From: Pollutimonas subterranea
Lineage (GTDB): Bacteria; Pseudomonadota; Gammaproteobacteria; Burkholderiales; Burkholderiaceae_B
Length of the DNA stretch: 64,000 nt
Reading direction: 5' to 3'
Assembly: GCF_002849655.1 (NCBI RefSeq)
Contig: NZ_PDNW01000016.1
Coordinates: 1 to 64,000 of the forward strand
The notes under the pieces: model-generated
The model's database searches: none
What the model saw: only the letters and a program-made list of their open reading frames with translations
What the model was told of the DNA's origin: nothing
Program-made: the position numbers and the translations under genes
Shown here: positions 1-64,000 of the stretch, piece by piece
Layout: each line of letters opens with the position of its first letter
How positions within the stretch are numbered: position 1 is the stretch's first letter

Positions 1-207
1 GTGGATCAGAAAATCCCGATGCGCGTCCAGGTGCTTGTGGCGCGACCCGTCATCCTTGTAGGCGCTGATTTGCTTCTCTTCCAACTGCAAATACTTACGC
101 ACCGTATTGCGCGAGATGCTCAGTTCCCGACTAATGGCACGGATCGACAGCCCCTTGCCCCGGTCATACAGCCCTTTGATCTTGTGTATCACTACCCACT
201 CCTTCAC
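1..207 (-). CDS. istA: IstA-like IS21 transposase, N-terminal 69 codons
   Basis: Minus-strand reading frame open from GTG at 207 to the window edge, so the gene is partial. The encoded start contains a helix-turn-helix with the pattern LSIRAISRELSISRNTVRKY, which is characteristic of IstA N-termini and binds the terminal repeats. The catalytic DDE core is not in the window. An alternative GTG at 192 (VIHKIKG...) would shorten the protein by five residues; many IstA proteins start with either form. The gene lies about 70 bp inside the terminal repeats, as expected for this family. Confidence 0.78.
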   Translation of the reverse strand, partial: MKEWVVIHKIKGLYDRGKGLSIRAISRELSISRNTVRKYLQLEEKQISAYKDDGSRHKHLDAHRDFLIH

Positions 208-276
208 TGACGCGCTCCCGTTGTCTTTTATATGGCAGGAACGCTACACGTTTCATGGCTTTGCAGCCACCGTCAG

Positions 277-321
277 GTGGGTCAAAACTATTGGCCATTA
301 GTGGGTCATTTTAATTGGCCA
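277..321. repeat. Paired 21-bp terminal repeats of the IS21-like element
   Basis: Two 21-bp direct repeats lie at 277-297 and 301-321, separated by three bases. Both begin GTGGGTCA and end TTGGCCA and differ only in a few central bases. IS21-family ends carry several such subterminal copies, which are bound by the transposase. They fix the right end of the element at about 327. Confidence 0.75.
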
Positions 322-327
322 TTAACA

Positions 328-454
328 GCAAGCCAAGATGTTGGGCAATCACGCGAGAGTCTATGCGCGGTTCTGTTCTGACGGTTGCGACCGTGATAGG
401 ATCGTTTTGGTCTTTGGCACTCTCAGTGCTATTTGTGGTGGGGACGTTGTTCAT
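328..454 (-). pseudogene. Phage Rha/antirepressor-like gene cut by the IS insertion
   Basis: ATG at 454 opens a minus-strand frame of 41 native codons before the IS boundary. The frame then runs six codons into the IS and stops at 311-313. The product ends in PRIDSRVIAQHLG, which resembles the start of the phage Rha-family regulatory domain (DSR-xxA-xxLG followed by xxH), so the remainder was probably lost to the insertion. The start codon overlaps the stop of the alpA-like gene as ATGA, indicating translational coupling in the same operon. The first 20 residues are low-complexity and uninformative. Family assignment is an inference from a short stretch. The other half of the gene should lie beyond the IS, outside the window. 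Confidence 0.55.
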
Positions 455-678
455 TGCACACCCCCCTCATTGCTAGCTTGCCAGCCTTGCGGGTCCGCCA
501 TCCATTCACGCACTGCAGACAGACGCCACCGTGTGCATCGTGCAGACAGCTTTATGGGGGCGGGGAATTTGCCGGCCTGCGCGAGCTTCCAAGGCCAGCT
601 ACGGGATATACCCAAGAGGCGGGCTACTTCTTTATCGGTAATCAGCCGATCTTCGGGTCGTGTTTGTTGCAGTTCCAT
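451..678 (-). CDS. AlpA-family phage regulator / excisionase-like protein
   Basis: A 75-residue protein with a winged-helix DNA-binding fold of the AlpA/MerR-like type: LITDKEVARLLGISRSWPWK followed by FPAPIKLSARCTRWRLSAVREWM. AlpA proteins control integrase expression and excision of P4-like prophages and islands. I chose the ATG at 678 because AAGGA lies seven bases upstream; an in-frame ATG at 684 is possible. The gene follows the 246-aa gene and integrase on the same strand, and its stop overlaps the start of the truncated Rha-like gene. Its presence beside a tRNA-linked integrase is the usual P4-like island layout. Confidence 0.8.
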   Translation of the reverse strand: MELQQTRPEDRLITDKEVARLLGISRSWPWKLAQAGKFPAPIKLSARCTRWRLSAVREWMADPQGWQASNEGGVQ

Positions 679-753
679 GGCCATATCCTTGTGGAAACAA
701 TGTTGTGACAAGGATATCTACAAGGGTTTTGCAGCTCCCCCCGAAACTGCAAA

Positions 754-1494
754 CTATTTTTTCGGAGCTTCCGTCAGTACGTCATAGACAGTACGCCAGC
801 CATACCCTACTTCAGGTCTACCATCTCTACCAGGATGATGACCTTCTATTCTCTTGGCGATCTGGCTTTTGCTGAGTTTAGGATTCTTTCCTCGGACTTC
901 CTTAGCTTCTCTGAGAATTAGGAGGCGACGCTCTGTCTTTTGTTCGGCCCTATACGATGAAGCATTCCCCTTCTCGGAGCCCTTTTTTACTTTTCGTCCA
1001 ATTGCTACAGACCCAGCTTCCCGTTCACGACTTGCCCATTGATACCATTGGCTCGCGCTCGTAACTAGCGTTTGGGATTCAGGGGATACTGTCACGGGCA
1101 ATACGCCCAAACCTATCGGCTCAGACCATAGCGACGCCAAGGCCTGTTGAACGCTATGCAACGCCACTACTGCGACAAGCTCCCAGTTCTCAACATTGTT
1201 AGCCTTTACTTTCAACTCCTCCGGTAGGGCACAAATCGCTCTCCAAATAACGGTTCCATGCAGTTGCCAATTGAATCCAGGGGGCGGCAGCTCGTAATCC
1301 CAGCCACCCGCACCAATGCCGTTTATGTGCTCACACAGCACGTCCCTCATTGCTTCAACATCAGAAACGGTTCGGCGAGATAACAAGAAACAAATATTCC
1401 AGCAAATCGCATGCAAGCCCAATGCCTTTCCGTGCTCAGGAATCGCCCCCAGCCATTGCATCAAGCTCTTTTGATTATCGCTGAGAGTGCTCAT
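754..1494 (-). CDS. Hypothetical island protein, 246 aa
   Basis: I do not recognise a family. The product is soluble-looking, with no signal peptide or membrane segment. Residues 1-150 are mixed hydrophobic and tryptophan-rich. A basic, charged linker at about 165-205 (RKVKKGSEKG..., KTERRLLILREAKEVRGKNP) leads to a C-terminal segment LSKSQIAKRIEG...GRPEVGYGWRTVYDVL that looks like a small helix-turn-helix. Its ATG is three bases after the integrase stop, so the two are probably co-transcribed, with alpA following. A role in island maintenance or regulation is only a guess from position. Codon use is less GC-biased than in neighbouring chromosomal genes, consistent with acquisition. Confidence 0.65.
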   Translation of the reverse strand: MSTLSDNQKSLMQWLGAIPEHGKALGLHAICWNICFLLSRRTVSDVEAMRDVLCEHINGIGAGGWDYELPPPGFNWQLHGTVIWRAICALPEELKVKANNVENWELVAVVALHSVQQALASLWSEPIGLGVLPVTVSPESQTLVTSASQWYQWASREREAGSVAIGRKVKKGSEKGNASSYRAEQKTERRLLILREAKEVRGKNPKLSKSQIAKRIEGHHPGRDGRPEVGYGWRTVYDVLTEAPKK

Positions 1495-1497
1495 GTC

Positions 1498-2724
1498 TCA
1501 AGCACGCTTTGTTGTCAGAGGAACGATATTGCTCCCCGCCTTGCTGTACAGATAATCTGCCCACCATTGCATCATCGTGGTGCGCTCTGCCAGGCGCTGC
1601 GAATGATCGTAAGCACGCCGTACCTGATTCCCGTCTTTGTGACTCAACTGGCGTTCGATTGCATCCTGGTTGAAACCATTCTCGTTCAGTATGGTGCTGG
1701 CCAGCCCCCGGAAACCATGCGTACTCTGCTCATCGCCATAGCCAATGGACGCCAGTGCCTTATTGACGGTGTTCTCCGATATGGAGAAGCCACGCTTTAG
1801 CCCCTCGAACATCAGGGGGCGACCGCCGGTATGCTGCTCAAGCTCTCGTAGTAATTCCAGCGATTGCCTGGACAACGGAATAATGTGTGGGATACCTGAA
1901 GCTTTCAGGGTTTTAGTGCCCTTGCGATGCGCCGATGGTATGCGCCATACCTTGGCTTCCCAGTCTATTTCCCCCCATGACGCCTGCCGTAGCTCGTTGC
2001 TACGCATGAAACACAACATAATCAACTTTGTGGCAATACGAGTCTGAGGTAGGCCGCCGTAGCTATCGATCAAGTTAATGAATTTGCCCAGCTCGTTCAC
2101 ATCCATGTAACGGTGATGTCTGGCGGGGGGCTTAGGCTTTAAAAACTCACTCAGGCCCGCTGCTGCATTCGACGCAGCACGCCCAGACACCGCAGCATAC
2201 AAACAAACCTTGCCGATATGAGCAAGTGCCTTGTAGCAAGATTCACCCAGCCCTTTCGCCTCCATCTTGCGTATGGTATCCAGGATCTCCATAGAGGTAA
2301 GCTCGGCAATGGGCTTGTCTCCTATCTCAGGGTCTATATGTGTCGTGAAGAGGCTATCTACCCGTTCTGCATGCACATCCGACCAGCCCGTCATTTTCGA
2401 TGCTCGCCATTCCTGAGCGACGGCCTTAAAACTCGTATCTTTCGACAACCGATCAGCAAGCGCCTTGCCTTTCTTGGCCGCCATCGGGTCCACGCCATCG
2501 GCCACCAAGTCTTTTGCTTCTTGGTGCTTGATGCGTGCCTTCGTGAGGCTCACAGAAGGGTACACACCGTAGGCCATTGTCTTGCGTTTGCCGTGATATC
2601 GATAGTCCCAGCGCCAGTACTTACCCGCCGCTTTCACTTCGAGATACAGGCCAGTGCCGTCCGTGAGCTTGTAGGGCTTTTCTTTCGGCTTTGCCTGCTT
2701 TGCTTGTATGTCGGTCAGTGCCAT
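1498..2724 (-). CDS. int: P4-type tyrosine recombinase (island integrase)
   Basis: Site-specific recombinase of 408 residues that integrates and excises the island at the adjacent tRNA gene. Residues 1-90 form the DUF4102 arm-DNA-binding domain (KLTDGTGLYLEV, GVYPSVSLTKAR), about 100-190 the core-binding SAM-like domain, and 200-390 the catalytic domain. The catalytic residues visible are R241 (FMRSNELR), H336 and R339 (HGFR), H362 (LSHKDGN) and the nucleophile Y372 (RRAYDHS). The gene is intact and full length for the family. It is divergent in neither direction: the genes that follow it on the minus strand belong to the island, and the tRNA-Arg 3' end is 160 bp upstream, as expected for attachment at that gene. 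Confidence 0.92.
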   Translation of the reverse strand: MALTDIQAKQAKPKEKPYKLTDGTGLYLEVKAAGKYWRWDYRYHGKRKTMAYGVYPSVSLTKARIKHQEAKDLVADGVDPMAAKKGKALADRLSKDTSFKAVAQEWRASKMTGWSDVHAERVDSLFTTHIDPEIGDKPIAELTSMEILDTIRKMEAKGLGESCYKALAHIGKVCLYAAVSGRAASNAAAGLSEFLKPKPPARHHRYMDVNELGKFINLIDSYGGLPQTRIATKLIMLCFMRSNELRQASWGEIDWEAKVWRIPSAHRKGTKTLKASGIPHIIPLSRQSLELLRELEQHTGGRPLMFEGLKRGFSISENTVNKALASIGYGDEQSTHGFRGLASTILNENGFNQDAIERQLSHKDGNQVRRAYDHSQRLAERTTMMQWWADYLYSKAGSNIVPLTTKRA

Positions 2725-2750
2725 GACGGTATTTTCCTATCGCTATCTAA

Positions 2751-2783
2751 GCGTACCGTCAAAAGTACCGCCTAAGTACCGTC
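2751..2783. repeat. Triplicated TACCG motifs, candidate integrase arm sites
   Basis: Three copies of a 10-bp motif, gCGTACCGTC, aAGTACCGCC and aAGTACCGTC, start at 2751, 2763 and 2774, spaced 12 and 11 bp, so about one helical turn apart. An inverted copy (GACGGTA) begins at 2725 directly before the int start codon. Position between int and the attachment site suits arm-type binding sites for the DUF4102 domain, or operators for int autoregulation. Function is inferred from layout only. Confidence 0.5.
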
Positions 2784-2819
2784 CATGTCAATCAATTGCT
2801 GTATACGGGGATAGGCAAC

Positions 2820-2850
2820 AAAAAACCCGCAATGCTAGTAAACATGCGGG
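2820..2850 (-). terminator. Rho-independent terminator after tRNA-Arg
   Basis: On the minus strand the stem CCCGCA/TGCGGG closes a 13-base loop and is followed by six T residues. It lies about 40 bases past the tRNA 3' end and would end the tRNA transcript before int. If the attachment core is the tRNA 3' end, this terminator was brought in by the island. Confidence 0.7.
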
Positions 2851-2886
2851 CCTTTATACAACCTTCAACTGCTATATATCTTAATT

Positions 2887-2961
2887 TGGCGTCTCCAGCA
2901 GGAATCGAACCTGCAATCTTCCCTTAGGAGGGGAAAGTTATATCCATTTAACTATGGAGAC
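2887..2961 (-). tRNA. tRNA-Arg, anticodon CCT
   Basis: A complete cloverleaf can be drawn: acceptor GTCTCCA pairs with TGGAGAC, the anticodon loop is CTCCTAA within stem TTCCC/GGGAA, and the T arm is GCAGG-TTCGATT-CCTGC. The CCA end is encoded (discriminator G then CCA). It reads AGG codons. The 3' end faces the integrase, so the 3' half is the likely attachment core of the island. No second copy of that 3' segment was found between the tRNA and the left window edge, so the far attachment site should lie outside. Confidence 0.96.
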
Positions 2962-2979
2962 AATAAAAATCAGAGCCGA

Positions 2980-3007
2980 ATTATAAGGCAGTCGGCATCA
3001 AATAAAA
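2980..3007 (-). promoter_or_regulatory. Promoter of tRNA-Arg
   Basis: On the minus strand a consensus TATAAT is centred about 20 bases before the tRNA 5' end, with a weak TTTTAT -35 element 16 bases upstream. The good -10 and its placement support it; the -35 is poor and overlaps the neighbouring terminator palindrome. Confidence 0.55.
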
Positions 3008-3030
3008 GCCGGGCATGCATGCCCGGCTTT
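3005..3030. terminator. Bidirectional terminator palindrome
   Basis: A perfect 26-bp palindrome with arms AAAGCCGGGCATG and CATGCCCGGCTTT lies 20 bases past the stop of the Bug receptor gene. GC-rich stem plus A/T flanks fit a Rho-independent terminator for that minus-strand gene; it is symmetrical and could act on both strands. Confidence 0.75.
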
Positions 3031-3049
3031 CATCATGCTTGAGTAACGC

Positions 3050-4039
3050 TTATTTGAGCGAGATATTGCCTTTGGCGACAACGTCTTTGGCCCAATCATA
3101 TTGCACTTTGATTTCCTTGGCGAACTCTTCAGGCGTGTTGCCTGAACCCGCAGCGCCTTGTTTTTCGAGTGCTTCAGTCACTTTGGGATCCTTCAATGCC
3201 ACGACTGCCGCGTCGCGCAGCTTCTTGACGATTTCCGGAGGTGTGCCTTTAGGCGCCAACAAGCCGTACCACGCAGGTTGATTAAGCTGCGGGTATCCAA
3301 CTTCGGCCAGGGTCGGCACGTCTTTCAGGGTAGGCAAGCGTTCCGGCCATGCAACGGCAATGGCGCGCAGATTGCCGGCTTGAATCTGAGACATCGAAGA
3401 TGGCAGGTTGTCGAACATGATTTCGATCTGACCGCCCACGGCATCCGTTACCGCGGGACCTGAGCCTTTATAAGGAATGTGTACGGCATCGGTGTCGGTA
3501 GCAAGCTTGAATGCTTCGCCGAACAAATGCAACACCGAGCATGTGCCCGAACTTCCGTATGAATACTTTCCGGGATTGTCCTTAAGGACTTTGACGAATT
3601 CCTTGAAATCCTTTGCCGGGAACTTGGGATTGACTTCGATAACGTTAGGCACGTTGGCAAAGTTAGTGACCGGCACGAAGTCGGTCAGAGGGTCGTAGGG
3701 CAAATCATCGGGGCGGCAAGCGGGCAGCACAGCAAGCGTGGACACCGTTGCGATCGACAGGGTATAGCCATCGGGCTTGGCGCGAGCCGCCTCGGCTGCA
3801 CCGATTGCGCCACCTGCCCCTCCTTTATTTTCGACTACCATGGTTTGGCCGAGCTCCTGGCTCATGCGCTGAGTGACGATACGCGCCACGATATCAGTGG
3901 ATCCGCCTGGAGCAAACGGAACGATCACGCGTATGGCCTGTTCAGGATAATCGGCGGCGACTGCGACGCCAGCTCCGCCGAGGGAAGCAATACCGGCGGT
4001 CAAAGCCAATACTGCAAATCTATTTTGAAATTGAACCAT
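3050..4039 (-). CDS. Bug-family tripartite tricarboxylate transporter receptor
   Basis: Periplasmic solute-binding protein of 329 residues, TctC/Bug family, which is greatly expanded in Bordetella and relatives and binds carboxylates or amino acids. A signal peptide covers residues 1-29, ending AVAAD. The family hallmarks follow: YPEQAIRVIVPFAPGGSTDI, then VVENKGGAGG and a PDGYTL turn. The ATG at 4039 is preferred over upstream frames because AGAGAG precedes it at the right spacing and the signal peptide starts there. No TctA or TctB membrane subunits are adjacent, so it is an orphan receptor. The ligand cannot be told from sequence. A palindromic terminator follows the stop. Confidence 0.93.
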   Translation of the reverse strand: MVQFQNRFAVLALTAGIASLGGAGVAVAADYPEQAIRVIVPFAPGGSTDIVARIVTQRMSQELGQTMVVENKGGAGGAIGAAEAARAKPDGYTLSIATVSTLAVLPACRPDDLPYDPLTDFVPVTNFANVPNVIEVNPKFPAKDFKEFVKVLKDNPGKYSYGSSGTCSVLHLFGEAFKLATDTDAVHIPYKGSGPAVTDAVGGQIEIMFDNLPSSMSQIQAGNLRAIAVAWPERLPTLKDVPTLAEVGYPQLNQPAWYGLLAPKGTPPEIVKKLRDAAVVALKDPKVTEALEKQGAAGSGNTPEEFAKEIKVQYDWAKDVVAKGNISLK

Positions 4040-4237
4040 TGGAAGTCTCTCTGTAAGAAATTTTATTTGAGCAACGAGACCGAAATTGTAGACCGGCTTC
4101 GCCAACTCCAAATTTAGGATAACAGTAATTTATTGTTGACGTCTGCTACGTTGTGCTACAAGCGCTATGTACGGGCCGGATGCGCATCGCGCAAATGCGC
4201 CTAAAATAGCGTCCCACAGTCGCGTTGCCAAGAACCC

Positions 4238-5137
4238 ATGTCCGTCATTCAGCTTGTCCTCCCGGATTTTCTTTCTATCGCCTTGGGATGGATACTGTTT
4301 CACAGGTTACGGTTCTCCATGGACTTTTTCAAGGGTGCCGAGCAGCTTGTCTACTTTGTACTGTTTCCCGCCCTGCTGTTCCATTCCATTACCCAGACAC
4401 CGTTAAGCCCTTCAGGCGCTTATTCACTTTTACAGGCCACTGTGGCCATTATGGCTTTCGGCGTGGCGATTTCCTGGCTCGCGGTGCCAGTATTAAAGCC
4501 AAGCGCGCTCGATCATGCATCCGTGGCGCAATGCGCTTATCGCTTCAATACCTATATTGGCTTATCCGTTGCCGGCGGCCTCGCTGGGACAGCCGGTCAG
4601 ACCATCATGGCGGTTATCGTGGGGTTTGCCGTACCCATCGCCAACATGGCTGCCGTCCATAGCCTGGCACGTCAGAACGGGGGAAAGGTACTCAGGGAAA
4701 TAAGCCGCAATCCCTTTGTTATCGCCACCGTACTGGCATTGCTGTGCAACATCCTTGCCATACCGATCCCGGAATTTGTCGACGCCACATTGGGCCGCCT
4801 GGGCGCGTGTGCCATTGCCCTTGGACTGATATGCGTAGGCGCCACGCTCTCATTGCACGGCGGAAAAGGCGCTGCCAAACTCATGACGTGGATGATCGCC
4901 GCACGTTTGCTTGCAATGCCCCTGGCCGCTATTCTGATCGGCTGGATCCTAGGTCTTTCCTTGCTTGAAAAGCAAATGCTGTTGCTTTTTAGCGCCTTGC
5001 CTACTGCCTCATCGGCACACGTGCTGGCGGCCCGGATGGGCGGAAACGGGCCTCTTGTTGCCGTCACTATGTCGCTCAGCACCTTGTTGGCCGCACTCAC
5101 CATACCGCTCTGGCTAACAGTAGGCACTCATCAATAG
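4238..5137 (+). CDS. AEC-family permease (auxin efflux carrier type)
   Basis: Integral membrane protein of 299 residues with about ten hydrophobic segments and the AEC-family opening PDFLSIALGWILF. It matches bacterial members such as malonate or malate permeases. Substrate is not predictable from the sequence. The Shine-Dalgarno sequence before ATG 4238 is weak. It is divergent from the Bug receptor gene (about 200 bp apart, AT-rich promoter region) and is followed after three bases by tsaE, so it may head the tsaE-amiC operon. A functional link between the permease and the Bug receptor is possible but not shown. Confidence 0.85.
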   Translation: MSVIQLVLPDFLSIALGWILFHRLRFSMDFFKGAEQLVYFVLFPALLFHSITQTPLSPSGAYSLLQATVAIMAFGVAISWLAVPVLKPSALDHASVAQCAYRFNTYIGLSVAGGLAGTAGQTIMAVIVGFAVPIANMAAVHSLARQNGGKVLREISRNPFVIATVLALLCNILAIPIPEFVDATLGRLGACAIALGLICVGATLSLHGGKGAAKLMTWMIAARLLAMPLAAILIGWILGLSLLEKQMLLLFSALPTASSAHVLAARMGGNGPLVAVTMSLSTLLAALTIPLWLTVGTHQ

Positions 5138-5140
5138 AGT

Positions 5141-5665
5141 ATGCACATGACATCAAACAGCGCGATCTTAGCGGAAAGATCGATACGTTTACCGGATGAA
5201 GAAGCCACTATTCAGCTGGCGACGCGGCTTGCTCCCATGCTTTGCGGCTCCCACCCGGCCGTAAATCCCGATCAACGGGGCGGAAGAATACATCTGCGCG
5301 GCGACCTGGGTGCCGGCAAAACCAGCTTCGCGCGAGCCTTTTTACGCGCCGCCGGAATCACCGGAAGAATAAAAAGTCCTAGCTATGCACTGCTTGAAAG
5401 CTATAATCTTTCTAACTTAAACTTCTATCACCTTGATTTCTATAGATTTAGCGACTCTCGCGAATGGATGGACGCTGGGTTTCGAGATATACTCCACCCC
5501 GAAGCGGTGGTTTTGATTGAATGGCCGGAGCAAGCGGGCGCGCTGCTGCCGCCCCCCGATCTCGACATCAATCTCGAATACGAAGACAACGGGCGACACG
5601 CCAGCTTGACTGCCCATAGCAACAAAGGAAAATTATGGCTGACGATACTTGCCCTTCCCGCCTAG
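5141..5665 (+). CDS. tsaE: tRNA threonylcarbamoyladenosine biosynthesis ATPase TsaE
   Basis: ATPase of 174 residues that works with TsaB and TsaD to put the threonylcarbamoyl group on A37 of ANN-decoding tRNAs. The Walker A motif GDLGAGKT is at residues 54-61, followed by the family motifs SPSYALLESY and HLDFYRF, and by IEWPEQ near residue 127. The start may be ATG 5141 or the in-frame ATG 5147, which has the better-spaced GAG upstream. The gene overlaps amiC by 31 bp, the classical tsaE-amidase pairing of proteobacteria, so translation is probably coupled. It is slightly longer than the E. coli protein, with an extended N-terminus. Confidence 0.93.
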   Translation: MHMTSNSAILAERSIRLPDEEATIQLATRLAPMLCGSHPAVNPDQRGGRIHLRGDLGAGKTSFARAFLRAAGITGRIKSPSYALLESYNLSNLNFYHLDFYRFSDSREWMDAGFRDILHPEAVVLIEWPEQAGALLPPPDLDINLEYEDNGRHASLTAHSNKGKLWLTILALPA

Positions 5666-6978
5666 GGATTTCGCGGCGCCGGCTCATAGCGACGGCCAGC
5701 ACTCTTTTTCTCCTTCCCGTGGTGCCTCGCCTGGCCATGGCCGGAACGATACTGGCCGTGCGCACGTGGCCGGCCGACGAATACACACGTGTCACGCTCG
5801 AAATGGATAGCGAGCTGAAGGCGGAACACTTCACGCTCGAAGGACCGGACCGGCTCGTGGTCGATATTCAGGGTCTGACGATGAACCGGGCCATCAATGA
5901 CTTGGTATCGAAAATCAAACCGAACGATCCGTACATTGAGTCGGTGCGCGTGGCGCAGAACCGACCCGACGTGATCCGGCTGGTCATGGATCTGAAACAG
6001 CCCATTGCGCCACAGGTCTTCACACTGAAGCCCGTCGGAGAATACAAGTATCGCCTCGTGCTGGACCTGTATCCGCGGGTCGCGCAGGATCCTTTGCTGG
6101 CCATCATGAACAACCAGGACAGCGACCCATTGGCGCAGGTGCTGGAAGAACTGGCGCAGAACAATCCGTCGCCCGCCCCTATTCCTTCCGTCGAGGGACA
6201 GAAGCTTCCGCCCGTCGTCAAAAGCCCGAATGTCCCGGTAAAGCCTCCCAGCGTTTCCCAGCCACGTGACGAGAACCGTGCCATCCTGGTGGCTCTAGAC
6301 CCCGGCCATGGCGGTGAAGATCCGGGCGCCATAGGACGCAGTGGTACACGCGAAAAAGACATCGTACTGAGCATTGCGCGCCGCCTGAAGAAGCTCATTG
6401 ACGCCCAACCCAATATGCGCGCCTACCTGACGCGCGATAACGATTACTTTGTGCCCTTGGGCGTGCGCGTACAGAAAGCCCGCCGCGTGAAAGCCGATCT
6501 GTTCATTTCCATACATGCCGATGCATGGATCAAGCCCAGCGCCCGCGGCTCGTCGGTGTTCGCCTTGTCGCAAAACGGCGCCACCAGTTCGGCTGCCCGG
6601 TGGATGGCCCAGCGTGAAAACGACGCCGACCTGATCGGTGGAATAAACCTTGGCTCACACAACAAACAGGTTGCCCAGGTACTTCTCGATTTATCCACCG
6701 CAGCCCAGATCAACGATTCCATGCGCGTCGGCGATCGCATACTGAGCGAAATCGGCAAGATCAACAAACTGCACAAGAATCGTGTCGAACGTGCCGGGTT
6801 CGCGGTACTCAAGGCACCCGATATTCCATCCATATTGGTGGAAACGGCATTCATCAGCAATCCCCAGGAAGAGACCCTGCTACGCAGTCCGGCTCACCAG
6901 GATCGCATCGCCCGCGCCATGCTCAGCGGGATCAGCGACTACTTCGCCACAAGCCCCGCGCTCGCGCGCAAGGCATGA
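5635..6978 (+). CDS. amiC: N-acetylmuramoyl-L-alanine amidase (AmiC type)
   Basis: Zinc amidase of 447 residues that cleaves peptidoglycan stem peptides at the septum for daughter-cell separation. Residues 12-37 carry a Tat signal (SRRRLIAT followed by a hydrophobic core ending AMA). An AMIN domain spans about 38-145 and targets the septum. A proline-rich linker lies at 178-212, and the Amidase_3 domain runs from 216 to the end. Zinc and catalytic residues are visible: H225 in DPGHGGEDPG, E240 in GTREKD, the HADAW histidine, and the C-terminal ETAFISN glutamate. A strong AAAGGA site precedes ATG 5635 inside the tsaE frame. The gene is complete. Confidence 0.95.
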   Translation: MADDTCPSRLGISRRRLIATASTLFLLPVVPRLAMAGTILAVRTWPADEYTRVTLEMDSELKAEHFTLEGPDRLVVDIQGLTMNRAINDLVSKIKPNDPYIESVRVAQNRPDVIRLVMDLKQPIAPQVFTLKPVGEYKYRLVLDLYPRVAQDPLLAIMNNQDSDPLAQVLEELAQNNPSPAPIPSVEGQKLPPVVKSPNVPVKPPSVSQPRDENRAILVALDPGHGGEDPGAIGRSGTREKDIVLSIARRLKKLIDAQPNMRAYLTRDNDYFVPLGVRVQKARRVKADLFISIHADAWIKPSARGSSVFALSQNGATSSAARWMAQRENDADLIGGINLGSHNKQVAQVLLDLSTAAQINDSMRVGDRILSEIGKINKLHKNRVERAGFAVLKAPDIPSILVETAFISNPQEETLLRSPAHQDRIARAMLSGISDYFATSPALARKA

Positions 6979-6983
6979 CTCCT

Positions 6984-7011
6984 CGCCCGCTTCAGACAGC
7001 GGGCGATTTCT
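6984..7011 (+). terminator. Possible terminator after amiC
   Basis: Eight-base-pair stem CGCCCGCT/AGCGGGCG with a six-base loop follows the amiC stop by five bases, but the tail is only ATTTCT. The remaining bases up to mutL at 7236 hold no convincing gene or RNA. Confidence 0.4.
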
Positions 7012-7235
7012 GCTTGAAGAGTTTCCACAAGGCGCCAAAGATCACCGGCCCGGCCACCGCATGCTTAACAATTCGGCATGTTCAGCGCTACCTGGAAAAA
7101 GATACTGCAATATAGCCCGTTGATTGAAGCAAAGAAGAAACACTGTGATTCAAGACAGTTAAAATCAAGGCTTCGATGCCTGCGCATGTGGGCGCAGTCT
7201 TACCACCGCCGCCTCTAGTCAAACGGAACGCCTTT

Positions 7236-9116
7236 ATGCCTGAACGCCGCGTCATAGCGCCTTTGCCCGACTTGCTGATCAGCCAGATTGCCGCTGGCGA
7301 AGTCATCGAGCGCCCGGCATCCGTCCTGAAAGAATTGCTTGAAAACGCCATCGACGCCGGCGCGCGGGCGATCGAAGTACGACTGGACGGCGGCGGAATA
7401 CGCCGGATTGCAGTCACGGACGATGGCTGGGGCATACCCGAAAATGAACTGCACCTTGCACTGACCCGACATGCGACCAACAAGATAAACAGCCTGCATG
7501 AACTCGAGTCCGTCGCATCCATGGGGTTTCGAGGCGAAGCACTGGCGTCTGTGGCGTCCGTCGCACGCCTGACCCTGACGTCCCGTACCGCCCAGGCTGC
7601 GCATGCCTGGCAGATCGAGGCGGCCCAGGCACAGCCGACCGCGGCTTCTGGCCCTGTCGGCACCACGATCGACGTGCGCCAGCTGTTTGACGAAGTGCCC
7701 GCCAGGCGGAAATTCCTGCGCGCCGAGGCCACCGAATACGGCCATTGCGTCGATGCGCTTGATCGCATAGCGCTCGCACAACCGCACATTGCGTTTCGGC
7801 TGTTCCATAACGACAAGGCGCAACGCCATTGGCGTGCCGCCGACATTGCGCACCGTGTGCGCGACGTCCTGGGCGCCGAGTTCGTCGAGCAAGGCCTGGA
7901 AGTGGAACAGGAACATGGCTTGATCACGCTGCGCGGCATAGTGACCAAGCCGACCTACGCGCGTAGCCGCGCCGATCGCCAATACCTCTACGTCAATGGG
8001 CGCTACGTTAAGGACCGCACTGTCTCGCACGCTATACGTCAAGCTTATGCCGATGTCCTGCATGGCGATCGGCAGCCCGCCTATGTGCTGTTCCTGTCGG
8101 TCGATCCTGCCGGTGTCGACGTCAATGTGCATCCGGCCAAACACGAAGTACGATTCCGCGACAGCGGTGCGATCCATCGCTTCGTGTCGCAAGCTCTGGC
8201 CCATACGCTGGCAAGCGCCGGTGGACAGGCGCTTGCCAGCGGTGCACCTGGTGCCGTCACGTCAGCCGAAGCTTCCGACAACAGCTCCGCCAACCAGCAG
8301 GGCGGCTACGGCCATGTCTACGGTATGCCTGGCGGCGAACATGCCTTGCCGGTCACTGACGGCGCACCCAATACCGGTCCCGGTACTTTTCGCGCCCATC
8401 AATTCCAGCGTACGTTTTCCTTGCGCGATCCTGCCGCGCAGCCCAGCGCCAACTGGCAGTCGTTCTATCGTCCCATGGAGTCGACAGCTTACGAGCCTGG
8501 TCGACAGGAAGAACCGGCAGACGCCGGACAGGAATTTCCCCTGGGCATGGCCTTGGGTCAACTTCATGGCATCTATATATTGGCCCAGAACCGTCACGGA
8601 CTGATCCTGGTCGACATGCATGCCGCACATGAACGCGTGGTTTACGAGCAATTGAAAAATGCGATGGATGCACAAAGCCTGCCCTGCCAGGAACTCCTGG
8701 TGCCCGTCGTATTCGCCGTCACCGAGAAAGAGACCGCCCTTATTGAAGAGCATGGCGACGCGCTGACGGGGTTGGGACTGACCATCACGCCCGCCGGACC
8801 AGCCTCTCTTGCGGTGCGGGCCGTACCCGCATTGCTGGCCGGCGGCGATATCGAATCGCTTGCGCGTAGCGTCCTGCGCGACCTGGCCAGCGTAGGCTCT
8901 TCGCCACGCCTTACCGAACAGCGCAACGAACTTCTTTCAACGATGGCATGCCATGGCTCCGTCCGGGCGAACCGGCGCCTCACGCTTGACGAAATGAATG
9001 GTTTGCTGCGCGAAATGGAGCAAACCGAAAGGGCCGATCAATGCAATCATGGCCGGCCCACCTGGGTGCAGTGGAAGATCGGCGAACTCGACCGAATGTT
9101 CATGCGCGGCCAATGA
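7236..9116 (+). CDS. mutL: DNA mismatch repair protein MutL
   Basis: Mismatch-repair coordinator of 626 residues that links MutS recognition to strand incision and helicase loading. The N-terminal GHKL ATPase shows motif I ([10 protein letters not shown]), motif II (DDGWGI) and motif III (GFRGEAL). The transducer domain is followed by a low-complexity linker at roughly 340-440, then the C-terminal dimerisation domain ([16 protein letters not shown], and CHGSVRANR near the end). I start at ATG 7236 ([11 protein letters not shown]), since MutL proteins start immediately before the IxxLP element; an upstream in-frame ATG at 7176 adds an unlikely 20 residues. The last base pairs overlap miaA. Confidence 0.95.
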
Positions 9117-10066
9117 AAATGCCCATAGTATGTCTGGCCGGACCTACGGCCGCAGGGAAAAGCGCTACGACGCTGGCACTGGCCAGTCGCTGGCCGATAG
9201 AAATCATTGTCGTGGACTCGGCGACTGTCTATCGCGGGATGGATATAGGCACGGCCAAGCCGACAGAAGATGAGCAAGCCGCCGCCGCACACCATCTGCT
9301 CGATATCCGCGATCCCGCTGAAAGCTATTCCGCAGCCGAGTTCCAGGCCGACGCAAGCGCGCTTATCGAAGCCATCCAGGCCAGGGGTAATATTCCGCTA
9401 CTTTGCGGTGGCACGATGCTGTATTACAAGGCGCTGCGTGAAGGATTGAACGAGCTCCCGCCGGCGGATCCCCAGGTGCGAACCGACATCGACAACGAAG
9501 CCAAAGAATGTGGTTGGCCGGAACTGCACCGGCAATTGGCCGCCTACGATCCCCTCACGGCGGCAAGGCTGGCACCCAACGACAGTCAGCGGCTGCAGCG
9601 AGCGATTGAAATATACCGTGTCAGCGGCACGCCCATGTCGGTGTGGCTCGCCCAGGCCCGCCCCCAGCAGGACATCAAGCACGAGTTCGTCACGATCAGC
9701 CTGGAGCCCTCGGATCGCCTGGCCTTGCATGCAAGAATCGCGCAGCGCTATCAGCAAATGATTTCGCACGGCCTACTGCAAGAGGTGCAGGCTCTGCATC
9801 AACGGCCGGATCTGCACACCGGCCTGCCATCGGTGCGATGTGTCGGCTACAGGCAGCTATGGGACTTTCTGGATGGGAAGATCGATATGCAGACCGCGGT
9901 GGAACAGGCCGTTGCCGCCACCAGGCAGTTGGCCAAGCGCCAGCTGACGTGGTTGCGCTCGCAACCAGAACGCCATGTTATTGACTGCCTGGCCCCGGAC
10001 GCCTCAGCGCAGGCGGTCGACAAGATTTCGGCGTTCTGGTCAAGCTCGGCGCCCGCGGGCTCTTAG
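9113..10066 (+). CDS. miaA: tRNA dimethylallyltransferase
   Basis: Transfers a dimethylallyl group to the N6 of A37 in tRNAs that read UNN codons. The product has 317 residues with the P-loop GPTAAGKS at about residues 9-16, the [16 protein letters not shown] substrate motif, [17 protein letters not shown] and the conserved VRCVGYRQ(L)W element near residue 245. ATG 9113 overlaps the mutL stop as ATGA, so the pair is translationally coupled, a common arrangement in proteobacteria (where hfq often follows). Here hfq does not follow; the next gene is purM on the opposite strand. Confidence 0.95.
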
Positions 10067-10094
10067 CTGTATCAGCGTCTACAGCCCAATTGTT

Positions 10095-11147
10095 CTACAC
10101 GACCACGGCTTGGGGCGCATCGCCGCTTTCGCGGTCGACGATTTCGCCCAGGATGCTGACTTGCTCGCCATGAGCCGCCAAGGTGGCTTTCACGGCGTCG
10201 GCCTGATCGGCGGGCACGACAAGAATCATGCCGATGCCGCAATTGAATACGCGATGCATTTCCGAGTCGGCAACCCCGCCGTTTTCCTGCAGCCAGCGGA
10301 AGAGTTCCGGCATGACCCACGCATCGCGATGCAGGCGCGCGGCCAAGCCGGACTGCAGGATACGTGGAACGTTATCGAGCAGGCCGCCGCCGGTGATATG
10401 CGCGAGCCCCTTGATCGCCGGGCCGTGCGCAGCCAATGCCGCCAGCACCGACTTCACATAGATGCGAGTGGGTTCCATCACGACATCTTCAAGACGACGT
10501 CCGCCCAGGTCCTGGCCGGGCCTGGCATTGGCGTGCGTGAGAATCTTGCGCAGCAACGAGAATCCGTTGGAGTGAGCGCCGCTGGAAGCAAGCCCCAGGA
10601 TGACGTCGCCCGCGACAATGGATTTTCCATCGATAATGCGCGATTTCTCGACCGCCCCGACAGCAAAGCCCGCAAGGTCGTACTCGCCATCGGGATACAT
10701 GCCGGGCATTTCGGCCGTTTCGCCGCCGATGAGGGCGCAGCCGGAGAGTTCGCAGCCCTTGGCGATTCCGCCGACCACGCTGGCGGCCGTATCGACCGAC
10801 AATTTGCCGCAGGCGAAATAGTCGAGGAAAAACAGCGGTTCGGCCCCTTGCACCAGGATATCGTTGACGCTCATGGCGACCAGATCGATACCGACGGTAT
10901 CATGGCGCTGCCATTCGAAGGCGAGCCGCAATTTCGTGCCCACGCCATCCGTTCCGGACACCAGCACGGGCTCTTTCAGGTGCTTGGGCACTTCGAACAA
11001 GGCACCGAAGCCGCCAATGCCCGCCATCACGCCCGCACGCATGGTTTTCGCGGCAAGCGGCTTGATACGGTCGACAAGCGCATCGCCGGCATCAATATCG
11101 ACCCCTGCATCGCGGTAGGTCAGGGAAGCTGAATGTTTGTTTGTCAT
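10095..11147 (-). CDS. purM: Phosphoribosylformylglycinamidine cyclo-ligase (AIR synthetase)
   Basis: Fifth step of de novo purine synthesis: ATP-dependent ring closure of FGAM to AIR. The product has 350 residues, the usual length. Family motifs are in order: [15 protein letters not shown] near residue 10, [10 protein letters not shown], the nucleotide-binding [13 protein letters not shown] around 65, [11 protein letters not shown], and [11 protein letters not shown] near 143. It converges with miaA (28 bp between stops) and is divergent from hda, with about 135 bp between the two starts serving as the promoter region. No purine-operator match was scored by eye. Confidence 0.96.
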
Positions 11148-11282
11148 GAGAAATGCCGTGGGATGTGCAAGAATTGCGTGTTTAATTAAATACCAGGGTT
11201 GATTTTACGATGAACGGAGCCACTGCACGTAACTTGGCCGCCACATGCCGGCCATGCCGCAGCGTCCTTCATTAGACAACAC

Positions 11283-11969
11283 ATGACACAGCAACTGATA
11301 CTGGACTTGTTACCGCCCTCTGCCCCCACGCTCGAGAACTTCGTCGTCGGCGAGAACGGCGCCGCGCTCGACGCATTGCGGCACTGCGAACCCGGCCGCG
11401 CCATTTACCTGTGGGGCGCACCGGGCGTGGGCCGCAGCCACTTGCTGCAGGCCGTCTGCGCGCGCCCCGACGCGCTCTACCATGGACCTGGATCAAGTGC
11501 TGCCATGCTAAAGAGCATAGCCACCGGCGAGCTGCTGCGGCACAAGCTCATTGCCATCGACAATGTTGAGTTCCTCGACGACGAGGGCCAGGCAGCCTTG
11601 TTTGCCCTGTACAATCGCTGGCGTGAGGTTGCCGCCGCCCGGCATGGATTTACGCTGGTCCTGGCAGGCGACCACGCCCCCATGGCGATGCTGGTACGTG
11701 AAGACCTGCGTACCCGCCTTGGCTGGGACCTGGTGTTTCGCCTGGAATTGCTCTCCGACCAGGACCGCGCCGAAGCCCTTAAAGCCAGGGCTGCCGAACG
11801 AGGCCTGCAGCTTTCGCCCGAGGTAATAAGCTGGGTTCTCACCCACTATGCCCGCGACATGAGCCGCCTGACCTCGCTGATCGATGCGCTGGACCGTTAC
11901 TCGCTGGAGAAGCACCGGGCAATTACCTTGCCTTTACTGAAAGACCTGCTGGCATCCAGCCAGACCTGA
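11283..11969 (+). CDS. hda: DnaA regulatory inactivator Hda-like protein
   Basis: AAA+ protein of 228 residues related to the DnaA ATPase domain. With the sliding clamp, Hda stimulates ATP hydrolysis by DnaA and limits re-initiation. The N-terminus has a clamp-binding-like stretch QLILDLLPP (residues 3-11). The P-loop reads GAPGVGRSHLL, with arginine where most P-loops have lysine; the same change is known in E. coli Hda. Sensor and arginine-finger elements (DNVEFL; SRLTSLIDALDRYS) follow. It opens a run with HAD phosphatase, pcnB and folK with short gaps. No strong Shine-Dalgarno sequence is seen. Confidence 0.88.
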   Translation: MTQQLILDLLPPSAPTLENFVVGENGAALDALRHCEPGRAIYLWGAPGVGRSHLLQAVCARPDALYHGPGSSAAMLKSIATGELLRHKLIAIDNVEFLDDEGQAALFALYNRWREVAAARHGFTLVLAGDHAPMAMLVREDLRTRLGWDLVFRLELLSDQDRAEALKARAAERGLQLSPEVISWVLTHYARDMSRLTSLIDALDRYSLEKHRAITLPLLKDLLASSQT

Positions 11970-11987
11970 TAATTACTTGCGATCTTA

Positions 11988-12689
11988 ATGACAACCCCTA
12001 AACGCCTGGCCCTGTTTGACCTTGACCATACCTTGCTGCCCCTGGATAGCGATTATCAATGGGCCGACTTCCTGGCACGCACCGGCCGGGCCGGCGATCC
12101 GGCCGAAGCCCAGCGACGCAATAACGACCTCATGGAGCGCTATAACGCAGGCGTACTCACGGCCGAGCAATCGGCTGAGTTCATGCTGGGTTTGCTGACC
12201 GGTCCCGAGCCTGCGGAGCTTGCCGCCTGGCATGAGGCTTTCATGCAGGAAGTGATCGAGCCGGCAATTCTACCGATCGCAACCGACCTGGTCCGCGAAC
12301 ACCTCGATCGCGGCGACCTGTGCGCGATCGTGACAGCCACCAACGAATTCGTCACGGCGCCTATTGCGCGCGCATTCGGCATCCCACATCTGATTGCGAC
12401 GGTGCCCGAAATGCACGAGGGCCGCTACACAGGACGTATCCAGGGAGTGCCCAGCTTCCAGGCCGGGAAAGTGACCCGCGTCCAGCAATGGCTGGATGAA
12501 ATGGGAATGACACTGGCCGGGTTCGACAGCTCCTTCTTTTACAGTGACTCTCCCAATGACCTTCCCCTCCTGGAAGTCGTGACGCACCCGGTCGCCACTA
12601 ACCCCAGCGAGGTGTTGCGCGAAGTCGCCGTACACCGGAACTGGAAAATCCTTGACCTGTTCAACGACATGCAAGACGCAAAGTCCTAA
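11988..12689 (+). CDS. HAD-superfamily IB hydrolase (SerB-like phosphatase)
   Basis: Protein of 233 residues with HAD motif I LFDLDHTLLPLDS (nucleophile D10, acid D12), motif II in VTATNEF, and motif IV YSDSPNDLPLLE. This is the subfamily with a helical cap between motifs I and II. Members include phosphoserine and histidinol phosphatases and bacterial HAD-IB proteins of unknown substrate. Genes hda upstream and pcnB downstream are conserved neighbours in Burkholderiales. The substrate is undefined; phosphoserine phosphatase is not assured because the full SerB signature is not seen. Confidence 0.85.
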   Translation: MTTPKRLALFDLDHTLLPLDSDYQWADFLARTGRAGDPAEAQRRNNDLMERYNAGVLTAEQSAEFMLGLLTGPEPAELAAWHEAFMQEVIEPAILPIATDLVREHLDRGDLCAIVTATNEFVTAPIARAFGIPHLIATVPEMHEGRYTGRIQGVPSFQAGKVTRVQQWLDEMGMTLAGFDSSFFYSDSPNDLPLLEVVTHPVATNPSEVLREVAVHRNWKILDLFNDMQDAKS

Positions 12690-12698
12690 AATACATTC

Positions 12699-14048
12699 AT
12701 GCTTAAAGAAACAATAAAAAACTTTGTCGGGCGGCTTTTTGCCGCCCCACGCCGTGGACCTGAACGGGTATCCAGGGAAAAACACGGTATAGACCGGCGC
12801 AACGTGTCGCGCCATGCCATCAAAGTGTGCGAAGTGTTGCAGCATGAAGGCTACGCGGCCTACATCGTGGGCGGAGCGGTGCGGGACCTCATCGTAGGAC
12901 TCGAACCCAAAGACTTCGATGTTGCAACGAACGCGACACCCAACCAGATCAGGTCCCTGTTTCGCCGGGCCCGCATCATCGGCAAGCGTTTCCAGCTGGT
13001 CCACGTCGTATTCGGCCAGGAAATCATCGAGACGTCCACCTTCCGCGCACCGGCATCGGTCGAGCAGGACACCGACGAACATGGCCGCATCCTGCGCGAT
13101 AACTTGTTCGGCACGCACGAGGAAGATGCGGCCAGGCGCGACTTCACGCTCAACGCTTTGTACTACGACCCTGTCACCGAAGAAGTCATCGACTACCATC
13201 GAGGCTTGCCCGATCTGAAAAAACGGGTTGTGCGCATGATCGGCGACCCGGAGACACGCTATCGCGAAGACCCAGTACGCATGCTGCGCGCGCTGCGCTT
13301 TGCGGCCAAGCTAAGCGCGACGATCGATCCGGCTACGCGTGAACCGCTGGTGCGCATGGCACACCTGATCGAAAACGTGCCGTCATCGCGCCTGTTCGAC
13401 GAAATACTCAAGCTGCTCACCTGCGGGCACGCCATGGATTGCCTGCGCCAGCTCCAGGCGGTCGGATTGCACCAGAGCGTGCTGCCGTCCATGGACCTGA
13501 CCTTCAAGGAAGAAGGCGGCGAAGAGTTCATCGAACTGGCCCTGGCTCGTACCGATGCACGGGTACGCGCCGGCAAGACAATCAGTCCCAGCTTCCTGTT
13601 CGCCGCTCTGCTCTGGAAGCTGGTCAACAAGCGGTGGCAAAAAATTTGCGCCGATGGCGAGCATCCCGCTCAGGCGCTCATGCAGGCTGCCGATTCGGTC
13701 GTGGCGGAACAAACTCGCAAACTGGCCATACAGCGGCGCTTCCAGGCGGATATGCGCGAGATCTGGTTCATGCAGGCCCGCTTCGAGCGCGCCAATGCCA
13801 AGACAATCTGGCGACTGGTCGAACAGCCCCGCTTCCGCGCCGCGGTCGACTTTCTGCAATTGCGTGCCGAGGCTCATGAAGTGGATAGCGTCCAGGCGCA
13901 ATGGTGGATGGACTTGGCTAATGCCGATGACTCGAGCCGCGCCGAGATGATCGAAGAGTACGAGGCCGAGCATCGCAGCAAACCGGCGGCGGCACGGCGA
14001 AGGCGCAACCCGCGGCGGCGTCCACCCGCCCAGGCAAGCAGGCCCTAG
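12699..14048 (+). CDS. pcnB: Poly(A) polymerase I
   Basis: Adds poly(A) tails to RNA 3' ends, promoting decay and plasmid RNAI turnover. The product is 449 residues. The nucleotidyltransferase core shows AYIVGGAVRDLIVGLEPKDFDVAT (key residues GG, R, D, D) around residues 53-75, then RRARIIGKRFQLVHV and a conserved DFTLNALYYD. The C-terminal part ends in a basic tail rich in arginine and proline (RRRRNPRRRPP), typical of PcnB and distinguishing it from CCA-adding enzymes. Starts nine bases after the HAD gene and ends 20 bases before folK. Confidence 0.93.
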   Translation: MLKETIKNFVGRLFAAPRRGPERVSREKHGIDRRNVSRHAIKVCEVLQHEGYAAYIVGGAVRDLIVGLEPKDFDVATNATPNQIRSLFRRARIIGKRFQLVHVVFGQEIIETSTFRAPASVEQDTDEHGRILRDNLFGTHEEDAARRDFTLNALYYDPVTEEVIDYHRGLPDLKKRVVRMIGDPETRYREDPVRMLRALRFAAKLSATIDPATREPLVRMAHLIENVPSSRLFDEILKLLTCGHAMDCLRQLQAVGLHQSVLPSMDLTFKEEGGEEFIELALARTDARVRAGKTISPSFLFAALLWKLVNKRWQKICADGEHPAQALMQAADSVVAEQTRKLAIQRRFQADMREIWFMQARFERANAKTIWRLVEQPRFRAAVDFLQLRAEAHEVDSVQAQWWMDLANADDSSRAEMIEEYEAEHRSKPAAARRRRNPRRRPPAQASRP

Positions 14049-14068
14049 CCCCATGGCGGTCCGCGGCG

Positions 14069-14554
14069 ATGCACGATGATGAGACGGTATATGTAGGCCT
14101 GGGAGCCAATCTGGGCGACGCCCGGGCCTGCATCGAGCAAGCGGCCGACCAGCTGGCAACATGGCCCGGCATCTGCCGGTTTGTGTTATCGCCCTTGTAC
14201 CGCAGTGCTCCTGTCGACTCGACCGGGCCGGACTACGTCAATGCCGTCGCGCAATTCACGACGAACCTTCCAGCAAATGACTTGCTGCGCGTCCTGCAAG
14301 ACATCGAGCTGGCGCACGGACGACTACGTCCCTATCGAAATGCGCCGCGCACCCTGGACCTGGATTTGCTGCTGTACGGCACCCAGGATATCCGCGAACC
14401 GGATCTTACCGTGCCGCATCCCCGCATGCATGAACGCGCGTTTGTGCTCAGGCCGCTAGCCGATCTCGCGCCCGGCCTGCGGTTGCCGCAGGGACCGATC
14501 ACCGTTCTGCTGGCAGCCTGCTCGGACCAGGTGCTGAGCCGAATGCCCGAATAG
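14069..14554 (+). CDS. folK: 6-hydroxymethyl-7,8-dihydropterin pyrophosphokinase
   Basis: Transfers pyrophosphate from ATP to 6-hydroxymethyl-dihydropterin in folate synthesis. The 161-residue protein contains VYVGLGANLGD near the start, the substrate loop LSPLYRSAPVDSTGPDYVNAV, and the HPPK signature around RPYRNAPRTLDLDLLLYG (metal-binding DLDLL). It ends with TVPHPRMHERAFVLRPLADL. The gene is complete and is the last of the hda-HAD-pcnB-folK run. The usual folK neighbour panB or folB is not present. Confidence 0.94.
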   Translation: MHDDETVYVGLGANLGDARACIEQAADQLATWPGICRFVLSPLYRSAPVDSTGPDYVNAVAQFTTNLPANDLLRVLQDIELAHGRLRPYRNAPRTLDLDLLLYGTQDIREPDLTVPHPRMHERAFVLRPLADLAPGLRLPQGPITVLLAACSDQVLSRMPE

Positions 14555-14625
14555 ACCATTTTTGGTCGAGGTGGTTACAAAGCTCGCTGCAGCGCGGAGG
14601 CGTTGGGGACTTTCAGGTTCTTGAG

Positions 14626-14850
14626 AAAGGCGGGTGTGTCGGGGACTGTTTCGGCTTCACGCGCCACGCCCTGGCGTTGCCAGGGTGCCCGTTCCGGTCA
14701 GCACCATCGAGGCGCCCGCGGAACTCGCCCCGGTCGGACCGGTGGTCCGACACCCGTCGGGCTCAAACAGCCGCGGCCTTGCCTCCTCGATGGCACTGAC
14801 CGGAACGGCGTGCGCGAGGCGCCTGCACAGCCCCCGACACACCCGCCTTT
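14626..14850. repeat. 225-bp imperfect inverted repeat in a gene-free gap
   Basis: The 419-bp gap between convergent folK and ccl is filled mainly by this structure. Outer arms of 24 bases (14626-14649 and 14827-14850) match with one mismatch. Inner arms of 22 bases (14691-14712 and 14785-14806) match with two mismatches. The centre is a perfect hairpin, GTCGGACC-GGT-GGTCCGAC (14733-14751). The left side carries an extra small hairpin, CCCTGGCGTTGCCAGGG. Five T residues follow the right arm on the plus strand, so it could terminate the folK transcript. It may also be a MITE-like or REP-like element. No convincing protein is encoded. Confidence 0.75.
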
Positions 14851-14973
14851 TTGCCTCGGCGAAGCTTGGACGAGCCCACCCACCCCGGACAACGTCATCA
14901 GAACAGGACAGCGTCACTAAAGCAACGTGCCGTAAACACTTGAACCGAAAATGCGCTAAAGAGCGGCTTGGCG

Positions 14974-15789
14974 TCAGGCCGCCTGCGCCAGGATTTGCCT
15001 TGCACGCTGTATGACGGGTGCGTCGACCATTTTTCCATCCAGCTGAAAAGCGGACGAACCCGTGGAATTGGCAATATCGATGACACGTTTCGCCCACTCC
15101 GCATCGGCTGCCGTGGGCGCAAACGCGGCATGAATCGTGGCGACTTGCTTGGGATGTATGCACAGCATTCCACCGAACCCCATATCGCGGACCTGCTGGG
15201 CCAGCTGAAACAAACCGTCCTCATCGGAGAAGTCGGGATAGACGCCATCCAGCGGGGCGGCGAGTCCGTGGGCGGCGCTATGCAGCAGTATCTGGCAGCG
15301 TATGTGGTTCAACAGAAGCGCAGCGCCCGCCGTGTCTGGCGCCGTGCCCAGCTCCAGCATGAGATCCAGGCTACCAAAGGAAAGGCGGGCCACTCCCTGT
15401 TGCCCCGCCATTTCACCCAGCGCCAGCACACCTTTGGCACTTTCGATAATGGGCAGAACCGTGCTGACGGCTTGAGCGACCTGCTGGACCTGAAGGGCGG
15501 ACTCGGCCTTGGGCAGCAAAACGGCACGTATGTTCGGATTATCGGCGCATGCGGCAAGGTCGGCGTTGAACCACGGCGTGGTCGCGCCGTTGATGCGAAC
15601 GCAGAAATCGGCTTGCCGGTTGGCACTCGCGAAATCGCACAGATGCTTGCGGGCCTGGTCCTTGAACGCGTGCTCGACGGCATCTTCGAGATCAATGATT
15701 ACGGTATCGGCGCCTGCCGCAAGCGCCTTGGAAAAACGCTCGGGACGAGTGGCCGGCACGAACAAGGCCGACCGGATTTGCTGCTGCAT
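14974..15789 (-). CDS. CitE-like lyase, probable (S)-citramalyl-CoA lyase
   Basis: HpcH/HpaI-CitE superfamily aldolase of 271 residues. Motifs visible include RSALFVPATRPERF, IDLEDAVE (metal ligand region), CVRINGATTPWF, LPKAES and LPIIESAKG, ending with the DGVYPDFSDEDGL and IHPKQV elements. In the itaconate pathway of Pseudomonas aeruginosa the equivalent enzyme splits citramalyl-CoA into acetyl-CoA and pyruvate. The ATG at 15789 overlaps the CoA-transferase stop as TGATG; a TTG one codon earlier is also possible. It is the third gene of an overlapping operon, which is the main support for the substrate. Malyl- or citryl-CoA activity remains possible. Confidence 0.8.
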   Translation of the reverse strand: MQQQIRSALFVPATRPERFSKALAAGADTVIIDLEDAVEHAFKDQARKHLCDFASANRQADFCVRINGATTPWFNADLAACADNPNIRAVLLPKAESALQVQQVAQAVSTVLPIIESAKGVLALGEMAGQQGVARLSFGSLDLMLELGTAPDTAGAALLLNHIRCQILLHSAAHGLAAPLDGVYPDFSDEDGLFQLAQQVRDMGFGGMLCIHPKQVATIHAAFAPTAADAEWAKRVIDIANSTGSSAFQLDGKMVDAPVIQRARQILAQAA

Positions 15790-17018
15790 CAAATTACCCC
15801 TTTTTGCGCCAGACCGCTGATTTGCTCTTCCGAGTATCCCAGGCTGGCAAGAATCGTGGCGGAATTTTCTCCCAATGCGGGAATCTTGTCCATCCGGGCT
15901 TGAAAGGCCGAACTCGTCGCCGGCGGCACAAGGGCCGGCAAGGGACCGACGGCGCTGTCCACCTGGCGCCAGCGCTCGCGCTGAGCCAGCTGCGGGTGAT
16001 TCCAGACATCCTGCATCGTGCTTACATTGGCATTGGCAATACTGGCGGCCTCGAGGCGTTCAATGACCTTCGCGCGCGACAGGGATGCAAACGTGGTCAC
16101 GATAAGAACGCGCAAGGCTTCCTTGTTGGCAACGCGCTGTGAGTTCGTGTTGAACCGGGAATCAGCGGCCACGTCGGGTTGCATCAGGACGGTGTTGCAG
16201 AATGCCGCCCATTCACGCTCGTTCTGCAATCCCAGCATGACTTCACTGCCGTCCCCGACGGGAAACGGACCATAGGGATAGATCGTGGCGTGCGATGCGC
16301 CGGCCCGCGGCGGCGGGGCGGCGCCATCGAAGGCGTAGTACATGGGAAAGCCCATCCACTCGACCATGCTCTCCAGCATGGAGACATCAATGCGGCTGCC
16401 TTGCCCGGTACGCTGGCGCAGGAGCAGTGCCGACAAGATGCTGCTGTAGGCGTACATTCCGGCGGCGATGTCCGAGATTGAACAACCCGCCTTGGCCGGA
16501 CTGTCGGGTGTCCCGGTGACGGAAAGAAAGCCGCTCTCGCTTTGAATGAGCAGGTCGTAGGCTTTTTTATCTTGATACGAACCGCCTTCGCCATAACCTG
16601 AAATATCGCACACGATCAGCCGCGGATGTTGTTCACGCAGCGCTTCATACGACAGGCCCAACCTGGCGGCGGCGCCGGGAGCCAGGTTCTGCACCAGGAC
16701 GTCCGCCTGCCCGATCAGGGCTTGCAGGATATCGGCCGCTTCCGGACGCTTCAAATCCAGCGCGAGGCTTTCCTTGGAACGATTGGTCCACACGAAGTGC
16801 GAGGCCAGTCCTTTCACCCGCTCATCGTAGCTGCGCGCAAAATCACCAACTCCCGGCCGTTCCACTTTGATGACGCGCGCGCCCATGTCGGCAAGCTGGC
16901 GCGTGCAGAATGGCGCCGCAATGGCATGCTCAAGGCTTACCACCGTAATGCCATCCAGCGGGCGTGGTGCCAGGGACGCACCGTTGGAAGCGTTGCTTGA
17001 CTGCGATGACTGACTCAT
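15789..17018 (-). CDS. Class III CoA-transferase, probable itaconate/C5-dicarboxylate CoA-transferase
   Basis: CaiB/BaiF family, 409 residues, moves CoA from a donor such as succinyl-CoA to a carboxylate. A serine-rich N-terminal stretch of about 15 residues precedes PLDGITVVSLEHAIAAPF. The catalytic aspartate is expected in KKAYDLLIQSESG, and the signatures VERPGVGDFAR, QNLAPGAAARLGL, VCDISGYGEGG and DVSMLESMVEWM are present. It overlaps the upstream hydratase by ATGA and the downstream lyase by TGATG, so the three are co-translated. Together with those neighbours the best fit is itaconate or mesaconate activation. Substrate choice is inference from context. Confidence 0.82.
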   Translation of the reverse strand: MSQSSQSSNASNGASLAPRPLDGITVVSLEHAIAAPFCTRQLADMGARVIKVERPGVGDFARSYDERVKGLASHFVWTNRSKESLALDLKRPEAADILQALIGQADVLVQNLAPGAAARLGLSYEALREQHPRLIVCDISGYGEGGSYQDKKAYDLLIQSESGFLSVTGTPDSPAKAGCSISDIAAGMYAYSSILSALLLRQRTGQGSRIDVSMLESMVEWMGFPMYYAFDGAAPPPRAGASHATIYPYGPFPVGDGSEVMLGLQNEREWAAFCNTVLMQPDVAADSRFNTNSQRVANKEALRVLIVTTFASLSRAKVIERLEAASIANANVSTMQDVWNHPQLAQRERWRQVDSAVGPLPALVPPATSSAFQARMDKIPALGENSATILASLGYSEEQISGLAQKGVI

Positions 17019-17842
17019 GCCTTAAACCTCAATTCTGCCTGGTGCGCCAGGGTATCGTCCTGGGCCGCCCAGAGTGTGGCGCCGTCGTCGGTGAGGGAGC
17101 CGGCGACCTGGAAAGGCCGAGGCGCAATCAGTGGCCGCAGGCCTCGATAGGCGAATGAAGTGACCTGCTTGTCCGGATTGGCATGGACGAATGCGGCGCA
17201 CATCAGCGTGGCGATCATGGGCCCGTGCACGACCAGGCCGGGATAACCTTCGACTTCGGTCGCATAGGGCTCATCGTAGTGAATCCGATGACCGTTGAAG
17301 GTGACGGCGGAATAGCGAAACAGCCTGACACTGGAAGGCTCGATGGTTTCGGACCATTGCGCCTGGGGCGCCGGCACGCTGCCTTCGAGCTTGGGCGCGG
17401 TGGGTTCGCGATAAACGATATCCTGCTCTTCCGAGATGCAAAGTTCGCCGTTCTGGCGATACTCGTGCTTTACCGTCACGAACAGCAGCTTGCCGGTACG
17501 GCCTTCTTTTTCCTTGACGGCGAAGATTGTGGATCGCCGCGCAGCGGGACTTCCCACGAGCAAGGGACGCAGGAATTCCAGCCTGCCTCCCGCCCACATG
17601 CGATTTCGGTTGTCGGCGGCGGGAAGGAAACCGCCGCGCTGAGGGTGGCCGTCGTCGCCTATCTCGTCATAAGGGACGCCATTGACGAACAAGGCCCAGT
17701 GCCATAAAAAGGGCAAGGCCTGGCCAGGGGCCGGCGCTGCGGCATCGAGGCTGAGGGCGATCTTTCGGATATGCCCGATATCGACCGAATCGTCGCATTC
17801 TTCAGTGCGGCCCAGCCAGGACGATGGATTCACGGTTGTCAT
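17015..17842 (-). CDS. MaoC-like hydratase, probable itaconyl-CoA/mesaconyl-C4-CoA hydratase
   Basis: About 275 residues with an N-terminal FAS1-type dehydratase-like hotdog domain and a C-terminal MaoC-like hotdog domain. Features are FLPAADNRNRMWAGGRLEF in the first half and VTFNGHRIHYDEPYA followed by GYPGLVVHGPM in the second; the D/H pair of the hydratase site is in the HYD-H element. This architecture is that of mesaconyl-C4-CoA and itaconyl-CoA hydratases. I start at ATG 17842 because GAAGAG lies upstream; an in-frame ATG at 17866 lacks a ribosome site. It is the first gene of the operon, divergent from the IlvD-like gene. Confidence 0.8.
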   Translation of the reverse strand: MTTVNPSSWLGRTEECDDSVDIGHIRKIALSLDAAAPAPGQALPFLWHWALFVNGVPYDEIGDDGHPQRGGFLPAADNRNRMWAGGRLEFLRPLLVGSPAARRSTIFAVKEKEGRTGKLLFVTVKHEYRQNGELCISEEQDIVYREPTAPKLEGSVPAPQAQWSETIEPSSVRLFRYSAVTFNGHRIHYDEPYATEVEGYPGLVVHGPMIATLMCAAFVHANPDKQVTSFAYRGLRPLIAPRPFQVAGSLTDDGATLWAAQDDTLAHQAELRFKA

Positions 17843-17999
17843 GCTGATCTCTTCGCCTTGCGTCATTTAAAACTGTAGCTTGAATGGTTATAGTGAACTT
17901 GTGAATTCGATTTTAAATAACACCGCCTTCACCGCATCTGAACCACGATGGATCAGGGCACGAAAAACCAGCGCAAACCGCCCGATGGCCCACCTTTAC

Positions 18000-18017
18000 A
18001 CGCTAATATATTAGTGT
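18000..18017. promoter_or_regulatory. Candidate operator palindrome between divergent operons
   Basis: An 18-bp palindrome with core CTAATATATTAG and one mismatched pair sits in the 220-bp gap between the MaoC-type hydratase gene and the IlvD-like gene, 48 bases before the latter's ATG. AT-rich palindromes of this form are typical binding sites for GntR- or LysR-type regulators, but no regulator gene is adjacent. The rest of the gap shows no gene. Regulator and target are inference. Confidence 0.45.
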
Positions 18018-18064
18018 TTTAATCGCTGCACACGCCCGCTCAACTTACACAGGCTTGATACCGT

Positions 18065-19798
18065 ATGTCAAAACGCTCTTATGAATCGCTACGCAGTGCC
18101 CGCTGGTTTGCCCCCGATGACCTGCGCTCTTTCGGCCATCGCTCACGCATCATGCAAATGGGCTACGCGCCCGAAGACTGGGCGGGTCGCCCCATCATCG
18201 CCATCCTCAACACCTGGTCCGACATTAATCCTTGTCATTCCCACTTCAAGCAGCGCGTTGAAGACGTAAAACGAGGCATATTCCAAAGCGGCGGCTTTCC
18301 CATCGAGCTGCCCGCCATCTCGCTGTCCGAGAACTTCGTCAAGCCGACCACCATGCTTTATCGCAACATGCTGGCCATGGAAGCCGAAGAATTGCTGCGC
18401 AGCCATCCCGTGGATGGCGCCGTATTGATGGGCGGCTGCGACAAGACAACCCCCGGCCTGCTCATGGGCGCCATCAGCGCCGGCCTGCCGTGCATCTTTC
18501 TTCCGGCTGGCCCGATGTTGCGGGGAAACTGGAAAGGCAAGGTGCTGGGTTCCGGGTCGGATGCCTGGAAATATTGGGACGAGCGTCGCGCCGGCAAAAT
18601 CACCAAGACCGAATGGATAGGGGTGGAAGGCGGTATTGCCCGCAGCGCCGGCACCTGCATGACCATGGGAACGGCAAGCACCATGATGGCCATCGCCGAA
18701 TCGATAGGCATGTCGCTGCCCGGCGCGTCATCGATCCCCGCTGCCGACTCCAATCACATTCGCATGTCTTCCGAATGCGGTCGACGCATCGTCGAAATGG
18801 TCTGGGAAGACTTGACGCCCAAGCGCATATTCACGCGTGAGAGCTTCATAAACGCCATTGTCGTGGCCATGGCCATGGGCTGTTCCACCAATGCGGTCAT
18901 TCATCTGGTTGCCATGTCGCGACGGGCAGGATGCCCGGTAAGCCTGGACGACTTCGACGCAGCCAGCCGGAACATACCTGTCATTGCCAACGTGCGGCCC
19001 AGTGGCGACACCTACCTGATGGAAGACTTCTTCTACGCCGGAGGCCTTCCCGCACTGATGGAGCGCCTGGGCGACCGCCTGGACCGAAGCCAGCTTACCG
19101 TCACGGGCCGTACGCTCGGCGAGAACATCGCCGGCGCCGAAGTCCATAATGACGACGTGATCCGTCCTTTGGACAACCCGCTGTACCATGAAGGCGCCCT
19201 GGCCGTCTTGCGCGGCAACCTGGCGCCCTCCGGCTGCGTCATCAAGCCCAGCGCTTGCGCGCCGCAGTTCTTGCAACATACCGGACCCGCGCTGGTATTT
19301 GACGACTACCCCAGCATGAAGGCGGCGGTGGAAGACGAGAACCTCGACGTCACGCCTGAACACATCATGGTGCTGCGCAATGCCGGTCCTCAAGGAGGGC
19401 CGGGCATGCCGGAATGGGGCATGTTGCCCATACCCACCAAATTGCTCAAGCAAGGCGTACGCGACATGCTGCGTGTGTCCGACGCCCGCATGAGCGGAAC
19501 CAGCTACGGCGCCTGCATTTTGCATGTCGCACCCGAAGCCTATGTAGGCGGCAACCTGGCCCTGGTAAAGACGGGCGACCTGATCACCGTCGACGTGCCG
19601 GGGCGCCGCATTCATCTCGAAGTCAGCGACGAAGAGCTGGCGCAACGCCGGGCCGCCTGGACGCCTCCGCCCAAGGTTTTCGAGCGGGGCTACGGATGGA
19701 TGTTTTCCAAGCATATATTGCAGGCCGACTCCGGCTGCGACCTTGATTTCCTGGAAACCGAATTTGGCGCCCCAAACCGCGAACCCACTATTTTCTAA
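18065..19798 (+). CDS. IlvD/Edd-family dehydratase, sugar-acid type
   Basis: Iron-sulfur dehydratase of 577 residues. It resembles L-arabinonate and other aldonate dehydratases rather than IlvD proper, judged from the N-terminal KxFAPDDLRSFGHRSR-like segment, INTWSDINPCH(S)HF, KPTTMLYRNMLAMEAEE, and GGCDKTTPGLLMGA (cluster cysteine and metal-binding region). Conserved PGASSIPAADSNHIRMS and MGCSTNAV are also present. The enzyme would remove water from an aldonate to give a 2-keto-3-deoxy acid. It is followed at 14 bases by the RraA-like gene. Dihydroxy-acid dehydratase activity cannot be excluded. The exact sugar acid is unknown. Confidence 0.85.
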   Translation: MSKRSYESLRSARWFAPDDLRSFGHRSRIMQMGYAPEDWAGRPIIAILNTWSDINPCHSHFKQRVEDVKRGIFQSGGFPIELPAISLSENFVKPTTMLYRNMLAMEAEELLRSHPVDGAVLMGGCDKTTPGLLMGAISAGLPCIFLPAGPMLRGNWKGKVLGSGSDAWKYWDERRAGKITKTEWIGVEGGIARSAGTCMTMGTASTMMAIAESIGMSLPGASSIPAADSNHIRMSSECGRRIVEMVWEDLTPKRIFTRESFINAIVVAMAMGCSTNAVIHLVAMSRRAGCPVSLDDFDAASRNIPVIANVRPSGDTYLMEDFFYAGGLPALMERLGDRLDRSQLTVTGRTLGENIAGAEVHNDDVIRPLDNPLYHEGALAVLRGNLAPSGCVIKPSACAPQFLQHTGPALVFDDYPSMKAAVEDENLDVTPEHIMVLRNAGPQGGPGMPEWGMLPIPTKLLKQGVRDMLRVSDARMSGTSYGACILHVAPEAYVGGNLALVKTGDLITVDVPGRRIHLEVSDEELAQRRAAWTPPPKVFERGYGWMFSKHILQADSGCDLDFLETEFGAPNREPTIF

Positions 19799-19811
19799 TT
19801 AGGAGCAACAC

Positions 19812-20528
19812 GTGTCCCTGAGTCCCGACCTACGCCAGAAGCTGGCTACCATCAGCACCGCAACGCTATGCACGGCATTGTTCAAGCGCGGCTTGCGCAA
19901 CCAGTTCATCCAGGATGTCCGCCCGCTAAATCCCGCCTTGCCGAATATGGTGGGCGTTGCGTACACCTTGCGCTACATTCCCGCGCGTGAAGACCTGAAT
20001 CCCCTGACCGTGTTCCAGAACCGCGATCATCCGCAACGGGTCGCCGTGGACCAATGCCCTGAAGGCGCTGTCCTCATGATAGACAGTCGCAAAGATGCGC
20101 GCGCCGCGTCAGCCGGCTCCATACTGGTGTCGCGCCTGATGATGCGCGGCGCCGCCGGCGTGGTCACGGACGGAGGCTTTCGCGATTCACCCGAGATCGC
20201 CGGCCTTCCCTTTCCGGCCTACCATAACCGCCCTTCGGCCCCGACCAACCTGACATTGCACCAGGCGCTCGACATCAACGTTCCCATCGGCTGCGGCGAC
20301 GTTGCCGTTTTTCCCGGGGACGTGATCGTGGGCGATGGCGAAGGCGTGGTGGTCATTCCCGCTCACCTGGCCGAGGAAATCGCCACCGAGGCCGTCGACA
20401 TGACGGCCTACGAAGACTTCGTGACCGAGGAAGTACTCAAGGGAAGGTCCATCATCGGGCTGTATCCCGCCACCGATGAGCAGGCCCGCGCCGACTTTTC
20501 CGCATGGAGGCAGGCGCAGGGTCGATAA
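19812..20528 (+). CDS. RraA / HMG-aldolase family protein
   Basis: Protein of 238 residues with GTG start, preceded by AGGAG at suitable spacing. The fold is the methyltransferase-like RraA type shared by RraA (ribonuclease E inhibitor) and 4-hydroxy-4-methyl-2-oxoglutarate aldolases. The segment TDGGFRDSPEI keeps the Arg-Asp-x2-Glu pattern associated with aldolase activity, and STATLCTALFKRG is the family's start. Its position directly behind a sugar-acid dehydratase suggests a lyase acting on the dehydrated product rather than a ribonuclease regulator. The annotation as RraA proper is therefore unlikely. A clear terminator follows. Confidence 0.82.
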   Translation: MSLSPDLRQKLATISTATLCTALFKRGLRNQFIQDVRPLNPALPNMVGVAYTLRYIPAREDLNPLTVFQNRDHPQRVAVDQCPEGAVLMIDSRKDARAASAGSILVSRLMMRGAAGVVTDGGFRDSPEIAGLPFPAYHNRPSAPTNLTLHQALDINVPIGCGDVAVFPGDVIVGDGEGVVVIPAHLAEEIATEAVDMTAYEDFVTEEVLKGRSIIGLYPATDEQARADFSAWRQAQGR

Positions 20529-20542
20529 GCGGAACAAGAAGT

Positions 20543-20578
20543 AAAAAACCCACTGCTCAGATGACGCAGTGGGTTTTT
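20543..20578. terminator. Bidirectional Rho-independent terminator
   Basis: Stem CCCACTGC/GCAGTGGG with a nine-base loop, flanked by six A on the left and five T on the right, so it works for the RraA-like gene (plus) and for the fumarase gene (minus), which stops at 20597. Both transcripts end here. Confidence 0.9.
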
Positions 20579-20596
20579 GCCATTGAGGCCTAACGC

Positions 20597-22123
20597 TTAT
20601 TTCACGGCCATCAATGGAATCTCCGCTATGCGCGCCTTCCACTCCTTGGGTCCTGTTTCATGGACCGACGTACCTGTCGAGTCGACGGCCACCGTCACCG
20701 GCATGTCTTTGACGTCGAACTCGTAAATGGCTTCCATGCCCAGGTCTTCGAAGCCGACGACCTTGGCACCGCGGATGGCCTTGGAGACCAGGTAAGCCGA
20801 ACCACCGACCGCCATCAAATAGGCCGACCCGTGACGCCGTATGGACTCGATGGCCACCGGGCCACGCTCGGCCTTGCCTATCATGGAAATCAGGCCGGTT
20901 TTTTCGAGCATCATGTCGGTGAACTTGTCCATGCGCGTAGCGGTGGTCGGGCCGGCGGGGCCGACGACTTCGTCGCCTACCGGATCGACCGGGCCGACGT
21001 AATAGATAACCCGGTTGGTGAAGTCCACCGGCAACGGCTCGCCATTTTCCAGCATGTCATTGATACGTTTATGCGCGGCATCCCGTCCTGTCAGCATTTT
21101 CCCGGACAAGAGCAAGGTTTGACCGGGCTTCCAGCTGGCGACCTGCTCTTTGGTCAGCGTGTTGAGGTCCACCTGCAGCGACTTGTTGTAGTCGGGAGCC
21201 CAATGCACATCGGGCCAGTCCGACAACGACGGCGGCGTCAGCTGCGCAGGTCCCGAGCCGTCCAGCTCGAAATGCACGTGGCGCGTTGCCGCGCAGTTCG
21301 GGATCATGGCCACGGGCTTGGACGCGGCATGGGTGGGGAAGGTGTGAATCTTGACATCCAGCACCGTCGTTAGCCCGCCCAGGCCCTGCGCGCCTATGCC
21401 CAATGCATTCACTTTCTGATAGAGCTCGATACGCAGCTCTTCCAGTTTAGTCTGCGGCCCGCGCTGCAGCAGCTCGTACATGTCGATGTCTTCCATCAGC
21501 GACTGCTTGGCCATCAGCATGGCCTTTTCAGCCGTTCCGCCTACACCTATGCCCAGCATGCCGGGCGGACACCAGCCTGCGCCCATCTGGGGCACTGTCT
21601 TCAGAACCCAGTCGATCAGCGAATCGCTGGGATTGAGCATGGCGAACTTTGACTTGTTTTCGGAGCCGCCGCCCTTGGCGGCAACCTGCACGTCGACCTT
21701 GTTGCCCGCAACCAGCTCGACACTCACGATACAGGGGGTGTTGTCGCGGCTGTTCTTGCGTGTGAACAAGGGGTCGGTAAGAATCGATGCGCGCAAGGGA
21801 TTATCGGGATTCAAGTATCCCTGGCGCACGCCTTCATCACACACTTCCTGCATACTGCGGCGCGTGTCGAATCGCACGTCCATACCCACTTTAAGAAATA
21901 CATTGACCACGCCCGTGTCCTGGCAGATAGGGCGATGGCCTTCCGCACACATGCGTGAATTGGTCAGGATCTGGGCAATGGCATCTTTGGCGGCCGGGCT
22001 TTCTTCGAGTTCGTATGCACGCGCCAGATGCTGGATGTAATCGGCTGGATGGTAATAGCTGATGAACTGTACGGCGTCGGCGACAGACTGGATCAGGTCG
22101 CGTTCTTGAATGATGGTTGTCAT
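20597..22123 (-). CDS. Class I fumarate hydratase (possible mesaconase activity)
   Basis: Iron-sulfur class I fumarase of 508 residues on a single chain, with N-terminal motif SRMCAEGHRPICQDTGVVNVF (cluster cysteines at C and the PICQDTG element) and C-terminal GPTTATRMDKF and GGSAYLVSKAI segments. It interconverts fumarate and malate in the citric acid cycle. Class I fumarases of several beta- and gammaproteobacteria also act on mesaconate and citramalate, and this gene sits next to the C5-dicarboxylate operon, so dual use is plausible but unproven. An enoyl-CoA hydratase gene lies 73 bases upstream on the same strand. Confidence 0.9.
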   Translation of the reverse strand: MTTIIQERDLIQSVADAVQFISYYHPADYIQHLARAYELEESPAAKDAIAQILTNSRMCAEGHRPICQDTGVVNVFLKVGMDVRFDTRRSMQEVCDEGVRQGYLNPDNPLRASILTDPLFTRKNSRDNTPCIVSVELVAGNKVDVQVAAKGGGSENKSKFAMLNPSDSLIDWVLKTVPQMGAGWCPPGMLGIGVGGTAEKAMLMAKQSLMEDIDMYELLQRGPQTKLEELRIELYQKVNALGIGAQGLGGLTTVLDVKIHTFPTHAASKPVAMIPNCAATRHVHFELDGSGPAQLTPPSLSDWPDVHWAPDYNKSLQVDLNTLTKEQVASWKPGQTLLLSGKMLTGRDAAHKRINDMLENGEPLPVDFTNRVIYYVGPVDPVGDEVVGPAGPTTATRMDKFTDMMLEKTGLISMIGKAERGPVAIESIRRHGSAYLMAVGGSAYLVSKAIRGAKVVGFEDLGMEAIYEFDVKDMPVTVAVDSTGTSVHETGPKEWKARIAEIPLMAVK

Positions 22124-22196
22124 GATGGTCGTTCAATCGTGAAAAAGGCAGGCAACGAAAGGCCCGCCAAAGGTTTCGAATCTGGCGTGATGGCGC

Positions 22197-22964
22197 TTAC
22201 TTGCCGGTCCAGACAGGTTTGCGCTTTTCGGCGAAGGCGGTCGCGCCTTCTTTGGCATCGGCCGAAACAAAGATATGCGCCACGCGCGGACGCTGCAGGT
22301 CGAACATATCGGCCTGTCGCCAATCACGCGATTCAGCGACGATCTTCTTGGCAGTCTGTACGGCCAGCGGGCCATTCTCGGCAATGATGCGGGCCAGCAC
22401 CATGGCTTGTTCAAGGGCCTGACCAGCTGGCACCAGGCGATTGACCAGCCCGAATTGCTGGGCGCGCGCAGCCGGCAGCATTTCGCCGGTAAGCACGGCT
22501 TCCATGGCAATGTGGTAAGGAATGCGGGAAGGCAGACGCACCATGCCGCCCGAGCCCGGCACGATACCGCGCTTGACTTCGGGCAGCCCGAAATTGGCGT
22601 TGTCGGCCGCGACGATCATGTCGCAGGCCAGGGCCATTTCGCAGCCACCTGCCAGCGCGTAGCCTTCGACGGCGGCGATCAGCGGCTTCCTGGGTGGCTT
22701 TTCGCACAAGCCGGCAAAGCCGCGTCCTTCGACCAAGGGACGCTGCCCGTTGAACGCAAACGCTTTCAGGTCCATGCCCGACGAGAAGGTATTGCCCGCA
22801 CCCGTCAAGATGCCGATCACCACATCGTCGTTGTTATCAAGCTGTTCGAACGCCTTGGCCAGTTCGTGCGCGGTCTCGTAATTGATGGCATTACGCGCCT
22901 CGGGTCGATTGACCGTGATGATCTGGATGCGATCAATGATTTCAACTTTTACCAAGTCAGACAT
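22197..22964 (-). CDS. Enoyl-CoA hydratase/isomerase family protein
   Basis: Crotonase-fold protein of 255 residues. Motifs are NRPEARNAIN, GAGNTFSSGMDLKAF (oxyanion hole), PLIAAVEGYALAGGCEMALACD and NFGLPEVKRGIVPGSGG, with glutamates E in GCEMALACD and PE of PEVKRG where the catalytic pair usually sits. The start at 22964 (MSDLVKVE) has GAGGATT upstream; a longer frame to 22997 adds an implausible basic stretch. Family role: hydration or isomerisation of 2-enoyl-CoA. The true substrate is unclear. It probably shares a transcript with the fumarase downstream. Confidence 0.88.
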   Translation of the reverse strand: MSDLVKVEIIDRIQIITVNRPEARNAINYETAHELAKAFEQLDNNDDVVIGILTGAGNTFSSGMDLKAFAFNGQRPLVEGRGFAGLCEKPPRKPLIAAVEGYALAGGCEMALACDMIVAADNANFGLPEVKRGIVPGSGGMVRLPSRIPYHIAMEAVLTGEMLPAARAQQFGLVNRLVPAGQALEQAMVLARIIAENGPLAVQTAKKIVAESRDWRQADMFDLQRPRVAHIFVSADAKEGATAFAEKRKPVWTGK

Positions 22965-23133
22965 GGAGCAATCCTCAAAATAGCAGCGGCGCCGCAACGC
23001 CTGTTAAAGATGGACGGTAACCCAATATCATACGACCAATTGGAATTGGCCTTCAGCCGGGCCGGCCTTCTTTAGCGCGGAACCAGTTAAAATTGAAAAA
23101 TTTTGCAGCTTCTCGCTTTAATGGCCTTCGCAC

Positions 23134-24045
23134 ATGCTCACTTTTCAGCAAATAATACTAACGCTCCAGCAGTACTGGGATAAGCAGGGTTGCGCCCTGC
23201 TGCAACCCTATGACATGGAAGTCGGTGCCGGCACTTCGCATACCGCAACGTTCCTGCGCTCGATCGGACCGGAGCCATGGCGCGCCGCGTATGTGCAGCC
23301 TTCGCGCCGGCCCAAGGACGGCCGATACGGCGAGAATCCCAACCGCCTGCAACACTATTATCAATATCAGGTCGTGCTCAAGCCCGCGCCCACTGATATC
23401 GTAGACCTGTATATCGGGTCGCTGGTTGCCCTGGGCATAGATCCGCGCGAACACGATATCCGTTTCGTTGAAGACGATTGGGAAAATCCTACGCTCGGCG
23501 CGTGGGGCCTGGGTTGGGAAGTCTGGCTCAACGGCATGGAAGTAACCCAGTTCACCTATTTCCAACAGGTCGGCGGCCTGGACTGCAGTCCCACCACCGG
23601 CGAAATCACGTATGGACTCGAACGCCTGGCCATGTACCTGCAGGGCGTCGAAAGCGTGTACGACCTGGTATGGACGCAAGGCAACGGCGGACAAAAGGTG
23701 TTCTACCGCGACGTGTTCCACCAGAACGAAGTGGAGCAGTCCACCTACAATTTCGAGCACGCCTCCATTCCGATGTTGCTGGCCCATTTCAACGACTACG
23801 AAGCCGAGGCGCGCCGCCTGATCGACGTACCCTTGGCGCTGCCCGCCTACGAGGCCACGCTCAAGGCCGCACATACCTTCAACATGCTCGATGCGCGCGG
23901 CGCCATCAGCGTCACCGAGCGGGCCACTTATATTGGCCGTATCCGGAACCTGTCCCGCGCCGTCGCGCAGGCTTATTTTGACTCACGCGAAAAACTTGGA
24001 TTCCCCATGCTTGTCCAGCACGTTGCTGCGGAGGTCGCACAATGA
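23134..24045 (+). CDS. glyQ: Glycyl-tRNA synthetase alpha subunit
   Basis: Class II synthetase catalytic subunit of 303 residues, with the beta subunit forming the bacterial alpha2beta2 enzyme. Motifs: [19 protein letters not shown] at the start, [13 protein letters not shown], and [20 protein letters not shown], all characteristic. Full length. Its stop overlaps glyS (ATGA), so the subunits are co-translated. The genes gmhB and plsC follow directly, a conserved Burkholderiales arrangement. No regulatory leader was recognised upstream, where about 170 bases separate it from the crotonase gene. Confidence 0.97.
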
Positions 24046-26192
24046 CCGCGGCTCCCGATACAGATATCCGGCCCCTGCTGGTTGAACTGCTTACAGAAGA
24101 ATTGCCGCCCAAGGCGCTGCAAAAGCTGGGCCTGGCATTTGCCGAAGGCATACGCAAGATACTGGATCAGCATCATTTGCTGGCGGCAGGCTGCGTTACG
24201 TCCGATTTTTCCACGCCACGCCGCCTGGGCGTCATACTTGATGCCGTATTGGCCCAAGCGCCCGACCAGGCCTATACCGAAAAACTCATGCCGGCCAAGA
24301 TCGGCCTGACCGCGGCGGGCGAAATCAGTCCCGCATTGGAAAAGAAACTGGCCAGCAAAGGCCTGGGTCATCTTTCCGCATCGGAACTCATCACCGAATC
24401 CGACGGTAAGCAGGACTATCTTTACGCACGGGGCGTCGCGACGGGCGCTCTGCTTGGCACGGCCTTGCAGGAAGCGCTCGAGTACGCCGTCGCGCACCTG
24501 CCCATACCGAAAGTCATGCGATATCAGTTGGCCGACGGCGCCAGCAGCGTCAAGTTCGTACGTCCCGCCCACCGGCTCATCGCGTTGTGGGGCAACGAAA
24601 TCGTTGCCACCCAAGTCCTGGGGCTGGATGCAGGGCGCACGACCCTTGGCCATCGGTTCATGGCAAGCCAGGCCATCGACATCGCGTCGCCCGATACCTA
24701 CGAGCAACAGCTGCATGACGAAGGCAAGGTCATTGCCTCGTTCACCGCGCGCCGGGCGCTGATCAGCGAACAGTTGGAAAGCCGGGCGCAAGCCCTGGGC
24801 GCTACGATAGGAACCAGCGCCGAAGCACAGGCTCTGCTGGAAGAAGTCACCGCCCTGGTCGAGCACCCCACGGTCTATGTGGGCGAGTTCGAAGAGCAAT
24901 TCCTGCAAGTGCCGCCGGAATGCCTGATTCTCACCATGCGCCTGAACCAAAAATACTTTCCTTTGTTCGAGCCGGAAACCGGCAGGCTCACGCACCGCTT
25001 CCTCATCGTCAGCAATATGCAGGTCGACGATCCCGTGCATATTGTCGAAGGCAACCAGCGCGTAGTGCGCCCCCGCCTGGCGGACGCGGAGTTCTTTTTC
25101 CAGACAGACCGCAAGGTCAGGCTGGCCGACCGCGTTGCAGGGCTCGCCACCAGCGTCTACCACAACAAGCTGGGGTCCCAGCTTGAACGCGTAGAACGCG
25201 TGCGGCACATAGCGCGCTACGTCGCCGGCCAGCTGGGCGCCAGCATCGACAATGCCGACCGGGCCGCACTGCTGGCCAAAGCCGACCTGGGTTCGAATAT
25301 GGTTGGCGAGTTCCCCGAACTCCAGGGCATCATGGGCGGCTATTACGCCAAGGCCGACGGTGAGCCCGACGATGTCGTGCTCGCCCTGCAAGACCAATAC
25401 CGCATCCGCCTCGATACCCCGGTTTCCGCCGGCACACTGACTTCAGCCGTTCTTTTCATCGCCGAACGCGTCGAAACACTGCTGGGCATATGGGGCATAG
25501 GCCTGGTACCCACTGGCGAGCGCGACCCTTATGGCTTGCGCCGTGCCGCCCTGGGCCTGATCAGCGCCTTCGAGCAACTTCAGGCGGGCGGCTACCTGGC
25601 TATCCACAATAGCCAGGGATTGCGCCTGTCCGACCTGCTGGCCCAGGCCGCCGCAAGTTTCGCCCCCGATACGCTAAGCGCGACAACCGCCAATGACGTC
25701 CAGGCCTTCGTGTACGAGCGCTACCGGAACCAGTTGAACAACGACTTTGACCGCAATGTCGTCGACGCCGTGCTGACGCTCGAACCGCCTTTGCATCAGG
25801 TCCATGCCCGTATACAGGCTTGCGCCAATTTCGCGCAACGGCCCGAGGCGGAAAGCCTGGCGGCCGCCAACAAGCGCATTGCGAACCTGCTGAAGAAAGC
25901 GGACGAGCAACCCGGCGCCGTCGACCCCGGCATCCTGGCCGAACCGGCTGAACAAGCCCTGGATGCCGTCATCCGCAAACTCAAGCCTCAAGCCGAGGCC
26001 CAGTTGGCGCAAGGCGACTTCACCGCCAGCCTGGCCACCATGGCGCAAGCCAGAACCGCCGTCGATACTTTCTTCAACGACATCATGGTCATGGCAGACG
26101 ATCCCGCCATACGAGCCAATCGCCTGGCCCTGCTGGCGGAGCTTCACCACGTCATGAATCAGGTCGCCGACATTTCCAGGTTAGCCCAGTGA
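24042..26192 (+). CDS. glyS: Glycyl-tRNA synthetase beta subunit
   Basis: tRNA-recognition subunit of 716 residues, near the usual length of about 690-710. Characteristic segments are [19 protein letters not shown] at the start and a [11 protein letters not shown] region near residue 300. A C-terminal anticodon-binding domain lies roughly at 590-700. It overlaps glyQ by four bases and gmhB by GTGA. No frameshift was noted. Confidence 0.97.
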
Positions 26193-26728
26193 AAATTGCC
26201 ATACTCGATCGAGACGGGGTTATCAATCACGACAGTGATGCGTATATCAAGAGCCCGGACGAATGGATAGCCCTGCCGGGCAGCCTGGAAGCCATAGCTC
26301 GCCTTTCGCGCGCCAACTGGCGCGTGGTTATCGCCAGCAATCAGTCCGGCGTGGCGCGCGGCCTGTTCAGCATGGACGCGCTCAACGCCATCCATGCCAA
26401 GCTGCGCCGCGAACTTGCACACGTCGGCGGCAGCGTCGATGCGATTTTCATCTGCCCGCATGGGCCCGATGATGGTTGCACGTGCCGCAAGCCTAAACCG
26501 GGCATGCTGTTCGACATAGCAGGCCGCTACGATGTCGACATCAAGAACGTCCCGGCGGTAGGCGATTCGCTACGCGATGTGCAAGCTGCCGCAGCGGCCA
26601 ATTGCGCGCCCTGGCTGGTCCTCACGGGCAACGGACAGAAGACTCAACATCATCCCGACTTGCCTGCTGGCACCCAGATCAGGACGGATCTCGCCGCCGT
26701 CGTCGACGCCTGGCTTTCCGAGGAATAA
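26189..26728 (+). CDS. gmhB: D-glycero-beta-D-manno-heptose 1,7-bisphosphate 7-phosphatase
   Basis: HAD-family phosphatase of 179 residues in ADP-heptose synthesis for lipopolysaccharide inner core. The GTG start overlaps the glyS stop. HAD motif I is AILDRDGVINHDSD (D7, D9 pair), motif II in IASNQSGVARG, and a zinc-binding cysteine/histidine loop is CPHGPDDGCTCRKPKPG, typical of GmhB. Motif IV is VGDSLRDVQAA. Its position inside the glyQS-plsC run is conserved in related genera. Confidence 0.93.
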   Translation: MKIAILDRDGVINHDSDAYIKSPDEWIALPGSLEAIARLSRANWRVVIASNQSGVARGLFSMDALNAIHAKLRRELAHVGGSVDAIFICPHGPDDGCTCRKPKPGMLFDIAGRYDVDIKNVPAVGDSLRDVQAAAAANCAPWLVLTGNGQKTQHHPDLPAGTQIRTDLAAVVDAWLSEE

Positions 26729-26730
26729 AC

Positions 26731-27459
26731 ATGGCAGTACTTCGCTCAACGCTCTATCAGATTTTTCTTATCGTTACGGTCATCCCTTACGCAATTGCAT
26801 GCTTGCTGTGGGCGCCGCTGCCCCTGCATTGGCGCTACAAACTCACCATAGGCTGGCCACGCCTGGGCGTCTGGGCCGCCAAGGTCATTCTAGGCATCCG
26901 GTGGGAACTGAAAGGGGCGGAGAACTTTCCCGATGGTCCGGCCGTCATGCTCTCCAAGCACCAGTCTGCCTGGGAAACGATGTTCATCATCGGCTACATG
27001 CCGCGCGACATGTGTTTTGTGTATAAGCGGGAATTGCATCGGGTACCGTTCTTCGGCTGGGGCCTTGCCCAACTGCGCATGATACCGATAGACCGCGCAA
27101 AAGGCCGCGATGCCTTCGAGCAAGTGGTCAAGATCGGACAAGAACGCATTAATGAAGGCCGCTGGCCTATACTGTTTCCGGAGGGCACCCGCATCTTGCC
27201 CGGCAAGACGGGACGATACAAGATGGGCGGGGCATTGCTGGCCACCCGCACCAATACGCCAATTATCCCGGTTGCCCACAATGCCGGCGAGTGCTGGCCA
27301 CGCAATGCCTTCATCAAGAAGCCTGGACTAATCACCGTGTCGATCGGCCCGCTCATCGAAACCGCCGGGCTTGATGCGGAAACGGTGAACCGTAAAGTCC
27401 AGGAGTGGATTGAATCTGAAATGCGAGTACTGAATCCCGAGCGATATGGGCCTGACTGA
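26731..27459 (+). CDS. plsC: 1-acyl-sn-glycerol-3-phosphate acyltransferase
   Basis: Membrane acyltransferase of 242 residues that makes phosphatidic acid. Residues 9-30 form a hydrophobic N-terminal helix. The catalytic box reads KHQSAWET, so the usual H-x4-D has glutamate at the last position, a variant seen in related betaproteobacterial proteins. Other blocks are FGWGLAQLRMIPIDR and FPEGTRILPG with conserved substrate-binding residues. Starts three bases after gmhB at ATG 26731, with GAGGAA upstream. It overlaps the next gene by 14 bp. Confidence 0.92.
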   Translation: MAVLRSTLYQIFLIVTVIPYAIACLLWAPLPLHWRYKLTIGWPRLGVWAAKVILGIRWELKGAENFPDGPAVMLSKHQSAWETMFIIGYMPRDMCFVYKRELHRVPFFGWGLAQLRMIPIDRAKGRDAFEQVVKIGQERINEGRWPILFPEGTRILPGKTGRYKMGGALLATRTNTPIIPVAHNAGECWPRNAFIKKPGLITVSIGPLIETAGLDAETVNRKVQEWIESEMRVLNPERYGPD

Positions 27460-28315
27460 GCAACTCCCCCTCTTTTCCGACACCCCTGCTTCGACCTCGG
27501 CGCTGCAGCCTGCCCCGCTGGCAAAGACGGAACACGCTGTCACAACCGTATGTCCGCCGGCCTTGCCGCTTAACGCACGCTGGCGCGAGGTAAAGGCGGC
27601 ACAGCAGACCATCGGCTATGTGTTGCAACGGTCGCGGCGAAAAAGCATCGGGCTTACCGTCAATGATGACGGCCTGCAGGTTACCGCGCCCAATTGGGTC
27701 ACACTGGGCCAGATCGACGCAACCGTTGTCGAGAAAGCATCCTGGATACTCGGGAAGTTGCGTATCAGGCAGGCGCGCCAGCAGCACCAGGCTACTGCCG
27801 CGACCCTGTGGCAGGATGGCGGGACCATCCCTTACCTGGGCAGCCACATCGTGCTGAAGCTGGACGGCACGCAGAAAACGCCACTATTCCTGGGCGAGGC
27901 GTTTACGCCCGCCCACGGCGATGTGCTTAGTCTGGCGCTGCCCTTGGGGGCGGACCGCAACCGGATACGCGACAGCGTGCACGCCTGGCTGCAACAACAA
28001 GCCTTGGCGTGGTTTGGCGAGCGGCTTCAGCATTTCCTGGACGCCACCCAATTGAAAATCCGCCGCTGGCGGCTTTCGTCGGCTGCGACGCGCTGGGGAT
28101 CATGCAGTAGTGACGGCAATATCATGCTGAACTGGCGGCTTATTCATTTTGAACACGATATTATCGATTACGTCATTGCCCATGAGCTTGCGCATCTGCG
28201 CCAAATGAATCACAGCAAAGAGTTCTGGCGTGAAGTCGGACTGATACTGCCCGGCTTCGAGCCGGCGCGCAACGCGCTGCGGCAGCACGACCCCAGCTCA
28301 TTGCCGCTCATTTAA
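27446..28315 (+). CDS. YgjP-like (DUF45) metallopeptidase
   Basis: M48-related zinc protease-like protein of 289 residues. The active-site motif [11 protein letters not shown] is near residue 250, followed by SKEFW; the core before it ([19 protein letters not shown]) is the DUF45/YgjP signature. The N-terminal 60 residues are low complexity. The protein has no signal peptide and is probably cytoplasmic. Substrate unknown. It overlaps plsC by 14 bp, so it shares that transcript. Confidence 0.88.
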
Positions 28316-28364
28316 CACCCTTGGCCCACCCGCCATTACTCGAACAACCGTCAAGGAGACTGAG

Positions 28365-28760
28365 TTGCGTTTATTACATACCATGCTGCGTGTCGGCGAT
28401 CTGGACCGATCGCTGATGTTCTATACCGATGTACTCGGGATGAAGCTGTTGCGCCGTAAAGACTATCCCGACGGCAAATTTACGCTGGCCTTTGTGGGCT
28501 ACCAGGAAGAAAGCGAAGGCGCCGTCCTGGAATTGACCCACAATTGGGACACATCCTCCTACGACTTGGGCAATGGCTACGGACATATCGCCCTGGAAGT
28601 CGAAGACGCCTACGACGCCTGTGCCCGCATCAAGGAAAGAGGCGGCAACGTGACACGCGAAGCCGGCCCCATGAAGCATGGCCAGACTGTCATTGCCTTC
28701 GTGGAAGACCCCGACGGCTACAAGATAGAGCTTATACAGCGTAAAGAGCGGGCAGACTAA
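28365..28760 (+). CDS. gloA: Lactoylglutathione lyase (glyoxalase I)
   Basis: Converts the methylglyoxal-glutathione hemithioacetal to S-lactoylglutathione. The 131-residue protein has all four metal ligands visible: H5 ([10 protein letters not shown]), a Glu in AVLELTHN, a His in GYGHIALEV and a Glu in GYKIELIQ. The start codon is TTG at 28365 with AAGGAGAC just upstream. The stop codon overlaps by a few bases the stop of the convergent FadE-like gene, leaving no space for a terminator. Confidence 0.95.
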
Positions 28761-30985
28761 GCCGCGCTTTGCGGCCGTCGAAAGTCGCCGGCCGCAAAAT
28801 CGTCAACTTCGACAACCGCAGCCACGGCCTGTTCCGCGGCCTCCAGTGCATCGGCCTGTGCTTGGGTAATCGCGCCGTTAGCATGCGCCAGCCGCCAATC
28901 CTTGAGTCCGGCGTGCCGGACGCGATCAAGCAGCGGCTGCACTTCGACCACCAGCTCAAAGGCGCGTTCCAACTGCTCGACGCTGGGGCTGTCATGGCCT
29001 TCCCACACCGCACCCACCAGCCGGTCGCGCGTATCGGATGGCTCGAGCAGCATGTTGGCGCAAAGCGCTGTCGTTTTGTCGGACGGCGGTGTAGCCCGCA
29101 TTCCCGGGGGCAGCAACAACGCGCGCAGCACCCAGCTGGCACTGCGCATGGGAAGATTGAGCAAGACATCGTCCAGCCGCTTTTCGATGGTCGCAAACGC
29201 CTGCTCGGCGCACCACTTGACGAGCGGCAGGTCGGATTCGTGCTGTCCCTCGTTTTGCCATCGCTTGAGCACGGCACTAAGCAAGTACAGTTCGGCCAGC
29301 ACATCGCCCAGGCGCGCCGACAGCATTTCCTTGCGCTTCAGCGACCCACCCAAGGTAAGTAGCGCGATTTCAGAAACCAGGGCGAAGGCCGCCGAATACC
29401 GGATCAGTCCGCGGTGATAGGGAGCTACGGCCCCCGTTCCGCGCGGGGCGGAAACGAAACGCGCGGCCGTCCATGCCATGCCGCTGGCACGCAGCGCGTT
29501 CTTGGCGCTGTGGGCCAGGTGTTTCCATATCACCGCATCGAAGGCGTCTTCACCTGCGGTCTGGTCGCTATTGCCTAGCGCCACCACTTCTTTCATCAGG
29601 TAAGGATGGGCCCGTATGGCGCCCTGGCCGAAAACGATGAGACTGCGCGTAAGGATATTGGCCCCTTCGACCGTGATCGCCACGGGCAAAGCGCGATACA
29701 AGTTGCCCAGGTAATTGCTCGGCCCGTCGATAACGGCCTTGCCCGCGTGCACGTCCATGGCATCATTCACGGACTGCCGCATGCGCTCGGTGGCATGCAG
29801 TTTCATGATGGCGGACACGACGGACGGCTTGTACCCCAGTTGCAGGCCTGAACACGTGAAACGGCGAGCCGCTTCCACCAGGTACGCGTTGCCCGCGAGA
29901 CGGCCAAGCTTTTCCTGGATGCCTTCGAACTTGCCGATGGGGATACCGAACTGCGTCCGGACGCGGGCATAAGCGCCGGAGGTATGCGCTGCAAACACGC
30001 AGGCCGCGGCAGACAAGGACGGGAGGGAGATTCCGCGTCCGGCGGCCAGTGCGCTCATGAGCATCTGCCAACCCTGGCCCGCCTGCTGCACGCCCCCGAT
30101 CAGAGCATCGATCGGCACGAATACGTCCTTGCCCTCGGTGGGGCCGTTCTGGAACGCCTGCATGGCGGGCAAGTGCCTGCGACCTATGGTGACGCCAGGC
30201 AACCCGGTGGGCACCAACGCAACTGAAATGCCCAGCTCCGGCTTGCTGCCGATAAGGCCGTCGGGATCGGACAGCTTGAACGCCAAACCCATGACCGTCG
30301 CGACGGGACTCAGGGTGATATAGCGTTTGCGCCAGTTAAGCAGTATGCCGACCGTGCTAACACCGTCGACATCGCGCCGACATATCACGCCGGTGTCGGT
30401 CATTGCCGCTGCATCGGACCCCGCTTCCGGGCTGGTCAGGCCGAAGCAGGGGATTTCTTCACCAAGGGCAAGCCGAGGCAGCCAGTACTGGCGCTGCTCT
30501 TCAGTGCCGAACTGCATAAGAAGCTCACCGGGCCCTAGCGAGTTTGGAACCATGACGGTGACACCCGCCGTGACGGACCGCACAGAGATGCGGCGAACCA
30601 CTTCGGAATGCGCATAGGCCGAAAAACCGAGACCTCCGTATTCCTTGGGGATAATCATGCCGAAAAAGCCATGCTGCTTGAGATACGCCCACACTGGTGC
30701 GGGCAGATCGCCATGCTGCCATGTGATTTCCCAATCGTTGAGCATGCGGCAGAGCTGGGCGACCGGGCCGTCCATGAAGGCTTGTTCCTCGGCGCTCAGG
30801 GCAACAGGCCTCACATTGACCAGGGTTCCCCAATCGGGCTTGCCCGAAAAGAGCTGAGCATCCCACCAGACGTCGCCCGCTTCAATCGCCTGCTGCTCAG
30901 TCGGCGACAGGGTCGGCATGCTTTCGCGCGCCTTGCGGTACAGAGGTTCGGTCAGCCACTGACGGCGCCACGCTCTCCAGTTCAT
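28757..30985 (-). CDS. fadE: Acyl-CoA dehydrogenase (FadE-like)
   Basis: Large acyl-CoA dehydrogenase of 742 residues with the FadE architecture: N-terminal helical region, acyl-CoA dehydrogenase core at about 75-490 ([26 protein letters not shown]) and a C-terminal DUF1974 region. It catalyses the first step of fatty acid beta-oxidation. The start is ATG 30985 ([11 protein letters not shown]), with AAAGGGA upstream; a longer frame to 31021 lacks support. No other beta-oxidation gene is adjacent; a fadD-like gene lies about 30 kb away. Enzyme name is by family, not by demonstrated chain length. Confidence 0.88.
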
Positions 30986-31042
30986 GATGGTCCCTTTGTT
31001 GCTTGATATGATGAGCATCATTATCTCCTGAAAGCAGACGAC

Positions 31043-31573
31043 ATGAATCCGGGAAGTAATGGCCGGAAGACCATGCTGGCGCTAAAATCATCGTTTGCCC
31101 CTGCTTCCGGTTACCACGTGCCTTCTGTGCTGCCCTCTACGCCTGCCCCCACCCGCGAGTCCTGCCCGCCGGGCGCATGCACGTGCGATCGGGAAAAGCT
31201 GCTTGATGACCCCGGTAGCGACACGCGCGTCCTGATGCTCACCAAAGACCAGGAGAAAAAGCTCATTGCGCGCATCGAGACTATTTCAAGTTACGCTGAT
31301 TTGACGCACATCCAGGAGCTTATCCATAGCCAGCTTGGCGTGGTGTTGCAAATCATCCCCAGTGTCCATGGCGTGCGCACGGTGCGCGGCTTGACCATAC
31401 AATTGGCCCCCCGCCCGGGCCTTTGCAGGAAAACGCGCCAGTCCGTACCCGCCGCCATCCGCAGGTGCCTCGAGCAGAATCCACAGATTGTCTACGCCCT
31501 GCTCGATGCGCACGATCTTCTTGGGCCCCGCATCGGCCATGAGCTGCCTGTGCCGGACAACCGAACCGGGTAA
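31043..31573 (+). CDS. Conserved hypothetical protein with N-terminal cysteine cluster
   Basis: 176 residues with no membrane segment. The N-terminal 50 residues are low in complexity and proline/serine-rich, ending in CPPGACTCDREKLL, where four cysteines could bind metal. The remainder (about 60-165) is a compact alpha/beta-looking part with QEKKLIARIETISSYADL and GVRTVRGLTIQLAPRPGLC. I recognise it only as a betaproteobacterial conserved hypothetical and give no function. It is divergent from fadE (57 bp between starts) and followed by the glutaredoxin-like gene. It might start at a later Met; the ATG at 31043 is the first. Confidence 0.7.
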   Translation: MNPGSNGRKTMLALKSSFAPASGYHVPSVLPSTPAPTRESCPPGACTCDREKLLDDPGSDTRVLMLTKDQEKKLIARIETISSYADLTHIQELIHSQLGVVLQIIPSVHGVRTVRGLTIQLAPRPGLCRKTRQSVPAAIRRCLEQNPQIVYALLDAHDLLGPRIGHELPVPDNRTG

Positions 31574-31614
31574 ACTTACCGGCTTTCCTTCCTGCAAGTG
31601 TCGAGATTACCCTT

Positions 31615-31986
31615 ATGTTGATAAAAGCCCTGCGTGTCGGTCTTGGCCAAATGATCGTGCTTGGCGATGCCGTCACGCGCCCACGTCCACAACGGCGTTC
31701 CGCCGAAGGCCAGGCCACGGTCGTCAAAGAGGCGGCCGGGCTATCGCTTTATCAGTTTCACGCCTGCCCATTCTGCGTCAAGACACGCCGCGCCCTGCAT
31801 CGTCTTAATGTACCGGTCACACTACATAACGCAAAGGCGAGCCCCATGCGCGAGCGTTTGCTTGAGGGTGGGGGCAAGATCAAGGTCCCGTGCCTGCATA
31901 TCGAGGAAGCGGGACAGTCCCGTTGGCTATACGAGTCGAACGAAATCATTGCCTACCTCGAGCAGCGCTTCGCCAGCGTTGCGTGA
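31615..31986 (+). CDS. Glutaredoxin-like / GST N-terminal-domain protein
   Basis: 123-residue thioredoxin-fold protein. The active site CPFC is in LYQFHACPFCVKTRRALHRLNV, followed by a cis-proline in KVPCLHIE, and a C-terminal ESNEIIAYLEQRF that binds glutathione. The N-terminal 35 residues are basic and may be a leader or an artefact of start choice; the core begins near residue 40. It stops one base before the stop of the convergent XRE regulator. Oxidoreductase activity with glutathione is the likely role. Confidence 0.85.
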   Translation: MLIKALRVGLGQMIVLGDAVTRPRPQRRSAEGQATVVKEAAGLSLYQFHACPFCVKTRRALHRLNVPVTLHNAKASPMRERLLEGGGKIKVPCLHIEEAGQSRWLYESNEIIAYLEQRFASVA

Positions 31987-32784
31987 TTACGCAGGCCTGG
32001 ACATCAATCGGTTCAGGATCGCGACCGCTGCCGCGTCGGCCGGCAAGAATGTTTCCATGGCCAGCTCGGACAAGGTCACATCCAGCGGCGTGCCAAAGAC
32101 CATGGTCGCGCTCAGCAACGATAGCGCTCCCTCTGCGGTCTGCAGCCGCAAGGGCACGGCAATTGGGCTTTGGGCCTGCGGCTGCGCAGCATTAAGCGGC
32201 GGTAGGCGATAGGACAAGAGTTCATCCAGCAGCACCAGCAGAACGGGATCGGCTGTCTGGTCGTATTGGAGGCGCAAACGTTGCAGCAGGTGGGTGCGCC
32301 ATTCGTTCAAATTCAAGATCCTGGGGGCGAGACCCTCGGGATGCAGGCTCAGGCGCAGCACATTTACCGGCGGCTCCAGCAAATGCGCGGCGACACCGGC
32401 CAGCAAAGGCGTTACGGCGCCATTGGCCAAAACCAGTGTCCAATGCCTATCAATGGCCAATGCCGGAAAAGGCTCATGCGCCTTCAAGATGCTTGAAATA
32501 GCTGCTCTTGCGTCATGCATGGCGCTGTCAGTCAAGGCGTGTTCGGCGAAATGAGGGGCGTAGCCCGCCGCAAGCAATAAAACATTGCGCTGGCGCAAAG
32601 GGACATCGAGCTGCTCGAGAAGCCGCAGCAGCATGTCGCGGCTGGGCCGGGAGCGTCCGGTTTCAATGAAGCTCAGGTGTCGGGCCGATATCTCGGCCTC
32701 GCAGGCCAGGTCCAGCTGGCTCAGTCGACGGCGCTGTCGCCATTCGCGCAAATATTCACCGACAGTTGGATTGATGTGTGCCAT
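31987..32784 (-). CDS. XRE-family regulator with MmyB-like ligand domain
   Basis: 265-residue transcription factor. Residues 1-70 hold a Cro/XRE helix-turn-helix (GEYLREWRQRRRLSQLDLACEAEISARHLS, with FIETGRSRPSRDML). The rest is an MmyB-type ligand-binding domain, with VLRLSLHPEGLAPRI typical of the family, thought to sense fatty acids or other small molecules. Start at ATG 32784. It is divergent from the monooxygenase gene at 32908, with 123 bp between starts, a typical regulator-target layout. Autoregulation and control of that neighbour are inferred. Confidence 0.85.
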   Translation of the reverse strand: MAHINPTVGEYLREWRQRRRLSQLDLACEAEISARHLSFIETGRSRPSRDMLLRLLEQLDVPLRQRNVLLLAAGYAPHFAEHALTDSAMHDARAAISSILKAHEPFPALAIDRHWTLVLANGAVTPLLAGVAAHLLEPPVNVLRLSLHPEGLAPRILNLNEWRTHLLQRLRLQYDQTADPVLLVLLDELLSYRLPPLNAAQPQAQSPIAVPLRLQTAEGALSLLSATMVFGTPLDVTLSELAMETFLPADAAAVAILNRLMSRPA

Positions 32785-32907
32785 GCCTGGACAATACCGA
32801 GATCGTGTGACGGCGTCCATTACCTTGGAGGTAATCGACGCCACGAGGTCTATCCGGCATAGTGTCCTGACGAATTCCCATCGGGGAAACAAGCTAAGGA
32901 CCTACCC

Positions 32908-33273
32908 ATGAACCCGCATCCAAGCATTCCTGTTTACTCCATAGGCCATGAAAACCGGCACGACGTGACCTACGTGATCATTTTCACGCTTTTGCCGGGC
33001 AAGGAAGAGACATTCCTGAGTTTGATCGAACCTGTTCTGAATGCCATGCGCAATGAGTCCACATTCCGCAATGCAGTTCTGCACCGCGACCCCTTGAAGC
33101 CAAATCGGTTCATGCTGTATGAATCATGGTCAGATGCCAACGATGTGATCAACACTCAAATTCACCGCGATTACCGCCAGGATTTCTGGGCGGGCTTGCC
33201 CGGACTGCTGGAAAACGACAGGGATATCCAAACCTGGACGCCCATACGCGGCGACTTTGCCCTTGTCCATTAA
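32908..33273 (+). CDS. Antibiotic biosynthesis monooxygenase (ABM/YgiN-like) domain protein
   Basis: 121-residue dimeric alpha-beta barrel protein. The pattern VIIFTLLPGKEETFLSLIEPVLNAMRNE and NRFMLYESWSDAN matches ABM family members such as YgiN-type quinol monooxygenases. AAGGA precedes ATG 32908 by seven bases. It has no signal peptide. Its likely regulator is the divergent XRE-MmyB gene. Substrate unknown; a detoxification role for quinones is a family-based guess. Confidence 0.82.
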   Translation: MNPHPSIPVYSIGHENRHDVTYVIIFTLLPGKEETFLSLIEPVLNAMRNESTFRNAVLHRDPLKPNRFMLYESWSDANDVINTQIHRDYRQDFWAGLPGLLENDRDIQTWTPIRGDFALVH

Positions 33274-33379
33274 CGTGGAGCAAATGTCTTGCGGTAGACG
33301 ATGAAGCCAGCCGCGGCCGACACCGGCTGTCTTCCGTTTTCCTTACAATGTAGGTAGTCCAGACAACCAAATCCTAGCC

Positions 33380-34369
33380 GTGGAAGACATCGTCCAGCTA
33401 CGTCCAGAAGGTCTGTATTGCCCCGCCGGCGATTTCCATATTGACCCGTGGCGGCCGGTAGCGCGTGCAGTCATTACGCACGGACATGGCGACCACGCGA
33501 GAGTCGGAATGGGCGAATACTACACGACCCGTGCCGGCCTGCCTATCCTGCAGTGGCGACTGCAGGACCAGGTATTTCATCCCTACGAGTACGGCGAGGC
33601 GTTCCGGCTGGGCCATGCGCAAGTATCGCTGCACCCTGCAGGCCATGTGCTGGGATCGGCGCAGGTCCGCATAGAGGTCAACGGCGTCACATGGGTGATT
33701 TCCGGCGACTATAAGCGCCAGCCCGATCCCACGTGCGCGTCGTTCGAAGTGGTGCCGTGCGATACCTTCATCACCGAATCCACCTTTGGCCTGCCCATTT
33801 ATCGCTGGCCCGATACCGCTCTTGTTGCACGGGACATCGTGCAATGGCGAGACCACTGCGCGGCGCGTGGGCAGACCGCCATCTTGTTTTGCTATGCCTT
33901 GGGAAAGGCTCAACGCGTGCTGGCCGAGATCATGGCGCATACCGACAGGCCGGTGCTGTTGCATGGCGCCATGGCGGCCGGCGTAGACATCTATCGGCGC
34001 GCCGGCATTCCAATGATACCCACCCGTCTCATCAGCGAAATGCCGGCAGGATCGGATTACGCCGGCGAACTGGTAGTGGCCCCGCCCTCGGCGGCGGGCA
34101 GTCCATGGCTGCGGCGCTTTCGAAATGCGCAACAGGGTTTTGCCTCGGGCTGGATGCATGTGCGCGGCAACCGGCGGCGGCGCAATATGGATCGTGGCTT
34201 CGTCATTTCCGATCACGCCGACTGGCCGGACTTGATGAGCACCATCAGTGCAACGGGAGCAAGCCGGGTCATCGTCACGCATGGCGATACGCATGCATTG
34301 GTGCGCGCTCTCAAGGAAGACGGTATCGCCGCTGAAACGCTGACGACCCAATTTGGCGAGGACGACTGA
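33380..34369 (+). CDS. DNA-ligase-associated exonuclease (MBL-fold)
   Basis: Metallo-beta-lactamase-fold nuclease of 329 residues of the CPSF-like kind found beside ATP-dependent DNA ligases. Metal ligands are in AVITHGHGDHARVG; further metal histidines are HPAGHVLGSA and VISDHADWPDL, and SGDYKR holds the conserved aspartate. The start is GTG 33380. The ligase gene begins eight bases after the stop, so they are one operon. The family forms part of a bacterial DNA-repair cassette (exonuclease, ligase, Lhr-type helicase, phosphoesterase); only two are here. Confidence 0.85.
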   Translation: MEDIVQLRPEGLYCPAGDFHIDPWRPVARAVITHGHGDHARVGMGEYYTTRAGLPILQWRLQDQVFHPYEYGEAFRLGHAQVSLHPAGHVLGSAQVRIEVNGVTWVISGDYKRQPDPTCASFEVVPCDTFITESTFGLPIYRWPDTALVARDIVQWRDHCAARGQTAILFCYALGKAQRVLAEIMAHTDRPVLLHGAMAAGVDIYRRAGIPMIPTRLISEMPAGSDYAGELVVAPPSAAGSPWLRRFRNAQQGFASGWMHVRGNRRRRNMDRGFVISDHADWPDLMSTISATGASRVIVTHGDTHALVRALKEDGIAAETLTTQFGEDD

Positions 34370-34376
34370 AACAGAC

Positions 34377-35984
34377 ATGGAACGCTTCGCCCTTCTTTAC
34401 CAGGAATTGGACCGCAGTACGGCAACGTTGGACAAACGCGCCGCCCTGCTGACTTACTTTCGCGATGCACCACCGCGCGACGCTGCATGGGCCCTTTATC
34501 TGCTATCGGGTGGAAAGATCACCAGCGCCAAGCGCAAAATCGCCACCACCCCGGAACTGCGCGCATGGATTGCCGAGGCAGCGAACATGCCCGACTGGCT
34601 GGTGCAGGAAAGCTACGGCCATGTCGGCGACCTGGCCGAGACCCTGGCCCTGCTGATGCCGGATCCCGATCACGCCATGGAAGATATTCCCTTGGCGGAC
34701 TGGATCGAACTCCGGCTCCTGCCGGTGGCCAATGGGGCGCCCGAAGACAGGCGGGATGCCATCCTGCAGGCTTGGCGGGGGCTGCCCCTGGACCAGAGAC
34801 TGGTGTTCAACAAGCTGTTGACCGGTTCCTTGCGTGTCGGCGTCTCCAAGCGATTGGTTCAACAGGCGCTCGCCGAACTTTCAGGAATAGACATTGCGCG
34901 CATTGCGCAGCGCATGCTCGGCGCATGGCTGCCTTCGCCCGCCTTCCTGCGGGACTTATTGTCCACGGACATATTGCCCACCGACAGCCAGCAGCCCTAT
35001 CCCTTCTTCCTGGCGTCACCGCTTGAGGGCGATCCCGGGATGCTCGGCAACATCGGAGACTGGCTGCTCGAATGGAAATGGGATGGCATCCGCCTGCAAG
35101 TGATCAAGCGCCGGGGTGGCGTCGCGCTCTGGTCGCGGGGCGAGGAACGCCTCGACGGGCGCTTCCCCGAAATCGAGGCCGCTGCAGCGAGGCTTCCCCA
35201 GGACTGTGTGCTGGATGGCGAGTTGCTGGCATGGCGCGCGGATGACGGTGCCCCGTTGCCCTTCTCCGCCTTGCAAACCCGCATCCAGCGGCTCAAGCCG
35301 GGACCAAAAATCCTGAAAGAAACGCCCGTACAAGTTCTGGCTTACGACCTGCTCGAATGCAACGGGAAAGACCTGCGATCGCTTCCACAGCTCGAACGCC
35401 GCCGCGCACTCGAATCACTGCTCGCGCAAAGCCCGCCGGATTCGCCCCTGCGCGTCTCGCCCCGAATCGATGCCGGCGACTGGGATGAGGCCGGCCTGCT
35501 GCGCGCCGGCGTGCGGGAACGCGGCGTGGAAGGCTTGATGCTCAAGCGCCTGACGGCAAGCTACCAGGCCGGGCGACGCCGCGGCGACTGGTGGAAATGG
35601 AAAATCGATCCGCTCACCATAGACGCCGTCCTGCTGTATGCGCAGCCAGGACACGGACGACGCAGTACGCTATATACCGACTATACGTTCGGACTGTGGA
35701 CAGGGGAAACCTTGACACCCATCGCCAAGGCTTATTCCGGCCTCAGCGACAAAGAGATACTTGAACTGGACAAGTGGATCCGGGCAAATACCATAGACCG
35801 CTACGGGCCCGTCCGGTCTGTCGAACCGCAACACGTTTTCGAGCTGGCGTTCGAAGCGGTCAATCTATCCAAGCGGCACAAGTCCGGTATTGCCGTCCGC
35901 TTTCCCCGCATACTGCGCTGGCGACTGGACAAGCCGGTTGCTGAAGCGGACCGGCTGGAAACATTGCAAGCACTGGCAAAGTAG
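34377..35984 (+). CDS. ATP-dependent DNA ligase
   Basis: Ligase of 535 residues. The AMP-accepting lysine is K234 in EWKWDGIR (motif I), followed by the SRGEE-like motif Ia, LDGELLAW and motif IV/V parts (VEGLMLKR, WWKWKID). The N-terminal DNA-binding domain covers residues 1-200, the C-terminal OB-fold about 410-530. The long domain order and its associated MBL nuclease place it in the ligase-associated cassette rather than LigD-type end joining. It is preceded by no Ku gene. I start at ATG 34377; a shorter upstream extension is not needed. Confidence 0.9.
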   Translation: MERFALLYQELDRSTATLDKRAALLTYFRDAPPRDAAWALYLLSGGKITSAKRKIATTPELRAWIAEAANMPDWLVQESYGHVGDLAETLALLMPDPDHAMEDIPLADWIELRLLPVANGAPEDRRDAILQAWRGLPLDQRLVFNKLLTGSLRVGVSKRLVQQALAELSGIDIARIAQRMLGAWLPSPAFLRDLLSTDILPTDSQQPYPFFLASPLEGDPGMLGNIGDWLLEWKWDGIRLQVIKRRGGVALWSRGEERLDGRFPEIEAAAARLPQDCVLDGELLAWRADDGAPLPFSALQTRIQRLKPGPKILKETPVQVLAYDLLECNGKDLRSLPQLERRRALESLLAQSPPDSPLRVSPRIDAGDWDEAGLLRAGVRERGVEGLMLKRLTASYQAGRRRGDWWKWKIDPLTIDAVLLYAQPGHGRRSTLYTDYTFGLWTGETLTPIAKAYSGLSDKEILELDKWIRANTIDRYGPVRSVEPQHVFELAFEAVNLSKRHKSGIAVRFPRILRWRLDKPVAEADRLETLQALAK

Positions 35985-36018
35985 GACTTGGTGCGCTGTT
36001 TGGCGTTCTTTGTGCGGA

Positions 36019-36723
36019 TCAGGTCCGTTTCGGCGTGTCGAGCCCCTTGATGACCGCTGGGCGGGCCACGAATGCATCCAGCACACGCCCGACATTCTTA
36101 AAGTCCGAAATCCCCACCAGCTCGCCTGCCTCGTAAAAGCCTATCAGGTTGCGTACCCACGGGAAGGTGGCAATATCGGCGATCGTGTACTCGTCGCCCA
36201 TGATCCAGCCGCGGTCCTCGAGTCGCTGGTCGAGCACGCCTAGCAGACGCCTGGCTTCGGCCACATAGCGGTCGCGGGGACGCTTGTCTTCGTAGTCTTT
36301 GCCGGCAAACTTGTTGAAGAACCCCAACTGGCCAAACATTGGTCCTATACCGCCCATCTGGAACATCAGCCACTGAATGGTCTGATAGCGGCCGGGCGCA
36401 TCCTGCGGCATGAATTTTCCAGTCTTCTCGGCCAGATAGATAAGGATGGCGCCCGATTCGAACAGCCCCAGGGGCTTGCCATCCGGGCCATCTGGATCCA
36501 GGATGGCCGGAATCTTGTTGTTGGGACTGAGCGAAAGAAATTCCGGCGAGTTCTGTTCCTTGTCATCGAAGCGAACCAGATGCGGCTCGTAAGGCAGCCC
36601 TGTTTCTTCAAGCATGATGGCTGCCTTGACGCCATTGGGCGTCGGCACTGAATAGAGCTGTATGCGGTCGGGATGCTGCGCGGGCCATTTCTTCGTGATC
36701 GGAAAAAGGGAAAGATCGGTCAC
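36019..36723 (-). CDS. Glutathione S-transferase (YfcG/YghU-like)
   Basis: 234-residue GST with thioredoxin-fold N-terminus (RIQLYSVPTPNGVKAAIMLEE) and a C-terminal all-alpha domain (MFQMGGIGPMFGQLGFF, IADIATFPW). The TPNG motif is that of the Ure2p/YfcG-type disulfide-bond oxidoreductases, which use glutathione and lack a catalytic cysteine. The start is GTG 36723 with AGGAT upstream. A role in disulfide reduction or detoxification is a family expectation; substrate not known. Confidence 0.88.
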   Translation of the reverse strand: MTDLSLFPITKKWPAQHPDRIQLYSVPTPNGVKAAIMLEETGLPYEPHLVRFDDKEQNSPEFLSLSPNNKIPAILDPDGPDGKPLGLFESGAILIYLAEKTGKFMPQDAPGRYQTIQWLMFQMGGIGPMFGQLGFFNKFAGKDYEDKRPRDRYVAEARRLLGVLDQRLEDRGWIMGDEYTIADIATFPWVRNLIGFYEAGELVGISDFKNVGRVLDAFVARPAVIKGLDTPKRT

Positions 36724-36807
36724 TGGATATCCTTAAGCGAGGAACGGAGCCTCCAGAATACCCACAAAACCCCGGGACCGAAAGCGCCACTGGACTATGC
36801 CATCGGA

Positions 36808-37131
36808 TCAGGCCAGTTCCCAGGCGGCCGCTGCAAGCCCAAATAACAATAGTGTCGCGGAAGCAATAAACCACTGTACCGTTTGCTGATACTCGTGCTC
36901 TTCATCGTCGGCAAGCCGCAACGCCCTGTATAGCGCGATAATCTGCAACACGACCGCGGCGGTCAACATAACGCCGGGGATGACCGATTTGCTCGTCCAT
37001 TCGCCCGGCGCTTCCGTACCCCAGAAACGGAGGAAGGCGAGCGAGAATCCCAGCAAGACGGTGATGGCGGTGATTATCCCCTGCCGGTACCCCTGGGGCA
37101 ACGGCTTTCGGGCTGTTTCGATTTCAGACAT
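36808..37131 (-). CDS. Small membrane protein, unknown function
   Basis: 107-residue protein with three predicted transmembrane segments: about 20-40 (IITAITVLLGFSLAFLRF), 52-73 (GVMLTAAVVLQIIALYRAL) and 84-103. A charged loop with ADDEEHEYQQ lies between the second and third. ATG 37131 has GGGAG upstream; an earlier in-frame start is less likely. No homologous family recognised. It precedes the GST gene on the same strand by about 85 bp, so it could share a transcript. Confidence 0.7.
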   Translation of the reverse strand: MSEIETARKPLPQGYRQGIITAITVLLGFSLAFLRFWGTEAPGEWTSKSVIPGVMLTAAVVLQIIALYRALRLADDEEHEYQQTVQWFIASATLLLFGLAAAAWELA

Positions 37132-37331
37132 CAAGACTCCCTGATGCAAGGCCGCGCTGTCGACTGGAGGCAACATATTCCTTTCCGCCAATTGTGCCCC
37201 TGTCGGACGACGCCGCACAAGCCTTTTACGTCATGACACGCTGCCAAAGTTATTCAATACGTAAACGCTCAGGCGGGGAACCACGGTCCCACGCCGCCAC
37301 AGGGTAAGATCTGTGCCTTGGAGCCTAAGCT

Positions 37332-39476
37332 ATGACGAGTAAAACCAGTCCTGCCCGATTCGTTCCGCATGGATTCGTTCCCACCGTGGAACAACAAAAG
37401 ATTCAACTGTCGCAGCATCGTGTCACCTTGATCGAGGCCAACGCAGGCGCGGCGAAAACAACGACCCTGGCGCTTCGGGTCGGTGAAGCGATCGCGCGCG
37501 GCGTGAAGCCGGAACAAATCCTCGCCCTGGTGTTTACGCCTGAAGCCCGTGAAGTGATGGAAAAGCGGCTCGTCGAAATAGGCATACCCTACTCCACCTC
37601 CGCCCAGATTCATGTGCGCACTTTTGAACAGTTCGCGACTGAAGTACTGAAGGCCATAGAAGGAGCCAGCGCAACGCCATTGACAACCGCCAATGCCTTG
37701 AAGCCCCATGCGCTCGCGGCGATCGAGCAGGTCAGTGAAGGTTATGCGGGGATAGCGGAGTTCCTGGACATCAACACCCATAACATTGCCATCAGCCAGT
37801 TTCTCGATGGCCAGTTGCGCCTTAAAGCCACGATGGCCCTTGAGCGTTGGGATGACGACACGTCGCTGCAGGAAAAAGCGGAACGCTTGTCCATCCCGCT
37901 AACGGATTATCTCTGGACGCTGGAATACGAGCGCATCCGCCAGGGAAATTTCGAAGAAGTCCTTTTCCGGGGGCCGTTTGACGCGACCTACGACCTCGCG
38001 TGTCAATTGCACGACTTCCCCGACAGCAAGAATGCACTGCCCCACTATCGCCTTGTGGTCGGTGATGAACTGCATGACTTGAATGAAGCGTCTTTTCGTA
38101 TCCTGGAAGCATTGCTGGCGATCGATGAACTGTATTTTGTGGGCGCCGGGGACAAGGATCAAGTCATCTATTCCAGCCATGGCGCGGACGAGAGCTACCT
38201 GAACCATCGGTTCACCGACCTCTATCCCGGCTCGGTACGCTATCCCTTGACCATGACCTATCGCCACGGCCCGCATCTGGCGTATGCCATGGAAGCGTTC
38301 AAGCAGAAGCCGGTCGACTCCAGCCTGCCAGTCAGCACGGTGATCGACCAGCGCCACTACCACGATCGCGATCACGATGATTGCGCAGCACAGGCCGTGG
38401 CCGCCATCAAAAAGTGGAAATCAGAGAAGTTGCCTCTGGAGGCATGTGCGATCCTGCTGCGGGACCGACACCAGTCCGTTGCGATTGAAAATGCCCTGAT
38501 GCACGCTGGCATCGCCTACAGGACACAAGGTATGCAGGGCTACCTTCAGCGTGAAGAGATTCTTTTCCTTCGTGGAATGATGGCCATCGCCTTGAAGAAT
38601 CTTTCCGCCGTACAGTCGGAAGGGGTCAGGAAGGCAATCGTGGAGTCGCTGGCCATTTTCGGCGAAATAGGCTTTAACGCCCACGATATGAATTTCGCCA
38701 GGAATGCGATTGCCCAGGACCCGGACATCCTCAATTCATTCTTCAGCGGCCAGCTCCAGCGCAGCCGGTCGGACAAGGCACGAGCCCGTATCTCGGATGC
38801 GGTGTCCTACATGGAGACGCTGCTTGCCGACGCGCCCGCCGGCGCCGTGCTGCAGGAGGTCTGCGATCGCATCGACCTCGAGGCGGTGGCCAGGCGCATC
38901 TACGTAAATCCTCATGATGCGGCGGTCGTTGCCAAATCCGTCCAGGGTTTTATTGAGGTTGCCCGGAAGTCGGCCATGAACCTGCGGGAATTTTCCGAAT
39001 GGATAGGCGCGGCCGATGCCTTCGCTTCGAGCCGCAAAAGCAAAGGCTTCGTCCTGCTCGAGTGTGCCGTCAATGCCAAGGGCAAGGAATTCGATCACGT
39101 GATCCTTCCTTTCCTGGAAACGGGTGAGTTCCCAAGCTTGCTGCGCGACATTAAGGAGGAAGAGAACCTCTTTTATGTCGTCGCTACACGCGCGAAAGCG
39201 CGCCTGACCCTGATATCGCCCCAGGATGAAGCCAGGCGCAGCCCATTCATCGGCAGGATGGAATTGGCATCGACGCGCTCGCGGGCGCATGCTGCGGTAC
39301 AAAGCAACCTGGCACAAGCCACTGTAGTTCCCTCCCGGCTCGACTTGAGCGTGTCCTACGCGGACAAGGACCTCGTCAAGGCCCTGGGCGCCCAATGGGA
39401 TGCCACGCGCAAAGTCTGGTATGTAAAAGCGGGCCTGGATACAAAGCCATTCGAGCAGTGGTTCCGGGAAAAGTAA
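37332..39476 (+). CDS. UvrD/Rep-like SF1 helicase with DUF5710 tail
   Basis: 714-residue protein. It has a P-loop region LIEANAGAAKTTTLAL at residues 33-48 in which the glycine before the lysine is alanine; a motif Ia-like LVFTPEAREVMEKR; and a Walker B-like VVGDELHDLNEAS (DE present, following residues atypical). Later motifs include MTYRHGPHLAYAME and a Q/R-rich C-terminal helicase domain (CAVNAKGKEFDHVILPFL, FYVVATRAKARLTLI). The last 45 residues, SYADKDLVKALGAQWDATRKVWYV, form a DUF5710 domain seen at the ends of DNA-processing and plasmid proteins. Probably a DNA helicase or RecB-like repair factor. Function unclear. Confidence 0.82.
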   Translation: MTSKTSPARFVPHGFVPTVEQQKIQLSQHRVTLIEANAGAAKTTTLALRVGEAIARGVKPEQILALVFTPEAREVMEKRLVEIGIPYSTSAQIHVRTFEQFATEVLKAIEGASATPLTTANALKPHALAAIEQVSEGYAGIAEFLDINTHNIAISQFLDGQLRLKATMALERWDDDTSLQEKAERLSIPLTDYLWTLEYERIRQGNFEEVLFRGPFDATYDLACQLHDFPDSKNALPHYRLVVGDELHDLNEASFRILEALLAIDELYFVGAGDKDQVIYSSHGADESYLNHRFTDLYPGSVRYPLTMTYRHGPHLAYAMEAFKQKPVDSSLPVSTVIDQRHYHDRDHDDCAAQAVAAIKKWKSEKLPLEACAILLRDRHQSVAIENALMHAGIAYRTQGMQGYLQREEILFLRGMMAIALKNLSAVQSEGVRKAIVESLAIFGEIGFNAHDMNFARNAIAQDPDILNSFFSGQLQRSRSDKARARISDAVSYMETLLADAPAGAVLQEVCDRIDLEAVARRIYVNPHDAAVVAKSVQGFIEVARKSAMNLREFSEWIGAADAFASSRKSKGFVLLECAVNAKGKEFDHVILPFLETGEFPSLLRDIKEEENLFYVVATRAKARLTLISPQDEARRSPFIGRMELASTRSRAHAAVQSNLAQATVVPSRLDLSVSYADKDLVKALGAQWDATRKVWYVKAGLDTKPFEQWFREK

Positions 39477-39527
39477 GCCGTCTCTGCGACAATCGAACCC
39501 TGCCACCAACGTCGACCATCAAGCTCC

Positions 39528-40757
39528 ATGCTAAATACCCTCTGGCTCGCCTTTTTCGTCATCGCCGCCCTCTCAGGGCTATATCAATGGATAGCCCTGG
39601 ACGACGCCGAGGTCTTTTCACGCATCGTACTCAGCCTGTTCGATATGGCGGAGCTCTCGGTGCAATTGATGATTCTTCTGTTTGGCACCCTCGCTCTATG
39701 GCTGGGCTTCCTACGCATCGCCGAAGCGGCAGGACTTATCGAAATGTTGGGACGCCTGCTCGGGCCGCTTTTCCGCCGGCTCATGCCTGGCGTCCCGGCG
39801 GGGCATCCAGCGCTGGGCCTGATCACCCTGAACTTTGCCGCCAATGGGCTCGGACTGGATAATGCCGCGACGCCCATCGGCCTGCGCGCCATGCGCGAGC
39901 TCCAGACACTGAACCCCGATCCGAAATCGGCCACCAATGCGCAGATCCTGTTCCTGGTGCTGAATTCCTCGTCACTGACCCTGCTGCCCGTCACGATCTT
40001 CATGTACCGGGCCCAGCAAGGGGCGCCTGACCCAACCATGGTATTCCTGCCGATATTGCTGGCTACGACGGCGTCATCGCTGGTGGGCCTCCTTGCCGTG
40101 GCCTTCATGCAAAGGCTCAAACTCTACGACCCTGTCGTCCTGGCGTGGGGAGCGGCGCTGGCCCTTGCCATCGGCAGCCTGATGGCATTGCTGGCCAGCT
40201 TGAGCAGTGCGGCGCTCAGCGCCACCTCGTCACTCATGGGCAATCTCACCCTGTTTGGCATCATCATGATCTTCTTGCTGGTGGGGGCACGCAAGAAAGT
40301 CCCGGTGTACGAGTGCTTTGTCGAAGGCGCAAAGGAAGGTTTCGAAATCTCGAAAAACCTGCTGCCTTACCTTGTCGCGATGTTGTGCGCGATTGGCGTG
40401 CTGCGGGCGTCCGGCGCTCTTGACGCCCTGCTCGACAGCATCCGGTGGCTCGTGCAGCTTGCCGGAATGGACGGCCGCTTTGTCGACGCACTGCCCACGG
40501 CCATCGTCAAGCCCTTTTCGGGCAGCGCGGCGCGCGGCATGCTCATCGAGACCATGCAGCATTTTGGCGTCGACAGCTTTCCGGCGCTGTTGGCGGCCAC
40601 CGTCCAGGGAAGCACGGAGACCACTTTCTATGTACTGGCGGTCTATTTTGGCGCGGTAGGCATCCAGCGAGCCCGCCACGCCGTAGGATGCGCGCTTGTT
40701 GCCGACCTGGCCGGCGTACTGGCATCGATAGGCGTTTGCTACTGGTTTTTCGGATGA
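39528..40757 (+). CDS. Fused SpmA/SpmB nucleoside-recognition (GATE) membrane protein
   Basis: 409-residue membrane protein joining two halves of the spore maturation SpmA and SpmB families (GATE domain), each with several hydrophobic helices. Signature regions are TLNFAANGLGLDNAATPIGL near residue 105 and LIETMQHFGVDSFPALLAATVQGSTETT near 345, both conserved in gate proteins. Function in a non-sporulating bacterium is unknown; transport or gating is only inferred from the domain. Separated by six bases from the convergent rsmA. Confidence 0.85.
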   Translation: MLNTLWLAFFVIAALSGLYQWIALDDAEVFSRIVLSLFDMAELSVQLMILLFGTLALWLGFLRIAEAAGLIEMLGRLLGPLFRRLMPGVPAGHPALGLITLNFAANGLGLDNAATPIGLRAMRELQTLNPDPKSATNAQILFLVLNSSSLTLLPVTIFMYRAQQGAPDPTMVFLPILLATTASSLVGLLAVAFMQRLKLYDPVVLAWGAALALAIGSLMALLASLSSAALSATSSLMGNLTLFGIIMIFLLVGARKKVPVYECFVEGAKEGFEISKNLLPYLVAMLCAIGVLRASGALDALLDSIRWLVQLAGMDGRFVDALPTAIVKPFSGSAARGMLIETMQHFGVDSFPALLAATVQGSTETTFYVLAVYFGAVGIQRARHAVGCALVADLAGVLASIGVCYWFFG

Positions 40758-40763
40758 TCCCGA

Positions 40764-41549
40764 TCAGGCCTTGAGGGCGCCTGCAGCCAGCAGGCTGTCG
40801 GACAATGCAATGAACTGTTCGACTGAAAGCTCCTCAGCCCGGGACGTAGGCAAAATACCCAACCCTTCCCAATCGATTAATTCAGACCAGTCATTCAATG
40901 AGCGACGCAACATCTTGCGACGCTGCGTGAACGCCCGCACGACCAGCTTTTCGAATGCGTTCTGGCTCTGGGGCCTGAGACGCGATTCCGGCAATGGCGC
41001 CATCCGTACGACTGCCGACACCACACGCGGCGGTGGATCGAAAGCCTCCGGCGGCACGTCGAACAGCTTGCTCATGCTGTAGCGCGACTGCAGCATGACG
41101 GACAAGCGCCCGTAATCGCCGGACCCGGGCGCAGCGACCATGCGGTCGATGACTTCGCGCTGCAGCATGAAATGCTGGTCCACGACATGGTCGGCATACC
41201 CGATAAGGTGGAACAACAAGGGACTTGAAATGTTGTACGGCAGGTTGCCGACGATACGCAGTCGCGTTCCCAGCATACCGAAGTCAACCTGCAAGGCATC
41301 ACCTTCCACCACGGTAAGCCTTTCTTCCGGGTACTGACGACGCAAGCGCGCAGCCAGGTCGCGATCGATCTCCACCGCGGTCAAGTGATCCAGCGACTGC
41401 AATAACGGTTTGGTCAGGGCGGATAGCCCTGGACCAATTTCAATGACCGTGTCACCGCGTTGCGGGGCAATTCCGCGCACTATCGAATCTATGATCCCTT
41501 CGTCGACCAGGAAGTTCTGGCCAAACCGCTTACGTGCTTGATGAGCCAT
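40764..41549 (-). CDS. rsmA: 16S rRNA (adenine-1518/1519-N6) dimethyltransferase
   Basis: KsgA/RsmA, 261 residues, dimethylates two adjacent adenines in the 3' end of 16S rRNA during 30S maturation. SAM-binding motifs visible: [14 protein letters not shown] at the start, [16 protein letters not shown], the acidic motif TAVEID, and the catalytic [11 protein letters not shown]. It follows surA by six bases on the minus strand. In E. coli the pdxA gene separates surA and rsmA; here pdxA is absent. Confidence 0.95.
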
Positions 41550-41555
41550 AAATGA

Positions 41556-43067
41556 TTAACGACGGTTCCGGTTCGATTGAGGGTCAAGGCGATTGTCGAT
41601 AAAGGCCTGACTACGCAGCTGGCTGAGCCAGTCTTCGAAGGCCGGTTCGATCCGGCGCTGGAACAGGACCTGGCGAGCCTGCATGCGCTTGAATTCGTTT
41701 TCCATGTTCTTTGTGCGGCGTTCCAGCACCTGGATAAGATGCCAGCCAAACTGGGATTTCACCGGCTCGCTGATCTGGCCGGGTTCGAGCGCATTCATGG
41801 CCTGCTCGAATGCAGGTACCGTTTCGCCTGGCGTCAACCAACCCAGGTCGCCGCCTTGCGGAGCCGTCACATCTTCGGATGAGCGTTTGGCAAGGTCTTC
41901 GAACTTCTCGCCATTGACGATACGCTGACGCAATTGTTTCAAGCGTGTCTCCGCCTTTTCGTCCGACATGACCTGGGAGCTTTTGATCAGGATGTGGCGG
42001 GCATGCGTCTGCGTGACCATCATCGGTCCCTGGGCCTGCTGTTGTGCCTGCGGAGCCACAGGAGCGGGACCGGGAGCCGGCGCACGTGGCGCCGTGGCGC
42101 CGCCTTGTGATGCCTGCCCTCGAGTAAGGACCTTCAGGATATGGAACCCATTGCCGCTTTGGATGATGGCACTGGTTTCACCCGCCTTCAAATTCTCGGT
42201 AGCCTGCAGGAACAGATCGGGCCAGCCTTCAGCGGGCCGTACGCCAAGCTCACCGCCGCTGAGTGCCTCGGGGCCATCGGACGACGAGGCCGCAATGCCC
42301 GCAAAATCAGCACCGCCGCGAACACGAGCCAGGATGCTTTCGGCTTTCTTGCGAAGTTCCTGTACCTGTGACGACGAAGCGCCTTCAGGAACGGCTACCA
42401 GTATTTGGGCCAAGCCGAGGACTCGCGGCCCGCTCTGCTGTACCGGTGCGGCCTGCTGAGGCTGTTGCGCCCGTGGATCTTGGGCGGCAGACGGCAATTG
42501 GTTGCCCTGCGTCTTCAAAAATGCGTCGATTTCAGCATCGGAGATGACGATAGTGCTGTCCACCGCGCGCTGGCGCAAGAGATCCATGCGCACCTCTTTG
42601 CGCAAGTTGTCCATGTAGGCGTCCCAGGAGACACCGGATTTCTCGATTTCCTGGCGCAGCTGCGCCACACTGATCTTGTTGCGGCCGGCAACCGTCTGGA
42701 CGGCCTGCTGGACCTGTGCGTCGGAAACCTTGATTCCCAGCCGATCAGCCTCCTGGCGCTCGACCTCTTCGGTAATCATGCGCTGAAGCACCTGCTTCTG
42801 CAGAATGGAAAAATCGGGCACTGGTATCTTCTGGCGCTGCAGTTGCTGTTGCGCCGCTCGCGCTTCGGCATTGACTTGCTGCAGCGTGATCACTTGTTGA
42901 TTCACGACGGCGGCAATGCTGTCGACGAACTGTTGCGACTGTTGCGCGGGGGCGGGTTCGGTTTTATTGCCCCCCGGTTTGGCAGCTACAGCAATGCCCG
43001 ACGATGTTACGCCCAGGATTGGAATCAAAATGGACGCTAGCCGGCGCTTAGCATGCACACTACGCAT
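41556..43067 (-). CDS. surA: Chaperone SurA (peptidylprolyl isomerase)
   Basis: 503-residue periplasmic chaperone for outer-membrane proteins. Signal peptide at 1-28 (SILIPILGVTSSGIAVAA). The N-terminal chaperone domain at roughly 45-195 (IAAVVNQQVITLQQVNAEAR), followed by two parvulin domains around 210-310 and 345-445, each with the PPIase loop (for example GGELGVRPAEGW, GGDLGWLTPGETV). A proline/alanine-rich insert sits between the parvulin domains. The start overlaps the lptD stop as TAATG, so it is co-translated with the LptD barrel it helps to assemble. Confidence 0.95.
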   Translation of the reverse strand: MRSVHAKRRLASILIPILGVTSSGIAVAAKPGGNKTEPAPAQQSQQFVDSIAAVVNQQVITLQQVNAEARAAQQQLQRQKIPVPDFSILQKQVLQRMITEEVERQEADRLGIKVSDAQVQQAVQTVAGRNKISVAQLRQEIEKSGVSWDAYMDNLRKEVRMDLLRQRAVDSTIVISDAEIDAFLKTQGNQLPSAAQDPRAQQPQQAAPVQQSGPRVLGLAQILVAVPEGASSSQVQELRKKAESILARVRGGADFAGIAASSSDGPEALSGGELGVRPAEGWPDLFLQATENLKAGETSAIIQSGNGFHILKVLTRGQASQGGATAPRAPAPGPAPVAPQAQQQAQGPMMVTQTHARHILIKSSQVMSDEKAETRLKQLRQRIVNGEKFEDLAKRSSEDVTAPQGGDLGWLTPGETVPAFEQAMNALEPGQISEPVKSQFGWHLIQVLERRTKNMENEFKRMQARQVLFQRRIEPAFEDWLSQLRSQAFIDNRLDPQSNRNRR

Positions 43068-45448
43068 TATTCATACCTCTCGAAGGTGGTTTTTTCGGGT
43101 ATTGGTGGGGTGATGGTTCTATAGCCGGCGATCCGTTCACTTAGCAGGCGCATGGGATCCGTGCCCAGGGAACCGAGGCCCGAGAGTTCCAGCTGGAAGA
43201 AAAGCGCGGTGTTGACGTCTTCCCTTGAAACCGCATAACGCTGCATGACCACGCGACCTACCCAACAGCAATCGCCCTTGTATTCAAGTCCAAAGATCGA
43301 CTGGGTGTTGCGCTTTTCCTGCAAGGAATAGTCGTAACGCCCCAACGCGTACACTTTACTGGTTATCGGCCATTGGCCAGTAACGCTGACCTGTTCTTTA
43401 CTGCTGTCCATGTATCCTGGAAGATTGCGGACCTCGGGCTCGGCGACTTGCGCCGGATCACGCTGATATCGATATGAAGCGGCGAGCATCGCGAGGCGTT
43501 TGGGCTCCCATCGGAAGCCCGCCGTCATGCGGTTGCGATCATTGGAGTCCGGGTTGTATTGTGCGTCGAATCGCACGTCCAGCGTGTCGGTCAATGCCGC
43601 GTTGACGCCAACGAGATAATCGGATTTGTTGTTGGTGCGTTTCTTGTCGCCAGGATTCAAGGTAACCAGCTGATCCTCGAAATAAACACGTTGCGCCGCC
43701 GACAGCGACAAACGCTCGAATCCCGACTCTTCATCGAGCCAGCGCGTGGTGAGGCCCAGCGTCAGCTGGTTCGCGTTTGCGATCCGGTCCCAGCCGCCAC
43801 TGAATATATTTTCGTCGAAAGCCTGCGCGAAGTTGAAATCAGCGTAATAGGTATCGAACACAGGGATCTGGGATTGGTCGCGATACGGCACGCGCAAATA
43901 GTACAAGCGTGGTTCAAGCGTTTGTATGGAGTCATTGCCGAACAGTGTGGTCTCGCGCTCGAAGGTCATGCCGGAATCGATCGACATGATGGGAAGCACC
44001 CGGGATTGCGTGTCCGGCCTGCCCGCATACTGCGGCAGTTGGCCGGCGTACCAGTCGGTACTGTATTGGCTAAGATGCATCCCGACCTTGGGTGTTACGT
44101 ACCAGCCGGCGCGCACGACGGGGTAGGACACCGTCGTATACGAAGAAAAGCGGGTTCCGTTCGGTGCGATGCGTTGGTCTTTGAAGTTGCTGTATCGCTC
44201 AATGTCGCCCTTATAGAAAGGCATCATGAACCGGGTTGCATAGTTTTCAGACTGAACGTCGAAGCCGCCCCAGTTATACCGTGCGCCCCGCACGTAGAGT
44301 TCGGGCAGCTTGTTGTACTGCGGCGCGAGGTAACTGGCGGTGCGATCCTGAAGCGTCTGGTAGGTATAGGCGTATAACGACGCGTTGAAATACTTGTACC
44401 CACTCCAGTTCAATCCGGCGCTACTGGGCAAATAAGTATTGGAGGCTTCGTTAAGGCCCAGCGATGAGAAGTCCCGGAAATAATCATCGTCCGACACGCG
44501 GCGTATGTCGAACGACGCGCTCAATCCGCCACCCAGATTGTGACCATGCTGCCAGGAGTAGTACCAGCGATTTCGATCGGCTTCCTGGTCATTGGCCAGG
44601 TAGGTGCCGGCCAGCTGGCCGCTGTACCTGCTTCCCAAATAACGGAATTCGCCGCCCAATTGCAAACCGCGCTTGGCCATATACCGCGGAGTGATCGTTG
44701 CATCGTAGTTCGGTGCAATATTGAAGTAATACGGAAGCGAAAACTCCGGCCCGCCGCTGGTGGATGTTCCGTAAGTCGGGACCAGGAAGCCCGATTTGCG
44801 CTCCTTGCGTATGGGGAAGGTGAGGAACGGCGAATAAAGGATGGGCACGCCTTTGAAGTAAAGCACGCCATTGCGCGCCGTACCTTCGTTCTCGTCAAAA
44901 AGCAGATCGACCCGCGAGGACTTGATAAACCAGGACGGATCCGGACACGGGCAACCCGAATACGTGACCGTATCAAGCCGCATATGGTTGCGGCTAAGGA
45001 TATCGGCTTTTACTGCTTTACCCGCGCCTCCGGTGGCGCCCAGCCAGAAATTGGGATCGTTGACTTCACCGGTTTCGCTATTGATGTTGTAGTTGATCTC
45101 CGGGCCTTCCACAATGCTCGCGTCCCGCATGACGAGACCGTTGCCGCGCACCCGGACCTGGCCGGTAGACCGCTGGTAGTCGATGGAATCGCCCTTTACG
45201 ACCGAGTCGATACGGCGAACTTCGGCATTGCCCGTAAGCGTTACCAGGCCGTCCTCATCGGACTCCATCTTGTCGCCGATAAGAAACGATGTAATTTCGT
45301 TGTCGTCGATATTCCCATGGACTTGCAGGCTCGGAGCCACGCGCAACTCCTGCAGGGGTGACATGTCGACATCCGACCCAGGCTGCTGTGCCTGCGTCGT
45401 CGATACGCCGCCCATAGCTAGAAAAATTGCCCACCAAACCAAACGCAC
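43067..45448 (-). CDS. lptD: LPS-assembly protein LptD
   Basis: Outer-membrane beta-barrel of 793 residues that inserts lipopolysaccharide into the outer leaflet with LptE. Signal peptide covers residues 1-20 (start GTG 45448, GAGGA upstream), followed by an OstA-like beta-taco domain and the barrel from about residue 200. Four cysteines are seen: two in GCPCPDPSW (about residue 170) and two consecutive in GDCCWVG near 730. E. coli LptD has one cysteine near the N-terminus, one around 173 and a CC pair at 724-725, so the pairing here may differ. surA follows with overlap. Confidence 0.95.
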   Translation of the reverse strand: MRLVWWAIFLAMGGVSTTQAQQPGSDVDMSPLQELRVAPSLQVHGNIDDNEITSFLIGDKMESDEDGLVTLTGNAEVRRIDSVVKGDSIDYQRSTGQVRVRGNGLVMRDASIVEGPEINYNINSETGEVNDPNFWLGATGGAGKAVKADILSRNHMRLDTVTYSGCPCPDPSWFIKSSRVDLLFDENEGTARNGVLYFKGVPILYSPFLTFPIRKERKSGFLVPTYGTSTSGGPEFSLPYYFNIAPNYDATITPRYMAKRGLQLGGEFRYLGSRYSGQLAGTYLANDQEADRNRWYYSWQHGHNLGGGLSASFDIRRVSDDDYFRDFSSLGLNEASNTYLPSSAGLNWSGYKYFNASLYAYTYQTLQDRTASYLAPQYNKLPELYVRGARYNWGGFDVQSENYATRFMMPFYKGDIERYSNFKDQRIAPNGTRFSSYTTVSYPVVRAGWYVTPKVGMHLSQYSTDWYAGQLPQYAGRPDTQSRVLPIMSIDSGMTFERETTLFGNDSIQTLEPRLYYLRVPYRDQSQIPVFDTYYADFNFAQAFDENIFSGGWDRIANANQLTLGLTTRWLDEESGFERLSLSAAQRVYFEDQLVTLNPGDKKRTNNKSDYLVGVNAALTDTLDVRFDAQYNPDSNDRNRMTAGFRWEPKRLAMLAASYRYQRDPAQVAEPEVRNLPGYMDSSKEQVSVTGQWPITSKVYALGRYDYSLQEKRNTQSIFGLEYKGDCCWVGRVVMQRYAVSREDVNTALFFQLELSGLGSLGTDPMRLLSERIAGYRTITPPIPEKTTFERYE

Positions 45449-45588
45449 GCGTATTTCGTCCTCGAGAAAAACTGACTATATTTTGGCACAGCTGCCGACC
45501 CGTATTGATTGGCGACCCGGTATTATAGAGAAGCTGGCGCGTACGTGGTTCACAATACAGCCTGGCGACGCACATTCAACCGCTTACC

Positions 45589-46635
45589 ATGGAAAACCTG
45601 ATCTTGAACTCCAGTGCTGAATCCCGATTGCCCATACTGAAAAACTGGCTCGCCCGCATCGCCGGCGACCATCGACTGGACCTTGCCAGCCTGGAACCGG
45701 CCTCCAGCGACGCCAGCTTTCGGCGCTACTACCGACTCAACACCGCCACCGGCACGGCCATCGTCATGGATGCACCTCCGCAACAGGAAGACTGCCGACC
45801 CTTCATCCATGTAACAGGCCTGCTCGCACAGGCAGGCCTTAATGTACCAGCGGTACTGGCCCAGGACCTGCAGCAGGGCTTTCTGCTGCTGACCGACCTG
45901 GGCGAGCAAACCTATTATCAGGCAATCAAGTCAGGCCTGGACGATACCCGCTTGCAACAGCTGTATCGCGATGCAATCGCCGCGCTGGTGCGCATGCAAC
46001 ATGCCAGTACGCAAGGCCTGCCGCACTACGATGCCCAACGCCTCTCACAGGAACTCGCTGTCTTTCCAGAATGGTATGCGCAACGCCATTGCCAGGTCCA
46101 GCTTGACGAAGCCGAGCAATCCGTACTGAATACCGCCTTTGCCGCCCTGATTCACGATAACACCAGTCAGCCCGGTGTCCTGGTGCACCGCGATTTCCAC
46201 TCACCGAACCTGATGGTGGGGCTAGCGGCCCACAACCCTGGCATCATCGATTATCAGGATGCACTTGTCGGCGCGCTGACCTATGACATTGCTTCGCTGG
46301 TCATGGATGCGCGCACCACCTGGGAAGAGCCGCAGCAATTGGACTGGGCGATACGGTACTGGGAAGCCGCACGCGCCGCCGGCTTACCCGTACCAGCCGA
46401 TTTTGCCGACTTCCATCGCGCCTACGAATGGATGGGACTCCAACGAAACCTGCGCATCCTCGGTGTGTTTGCTCGCCTCGCCTATCGAGACGACAAGCCT
46501 CATTACCTCGATCACATACCCCGCGTAAATGCCTACGTGCGCCAGGTCGCCGGGCGCTACAGCGTCTTTCGCCCGCTTATCCGGCTGCTCGACAAACTCG
46601 ACGGCCGGCAAGTGACAACCGGGTATACGTTCTGA
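45589..46635 (+). CDS. amgK: N-acetylmuramate/N-acetylglucosamine kinase AmgK
   Basis: Anomeric sugar kinase of 348 residues in peptidoglycan recycling that phosphorylates MurNAc and GlcNAc at C1. It has the aminoglycoside phosphotransferase fold with SSDASFRRYYRL (nucleotide loop), the catalytic motif VLVHRDFHSPNLMV and the metal motif GIIDYQDALVGALTYD. The gene murU begins one base overlapping at 46635, confirming the AmgK-MurU pair. It is divergent from lptD. Confidence 0.92.
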   Translation: MENLILNSSAESRLPILKNWLARIAGDHRLDLASLEPASSDASFRRYYRLNTATGTAIVMDAPPQQEDCRPFIHVTGLLAQAGLNVPAVLAQDLQQGFLLLTDLGEQTYYQAIKSGLDDTRLQQLYRDAIAALVRMQHASTQGLPHYDAQRLSQELAVFPEWYAQRHCQVQLDEAEQSVLNTAFAALIHDNTSQPGVLVHRDFHSPNLMVGLAAHNPGIIDYQDALVGALTYDIASLVMDARTTWEEPQQLDWAIRYWEAARAAGLPVPADFADFHRAYEWMGLQRNLRILGVFARLAYRDDKPHYLDHIPRVNAYVRQVAGRYSVFRPLIRLLDKLDGRQVTTGYTF

Positions 46636-47324
46636 TGCGGGCCATGATCCTGGCGGCCGGCCGGGGAGAACGGATGCGCCCACTGACCGATCACGTGCCC
46701 AAGCCGTTGCTCCAGGTTGCAGGCAAGCCGCTCATTGTGTGGCACATCGAAAGGCTGGTGACAGCCGGCATCACCGAAATCGTGGTGAACCTGTGCTGGC
46801 TGGGCGAGCAAATAGAACAAACGCTGGGCGATGGCGCCCGATACGGTGCACGCATCAGCTACTCGCCTGAACCCCAAGCCCTGGAGACGGCCGGCGGCAT
46901 TGCCCAGGCCCTGCCCCATTTCGAAGGGCAGCCGTTTCTTGTCGTAAACGGCGATGTCTGGTGCGACTGGAACCCGGCCGACGCCGCGCAGCGTGTGGCC
47001 AGCCTGGCCACCGATACATTGGCATGGCTGATGCTGGTCGATAACCCGGCCCAGCATCCTGAAGGCGATTTCCAATTGCAAGACTCCGGCCTGGTCAGCG
47101 ACGCGGGCACACAGGACGGCGCCGTCACGCTAACCTTCTCGGGTATCGGCATCTACCGCCCCGCGCTGTTTCACGAGATTGCCGAGCACCAGCCGGCACC
47201 ATTGGCACCGCTGCTCAGAAAGGCGATGGCCGCCGGCAAAGTGATAGGCAGTCATTACCAGGGGCAGTGGACAGACGTCGGAACGCCACAGCGCCTGATG
47301 CAGTTGGACACAGCCATGCGCTAG
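46635..47324 (+). CDS. murU: N-acetylmuramate-1-phosphate uridylyltransferase MurU
   Basis: 229-residue nucleotidyltransferase that makes UDP-MurNAc from MurNAc-1-P, bypassing de novo UDP-MurNAc synthesis and thus MurA (fosfomycin target). Signature motif LAAGRGERMRPLTDHVPKPL near residue 5, and the GGIAQALPHF and FLVVNGDVWCDW elements. ATG 46635 overlaps the amgK stop as TGATG. The gene ends with a 180-bp intergenic stretch before the next gene; no terminator is obvious. Confidence 0.92.
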   Translation: MRAMILAAGRGERMRPLTDHVPKPLLQVAGKPLIVWHIERLVTAGITEIVVNLCWLGEQIEQTLGDGARYGARISYSPEPQALETAGGIAQALPHFEGQPFLVVNGDVWCDWNPADAAQRVASLATDTLAWLMLVDNPAQHPEGDFQLQDSGLVSDAGTQDGAVTLTFSGIGIYRPALFHEIAEHQPAPLAPLLRKAMAAGKVIGSHYQGQWTDVGTPQRLMQLDTAMR

Positions 47325-47506
47325 CGGTTGGTGGCGCTGCACGCTACACTGTTTCAATTCAGAAAAAACGAATGTATCTGGAACTATCAATACGAAAGCA
47401 ACATCGACAATTGCCGGCAGGCAATGCACGATGCACTATGCTTGAAGGTTTTTCGGCAATGGACCGTGTTGTTTTCCATTGTCCTGCAATACAGGAATAA
47501 CTCCCC

Positions 47507-48208
47507 ATGTTCGGATCGTCCAAACGCCGTGTCTTTCAACCTACGGCCTACGGCAACACCCGCCGCTCGCGCCGCATACCCCGATGGGTCGTGCTGATGC
47601 TGTCTGGCATTGTGCTGGGAGCGGGCGGCCTGCTGTTTCTTCAGAAAAGCTACGGCCCAACCCGGCTCACCGTCGAACAGTCCGAACAACTGCACTACGA
47701 CCTGAACAGCAGCAACATGGACAAGCAGCGCCTGCAATCGCAATTCAACCAACAGGCGCACGACCTCAAGCAAAAGACGACAACCGTTGCAGATCAGGCG
47801 ACACAGTTGAAGCAGGCCCAGGAACAAGTCACCAAGCTGACGGCCGAAGTTCAATTATTTGCCGACGCCATGCCGCCAGATCCGCGAGGCACGTCGCCCG
47901 GCATCCGCGCAGCGTCTTTCCGCAGCGAAGACGGGCAGCTCCACTACCAGATACTCGTCATGCAGGACAAAGGCAAGACCCAGGCTTTTACTGGCGAAGT
48001 GGAACTGGTGGTTGCGGGACGCTACGCCAACCGCAAATCGGGCAACATCGACCTGCCGCCGTTCCCTATCGAATTGGAACAGTACAGCCATGTAGGCGGC
48101 GCGGCCGCCTTGCCTGAAGGCTTCACGCCGCGCCAGGTGACTATAAAAATCACCGAGCAAGGTTCAAAAAAATTGAGTGCCACACGCACGATACGTGTCG
48201 CATCCTGA
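47507..48208 (+). CDS. DUF6776-like inner-membrane protein with coiled coil
   Basis: 233-residue protein. Residues 1-25 are cytoplasmic and basic. A single hydrophobic segment spans about 27-47 (WVVLMLSGIVLGAGGLLFL). Residues 55-115 are rich in Q, K and E and predicted coiled coil (QLHYDLNSSNMDKQRLQSQF). A C-terminal periplasmic domain at about 125-233 ends with TRTIRVAS. The layout matches DUF6776. Function unknown. It stands alone between murU and the convergent glnQ, with ATG preceded by a weak purine-rich site. Confidence 0.7.
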   Translation: MFGSSKRRVFQPTAYGNTRRSRRIPRWVVLMLSGIVLGAGGLLFLQKSYGPTRLTVEQSEQLHYDLNSSNMDKQRLQSQFNQQAHDLKQKTTTVADQATQLKQAQEQVTKLTAEVQLFADAMPPDPRGTSPGIRAASFRSEDGQLHYQILVMQDKGKTQAFTGEVELVVAGRYANRKSGNIDLPPFPIELEQYSHVGGAAALPEGFTPRQVTIKITEQGSKKLSATRTIRVAS

Positions 48209-48231
48209 ACGCTAATCCAATACTTGGCTAC

Positions 48232-48256
48232 GGCGTAAGGCAACGAGCCTTACGCC
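48232..48256. other. Intergenic hairpin overlapping the glnQ stop
   Basis: A perfect nine-base-pair inverted repeat, GGCGTAAGG/CCTTACGCC with a seven-base loop, includes the glnQ stop codon. No T-run follows on either strand, so it is a weak terminator candidate between convergent genes rather than a clear one. Confidence 0.4.
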
Positions 48257-48978
48257 ACGTGCTGCAGGAATTCCTTCAGCCGCTGGCTGGGTGGATTGCT
48301 TAGCAGTTCAGCGGGCGGGCCATCTTCGGCTATTTTTCCGCCGTCGATGAAAATAAGGCGGCTGCCGACTTTACGGGCAAACTCCATTTCGTGGGTGACC
48401 ACGATCATGGTCATGCCCTCTTCCGCGACATCCTGCATGACCTTCAGCACTTCATGGCGCAGTTCTGGATCGAGTGCGGACGTGGGTTCGTCGAACAGCA
48501 TCAGCTGAGGCCGGATAGCGAGCGCACGGGCAATGGCCACCCGCTGTTGCTGGCCGCCGGAGAGCTCGCCCGGATAGTGGTTGACCTTCTCTTCCAGCCC
48601 GACCTTGCCAAGCAGGGCGATGGCCTCTTCCTTGGCTTGCCGGCGTGCGCTACCCCGGGTATGGACCGGACCAAACATGACGTTTTCCAGCGCTGTAAGC
48701 TGGGGGAAAAGATTGAACTGCTGGAACACCATTCCGGCTTCACGGCGCAGTTCGCGAACCTGGGCGCCACTGCCCCGCACACTGAGCCCATTGACGGTGA
48801 TATCGCCTTCTTCAATCGTTTCCAGCACATTGATGCAACGCAACAGGGTCGACTTCCCTGAACCGGACGGGCCAACCACCACCACGACTTCGCCCTTTTC
48901 AATGGTCAGGTCAATGCCGTTGAGTACCGTGGTCGGTCCGAAGCGCTTGACGACATTTTTGAACTCGACGATGCTCAT
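48250..48978 (-). CDS. glnQ: Amino acid ABC transporter ATPase (GlnQ-like)
   Basis: 242-residue ATPase that drives the polar amino-acid importer with glnP and glnH. Walker [11 protein letters not shown]-loop VFQQFNLFP, signature [15 protein letters not shown], Walker [14 protein letters not shown] and the H-loop VVTHEMEFA are complete. I use ATG 48978, which overlaps the permease stop (ATGA); a longer frame to 49065 would be an unlikely extension. Last gene of the glnH-glnP-glnQ minus-strand operon. Confidence 0.93.
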
Positions 48979-49814
48979 ACGATTTGTGTCCTGTGTTCGA
49001 CAAACTTGAGGGTCAGGGCGATGAAGCCGGTCAGAATCAGATAGATAACCGCCACCGCACCCCATATTTCAACCGACCGGAAGTTGCTGGCAATAATCTC
49101 CTGCCCCTGCCGTGTCAGCTCGGCGACGCCGATAACGATGAAAAGCGACGAATCCTTCAGGCTGATGATGCACTGATTCCCCATGGCCGGAATCATGCGC
49201 CGCAAGGCAACCGGCCCGACGATGTAGGCCAGTATCTTGTAGAAAGGCAGCCCCATGGCCTGGCCGGCTTCCTTGAGCCCCTTCGGCACTGACAGCAAAG
49301 CGCCACGCACGATTTCTGCAATATATGCGCCGGAATTGATCACCAACGTAAAAATAGCGGCCAGCAGTGCATCGATGCGCCAGCCGGAAATCAGCGGCAA
49401 TGCAAAATAAATGAACATGACTTGCACGACGATGGGCGTGCCGCGTATCAATAGAATATATACCTGGGCAAGAAACGACAGCGCGACCGGTATGTATTTT
49501 GCGAACCGCCAGAGCACGGCCAGCACGATCACCGTTTGCATGAGCAGCCAGACCCAGTCCGGTACGCCCCCAAGGAAAGTGGTGCCTACCCAGGACGCCA
49601 GCCTGATCATGGCGGCGATCAATGCCAGGCTGACTATCGCGATGAATGTGGTTTTCCAGGTAACCAGCACCTTGACGTAGGTGGTCACGACACCCGAGAG
49701 GAATCCAATGATGGTCCCGCCGATCAGGCCCAGCAATGTGATCTGTATCGTCATTTTTGCGCCTTCGAGAAGGCTGGGTAATGCGTCCCAGATGGCCGAC
49801 CATTCAAAAGTCAC
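48975..49814 (-). CDS. glnP: Amino acid ABC permease (GlnP-like) with a central insertion
   Basis: 279-residue permease, starting at GTG 49814. The first 45 residues and the region from about 108 to 279 match E. coli GlnP closely ([70 protein letters not shown]), but roughly 60 extra residues lie between, with two hydrophobic segments ([17 protein letters not shown] and [17 protein letters not shown]). Members of about 220 residues lack these. The insertion adds helices, so topology may differ from E. coli. Substrate expected to be glutamine or a related polar amino acid. Confidence 0.9.
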
Positions 49815-49868
49815 GTTGTTTGCCCCGAAAACTGCAGGCCCGGCATAGCGAGCTTCGCATCGTCAAAT

Positions 49869-49911
49869 AAAAACGGCGATCAAGGGGTAGCGCTCTACGC
49901 CCGATCGCCGT
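49869..49911 (-). terminator. Rho-independent terminator between glnH and glnP
   Basis: On the minus strand the stem ACGGCGATC/GATCGCCGT encloses a secondary GTAG-CTAC hairpin and is followed by five T. It lies about 18 bases after the glnH stop, so glnH is likely made in excess of glnP and glnQ by partial termination. Confidence 0.8.
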
Positions 49912-49928
49912 CGATTGTCAGCCTGTAC

Positions 49929-50690
49929 TTAGTTGACTTGGGCTGCTTTTTCGCCAAACCATTTTGTGTACAGGGCATCGTAGGTGCCGTTGTCCTGGAT
50001 GGCCTTGAGCGCCTTGTTCACGACTGGAACAAGTTCGCTGTCCTTGGGGAAACCTATACCGTAGAAATCGCCGCTTTTCAGCGAACCGACCACCTTGACC
50101 TTGCCCTGGCCGCCGGTCTTTGCGAAATACTGCAGATTGGGCGTATCGTGCACCACGGCGTCGACCCGGCCCGTGGCAAGCTCAAGGAACGCATTGTCAA
50201 TATTGGGGAACAGCTTGAGCTTTGCGTTCGGTACGTTGGCCTTCAGGTAGTCCACGGTGGCGGTGCCGATTTTTACCGCCACATTCTTGCCTTCGAGGTC
50301 TTTGGCCGACTTGATGCCGGTATTATCGTTACTGACTAGAATAGCCAGGCCGCTTTCATAATACGGATCGGAAAAATCAATGACCTTCTTGCGATCGTCC
50401 CGTATGGTGATACCGGCCAGCGCCGCATCGATGTTGCGTGTTTGCAGGCCTGGAATAATGCCGTTGAAGTCCATGGGCCGTAGCGAATATTTCAGCCCTG
50501 CTTCCTTGGCGATGGCATCCCACAGTTCAATGTCAAAACCGGTGTACTTGCCGTCCTGCTTGAATTCAAAAGGCACGAATGCAGTGTCGGTGGCAACGAG
50601 TAGCTCTTTGTCCTGAGCGGCATGAGTAACAGGCAGCACCAGGGCAATTGCCAAGCCGGCCAGCGCGACCTTGATTTTGTTCACGAACAT
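49929..50690 (-). CDS. glnH: Glutamine-type periplasmic binding protein GlnH
   Basis: 253-residue solute-binding protein, bacterial extracellular family 3. Signal peptide at residues 1-24 ends THA. Typical blocks are [57 protein letters not shown] and [16 protein letters not shown]. The start ATG 50690 has AAGGAG seven bases upstream. The gene leads the transporter operon and a terminator follows it. The closest family is GlnH of E. coli (arginine, histidine or glutamate relatives cannot be excluded). It comes after metQ, with a 76-bp gap. Confidence 0.92.
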
Positions 50691-50766
50691 ATGCGACTCC
50701 TTGAGTGGGGCGATATCGTCAAAAATGGTATGGTAACCGAAAGCGCCTAAGGAAGGCACCGTGTCA

Positions 50767-51558
50767 TCAGAAGGCGGGAACAATGGCTCCTTGGTATTTT
50801 TCCTGTATGAATTTCCGGGTTTGCGGGCTTTGCAAAGCATCCACCAGTTTCTTGATGGCCGGCGAATCTTTCTTGGCTTCGGTGGTTGCCAGCAAATTGG
50901 CGTAAGGCGAGTCGGCGCCCTCGATGAACAAGGCATCCTTGACGGGATTCAATCCGGCTTCCAGCGCATAGTTGGTATTGATCAAAGCCATGTCGACATC
51001 CGGCAAGATACGCGGCAGCGTGGCGGCTTCGAGTTCACGGAATTTCAGTTTTTTCGGATTCTCGGCAATATCGCGCGATGTCGCCAGAATATTGGACGGA
51101 TCCTTCAGCGTGATCAGCCCCTGCTTTTGCAACAACAGCAGGGCCCGAGCCCCATTGGAAGGGTCGTTGGGCAAGGCAATCAGCGCACCATCCTTCAGCT
51201 CCTTGATGTCCTTGATTTTTTGGGAATACGCCCCAAACGGCTCCACATGGACCAGGCCCACGGAGACCAGGCCGGTCTTGTGTTCTTTATTGAACGAATC
51301 AAGATAAGGCTTGTGCTGGAAGAAGTTGACATCGATGTGACCCTCTGCAACCTGCTGGTTCGGCTGGACATAGTCAGTGAATACTTTGATGTCCAGCTCC
51401 ACACCTTCCTTGGCCAGGACCGGCTTGACCAGTTCGAGCAACTCGGCATGAGGTACAGGGGTAGCCGCTATGCTGAGGGACTCAGCCTGCGCCGCCGCGC
51501 CGGCAAATAGCGTGGCAATGGAAAAAGCCAGGGTTGGCACGATTTTTCTAATAGACAT
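50767..51558 (-). CDS. metQ: D-methionine-type periplasmic binding protein MetQ
   Basis: 263-residue NlpA/MetQ family protein. The signal peptide (residues 1-25) ends AQA and, unlike E. coli MetQ, has no lipobox cysteine at the cleavage site, so the protein is expected to be free in the periplasm rather than a lipoprotein. Characteristic stretches are [45 protein letters not shown] and [14 protein letters not shown]. It is the last gene of the metNIQ operon, 18 bases after metI. Ligand is probably methionine. Confidence 0.92.
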
Positions 51559-51576
51559 GTTTTTCTCTCCAGAAAG

Positions 51577-52236
51577 TTATCTGCGGTTCAGTCTCGCGAC
51601 CAGGCGATCGCCAAACACTTGTAGAAGCTGAACCATTACAACAAGAATGGCGACAGTCACCACCATGACGTCGGTCTGGTAACGTTGGTATCCAAAACGC
51701 AAGGCCAGGTCGCCCAGGCCTCCGCCGCCAATGACACCCGACATGGCCGAATAGCCAACCAGCGCAATGGCAGTGACGATCATTGCGGCCACGATGCCGG
51801 TAGTGGCTTCGGGAATGAGGGCCAGCAGAACCGTCTGGCGCGAATTGGCCCCCATCGCCCTGCATGCTTCGGACACTCCGGGATCCAGTTCGCGCAATAC
51901 ATTTTCCACCAGCCGGGCAAAAAACGGAGCGGCACTGGCCACCAGAGGCGGCACAGCCCCCTCCACGCCCAGCGATGTACCTGCCAGGACGCGGGTGAAC
52001 GGGATCATGACGATCAGCAGAATAAGGAAGGGAACCGAGCGCAATACGTTCACGACGAACGAAAGTACCTGATAGACAGGCCCATTTTGAAGCATCTGGT
52101 GCTTGCTGGTCAGGAACAGGATGACGCCCAGCGGCAGGCCGATAATGACGGTGAAAATCAGTGAGAAGCCGGTCATCAACAAGGTGTCGATAGTCGCCTC
52201 ACCTATCAAGGCCCAGTCGATATTCGTAAACATCAT
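51577..52236 (-). CDS. metI: Methionine ABC permease MetI
   Basis: 219-residue permease with five hydrophobic helices. The conserved EAA-loop region (EACRAMGANSRQTVLLALIPEA) contacts MetN. The start is ATG 52236 or the adjacent ATG 52233; both overlap the metN stop. Complete. Functions with MetN and MetQ to import methionine, including D-methionine in the E. coli system. Confidence 0.93.
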   Translation of the reverse strand: MMFTNIDWALIGEATIDTLLMTGFSLIFTVIIGLPLGVILFLTSKHQMLQNGPVYQVLSFVVNVLRSVPFLILLIVMIPFTRVLAGTSLGVEGAVPPLVASAAPFFARLVENVLRELDPGVSEACRAMGANSRQTVLLALIPEATTGIVAAMIVTAIALVGYSAMSGVIGGGGLGDLALRFGYQRYQTDVMVVTVAILVVMVQLLQVFGDRLVARLNRR

Positions 52237-53243
52237 GGCCGCAGCACCTCGCACTCAATGCCGGCATTCGTCAGTACGCCCGCAAGTTTTTCCTGTGACG
52301 CCGCGTCTCCCTGTACCGCAATGACGAGTTGCCCATAGGGCGTGTCTTTGATGCGGCCCACCGACCCCTGCAGGATGCTCAGGTCCAGGCCAAGCTTGCG
52401 GCTGACATGACTGAGTATGGGCTTGACGGTGGAATCGCCCCGGAAGCTCAAGCGCAGCAATTGTCCTTCTATACCCTGCGCCATCTCGCGCCAGCCCTCG
52501 GCATCGACGCCGCTTTCCGACAGCAATGACTGCGTCACCGCGTGACTGGGGTGCAGGAAGACATCGAGCACAGTACCGCTTTCCACAATGACGCCGGCAT
52601 CAATGACGGCGACGCGATCGCAGACATTGCGGATGACGTCCATGCCGTGCGTTATCAGTACTATGGTCAATCCCAGGCGCTTGTTGATGTCAAGCAGCAG
52701 CCGCAGAATCGACTGCGTCGTTTCTGGATCCAATGCCGATGTTGCCTCATCGCAGAGCAGCAGTTCCGGACGATTGGCCAGCGCGCGCGCTATGCCCACG
52801 CGCTGCTGCTGGCCTCCTGACAACTGCCGGGGGTATTTGCTGGCGTGATCCATCAGCCCTACCAGCGTCAGGACCTCGTGTGCACGTTCTATCTGTTGCC
52901 TGCGCGTCAGCCCCGCCAGCCGCAGCGGAAAACACACGTTATCGAGAACGGTACGCGAACGCAGCAAGTTGAAATGCTGGAAGACCATCCCGACCCCATG
53001 CCGGAACTCTCTGAGCTGCGGTTCACTCAGCGCTGTAATGTCCTGGCCGTTCACCGTCACACTGCCTTGCGTGGGCCTCTCGAGCAGATTTAACATACGG
53101 ATCAGCGTGCTTTTTCCCGCACCCGAACGCCCGATAATGCCGAAGATCTCGCCTTTACGAATGTGCAGGTCGACCCCTGCCAATGCGTGCGAGACACGAC
53201 CCGGCGAAGCATAGGTTTTATGGATGTTTTCCAGGAAGATCAA
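52233..53243 (-). CDS. metN: Methionine ABC transporter ATPase MetN
   Basis: 336-residue ATPase. Walker A GRSGAGKST, Q-loop VFQHFNLLRS, signature [15 protein letters not shown] and Walker B LLCDEATSALDP are visible, with a C-terminal NIL domain (about 260-336; LRLSFRGDSTVKPILS) that binds methionine and inhibits uptake when it is abundant. The start is TTG 53243 (MIFLENIHKTY), which aligns with the E. coli start. First gene of metNIQ, with a sigma70-like promoter 50 bases upstream. No known SAM or SAH riboswitch was recognised in the leader. Confidence 0.94.
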   Translation of the reverse strand: MIFLENIHKTYASPGRVSHALAGVDLHIRKGEIFGIIGRSGAGKSTLIRMLNLLERPTQGSVTVNGQDITALSEPQLREFRHGVGMVFQHFNLLRSRTVLDNVCFPLRLAGLTRRQQIERAHEVLTLVGLMDHASKYPRQLSGGQQQRVGIARALANRPELLLCDEATSALDPETTQSILRLLLDINKRLGLTIVLITHGMDVIRNVCDRVAVIDAGVIVESGTVLDVFLHPSHAVTQSLLSESGVDAEGWREMAQGIEGQLLRLSFRGDSTVKPILSHVSRKLGLDLSILQGSVGRIKDTPYGQLVIAVQGDAASQEKLAGVLTNAGIECEVLRP

Positions 53244-53293
53244 GATACAGGCTTATAAAGAGAATAAGGCTTCCGACCATAGCATCACAATTT

Positions 53294-53322
53294 AGCATAA
53301 GCAGATCCGATACTTAAGGCAA
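53294..53322 (-). promoter_or_regulatory. Candidate promoter of metNIQ
   Basis: Minus-strand TTGCCT and TATGCT elements are separated by 17 bases and lie about 50 bases before the metN start. The match is fair. No MetJ/MetR-type box was identified by eye. Confidence 0.5.
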
Positions 53323-53393
53323 TCCTAATGGTTTACACGGATGTAGAATGCATGAAAACTTAAGTACAAGGTCAGCTCCGGCCGTGTACGGCC

Positions 53394-53423
53394 AAAAAAA
53401 AACCAGCCCGAAAGGACTGGTTT
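53394..53423 (-). terminator. Rho-independent terminator of tRNA-Lys
   Basis: On the minus strand the stem AAACCAG/CTGGTTT with inner CC-GAAA-GG pairing is followed by nine T, about 20 bases past the tRNA-Lys 3' end. Strong candidate. Confidence 0.9.
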
Positions 53424-53440
53424 CTTTTAAAAAAGATCGG

Positions 53441-53516
53441 TGGTGGGTCGTGCGCGACTCGAACGCGCGACCATCGGATTAAAAGTCCGGTGCTCTACCA
53501 ACTGAGCTAACGACCC
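53441..53516 (-). tRNA. tRNA-Lys, anticodon TTT
   Basis: Full cloverleaf on the minus strand: acceptor GGGTCGT pairs with ACGACCC; D arm GCTC-AGTTGGTA-GAGC; anticodon loop CTTTTAA; T loop TTCGAGT; encoded CCA at the 3' end. Reads AAA and AAG. It has its own promoter and terminator. There is no attachment-site repeat or integrase beside this tRNA, so it is not an obvious island anchor. Confidence 0.97.
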
Positions 53517-53530
53517 GACCGAAGAACGAG

Positions 53531-53559
53531 ATTATGACGCCATTTAAAAAGCCTGTCAA
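53531..53559 (-). promoter_or_regulatory. Sigma70-type promoter of tRNA-Lys
   Basis: Minus-strand TTGACA and CATAAT are separated by exactly 17 bases, the -10 about 15 bases before the tRNA 5' end. Consensus-quality -35. The region overlaps the leader of the oppositely transcribed metallophosphoesterase. Confidence 0.85.
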
Positions 53560-53589
53560 ATCACTACTGCAAGAACACCTGGAACAAGC

Positions 53590-54384
53590 ATGGCCCATCC
53601 AGCAAGACCTATACGCCTGAATATACTGTCCGACCTTCATCTTGGCAGCGCGGGCCTGCCTCTGCCCCATACCGAGTCCGACATTGTCATTCTCGCAGGC
53701 GATATTGCGCGTCCAAAAGAAGCGCTGCAATGGGCGCGCGGTTTCAGCAAGCCCGTACTGTACGTAGCCGGTAACCACGAGTTCTACGGCGGCAGCCTGG
53801 ATGCCACGGTGGACGACCTCAAGGCGCATGCCCGGGGAACCGATATACATATCCTGCACAACACAGAAATTGTGCTGAAAGGCATACGTTTCCTGGGTTC
53901 TACCTTGTGGACCAACTTCAATTTGTACGGCACACAGGCTCGCGAACAGGCGATCACGGAGTCGCTGGCATTCATACGGGATTTCACGCGCATCAAGGCC
54001 AGCGCTTCGTCAGAAAAAACCTTTTCGCCAACCGAAATGGAAGCGCTTTTCAACACCAACCTGGCATGGCTGGACAAAAAGCTCGGCGAGCCCTACGAAG
54101 GCCCCACCGTGGTCATTACGCACCACTCGCCCTCGCCCAAAAGCATCCACCCCCGGTTCGACGGCTCGCTGATCAATAACTGTTTTGTATCCAACAGCGA
54201 ACATCTACTGGGCGCAGACCGGGCTGCGCTATGGATACACGGACATACCCACGACAGCTTCGACTACCATGTCAATGGCACCCGGGTCGTCTGCAACCCA
54301 CGGGGCTATGCCAGGGACGGCGTCAATGAAAACGTCGCTTTCAACCCTGAACTGGTCATAGAGGTGTCCGTGGCACAGCCTTAA
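53590..54384 (+). CDS. Calcineurin-like metallophosphoesterase
   Basis: 264-residue cytoplasmic phosphoesterase. The metal motifs are SDLHLGS (D-x-H), ILAGDIARP, VAGNHEFYGG (GNHE), and VITHHSPSP and HGHTHDSFDY near the C-terminus. This set fits the calcineurin-like family, but the substrate is open (nucleotide, cyclic nucleotide or DNA). It has no relation in sequence to PdeM that I can see. It converges with the cytochrome gene and overlaps its stop by a few bases. Confidence 0.9.
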   Translation: MAHPARPIRLNILSDLHLGSAGLPLPHTESDIVILAGDIARPKEALQWARGFSKPVLYVAGNHEFYGGSLDATVDDLKAHARGTDIHILHNTEIVLKGIRFLGSTLWTNFNLYGTQAREQAITESLAFIRDFTRIKASASSEKTFSPTEMEALFNTNLAWLDKKLGEPYEGPTVVITHHSPSPKSIHPRFDGSLINNCFVSNSEHLLGADRAALWIHGHTHDSFDYHVNGTRVVCNPRGYARDGVNENVAFNPELVIEVSVAQP

Positions 54385-54797
54385 CGTACCAGGCAGGCCG
54401 CGGAGTTATTCTCTTTTTTCAGATACGCGATCAAATCGGCGCGCTCTTGCTTATCGGGAATGCCGGCATATCCCATGGAGGTGCCCGGCACCACGTGCAT
54501 TGGATCCGCCAGGAACAAATTCAACGTGTCGTCGTCCCAGATGATTTTCGATTCCTTCATGGCTTGCGAGTAAGCGTATCCCGGTATGCTGCCGGCTTGC
54601 CGGCCAAACAGGCCGCAGTGCCTGGGGCCGGTACGGTCATAAGCCAGTGCATGACACGCAAGACAGCGTGAATACACGGCTTCGCCGTTTACCACATTGC
54701 CGGGCGCCACATTCCGGGACCAGGCGTCGGACGATCCGGCCACGCCATACACACACAAGCTTGCCCCCAGGACCGCCAGCCACTGTATCTGGGTCAT
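54381..54797 (-). CDS. Small periplasmic c-type cytochrome
   Basis: 138-residue cytochrome c with a signal peptide at about 1-25. The heme motif is CLACHAL (Cys-x-x-Cys-His), and the methionine ligand is expected in PGTSMGYAG. Other class I features are GPRHCGLFGRQAGSIPGY and DDTLNLFLADP. The ATG at 54797 overlaps the ferritin-like gene's stop (ATGA), so it is co-translated. Part of the ECF-sigma group. Electron partner unknown. Confidence 0.9.
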   Translation of the reverse strand: MTQIQWLAVLGASLCVYGVAGSSDAWSRNVAPGNVVNGEAVYSRCLACHALAYDRTGPRHCGLFGRQAGSIPGYAYSQAMKESKIIWDDDTLNLFLADPMHVVPGTSMGYAGIPDKQERADLIAYLKKENNSAACLVR

Positions 54798-55369
54798 GAT
54801 ACGAACGCGGAAGGCACGGGGTCCTCCCCAAGCGCGTTGCGCAATATCGCCCAATGCATGGCTTCGTCGCCCAGTATGCTGGCTGCCGCGCGGGCAAGGT
54901 CGCGATTGTCGAAAACAGGCACGGCGCCCAGATAAGCACTTACCGCTCCTTTTTCAAGCATGGCGGCAAAGCGCAATACGTCGGCCTGCGATTTCAGCGT
55001 GTCGACTGGAAATATATACTTTTCCTTGGCGGATACGGGCTTACCGCCCAGCTTCCGTATGGTCTGCGACAAGAGGTCGGCATGCTCTTTATGCTGTCCT
55101 TGAAACGTCACAGCCAGATCCAGTACCGGCTTTTGCAATAAGCCGCTTTCCGCTCCCAGCTGATATGCGGCAATGGCTTCCAGCTCGGCACCCAGTGCCG
55201 TGTTCAAGATTCGCACGTCGGACGCCAGGGGCGCATTGCCCTTGGCCAGTGCTTCCTGCCCGGCCATCAACGCGACGGCAGCACCAGACAACAGCAAACC
55301 GGATTGACCCAGAAATGCCCGGCGTGCATTGCCGGTTGCGGGATCGTTGACGAAACTGAGAAATGACAT
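54794..55369 (-). CDS. Ferritin-like domain protein with twin-arginine-like leader
   Basis: 191-residue protein. The leader NARRAFLGQSGLLLSGAAVALM (residues 14-35) is a Tat-type signal (R-R before a hydrophobic stretch). The mature part is a ferritin_2-like four-helix bundle with AELEAIAAYQLGAESG and GQHKEHADLLSQTIR supplying E and H ligands, and ILGDEAMHWAILRNAL at the end. The family is often periplasmic and linked to stress. The start is ATG 55369 with AAGGAGA upstream. It lies between an ECF sigma factor and a cytochrome c gene. Confidence 0.88.
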   Translation of the reverse strand: MSFLSFVNDPATGNARRAFLGQSGLLLSGAAVALMAGQEALAKGNAPLASDVRILNTALGAELEAIAAYQLGAESGLLQKPVLDLAVTFQGQHKEHADLLSQTIRKLGGKPVSAKEKYIFPVDTLKSQADVLRFAAMLEKGAVSAYLGAVPVFDNRDLARAAASILGDEAMHWAILRNALGEDPVPSAFVS

Positions 55370-55414
55370 GGTACTTCTCCTTGGGGGACAGCACATTGAG
55401 AAATCATTGTCTGA

Positions 55415-56119
55415 CTATCGTGCTTCGCGTAGCCGGGATATCACCGATGCCACCATCCGGTCACAACGCACTCCGGCAAACGCAAAAGCGGTATCGACCA
55501 CGTTGACGCCCATATCGGCATCCAAAGACTTGCGCATCAGCTTGCGGGCGCGGAAATAACGGGTGCGCACCGTGGCAGGCGGGATCCCCAGGCACGTCGC
55601 GGTTTCCTCTACCGTCAGGTCTTCGACCGCCCGCAATATGAATACCGCGCGGAACAGGTCGGGCAACTGGTCGATACGGGCCTCAAGCAACTGCCGGGTC
55701 TGGGCGCGTACAAGAGCCGGCTCCGGCTGATCCGATGAAAATTCGTCTACTGTCATAGTTGCCGTGACATCGCCACGCTCAGCATCGTTATTGAATTCCA
55801 GCCACGTGGCGAGCCGATTTATCTTGCGCAAACGCCGGTTGGATTCGTTGACCACAATACGCACCAGCCAGGTGGACAAGACTGAGTCCCCTCGAAAGCT
55901 GGCGATGGCCCGATAGGCTTTGTAGAACGCCTCCTGCACCGCCTCTTCTGCATCGGCATCGTTGCGCAGGATGCTGCGCGCCACCCGGTAAAGACGCTGG
56001 TTATAGCGGCGCATCAGAACTTGCAGCGCGTCAAGGTCTTCCATCACGAGGCGCTGCGCCAACTGTGTGTCGCTACACAAGCCAGCGGCAGGCTTGATAA
56101 GAGCAAGAGGCATGATCAT
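55415..56119 (-). CDS. ECF-type RNA polymerase sigma factor
   Basis: 234-residue sigma factor. Region 2 is DLDALQVLMRRYNQRLYRVARSIL through AEEAVQEAFYKAYRAIASFRGDS. Region 4 is RAVFILRAVEDLTVEETATCLGIPPATVRTRYFRARK. A linker of about 30 acidic residues joins them. A C-terminal extension of 25 residues follows. The gene is upstream of the ferritin-like and cytochrome c genes on the same strand (45-bp gap), so it may control that set. No anti-sigma gene of the usual kind is adjacent. Confidence 0.9.
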   Translation of the reverse strand: MIMPLALIKPAAGLCSDTQLAQRLVMEDLDALQVLMRRYNQRLYRVARSILRNDADAEEAVQEAFYKAYRAIASFRGDSVLSTWLVRIVVNESNRRLRKINRLATWLEFNNDAERGDVTATMTVDEFSSDQPEPALVRAQTRQLLEARIDQLPDLFRAVFILRAVEDLTVEETATCLGIPPATVRTRYFRARKLMRKSLDADMGVNVVDTAFAFAGVRCDRMVASVISRLREAR

Positions 56120-56185
56120 CAGCCAGAAAGTGAGTCAGTTACCGCATTAGATACCGCCCAGGCAGCTGACGTTCCCGCAATTGAA

Positions 56186-56210
56186 AAAAGGGAGGCATCG
56201 CCTCCCTTCC
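56186..56210 (-). terminator. Rho-independent terminator of the GH31-like gene
   Basis: Stem AAGGGAGGC/GCCTCCCTT with a three-base loop, followed on the minus strand by six T. It lies about 30 bases after the stop of the GH31-like gene. Confidence 0.85.
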
Positions 56211-56238
56211 TCTTTCCGTCACCTGGCACCGCTGTCCG

Positions 56239-58458
56239 TCAACGAGCCCGTGAAATTCTCACTTCCGCACCGCGGCGTTTCACTTCCAGCCCTTCGGCCG
56301 GCAAGATGCGCAATCCTTCCAGGCCCTTGATGTAGCTGGAGCCCTGCATTTGCATGACGCGTATCTTATTGCGCATGACAACGGGACTGTGCTCGGGCAT
56401 GCCGAACATCCAGACTTCATCCAGGATGCGTGCCGAGTTGAAATCACCCGTATGCTGCGCGGCAGGCCCCAGGCACAGCATATGGCCTTCACGACCGAAT
56501 ACGGGCAAGGTGTCGAGCCCGGCCTCTACCGTCCAGGTGGTTCCGCCCTCGTAACGCCAGCCGGTGTTAAGGTCCCACCAGGCGTCGCCCTTGGGCAAAT
56601 ACACCTGGATCTGCGTTCCAGGCTTGACGGCAGGCGCCACGAGCAATGCCGGTCCGAGCAGGTACTGGGTATCCCATACCTGGGCCACCGGGTCCCCGGG
56701 GAACGCCAGGGCCATCGAGCGCTGCACAGGCAGGCCCGTACGTACCGAATCCTCGACGATGCCCAGCACGTAGGGAATAAGCCGATAGCGCCACTGCAGC
56801 CAATGCTGGACCAGTTCACGCGTTGCAGCGTCGAATGCCGTGGGCAGGAGCGCCGGTATACCCTGGAATGTGAAGTTGCCGGAAAAGACGCTCATGGCCA
56901 GCCAGCGCAGGTAAAGCTCGGGCGTCATACCGGCGACCGGCTGCTGGGACGAACCCAGGTTATGAGTCTGCACCGGAACACCGCTGTCCGCCAGCGACAA
57001 GGCGGTGCGCAGGGTGTGCTCCAGCCCCGACCAGTCGTTGGCGACCTGGGGTCCGGTTTGCCAGGCGAAGCGCTGGACGGCGGGAAACAGGTCGGCGCTG
57101 CAGACGACGCCTTCCTGCGGAGTTTTATGGCCTGCCACGGCGGCAAACAAGGCCTGCCGGGCCAACAAGGGATATATGGTGCGCAGGATGGCACCCGACT
57201 CGCCTCCGCGTGCCGTGATCCCGTCGGGGATATCGATCTGCACATTGCAGACAGGAGACGCCGAACCTTCGTCCAGCGATTGCCGCTGGCGCTCGGACCA
57301 AAGTTTATAGACGTCCTTGTTCGTCAAGTCCAGCAAGCCGAACTCTTGTCCGCCCGTAAAATCGTTGCCCGGAAAGATCTGCGCGTTGCCGTCTTCGTCG
57401 TTGATCAGCAGCCAGCCGCGGTCTTCCCATTCACTGAACAAATGCGTGTCGCGAAGGACGCCCGGGAATGAAGGCGCCGCAATCTGAATATTCAGCTCCT
57501 GTGCACGAGCGAAAAGGTCGCGCGCGTCCGGTACGCGGTCGGGCGCCCATTCGAACGCTGGCTTGTCCGGCTGAAATCCATATACCGCCGGCGGTGCAAG
57601 GCGCAATACATCGAGGCCCCACTGGTTATCCCGGAATTCCTGCACAACGCGGAGCGTTTCATCGATGGGCTGGCCGGGGGCCTGGTCCAGCCATACACCC
57701 ATGGGTCGCAGGCCGGGCTGTCCGGAACGGCCTGTGAGGGCCGTATACTGGTTAATGATTTCCGCAGGCTCGCCGGCAAATATGAAGAGGTCGAAAATGG
57801 GGTCGTGCACCTGCGCCGAGTAGAGGTCGGCATCGGCACGGCCCAGGTCATGCTCGACACGCTGCAGCGTATTCACATAAAGCCCCCACCCCTTGGGGCT
57901 CCATACCAGCGGCAGTGCCCTGGCGACCGGGTCGTCTGAAACCAGGAAGCCGCCACGGCGGTCCTGCTCTCCGGTGGACTCGCCCAGCCCATGCAAGGCA
58001 TCGTCGCCATCCAGCTCGAAACCAAAGTTCCAGATCACAGAGTCGTCGGCGCGATCGCAAGACAGCACGGCGTCCTGCCGTGCACGCAAAATGCACTCAT
58101 CACCGCGGTACAAGGAGAGCTGGAAAGGCGAGCGCAAGACTTCCAGCACTATATCGCCCTGTTCAAGGCGCCAGCCCAGGCCGGCCGATTCGGCGATCGA
58201 ACTGACCGCGAGCTCGCCCACAGGTTCCTGCCGGGCAAGCAGCATTTCGGCATGCGCACGAGTTCGCGCGCTGGGCTTCTCACTTTGAAGCGACTCCGCC
58301 GCCGCACAACGCAACCGGTAGACACCGGGCGCGTGGGCTTCAATGTGAAGCTGCAGCTCGCTGTCCTGGAAGGCGAAGTCGGCTCGCGTCGATTTCGCGG
58401 AAAGAAAGTTCAGAGTAGTAAGTTGCGTCACGTGAGCAAGGTCAGACTTGGGCGGCAC
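56239..58458 (-). CDS. GH31-like glycosidase with altered catalytic motifs
   Basis: 739-residue protein of the alpha-glucosidase/alpha-xylosidase (GH31) type: N-terminal beta-sandwich (about 1-260), then a TIM barrel (270-600) with LRPMGVWLDQAPG and QWGLDVLRLAPP. The usual GH31 nucleophile motif (Asp in W-x-D-x-N-E) is here NVQIDIPDGI, with Asp kept but Glu lost. The usual DIGGF motif is HNLGSS. The acid/base region NDWSGLEHTL keeps an Asp. Catalysis may therefore be altered or lost. I use GTG 58458, preceded by AAGGA; GTG 58503 is an alternative without a ribosome site. No sugar transporter is adjacent. Confidence 0.75.
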   Translation of the reverse strand: MPPKSDLAHVTQLTTLNFLSAKSTRADFAFQDSELQLHIEAHAPGVYRLRCAAAESLQSEKPSARTRAHAEMLLARQEPVGELAVSSIAESAGLGWRLEQGDIVLEVLRSPFQLSLYRGDECILRARQDAVLSCDRADDSVIWNFGFELDGDDALHGLGESTGEQDRRGGFLVSDDPVARALPLVWSPKGWGLYVNTLQRVEHDLGRADADLYSAQVHDPIFDLFIFAGEPAEIINQYTALTGRSGQPGLRPMGVWLDQAPGQPIDETLRVVQEFRDNQWGLDVLRLAPPAVYGFQPDKPAFEWAPDRVPDARDLFARAQELNIQIAAPSFPGVLRDTHLFSEWEDRGWLLINDEDGNAQIFPGNDFTGGQEFGLLDLTNKDVYKLWSERQRQSLDEGSASPVCNVQIDIPDGITARGGESGAILRTIYPLLARQALFAAVAGHKTPQEGVVCSADLFPAVQRFAWQTGPQVANDWSGLEHTLRTALSLADSGVPVQTHNLGSSQQPVAGMTPELYLRWLAMSVFSGNFTFQGIPALLPTAFDAATRELVQHWLQWRYRLIPYVLGIVEDSVRTGLPVQRSMALAFPGDPVAQVWDTQYLLGPALLVAPAVKPGTQIQVYLPKGDAWWDLNTGWRYEGGTTWTVEAGLDTLPVFGREGHMLCLGPAAQHTGDFNSARILDEVWMFGMPEHSPVVMRNKIRVMQMQGSSYIKGLEGLRILPAEGLEVKRRGAEVRISRAR

Positions 58459-58575
58459 AGCGCAATCCTTGGGGCATACGCCCAAAAAGCATTTAAAAGC
58501 CACTATTTTGACGGATTTACGCTATAAAATAAAATGGCGTGGCTTTACGCGCCTTTCAAAACCGTAAAAAACAGA

Positions 58576-60444
58576 TCATCTTGGGGAAATGCTACGTAGC
58601 AACTCCCGTTCCAGCGGCAAAGGTTCCTGGTTCAGCGTAGCGCCTATTATGTCACCGGCCAGCGACGCCCAGCTCAGTCCCCTGGACCCATAGGCACAAG
58701 CAAGCCACAATCCCGGCGCTTCGTCAATATGGCCGATTACCGGCAAACGGTCGGCCACTGCCGCCCGCCACCCGGCCCAGCCATCGCCGGACTGCGATGA
58801 ACGAGCAAGTCGGGAAGGTATCACATTTAACAAGCCAGCCACTTTTTTATTGATCTCAGCGTGCCCTTCAGGGGTGACTTCGCAGGTTTCGGCGTCGAGC
58901 AAATACGTACTGCCGCCGACAAAACTCGCATGCTGCGCAGGCAAACAGTACCCATCACCGGCCAGGACCACCCGTGGCGATTCGACATGGGTTTCGGAAT
59001 AAACACTAACCTGCCCCGCTAGCCGGTACATCGCTTCAAATTTTGGGCGCGGTGCAATCCCCGGCACAACGGACAGCAGATCAACCGCCCGGGCGGCGTT
59101 TGCCACTACCACCTGGCCCGCGGACGCCAATGCGTTTCCCCGGGAATCCATGGCCACCCATCCGATGGCATTATCGCGTCTCAATGAGCTTGCTTCGCCC
59201 ACCATACAGCGTATACGGGAATGAGACAACAGAGCTTCAATCAAGGCCTGCGGCTGGGCACGCTGGCCGTCGGCAAACCACAGCCCTCCACTATCCACCC
59301 GCGTCCCTGCGCGTTCAGAGGCCTCGGCGCCATCCATCCACCGGACCCAATCGCCTGGAAAGCGCAAGCGCTCCAGCGACTCCCGCCGTATCGCGGCGTT
59401 CGCACTGTCCGGCACCAGCTCGATGGTACCGCAACGCAGTGGCCGAGCTTCGCCGCCCAGGCCCTGCCATCGGTGCAAGGCACGGGCCACGCCGGCACGG
59501 CTCAATCGGGCCCGGATGTCATCGTCGCGGCTGATGACCGGCGTTATGGCGGCGGCAATATGCCCTTGGTGGCTGGCGCCCAGGCCTTGCGCGAAAACCG
59601 GATCCATGACGGTTACATCGTGACCGCGAGTGGCCAGGGCATAAGCCACGCCGGCCCCTGCCAGGCCTCCTCCTATGACCAGCACGTCGTCCTGTGGCGG
59701 ACACGGACTGCACTGCCGCCCCATGCCGGGACGAAGCGTCGCAACAGTGATCTCCCGCTTCCCGCCATGTCCCGGCACTTTCGACACCAGGAAGCCGGCG
59801 TCTCGGAGCCCTCGCCGTACCTCACCGGTGCAGCACCAGGTGGCAACGGTGGCGCCGGCATTGGCCATGCGCACCAGTTGCCCGAACAAGGCCCGCGTCC
59901 ACATATCGGGGTTGACCTTGGGAGCAAAGCCATCCAGGAAAAAGGCATCGACACAGGCGCTGGCCTGGCGTGCAAGCCGGGCAACCGTCCCAAAGGCCAG
60001 GGTAAGCGTCAGCTTGCCGCCCTCAAATTCCAGCTGGTGCAGTCCGGGCAACAACGGCGGCCATGCGTCGATGAGCTGTGACGCCAATGCGCGTTCAGGC
60101 TCCGGCACGGAGTTCATCAGTACAGACCGGAGATCTTCGCGCGTGAAGGGATGCGCTTCGAAAGCGATGACGTGCAGCCGTTTGCTGCGGCACGGATCGC
60201 CGCGCCAGGCCTGCCACAGGGCGAGAAAGTTATTGCCCAGCCCGAATCCCGTCTCGCAGACGGTGAACGTTTCTTTAGCCCGCCATCTTTCGGGAAGGCG
60301 ATTGCCGTGAAGAAAGACCCTTGCAGCCTGTTCGAGAGCTCCCCATTGAGGATGATAGACATCGCCAAACACCGCACTGAGGGGTACACCCTGTTCGTTG
60401 AATGCAATTCTTGCCGGAATCAGCGCTTCGTAGTTATCGGACAT
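58576..60444 (-). CDS. mnmC: Bifunctional tRNA wobble-uridine modification enzyme MnmC
   Basis: 622-residue protein with two domains. The N-terminal SAM-dependent methyltransferase part (about 1-245) has FTVCETGFGLGNNFLALW and AFFLDGFAPKVNPDMW-like segments. The C-terminal FAD-dependent oxidoreductase (about 252-622) opens with VLVIGGGLAGAGVAYALA (Rossmann glycines). Together they finish mnm5s2U34 in tRNAs, removing the carboxymethyl group and methylating the amine. Both domains look complete. It lies downstream of the IMPase-family gene on the opposite strand. Confidence 0.95.
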   Translation of the reverse strand: MSDNYEALIPARIAFNEQGVPLSAVFGDVYHPQWGALEQAARVFLHGNRLPERWRAKETFTVCETGFGLGNNFLALWQAWRGDPCRSKRLHVIAFEAHPFTREDLRSVLMNSVPEPERALASQLIDAWPPLLPGLHQLEFEGGKLTLTLAFGTVARLARQASACVDAFFLDGFAPKVNPDMWTRALFGQLVRMANAGATVATWCCTGEVRRGLRDAGFLVSKVPGHGGKREITVATLRPGMGRQCSPCPPQDDVLVIGGGLAGAGVAYALATRGHDVTVMDPVFAQGLGASHQGHIAAAITPVISRDDDIRARLSRAGVARALHRWQGLGGEARPLRCGTIELVPDSANAAIRRESLERLRFPGDWVRWMDGAEASERAGTRVDSGGLWFADGQRAQPQALIEALLSHSRIRCMVGEASSLRRDNAIGWVAMDSRGNALASAGQVVVANAARAVDLLSVVPGIAPRPKFEAMYRLAGQVSVYSETHVESPRVVLAGDGYCLPAQHASFVGGSTYLLDAETCEVTPEGHAEINKKVAGLLNVIPSRLARSSQSGDGWAGWRAAVADRLPVIGHIDEAPGLWLACAYGSRGLSWASLAGDIIGATLNQEPLPLERELLRSISPR

Positions 60445-60539
60445 ACATGGACTGGCGCAACCTCAAAAATAAATCATCGTCACGTACAATGATGCCTGCT
60501 GGAGCATCACGACACACTTTTGTTGACCTGGACGCATGT

Positions 60540-61388
60540 ATGCAATCTCTCCGACTTCCGCTTAGCGACTGCCTGGACGCCGCCGTCACGGCCGCACACG
60601 CCGGCGCTGCCATTTTACAATCGTACGCCCACAACAGGGCCGAATTGGTTATCGACAAGAAGATGCGTAACGACCTGGTATCCCAGGCCGACCGCGAAGC
60701 CGAAGAGGCCGTCATTGAGATCCTGCGCGAACGCACGCCTCAATTGGGCATCGTTGCCGAGGAAAGCGGAGGACAAACCTCTGGAATAGCCACCTGGTAT
60801 ATAGATCCACTCGACGGCACGACCAATTTCCTGCATGGCATCCCCCAGTACGCCGTATCGATCGCGCTGATTGCGCACGCCGGAGCCGTTATCACCGGCG
60901 ATACGCCGCTTGAGCACGATACACCGGTCATTGGCGTCATTTACGATCCCAACCGCGAAGAACTCTTCACCGCCATGTACGAAGTGGGCGCATGGCTCAA
61001 CGAGCGGCGCATCAACTGCTCGCAAACCGAAACGCTAAGCGAGTCGGTGGTTGCTACGGGCTTCCCGTTCAGGGATTTCTCGTTCGCCGAGCAATACATG
61101 CCCACCCTCGACTATGCCATCAACAATACCCGGGGCGTACGCAGGCTGGGTGCGGCGGCACTGGACCTCGCCTGGGTGGCCTGCGGACGATACGACGGCT
61201 ATTGGGAAATGGGGCTTGCTCCGTGGGATGTTGCCGCGGGCGCGGTCATTGTCCGGGAAGCCGGCGGCATCTGCGAAGATATCCATCATCGCGACCCGTG
61301 GCCCATCAAGGGTTATGTCTATGCCGGCAACGTGCATACCGCCCCTGCGCTCGACGCCATGATCCAGCCCCACCTTATTCAAAAATAA
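60540..61388 (+). CDS. suhB: Inositol monophosphatase family protein (SuhB-like)
   Basis: 282-residue Mg-dependent phosphatase. Metal-binding motifs visible are AEES, DPLDGTTNFLHG and WDVAAGAVIV. The SuhB name is by similarity; SuhB also acts in rRNA antitermination in E. coli, and a related family member, CysQ, would look different. ATG 60540 (MQSLRLPLSD) is preferred; an upstream in-frame ATG at 60489 extends by 17 residues and is not excluded. Divergent from mnmC with about 95 bp between starts. Confidence 0.9.
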   Translation: MQSLRLPLSDCLDAAVTAAHAGAAILQSYAHNRAELVIDKKMRNDLVSQADREAEEAVIEILRERTPQLGIVAEESGGQTSGIATWYIDPLDGTTNFLHGIPQYAVSIALIAHAGAVITGDTPLEHDTPVIGVIYDPNREELFTAMYEVGAWLNERRINCSQTETLSESVVATGFPFRDFSFAEQYMPTLDYAINNTRGVRRLGAAALDLAWVACGRYDGYWEMGLAPWDVAAGAVIVREAGGICEDIHHRDPWPIKGYVYAGNVHTAPALDAMIQPHLIQK

Positions 61389-61412
61389 AACCCCTGCAGC
61401 GCCTGCCGCCGA

Positions 61413-63104
61413 TCAGGCGGCGGGTGCCTGGCCCGCCAGAGCTTCATCGCGCAAGCTGCGTCGCAGAATCTTGCCGACATTGCTTTTGGGCAGCTCGCTA
61501 CGGTATTCGAATAAGCGCGGGCGCTTGTAGCCGGTCAGCCGGTCCCTGCACCATGCCTTCAGTGCCTGGTCATCGAGGTCCGGATCTTTCCTGACGACGA
61601 AAAGCTTCACCACCTCGCCAGCATGACCGTCCGGCACCCCTATTGCCGCGCATTCCAGCACGCCCGGATGCCCCGACACCACCTCTTCCACCTCCGCGGG
61701 ATAGACATTGAAGCCGGAGACGAGAATCATGTCTTTTTTTCGATCGATGATGCGCAGACGCCCTTCAGGGCTCATGGTGGCGATATCACCCGTCTTGAAA
61801 AAACCGAGGCTGGAGAACGCCTCCTTCGTCTCGTCAGGTCGCTGCCAGTATCCCGGCGTCACTTGCGGCCCCCGCACGGCAAGCTCGCCTGGCTCGCCTC
61901 TTGGAACCTCACGGTCCTGGCGGTCCAGCAGCATGACTTCCGTGGAAGGCACGGGAAACCCGATGTCGCCCGAGTACTCAGTGGCATCGGTGGGATTGGC
62001 CGAGACCACGGGAGAGGTTTCAGACAAGCCATAGCCTTCGATCAACGGAACCCCTGTGAGGGCTTGCCACTTATCAGCGACCGGCCTGAGCACGGCCGAG
62101 CCGCCCCCCAGGCACAGGCGCAAGCCTGAAAAATCGAGTGCCGCGTAACCTTTACTGTTTACCAGGCTATTGAACAATGTATTGACGCCCGGAAATACAT
62201 GGACGGGATCGCGACGCCATGCCCGCAGAATGCTGGACAGGTCGCGCGGATTGGCGATGAGCACGCCGCACATTCCGGCATGGACCGCGAAAAGCCCACA
62301 TATCGTCAACGCGAATATGTGATACAGCGGCAAGGCGCTGAGAATCGTCAATGGCTGGCTTGCCAGTTCCCCCAACGCCGGCTGTGCCACCGCGTCGACC
62401 TGCAGGACATTGGCAACCAAGTTCCGGTGCGTGAGCATTGCCCCTTTAGGCACGCCGGTCGTACCGCCGGTGTACTGCAACAGCGCGATGTCGTCCAGGG
62501 TAAGTTCAGGCCGATCAAGGCGAAGGCGGCCGCCCTGCCGTAGCGCCGTGCTGAAGCGCACGGCCTCGGGCAGCGTGCCGGATGGTATGGCTTTTTTAAT
62601 ATGACGCAGCGTAAAATTGATGGCTCGGCCTTTCCAGCCCAGCATATCGCCCGCCATGACCTTGACCACACATGGCGGCCTAACGTCCGTCGGCACCGCG
62701 TCCAACGCCGCTGCGAAATTCTCGAGGATGAAAATGGCCTGTGCACCGCTGTCGCGCAGCTGATACTCCAGCTCCCTCCCGGTATACAGCGGATTTATAT
62801 TCACGACCACCATGCCGGCACGAAGCGCACCGAGCAACGCCACCATGTATGGCATTACATTAGGCATCATCAGTGCGACACGACTGCCCTGCGGCAACCC
62901 TTGCTGCTGGAGCCAGGCCGCAATGGCGTCAGCACGGCGGTCAAGTTCCCGGTAGCTGATACCGCAGCCCATCAGGGTGAGAGCCCGGCGTGAACCATGC
63001 TTGCGGCACGCCTTGTCGAGCATGTCGACCAAGGAGGTGTAGGCATTCACATTGATTTCTGCAATCGGGGCTTTGGTAAGTTGCCGCTTGCGAGCCGTGT
63101 CCAT
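61413..63104 (-). CDS. fadD: Long-chain fatty acid-CoA ligase (FadD-like)
   Basis: 563-residue AMP-forming ligase. Adenylation motifs are LQYTGGTTGVPKGAML (P-loop-like A3), GYGLSETSPV (A5), KTGDIATMSPEGRL (A7), and SNVGKILRR with the A10 lysine. It activates fatty or aromatic acids as CoA thioesters via acyl-AMP; precise chain length is not predictable. Complete. It is divergent from the M20 gene with about 95 bp between starts. FadD is favoured by its length and by FadE being in the same region, but other acyl-CoA ligases fit too. Confidence 0.86.
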   Translation of the reverse strand: MDTARKRQLTKAPIAEINVNAYTSLVDMLDKACRKHGSRRALTLMGCGISYRELDRRADAIAAWLQQQGLPQGSRVALMMPNVMPYMVALLGALRAGMVVVNINPLYTGRELEYQLRDSGAQAIFILENFAAALDAVPTDVRPPCVVKVMAGDMLGWKGRAINFTLRHIKKAIPSGTLPEAVRFSTALRQGGRLRLDRPELTLDDIALLQYTGGTTGVPKGAMLTHRNLVANVLQVDAVAQPALGELASQPLTILSALPLYHIFALTICGLFAVHAGMCGVLIANPRDLSSILRAWRRDPVHVFPGVNTLFNSLVNSKGYAALDFSGLRLCLGGGSAVLRPVADKWQALTGVPLIEGYGLSETSPVVSANPTDATEYSGDIGFPVPSTEVMLLDRQDREVPRGEPGELAVRGPQVTPGYWQRPDETKEAFSSLGFFKTGDIATMSPEGRLRIIDRKKDMILVSGFNVYPAEVEEVVSGHPGVLECAAIGVPDGHAGEVVKLFVVRKDPDLDDQALKAWCRDRLTGYKRPRLFEYRSELPKSNVGKILRRSLRDEALAGQAPAA

Positions 63105-63200
63105 ATGCGTGATAGGCTATACGCCCTTTTTTGTTTCGAGAATTTGATGATACGCTGTCACAGGCGCAAAGTTCGTCGACGCACTCAACAGGACCGAATC

Positions 63201-64000
63201 ATGAAATTATCTGAACCTATTGTCGGATGGAAATCCGAGATTACCGCAATTCGCCGCGATATCCATGCCCATCCGGAACTGGCCTACGAAGAAGTCAGGA
63301 CGGCGGACGTGGTAGCCGGCAAACTCGAATCCTGGGGAATACCGGTACATCGCGGACTTGGAATCACCGGCGTGGTCGGTACCATACACGGTAAAAGCCA
63401 GAATGGCCGGGCGCTGGGCCTGCGCGCCGATATGGACGCGCTACCCATGCAAGAGCTCAATACCTTCGAGCATGCCAGCAAGAACGCGGGCAAAATGCAC
63501 GCCTGCGGGCACGACGGGCACACCGCCATGTTGCTGGCAGCAGCGCGCTATCTTGCGGAAAACCGCAATTTCGATGGCACCGTATATGTCATATTCCAGC
63601 CCGCCGAGGAAGGATTCAGCGGCGCCAAGGCCATGATAGACGACGGTTTGTTTGATCTATTCCCCATGGATGCCGTGTTCGGCATGCACAACTGGCCCGG
63701 CATGGACGTAGGCACCTTCGGCGTCATAGCCGGCCCCATCATGGCCTCGAGCAATACGTTTTCCATACGCCTGGAAGGCAAGGGTGCGCATGGCGCCATG
63801 CCCCATCTGGGCGTCGATCCGGTCATGGCCGCGGTACAACTGGCCCAAAGTTTCCAGACCATCATCAGCCGGGACCGCAACCCCCTGGATCCCGCCGTGC
63901 TGAGCGTTACACAAATCCATTCGGGCTCCGCCGATAACGTCATTCCCAACGACGCGATATTGCGCGGTACGGTGCGTACTTTCTCCGAGCAAACGCTCGA
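63201..64000 (+). CDS. M20-family amidohydrolase (hippurate-hydrolase-like), 5' part
   Basis: Start ATG 63201 (GGACCG upstream); the frame is open to the right edge, so the gene is truncated at 266 codons of an expected 390-400. Peptidase M20D features are RRDIHAHPELAYEE, LRADMDALPM, and the metal-binding ACGHDGHTAM and FQPAEEGFSGAKAM. FGMHNWPG lies further on. Members hydrolyse N-acyl amino acids or hippurate. Substrate unknown. No neighbour on the right can be seen. Confidence 0.9.
   Translation, partial: MKLSEPIVGWKSEITAIRRDIHAHPELAYEEVRTADVVAGKLESWGIPVHRGLGITGVVGTIHGKSQNGRALGLRADMDALPMQELNTFEHASKNAGKMHACGHDGHTAMLLAAARYLAENRNFDGTVYVIFQPAEEGFSGAKAMIDDGLFDLFPMDAVFGMHNWPGMDVGTFGVIAGPIMASSNTFSIRLEGKGAHGAMPHLGVDPVMAAVQLAQSFQTIISRDRNPLDPAVLSVTQIHSGSADNVIPNDAILRGTVRTFSEQTL

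Follow-up and report, generated by a model that had tools for sequence, protein, structure and literature searches.

The stretch of Pollutimonas subterranea DNA analysed here, 64,000 nucleotides long and called the window below, holds overlapping genes for a hydratase, a CoA-transferase and a lyase, and the question that this locus raises is whether they form an itaconate-degradation operon of the kind known from Pseudomonas aeruginosa or serve some other dicarboxylate. We read the trio as an ich-ict-ccl operon of the P. aeruginosa type, an ordinary and well supported assignment that, from sequence comparison, we put at a probability of about 0.92. The genes are intact and orthologous to those of P. 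aeruginosa, keep conserved segments, are under purifying selection and lie in a conserved context:

17015..17842 (alternative start 17866), minus strand: ich, orthologue of itaconyl-CoA hydratase / mesaconyl-C4-CoA hydratase, MaoC/FAS1-like
15789..17018, minus strand: ict, orthologue of itaconate CoA-transferase, class III
14974..15789 (alternative TTG start 15792), minus strand: ccl, orthologue of (S)-citramalyl-CoA lyase, CitE-like

Three contiguous open reading frames, ich, then ict, then ccl, fill the minus strand from 14974 to 17866, in the hydratase-transferase-lyase order that the initial annotation had given, which is also that of the cluster in P. aeruginosa PA7 once its three inserted genes are set aside. 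Ich has 283 residues from the ATG at 17866 and 275 from the ATG at 17842; the latter start, at which the initial annotation had ended the operon, gives the same length as the PA7 Ich reading frame. Ict has 409 residues (17018-15789), and Ccl has 271 from the ATG at 15789 or 272 from the TTG at 15792. The overlap of about four bases claimed for each junction is exactly four between ich and ict (17015-17018) and depends on the start codon between ict and ccl, being one base (TGATG) with the ATG and four with the TTG. The three proteins carry the Pfam domains FAS1_DH_region (Ich), CoA_transf_3 (Ict, P0002; E 1.7e-107) and HpcH_HpaI (Ccl), and these domains, together with the PDB chains matched by the proteins, bear out the three enzyme types first proposed and rule out chance matches. 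NG86 dN/dS values of 0.04-0.12 for ich, ict and ccl against the congeners G003, G002 and G004 indicate purifying selection. One TAA is read through in the ccl match of G002, where a codon comparison over 265 codons showed no stop.

The proposed kinship with the Ich, Ict and Ccl of P. aeruginosa agrees with both direct comparison and trees, identity to the PA7 proteins being 57% for Ich, 73% over 394 residues for Ict and 51% for Ccl. Ich (P0003) has two strong sequence matches in the PDB, both at about 345 bits (phmmer), one of them 8khg, a chain named itaconyl-CoA hydratase (E 2e-102). The PDB search gives molecule names and no organisms, and the origin of 8khg was taken from the PA7 genome, to which its sequence is 98% identical over 268 residues. 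The segments FNGHRIHYD and VVHGP, which we take to be parts of the active site, are the same in PA7 Ich. In a tree of 34 rows the window Ich lies within a 23-row clade (support 99/98) with nine Pseudomonadaceae rows, a placement that assigns it by phylogeny to the clade of the characterised P. aeruginosa Ich. The nine Pseudomonadaceae loci in this and the two following trees were hand-picked from 80 kept of 500 confirmed. Ich is single copy in its own genome (E <= 0.001), and all 208 plasmid records matched by tblastn are below 60% identity.

The Ict segment KAYDLLIQSE, presumably containing the catalytic Asp, is the same in PA7 Ict. In the Ict tree (57 rows) the window protein falls in a 24-row clade with support 100/100, together with the nine Pseudomonadaceae rows and one paralogue from its own genome (C61:151964-153061), which forms the first branch; the branch leading to this clade is long and meets another long branch, as a warning of the tree program noted. 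The genome encodes 26 class III CoA-transferases including the window Ict, one of which, the fragment L182, was left out of the tree for a match of less than 300 residues; of the 24 others in the tree, 23 lie outside the Ict clade and the one on contig C61 lies inside. The Pseudomonas CoA-transferase L054_612 is also outside. Formyl-CoA transferase and succinate-HMG CoA-transferase were rejected as identities for Ict, the best solved chain of the former name reaching 237 bits and the latter 219 bits with phmmer against 590 bits with BLASTP for PA7 Ict, scores that are only roughly comparable across the two programs. A bile-acid CoA-transferase, which the initial annotation had named as a possible contrary outcome, is not among the seven NCBIfam families that match P0002, in a comparison whose tree held no reference bile-acid transferase.

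Ccl (P0001) matches the acyl-CoA lyase beta chains 8khl and 9nzb (E 9e-78 and 6e-78, 265 bits, phmmer), and 8khl aligned with PA7 Ccl is nearly identical when judged by eye. Its weaker PDB matches by the same program are 6aq4 (139 bits), which we take to be M. tuberculosis Rv2498c, and malyl-CoA lyases, none of them above 88 bits. A tree of 28 rows places it in a 20-row clade (support 99/96) with the same nine Pseudomonadaceae loci as the Ich tree, every member being at least 51% identical to it, and leaves outside the one other CitE homologue found in the genome (contig C44, 32% identical, adjoining a CoA-transferase gene). The grouping with malyl-CoA lyases that had been foreseen as a contrary outcome was not seen, at most 88 bits standing against 265 for the P. 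aeruginosa-like lyase. Two further identities were rejected for Ccl, namely a citrate lyase beta subunit, ruled out by PDB and NCBIfam profile matches, and RipC, whose NCBIfam model RipC_Ccl gave 169.3 bits with a cut-off of 375. The name Rip presumably follows Yersinia/Salmonella usage.

The enzymology of the P. aeruginosa and C. necator pathway proteins has been described, with Ich and Ccl as the pathway-specific enzymes (PMC12290011), and PA0878, PA0882 and PA0883 correspond to Ich, Ict and Ccl (PMC9875883, PMC12290011). For the trio we infer catalytic steps, substrate range, co-transcription and regulation. Ict would transfer CoA from succinyl-CoA to itaconate, Ich would isomerise and hydrate itaconyl-CoA to (S)-citramalyl-CoA, which it would also form by hydrating mesaconyl-C4-CoA, and Ccl would cleave (S)-citramalyl-CoA to acetyl-CoA and pyruvate. 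The products of msi and mcd, two genes located at another site in the genome, would extend the range to methylsuccinate, and a nearby class I fumarase would perhaps bring in mesaconate via (S)-citramalate.

The P. aeruginosa itaconate/methylsuccinate cluster PA0878-PA0883 consists of ich, mcd, the 2-hydroxyparaconate lactonase gene, msi, ict and ccl. Compared with its PA7 copy, the window keeps the order of ich, ict and ccl, all three orthologous, but lacks mcd, the lactonase gene and msi between ich and ict, mcd-msi being on another contig, and has neither a divergent LysR gene nor TRAP genes alongside the trio. The C. necator cluster E6A55_22580-22600 has the same enzyme types according to its published description, which was compared without sequences, and unites five genes where we find three and two elsewhere (PMC12290011). 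The itaconate operon of the Yersinia type carries out the same three reactions and is described as a convergent variant (PMC12290011); the window lyase is far below the RipC_Ccl threshold (169 vs 375 bits).

The arm of the pathway that lies elsewhere bears on the alternative that survives best, namely that the operon is mainly for methylsuccinate via mesaconyl-C4-CoA, with itaconate use secondary. We find matches to PA7 Msi (62%, C4:11370-12698) and PA7 Mcd (78%, C4:12752-13891) adjacent on contig C4 with a divergent LysR gene, whose product shares 45% identity with the LysR encoded divergently from PA7 ich; weaker matches elsewhere in the genome do not exceed 35% for Msi and 47% for Mcd. The five genes do not form a single cluster, the best mcd and msi matches sitting on C4 away from the trio. 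A survey of the 14 ich-bearing family genomes with the PA7 LysR as query (E <= 1e-70, 20 of its loci inspected) found mcd beside a LysR gene and apart from ich in 11, the own genome included; 10 of the 11 stretches also include the beginning of msi. This locus and ich are on different contigs in all 11 or, where they share one (G006, G013, G022), at least 0.8 Mb apart. The fact that mcd is kept so widely, with Mcd 87-98% identical to the own copy in the 10 other genomes, favours a main role in methylsuccinate use, and so does the roughly sevenfold higher efficiency of C. necator Ict with (R)-methylsuccinate than with itaconate (PMC12290011). However, P. aeruginosa Ict is similarly efficient with both acids (PMC12290011), msi and mcd stand outside the ich-ict-ccl operon, and G007, G009 and G015 showed no mcd-LysR locus in the LysR-based search, in which mcd was no query and some weaker LysR matches were left out. 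We therefore regard methylsuccinate as the main substrate as possible, though doubtful. In G007 the closest LysR (68%) is divergent beside ich, as in PA7. According to the published survey, msi always adjoins mcd and 36.4% of msi genes belong to complete five-gene clusters, with one or more genes missing from the others (PMC12290011), and the split layout here is accordingly a detail of an already known type of system.

A putative uptake gene likewise lies elsewhere. P. aeruginosa requires the TRAP transporter IctPQM for itaconate use (PMC12599236), of which the TRAP genes near PA7 ccl would be the orthologues, and contig C8 encodes a TRAP binding protein that shares 58% identity with its counterpart downstream of PA7 ccl.

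The second Ict, on contig C61, is 69% identical to the window Ict, and ict may thus be partly redundant. Its locus (L203 6707-13101, own genome G000) has no ich or ccl adjoining, and its neighbours are a serine hydrolase-like gene (by eye), a divergent LysR gene and TRAP-transporter-like genes. This LysR is 55% identical to the LysR of PA7 ich and is the closest to it in the genome. The locus may allow entry of an ester or of a different C5 acid.

Among 41 genomes searched, 19 have Ich matches. Within the family such a match of 58-100% identity is present in 14 of 25 genomes, the own one included, and none of the 16 genomes of other families has one above 50%. In 11 of the 14, ccl follows ict; in G013, G017 and G019, ich-ict has no ccl adjoining, and the window Ccl has 5, 5 and 7 matches in these genomes, which do not exceed 43% identity apart from short pieces. 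The corresponding loci L125, L128 and L130 (G017, G019, G013) read fumarase-ich-ict with no ccl beside them. That the trio is not strictly kept together counts against the operon reading, as do the identity of Ccl to PA7 of only 51% and the second Ict on C61. Homology alone is also no proof of function, since C. necator has a second Ich homologue that is thought to act in another pathway (PMC12290011).

In the window the trio sits between folK and a class I fumarase gene, and no regulator or transporter gene is found from the one to the other, a further point against the operon reading:

20597..22123, minus strand: class I fumarase, possibly mesaconase too, with Fumerase and Fumerase_C domains; accessory, outside the operon here

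The proposed mesaconase role of this enzyme (mesaconate to (S)-citramalate) is taken from PMC4682846, where class I fumarases are able to hydrate mesaconate, and it would allow the operon to serve mesaconate or (S)-citramalate jointly with the fumarase. This reading gains from the gene neighbourhood. Six of the 14 genomes (G006, G013, G017, G019, G022, G024) carry the fumarase gene immediately upstream of ich in the same orientation, with 121-342 bases separating the matched ends, and in four more, including our own, it is nearby, with ilvD-rraA parting the two (G000, G002, G003, G004; one further gene in G002 and G004); in the other four (G001, G007, G009, G015) it is not near ich. Yet the fumarase gene keeps its location even where ich is missing, since in 6 of 8 family genomes lacking an ich orthologue folK is near it (at most 1 kb away in five, about 1.8 kb in G012), which makes its position independent of ich. 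In the remaining two, the contig ends near the fumarase gene (G021) or folK was not found within 15 kb of it (G016); G014 gave no fumarase match, and the survey omitted G011 and G018. Furthermore, mesaconate use in engineered P. putida required Ict and Ccl, not Ich (PMC9875883), and the presence of ich therefore points to itaconate and/or methylsuccinate. A dedicated role in mesaconate or (S)-citramalate use is for these reasons unlikely. Further fumarase genes of the genome are a class II-like one on contig C4 and another of class I (59%) on contig C44.

The ilvD-rraA pair (18065-20528, plus strand) was rejected as part of the operon because it is transcribed divergently and six relatives lack it between fumarase and ich. 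It consists of an ilvD-family gene, scoring 1113 bits with the L-arabinonate dehydratase model (cut-off 882), and an RraA-like aldolase gene, and probably serves sugar-acid breakdown with cleavage to pyruvate. In G002 and G004 it is followed by a gene that by eye resembles those for tripartite-tricarboxylate-type binding proteins.

That the trio acts on another dicarboxylyl-CoA, as may the paralogous five-gene sets of relatives (G002 contig C41, G017 contig C10), is highly improbable, because the window proteins lie outside the branches of these paralogues and inside those with Pseudomonas. The sets themselves, with msi-, mcd-, ich-, ccl- and ict-like genes (L135 5323-10822 and L137 1535-7919, respectively), form their own branches in the trees at identities of 34-42% (Ich-like), 31-32% (Ccl-like), 37-38% (Ict-like) and 58-60% (Mcd-like), and possibly serve another branched dicarboxylate.

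For the ich-ict-ccl operon, a candidate control element lies upstream of ich:

17899..17920, minus strand: putative operator/promoter block TTATnnAAAAnnGAATTCnnAA, conserved upstream of ich

The block lies 57-78 bases ahead of the 17842 start. Eleven of the 14 family genomes with ich match at least 13 of its 16 letters (16 in six, 15 in one, 14 in two and 13 in two), and the others match 12 letters (one genome) or 7-8 (two); the pattern was drawn by eye from the upstream sequences of the window and its relatives, which makes these high scores partly circular. Across 500 shuffles of the window stretch the top score ranged over 8-12, with 12 reached five times, and the nine Pseudomonadaceae regions upstream of ich score 8-12, at chance level. 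An exact copy occurs in the own genome only upstream of ich, and with up to two mismatches there are five places against two for a reversed control. A LysR protein may control the trio. At mcd-lysR, at the second ict with its lysR, at the C8 TRAP gene and at the C44 transferase the best scores are 8-11 of 16, which shuffles reach too; with no shared upstream block, joint control of the trio and mcd-msi-lysR is a guess. A sigma-70 promoter scan predicted three sites where 1.0 was expected but placed none ahead of ich on its strand, which also counts against the operon reading; a terminator scan gave two against 3.6 expected.

Two other noncoding elements were observed. The palindrome CTAATATATTAG at 18003-18014, in the ilvD/ich intergenic region, is conserved in G002, G003 and G004, whereas G001, which lacks ilvD at this place, does not have it upstream of ich; it is likely an operator for ilvD-rraA. 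Between folK and ccl, 14626-14850 holds nested inverted repeats with 39-base arms that are 82% complementary and 24-base arms that are 92% complementary. The inner arm pattern occurs at a single place in the window (up to three mismatches) and exactly in no other of 228 loci, and a blastn search with the whole stretch, run against the window and some of the loci, gave no further match.

Beyond the initial annotation, the analysis adds msi-mcd-LysR and a TRAP protein elsewhere in the genome, a fumarase neighbour and a conserved upstream block. There is weak evidence that the order fumarase-ich-ict-ccl is unreported, no description of it being found among the literature matches listed, the available extracts of PMC12290011 and PMC9875883 included. 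By prediction, these genes provide the organism with every step needed to degrade itaconate and methylsuccinate, and probably mesaconate and citramalate as well; they also show that the methylsuccinate genes can be located away from the core with both being retained. It is conceivable, though we think it improbable, that the C5-dicarboxylate system of the family is split into an ich-ict-ccl core by a fumarase/mesaconase and a distant mcd-msi-lysR arm that are run together, and that fumarase-ich-ict in the relatives lacking ccl is a detoxification shunt from itaconate (and mesaconate) to citramalate that yields no carbon. The relatives with ich-ict and no adjoining ccl would offer a natural test of itaconate neutralisation without its use for growth.
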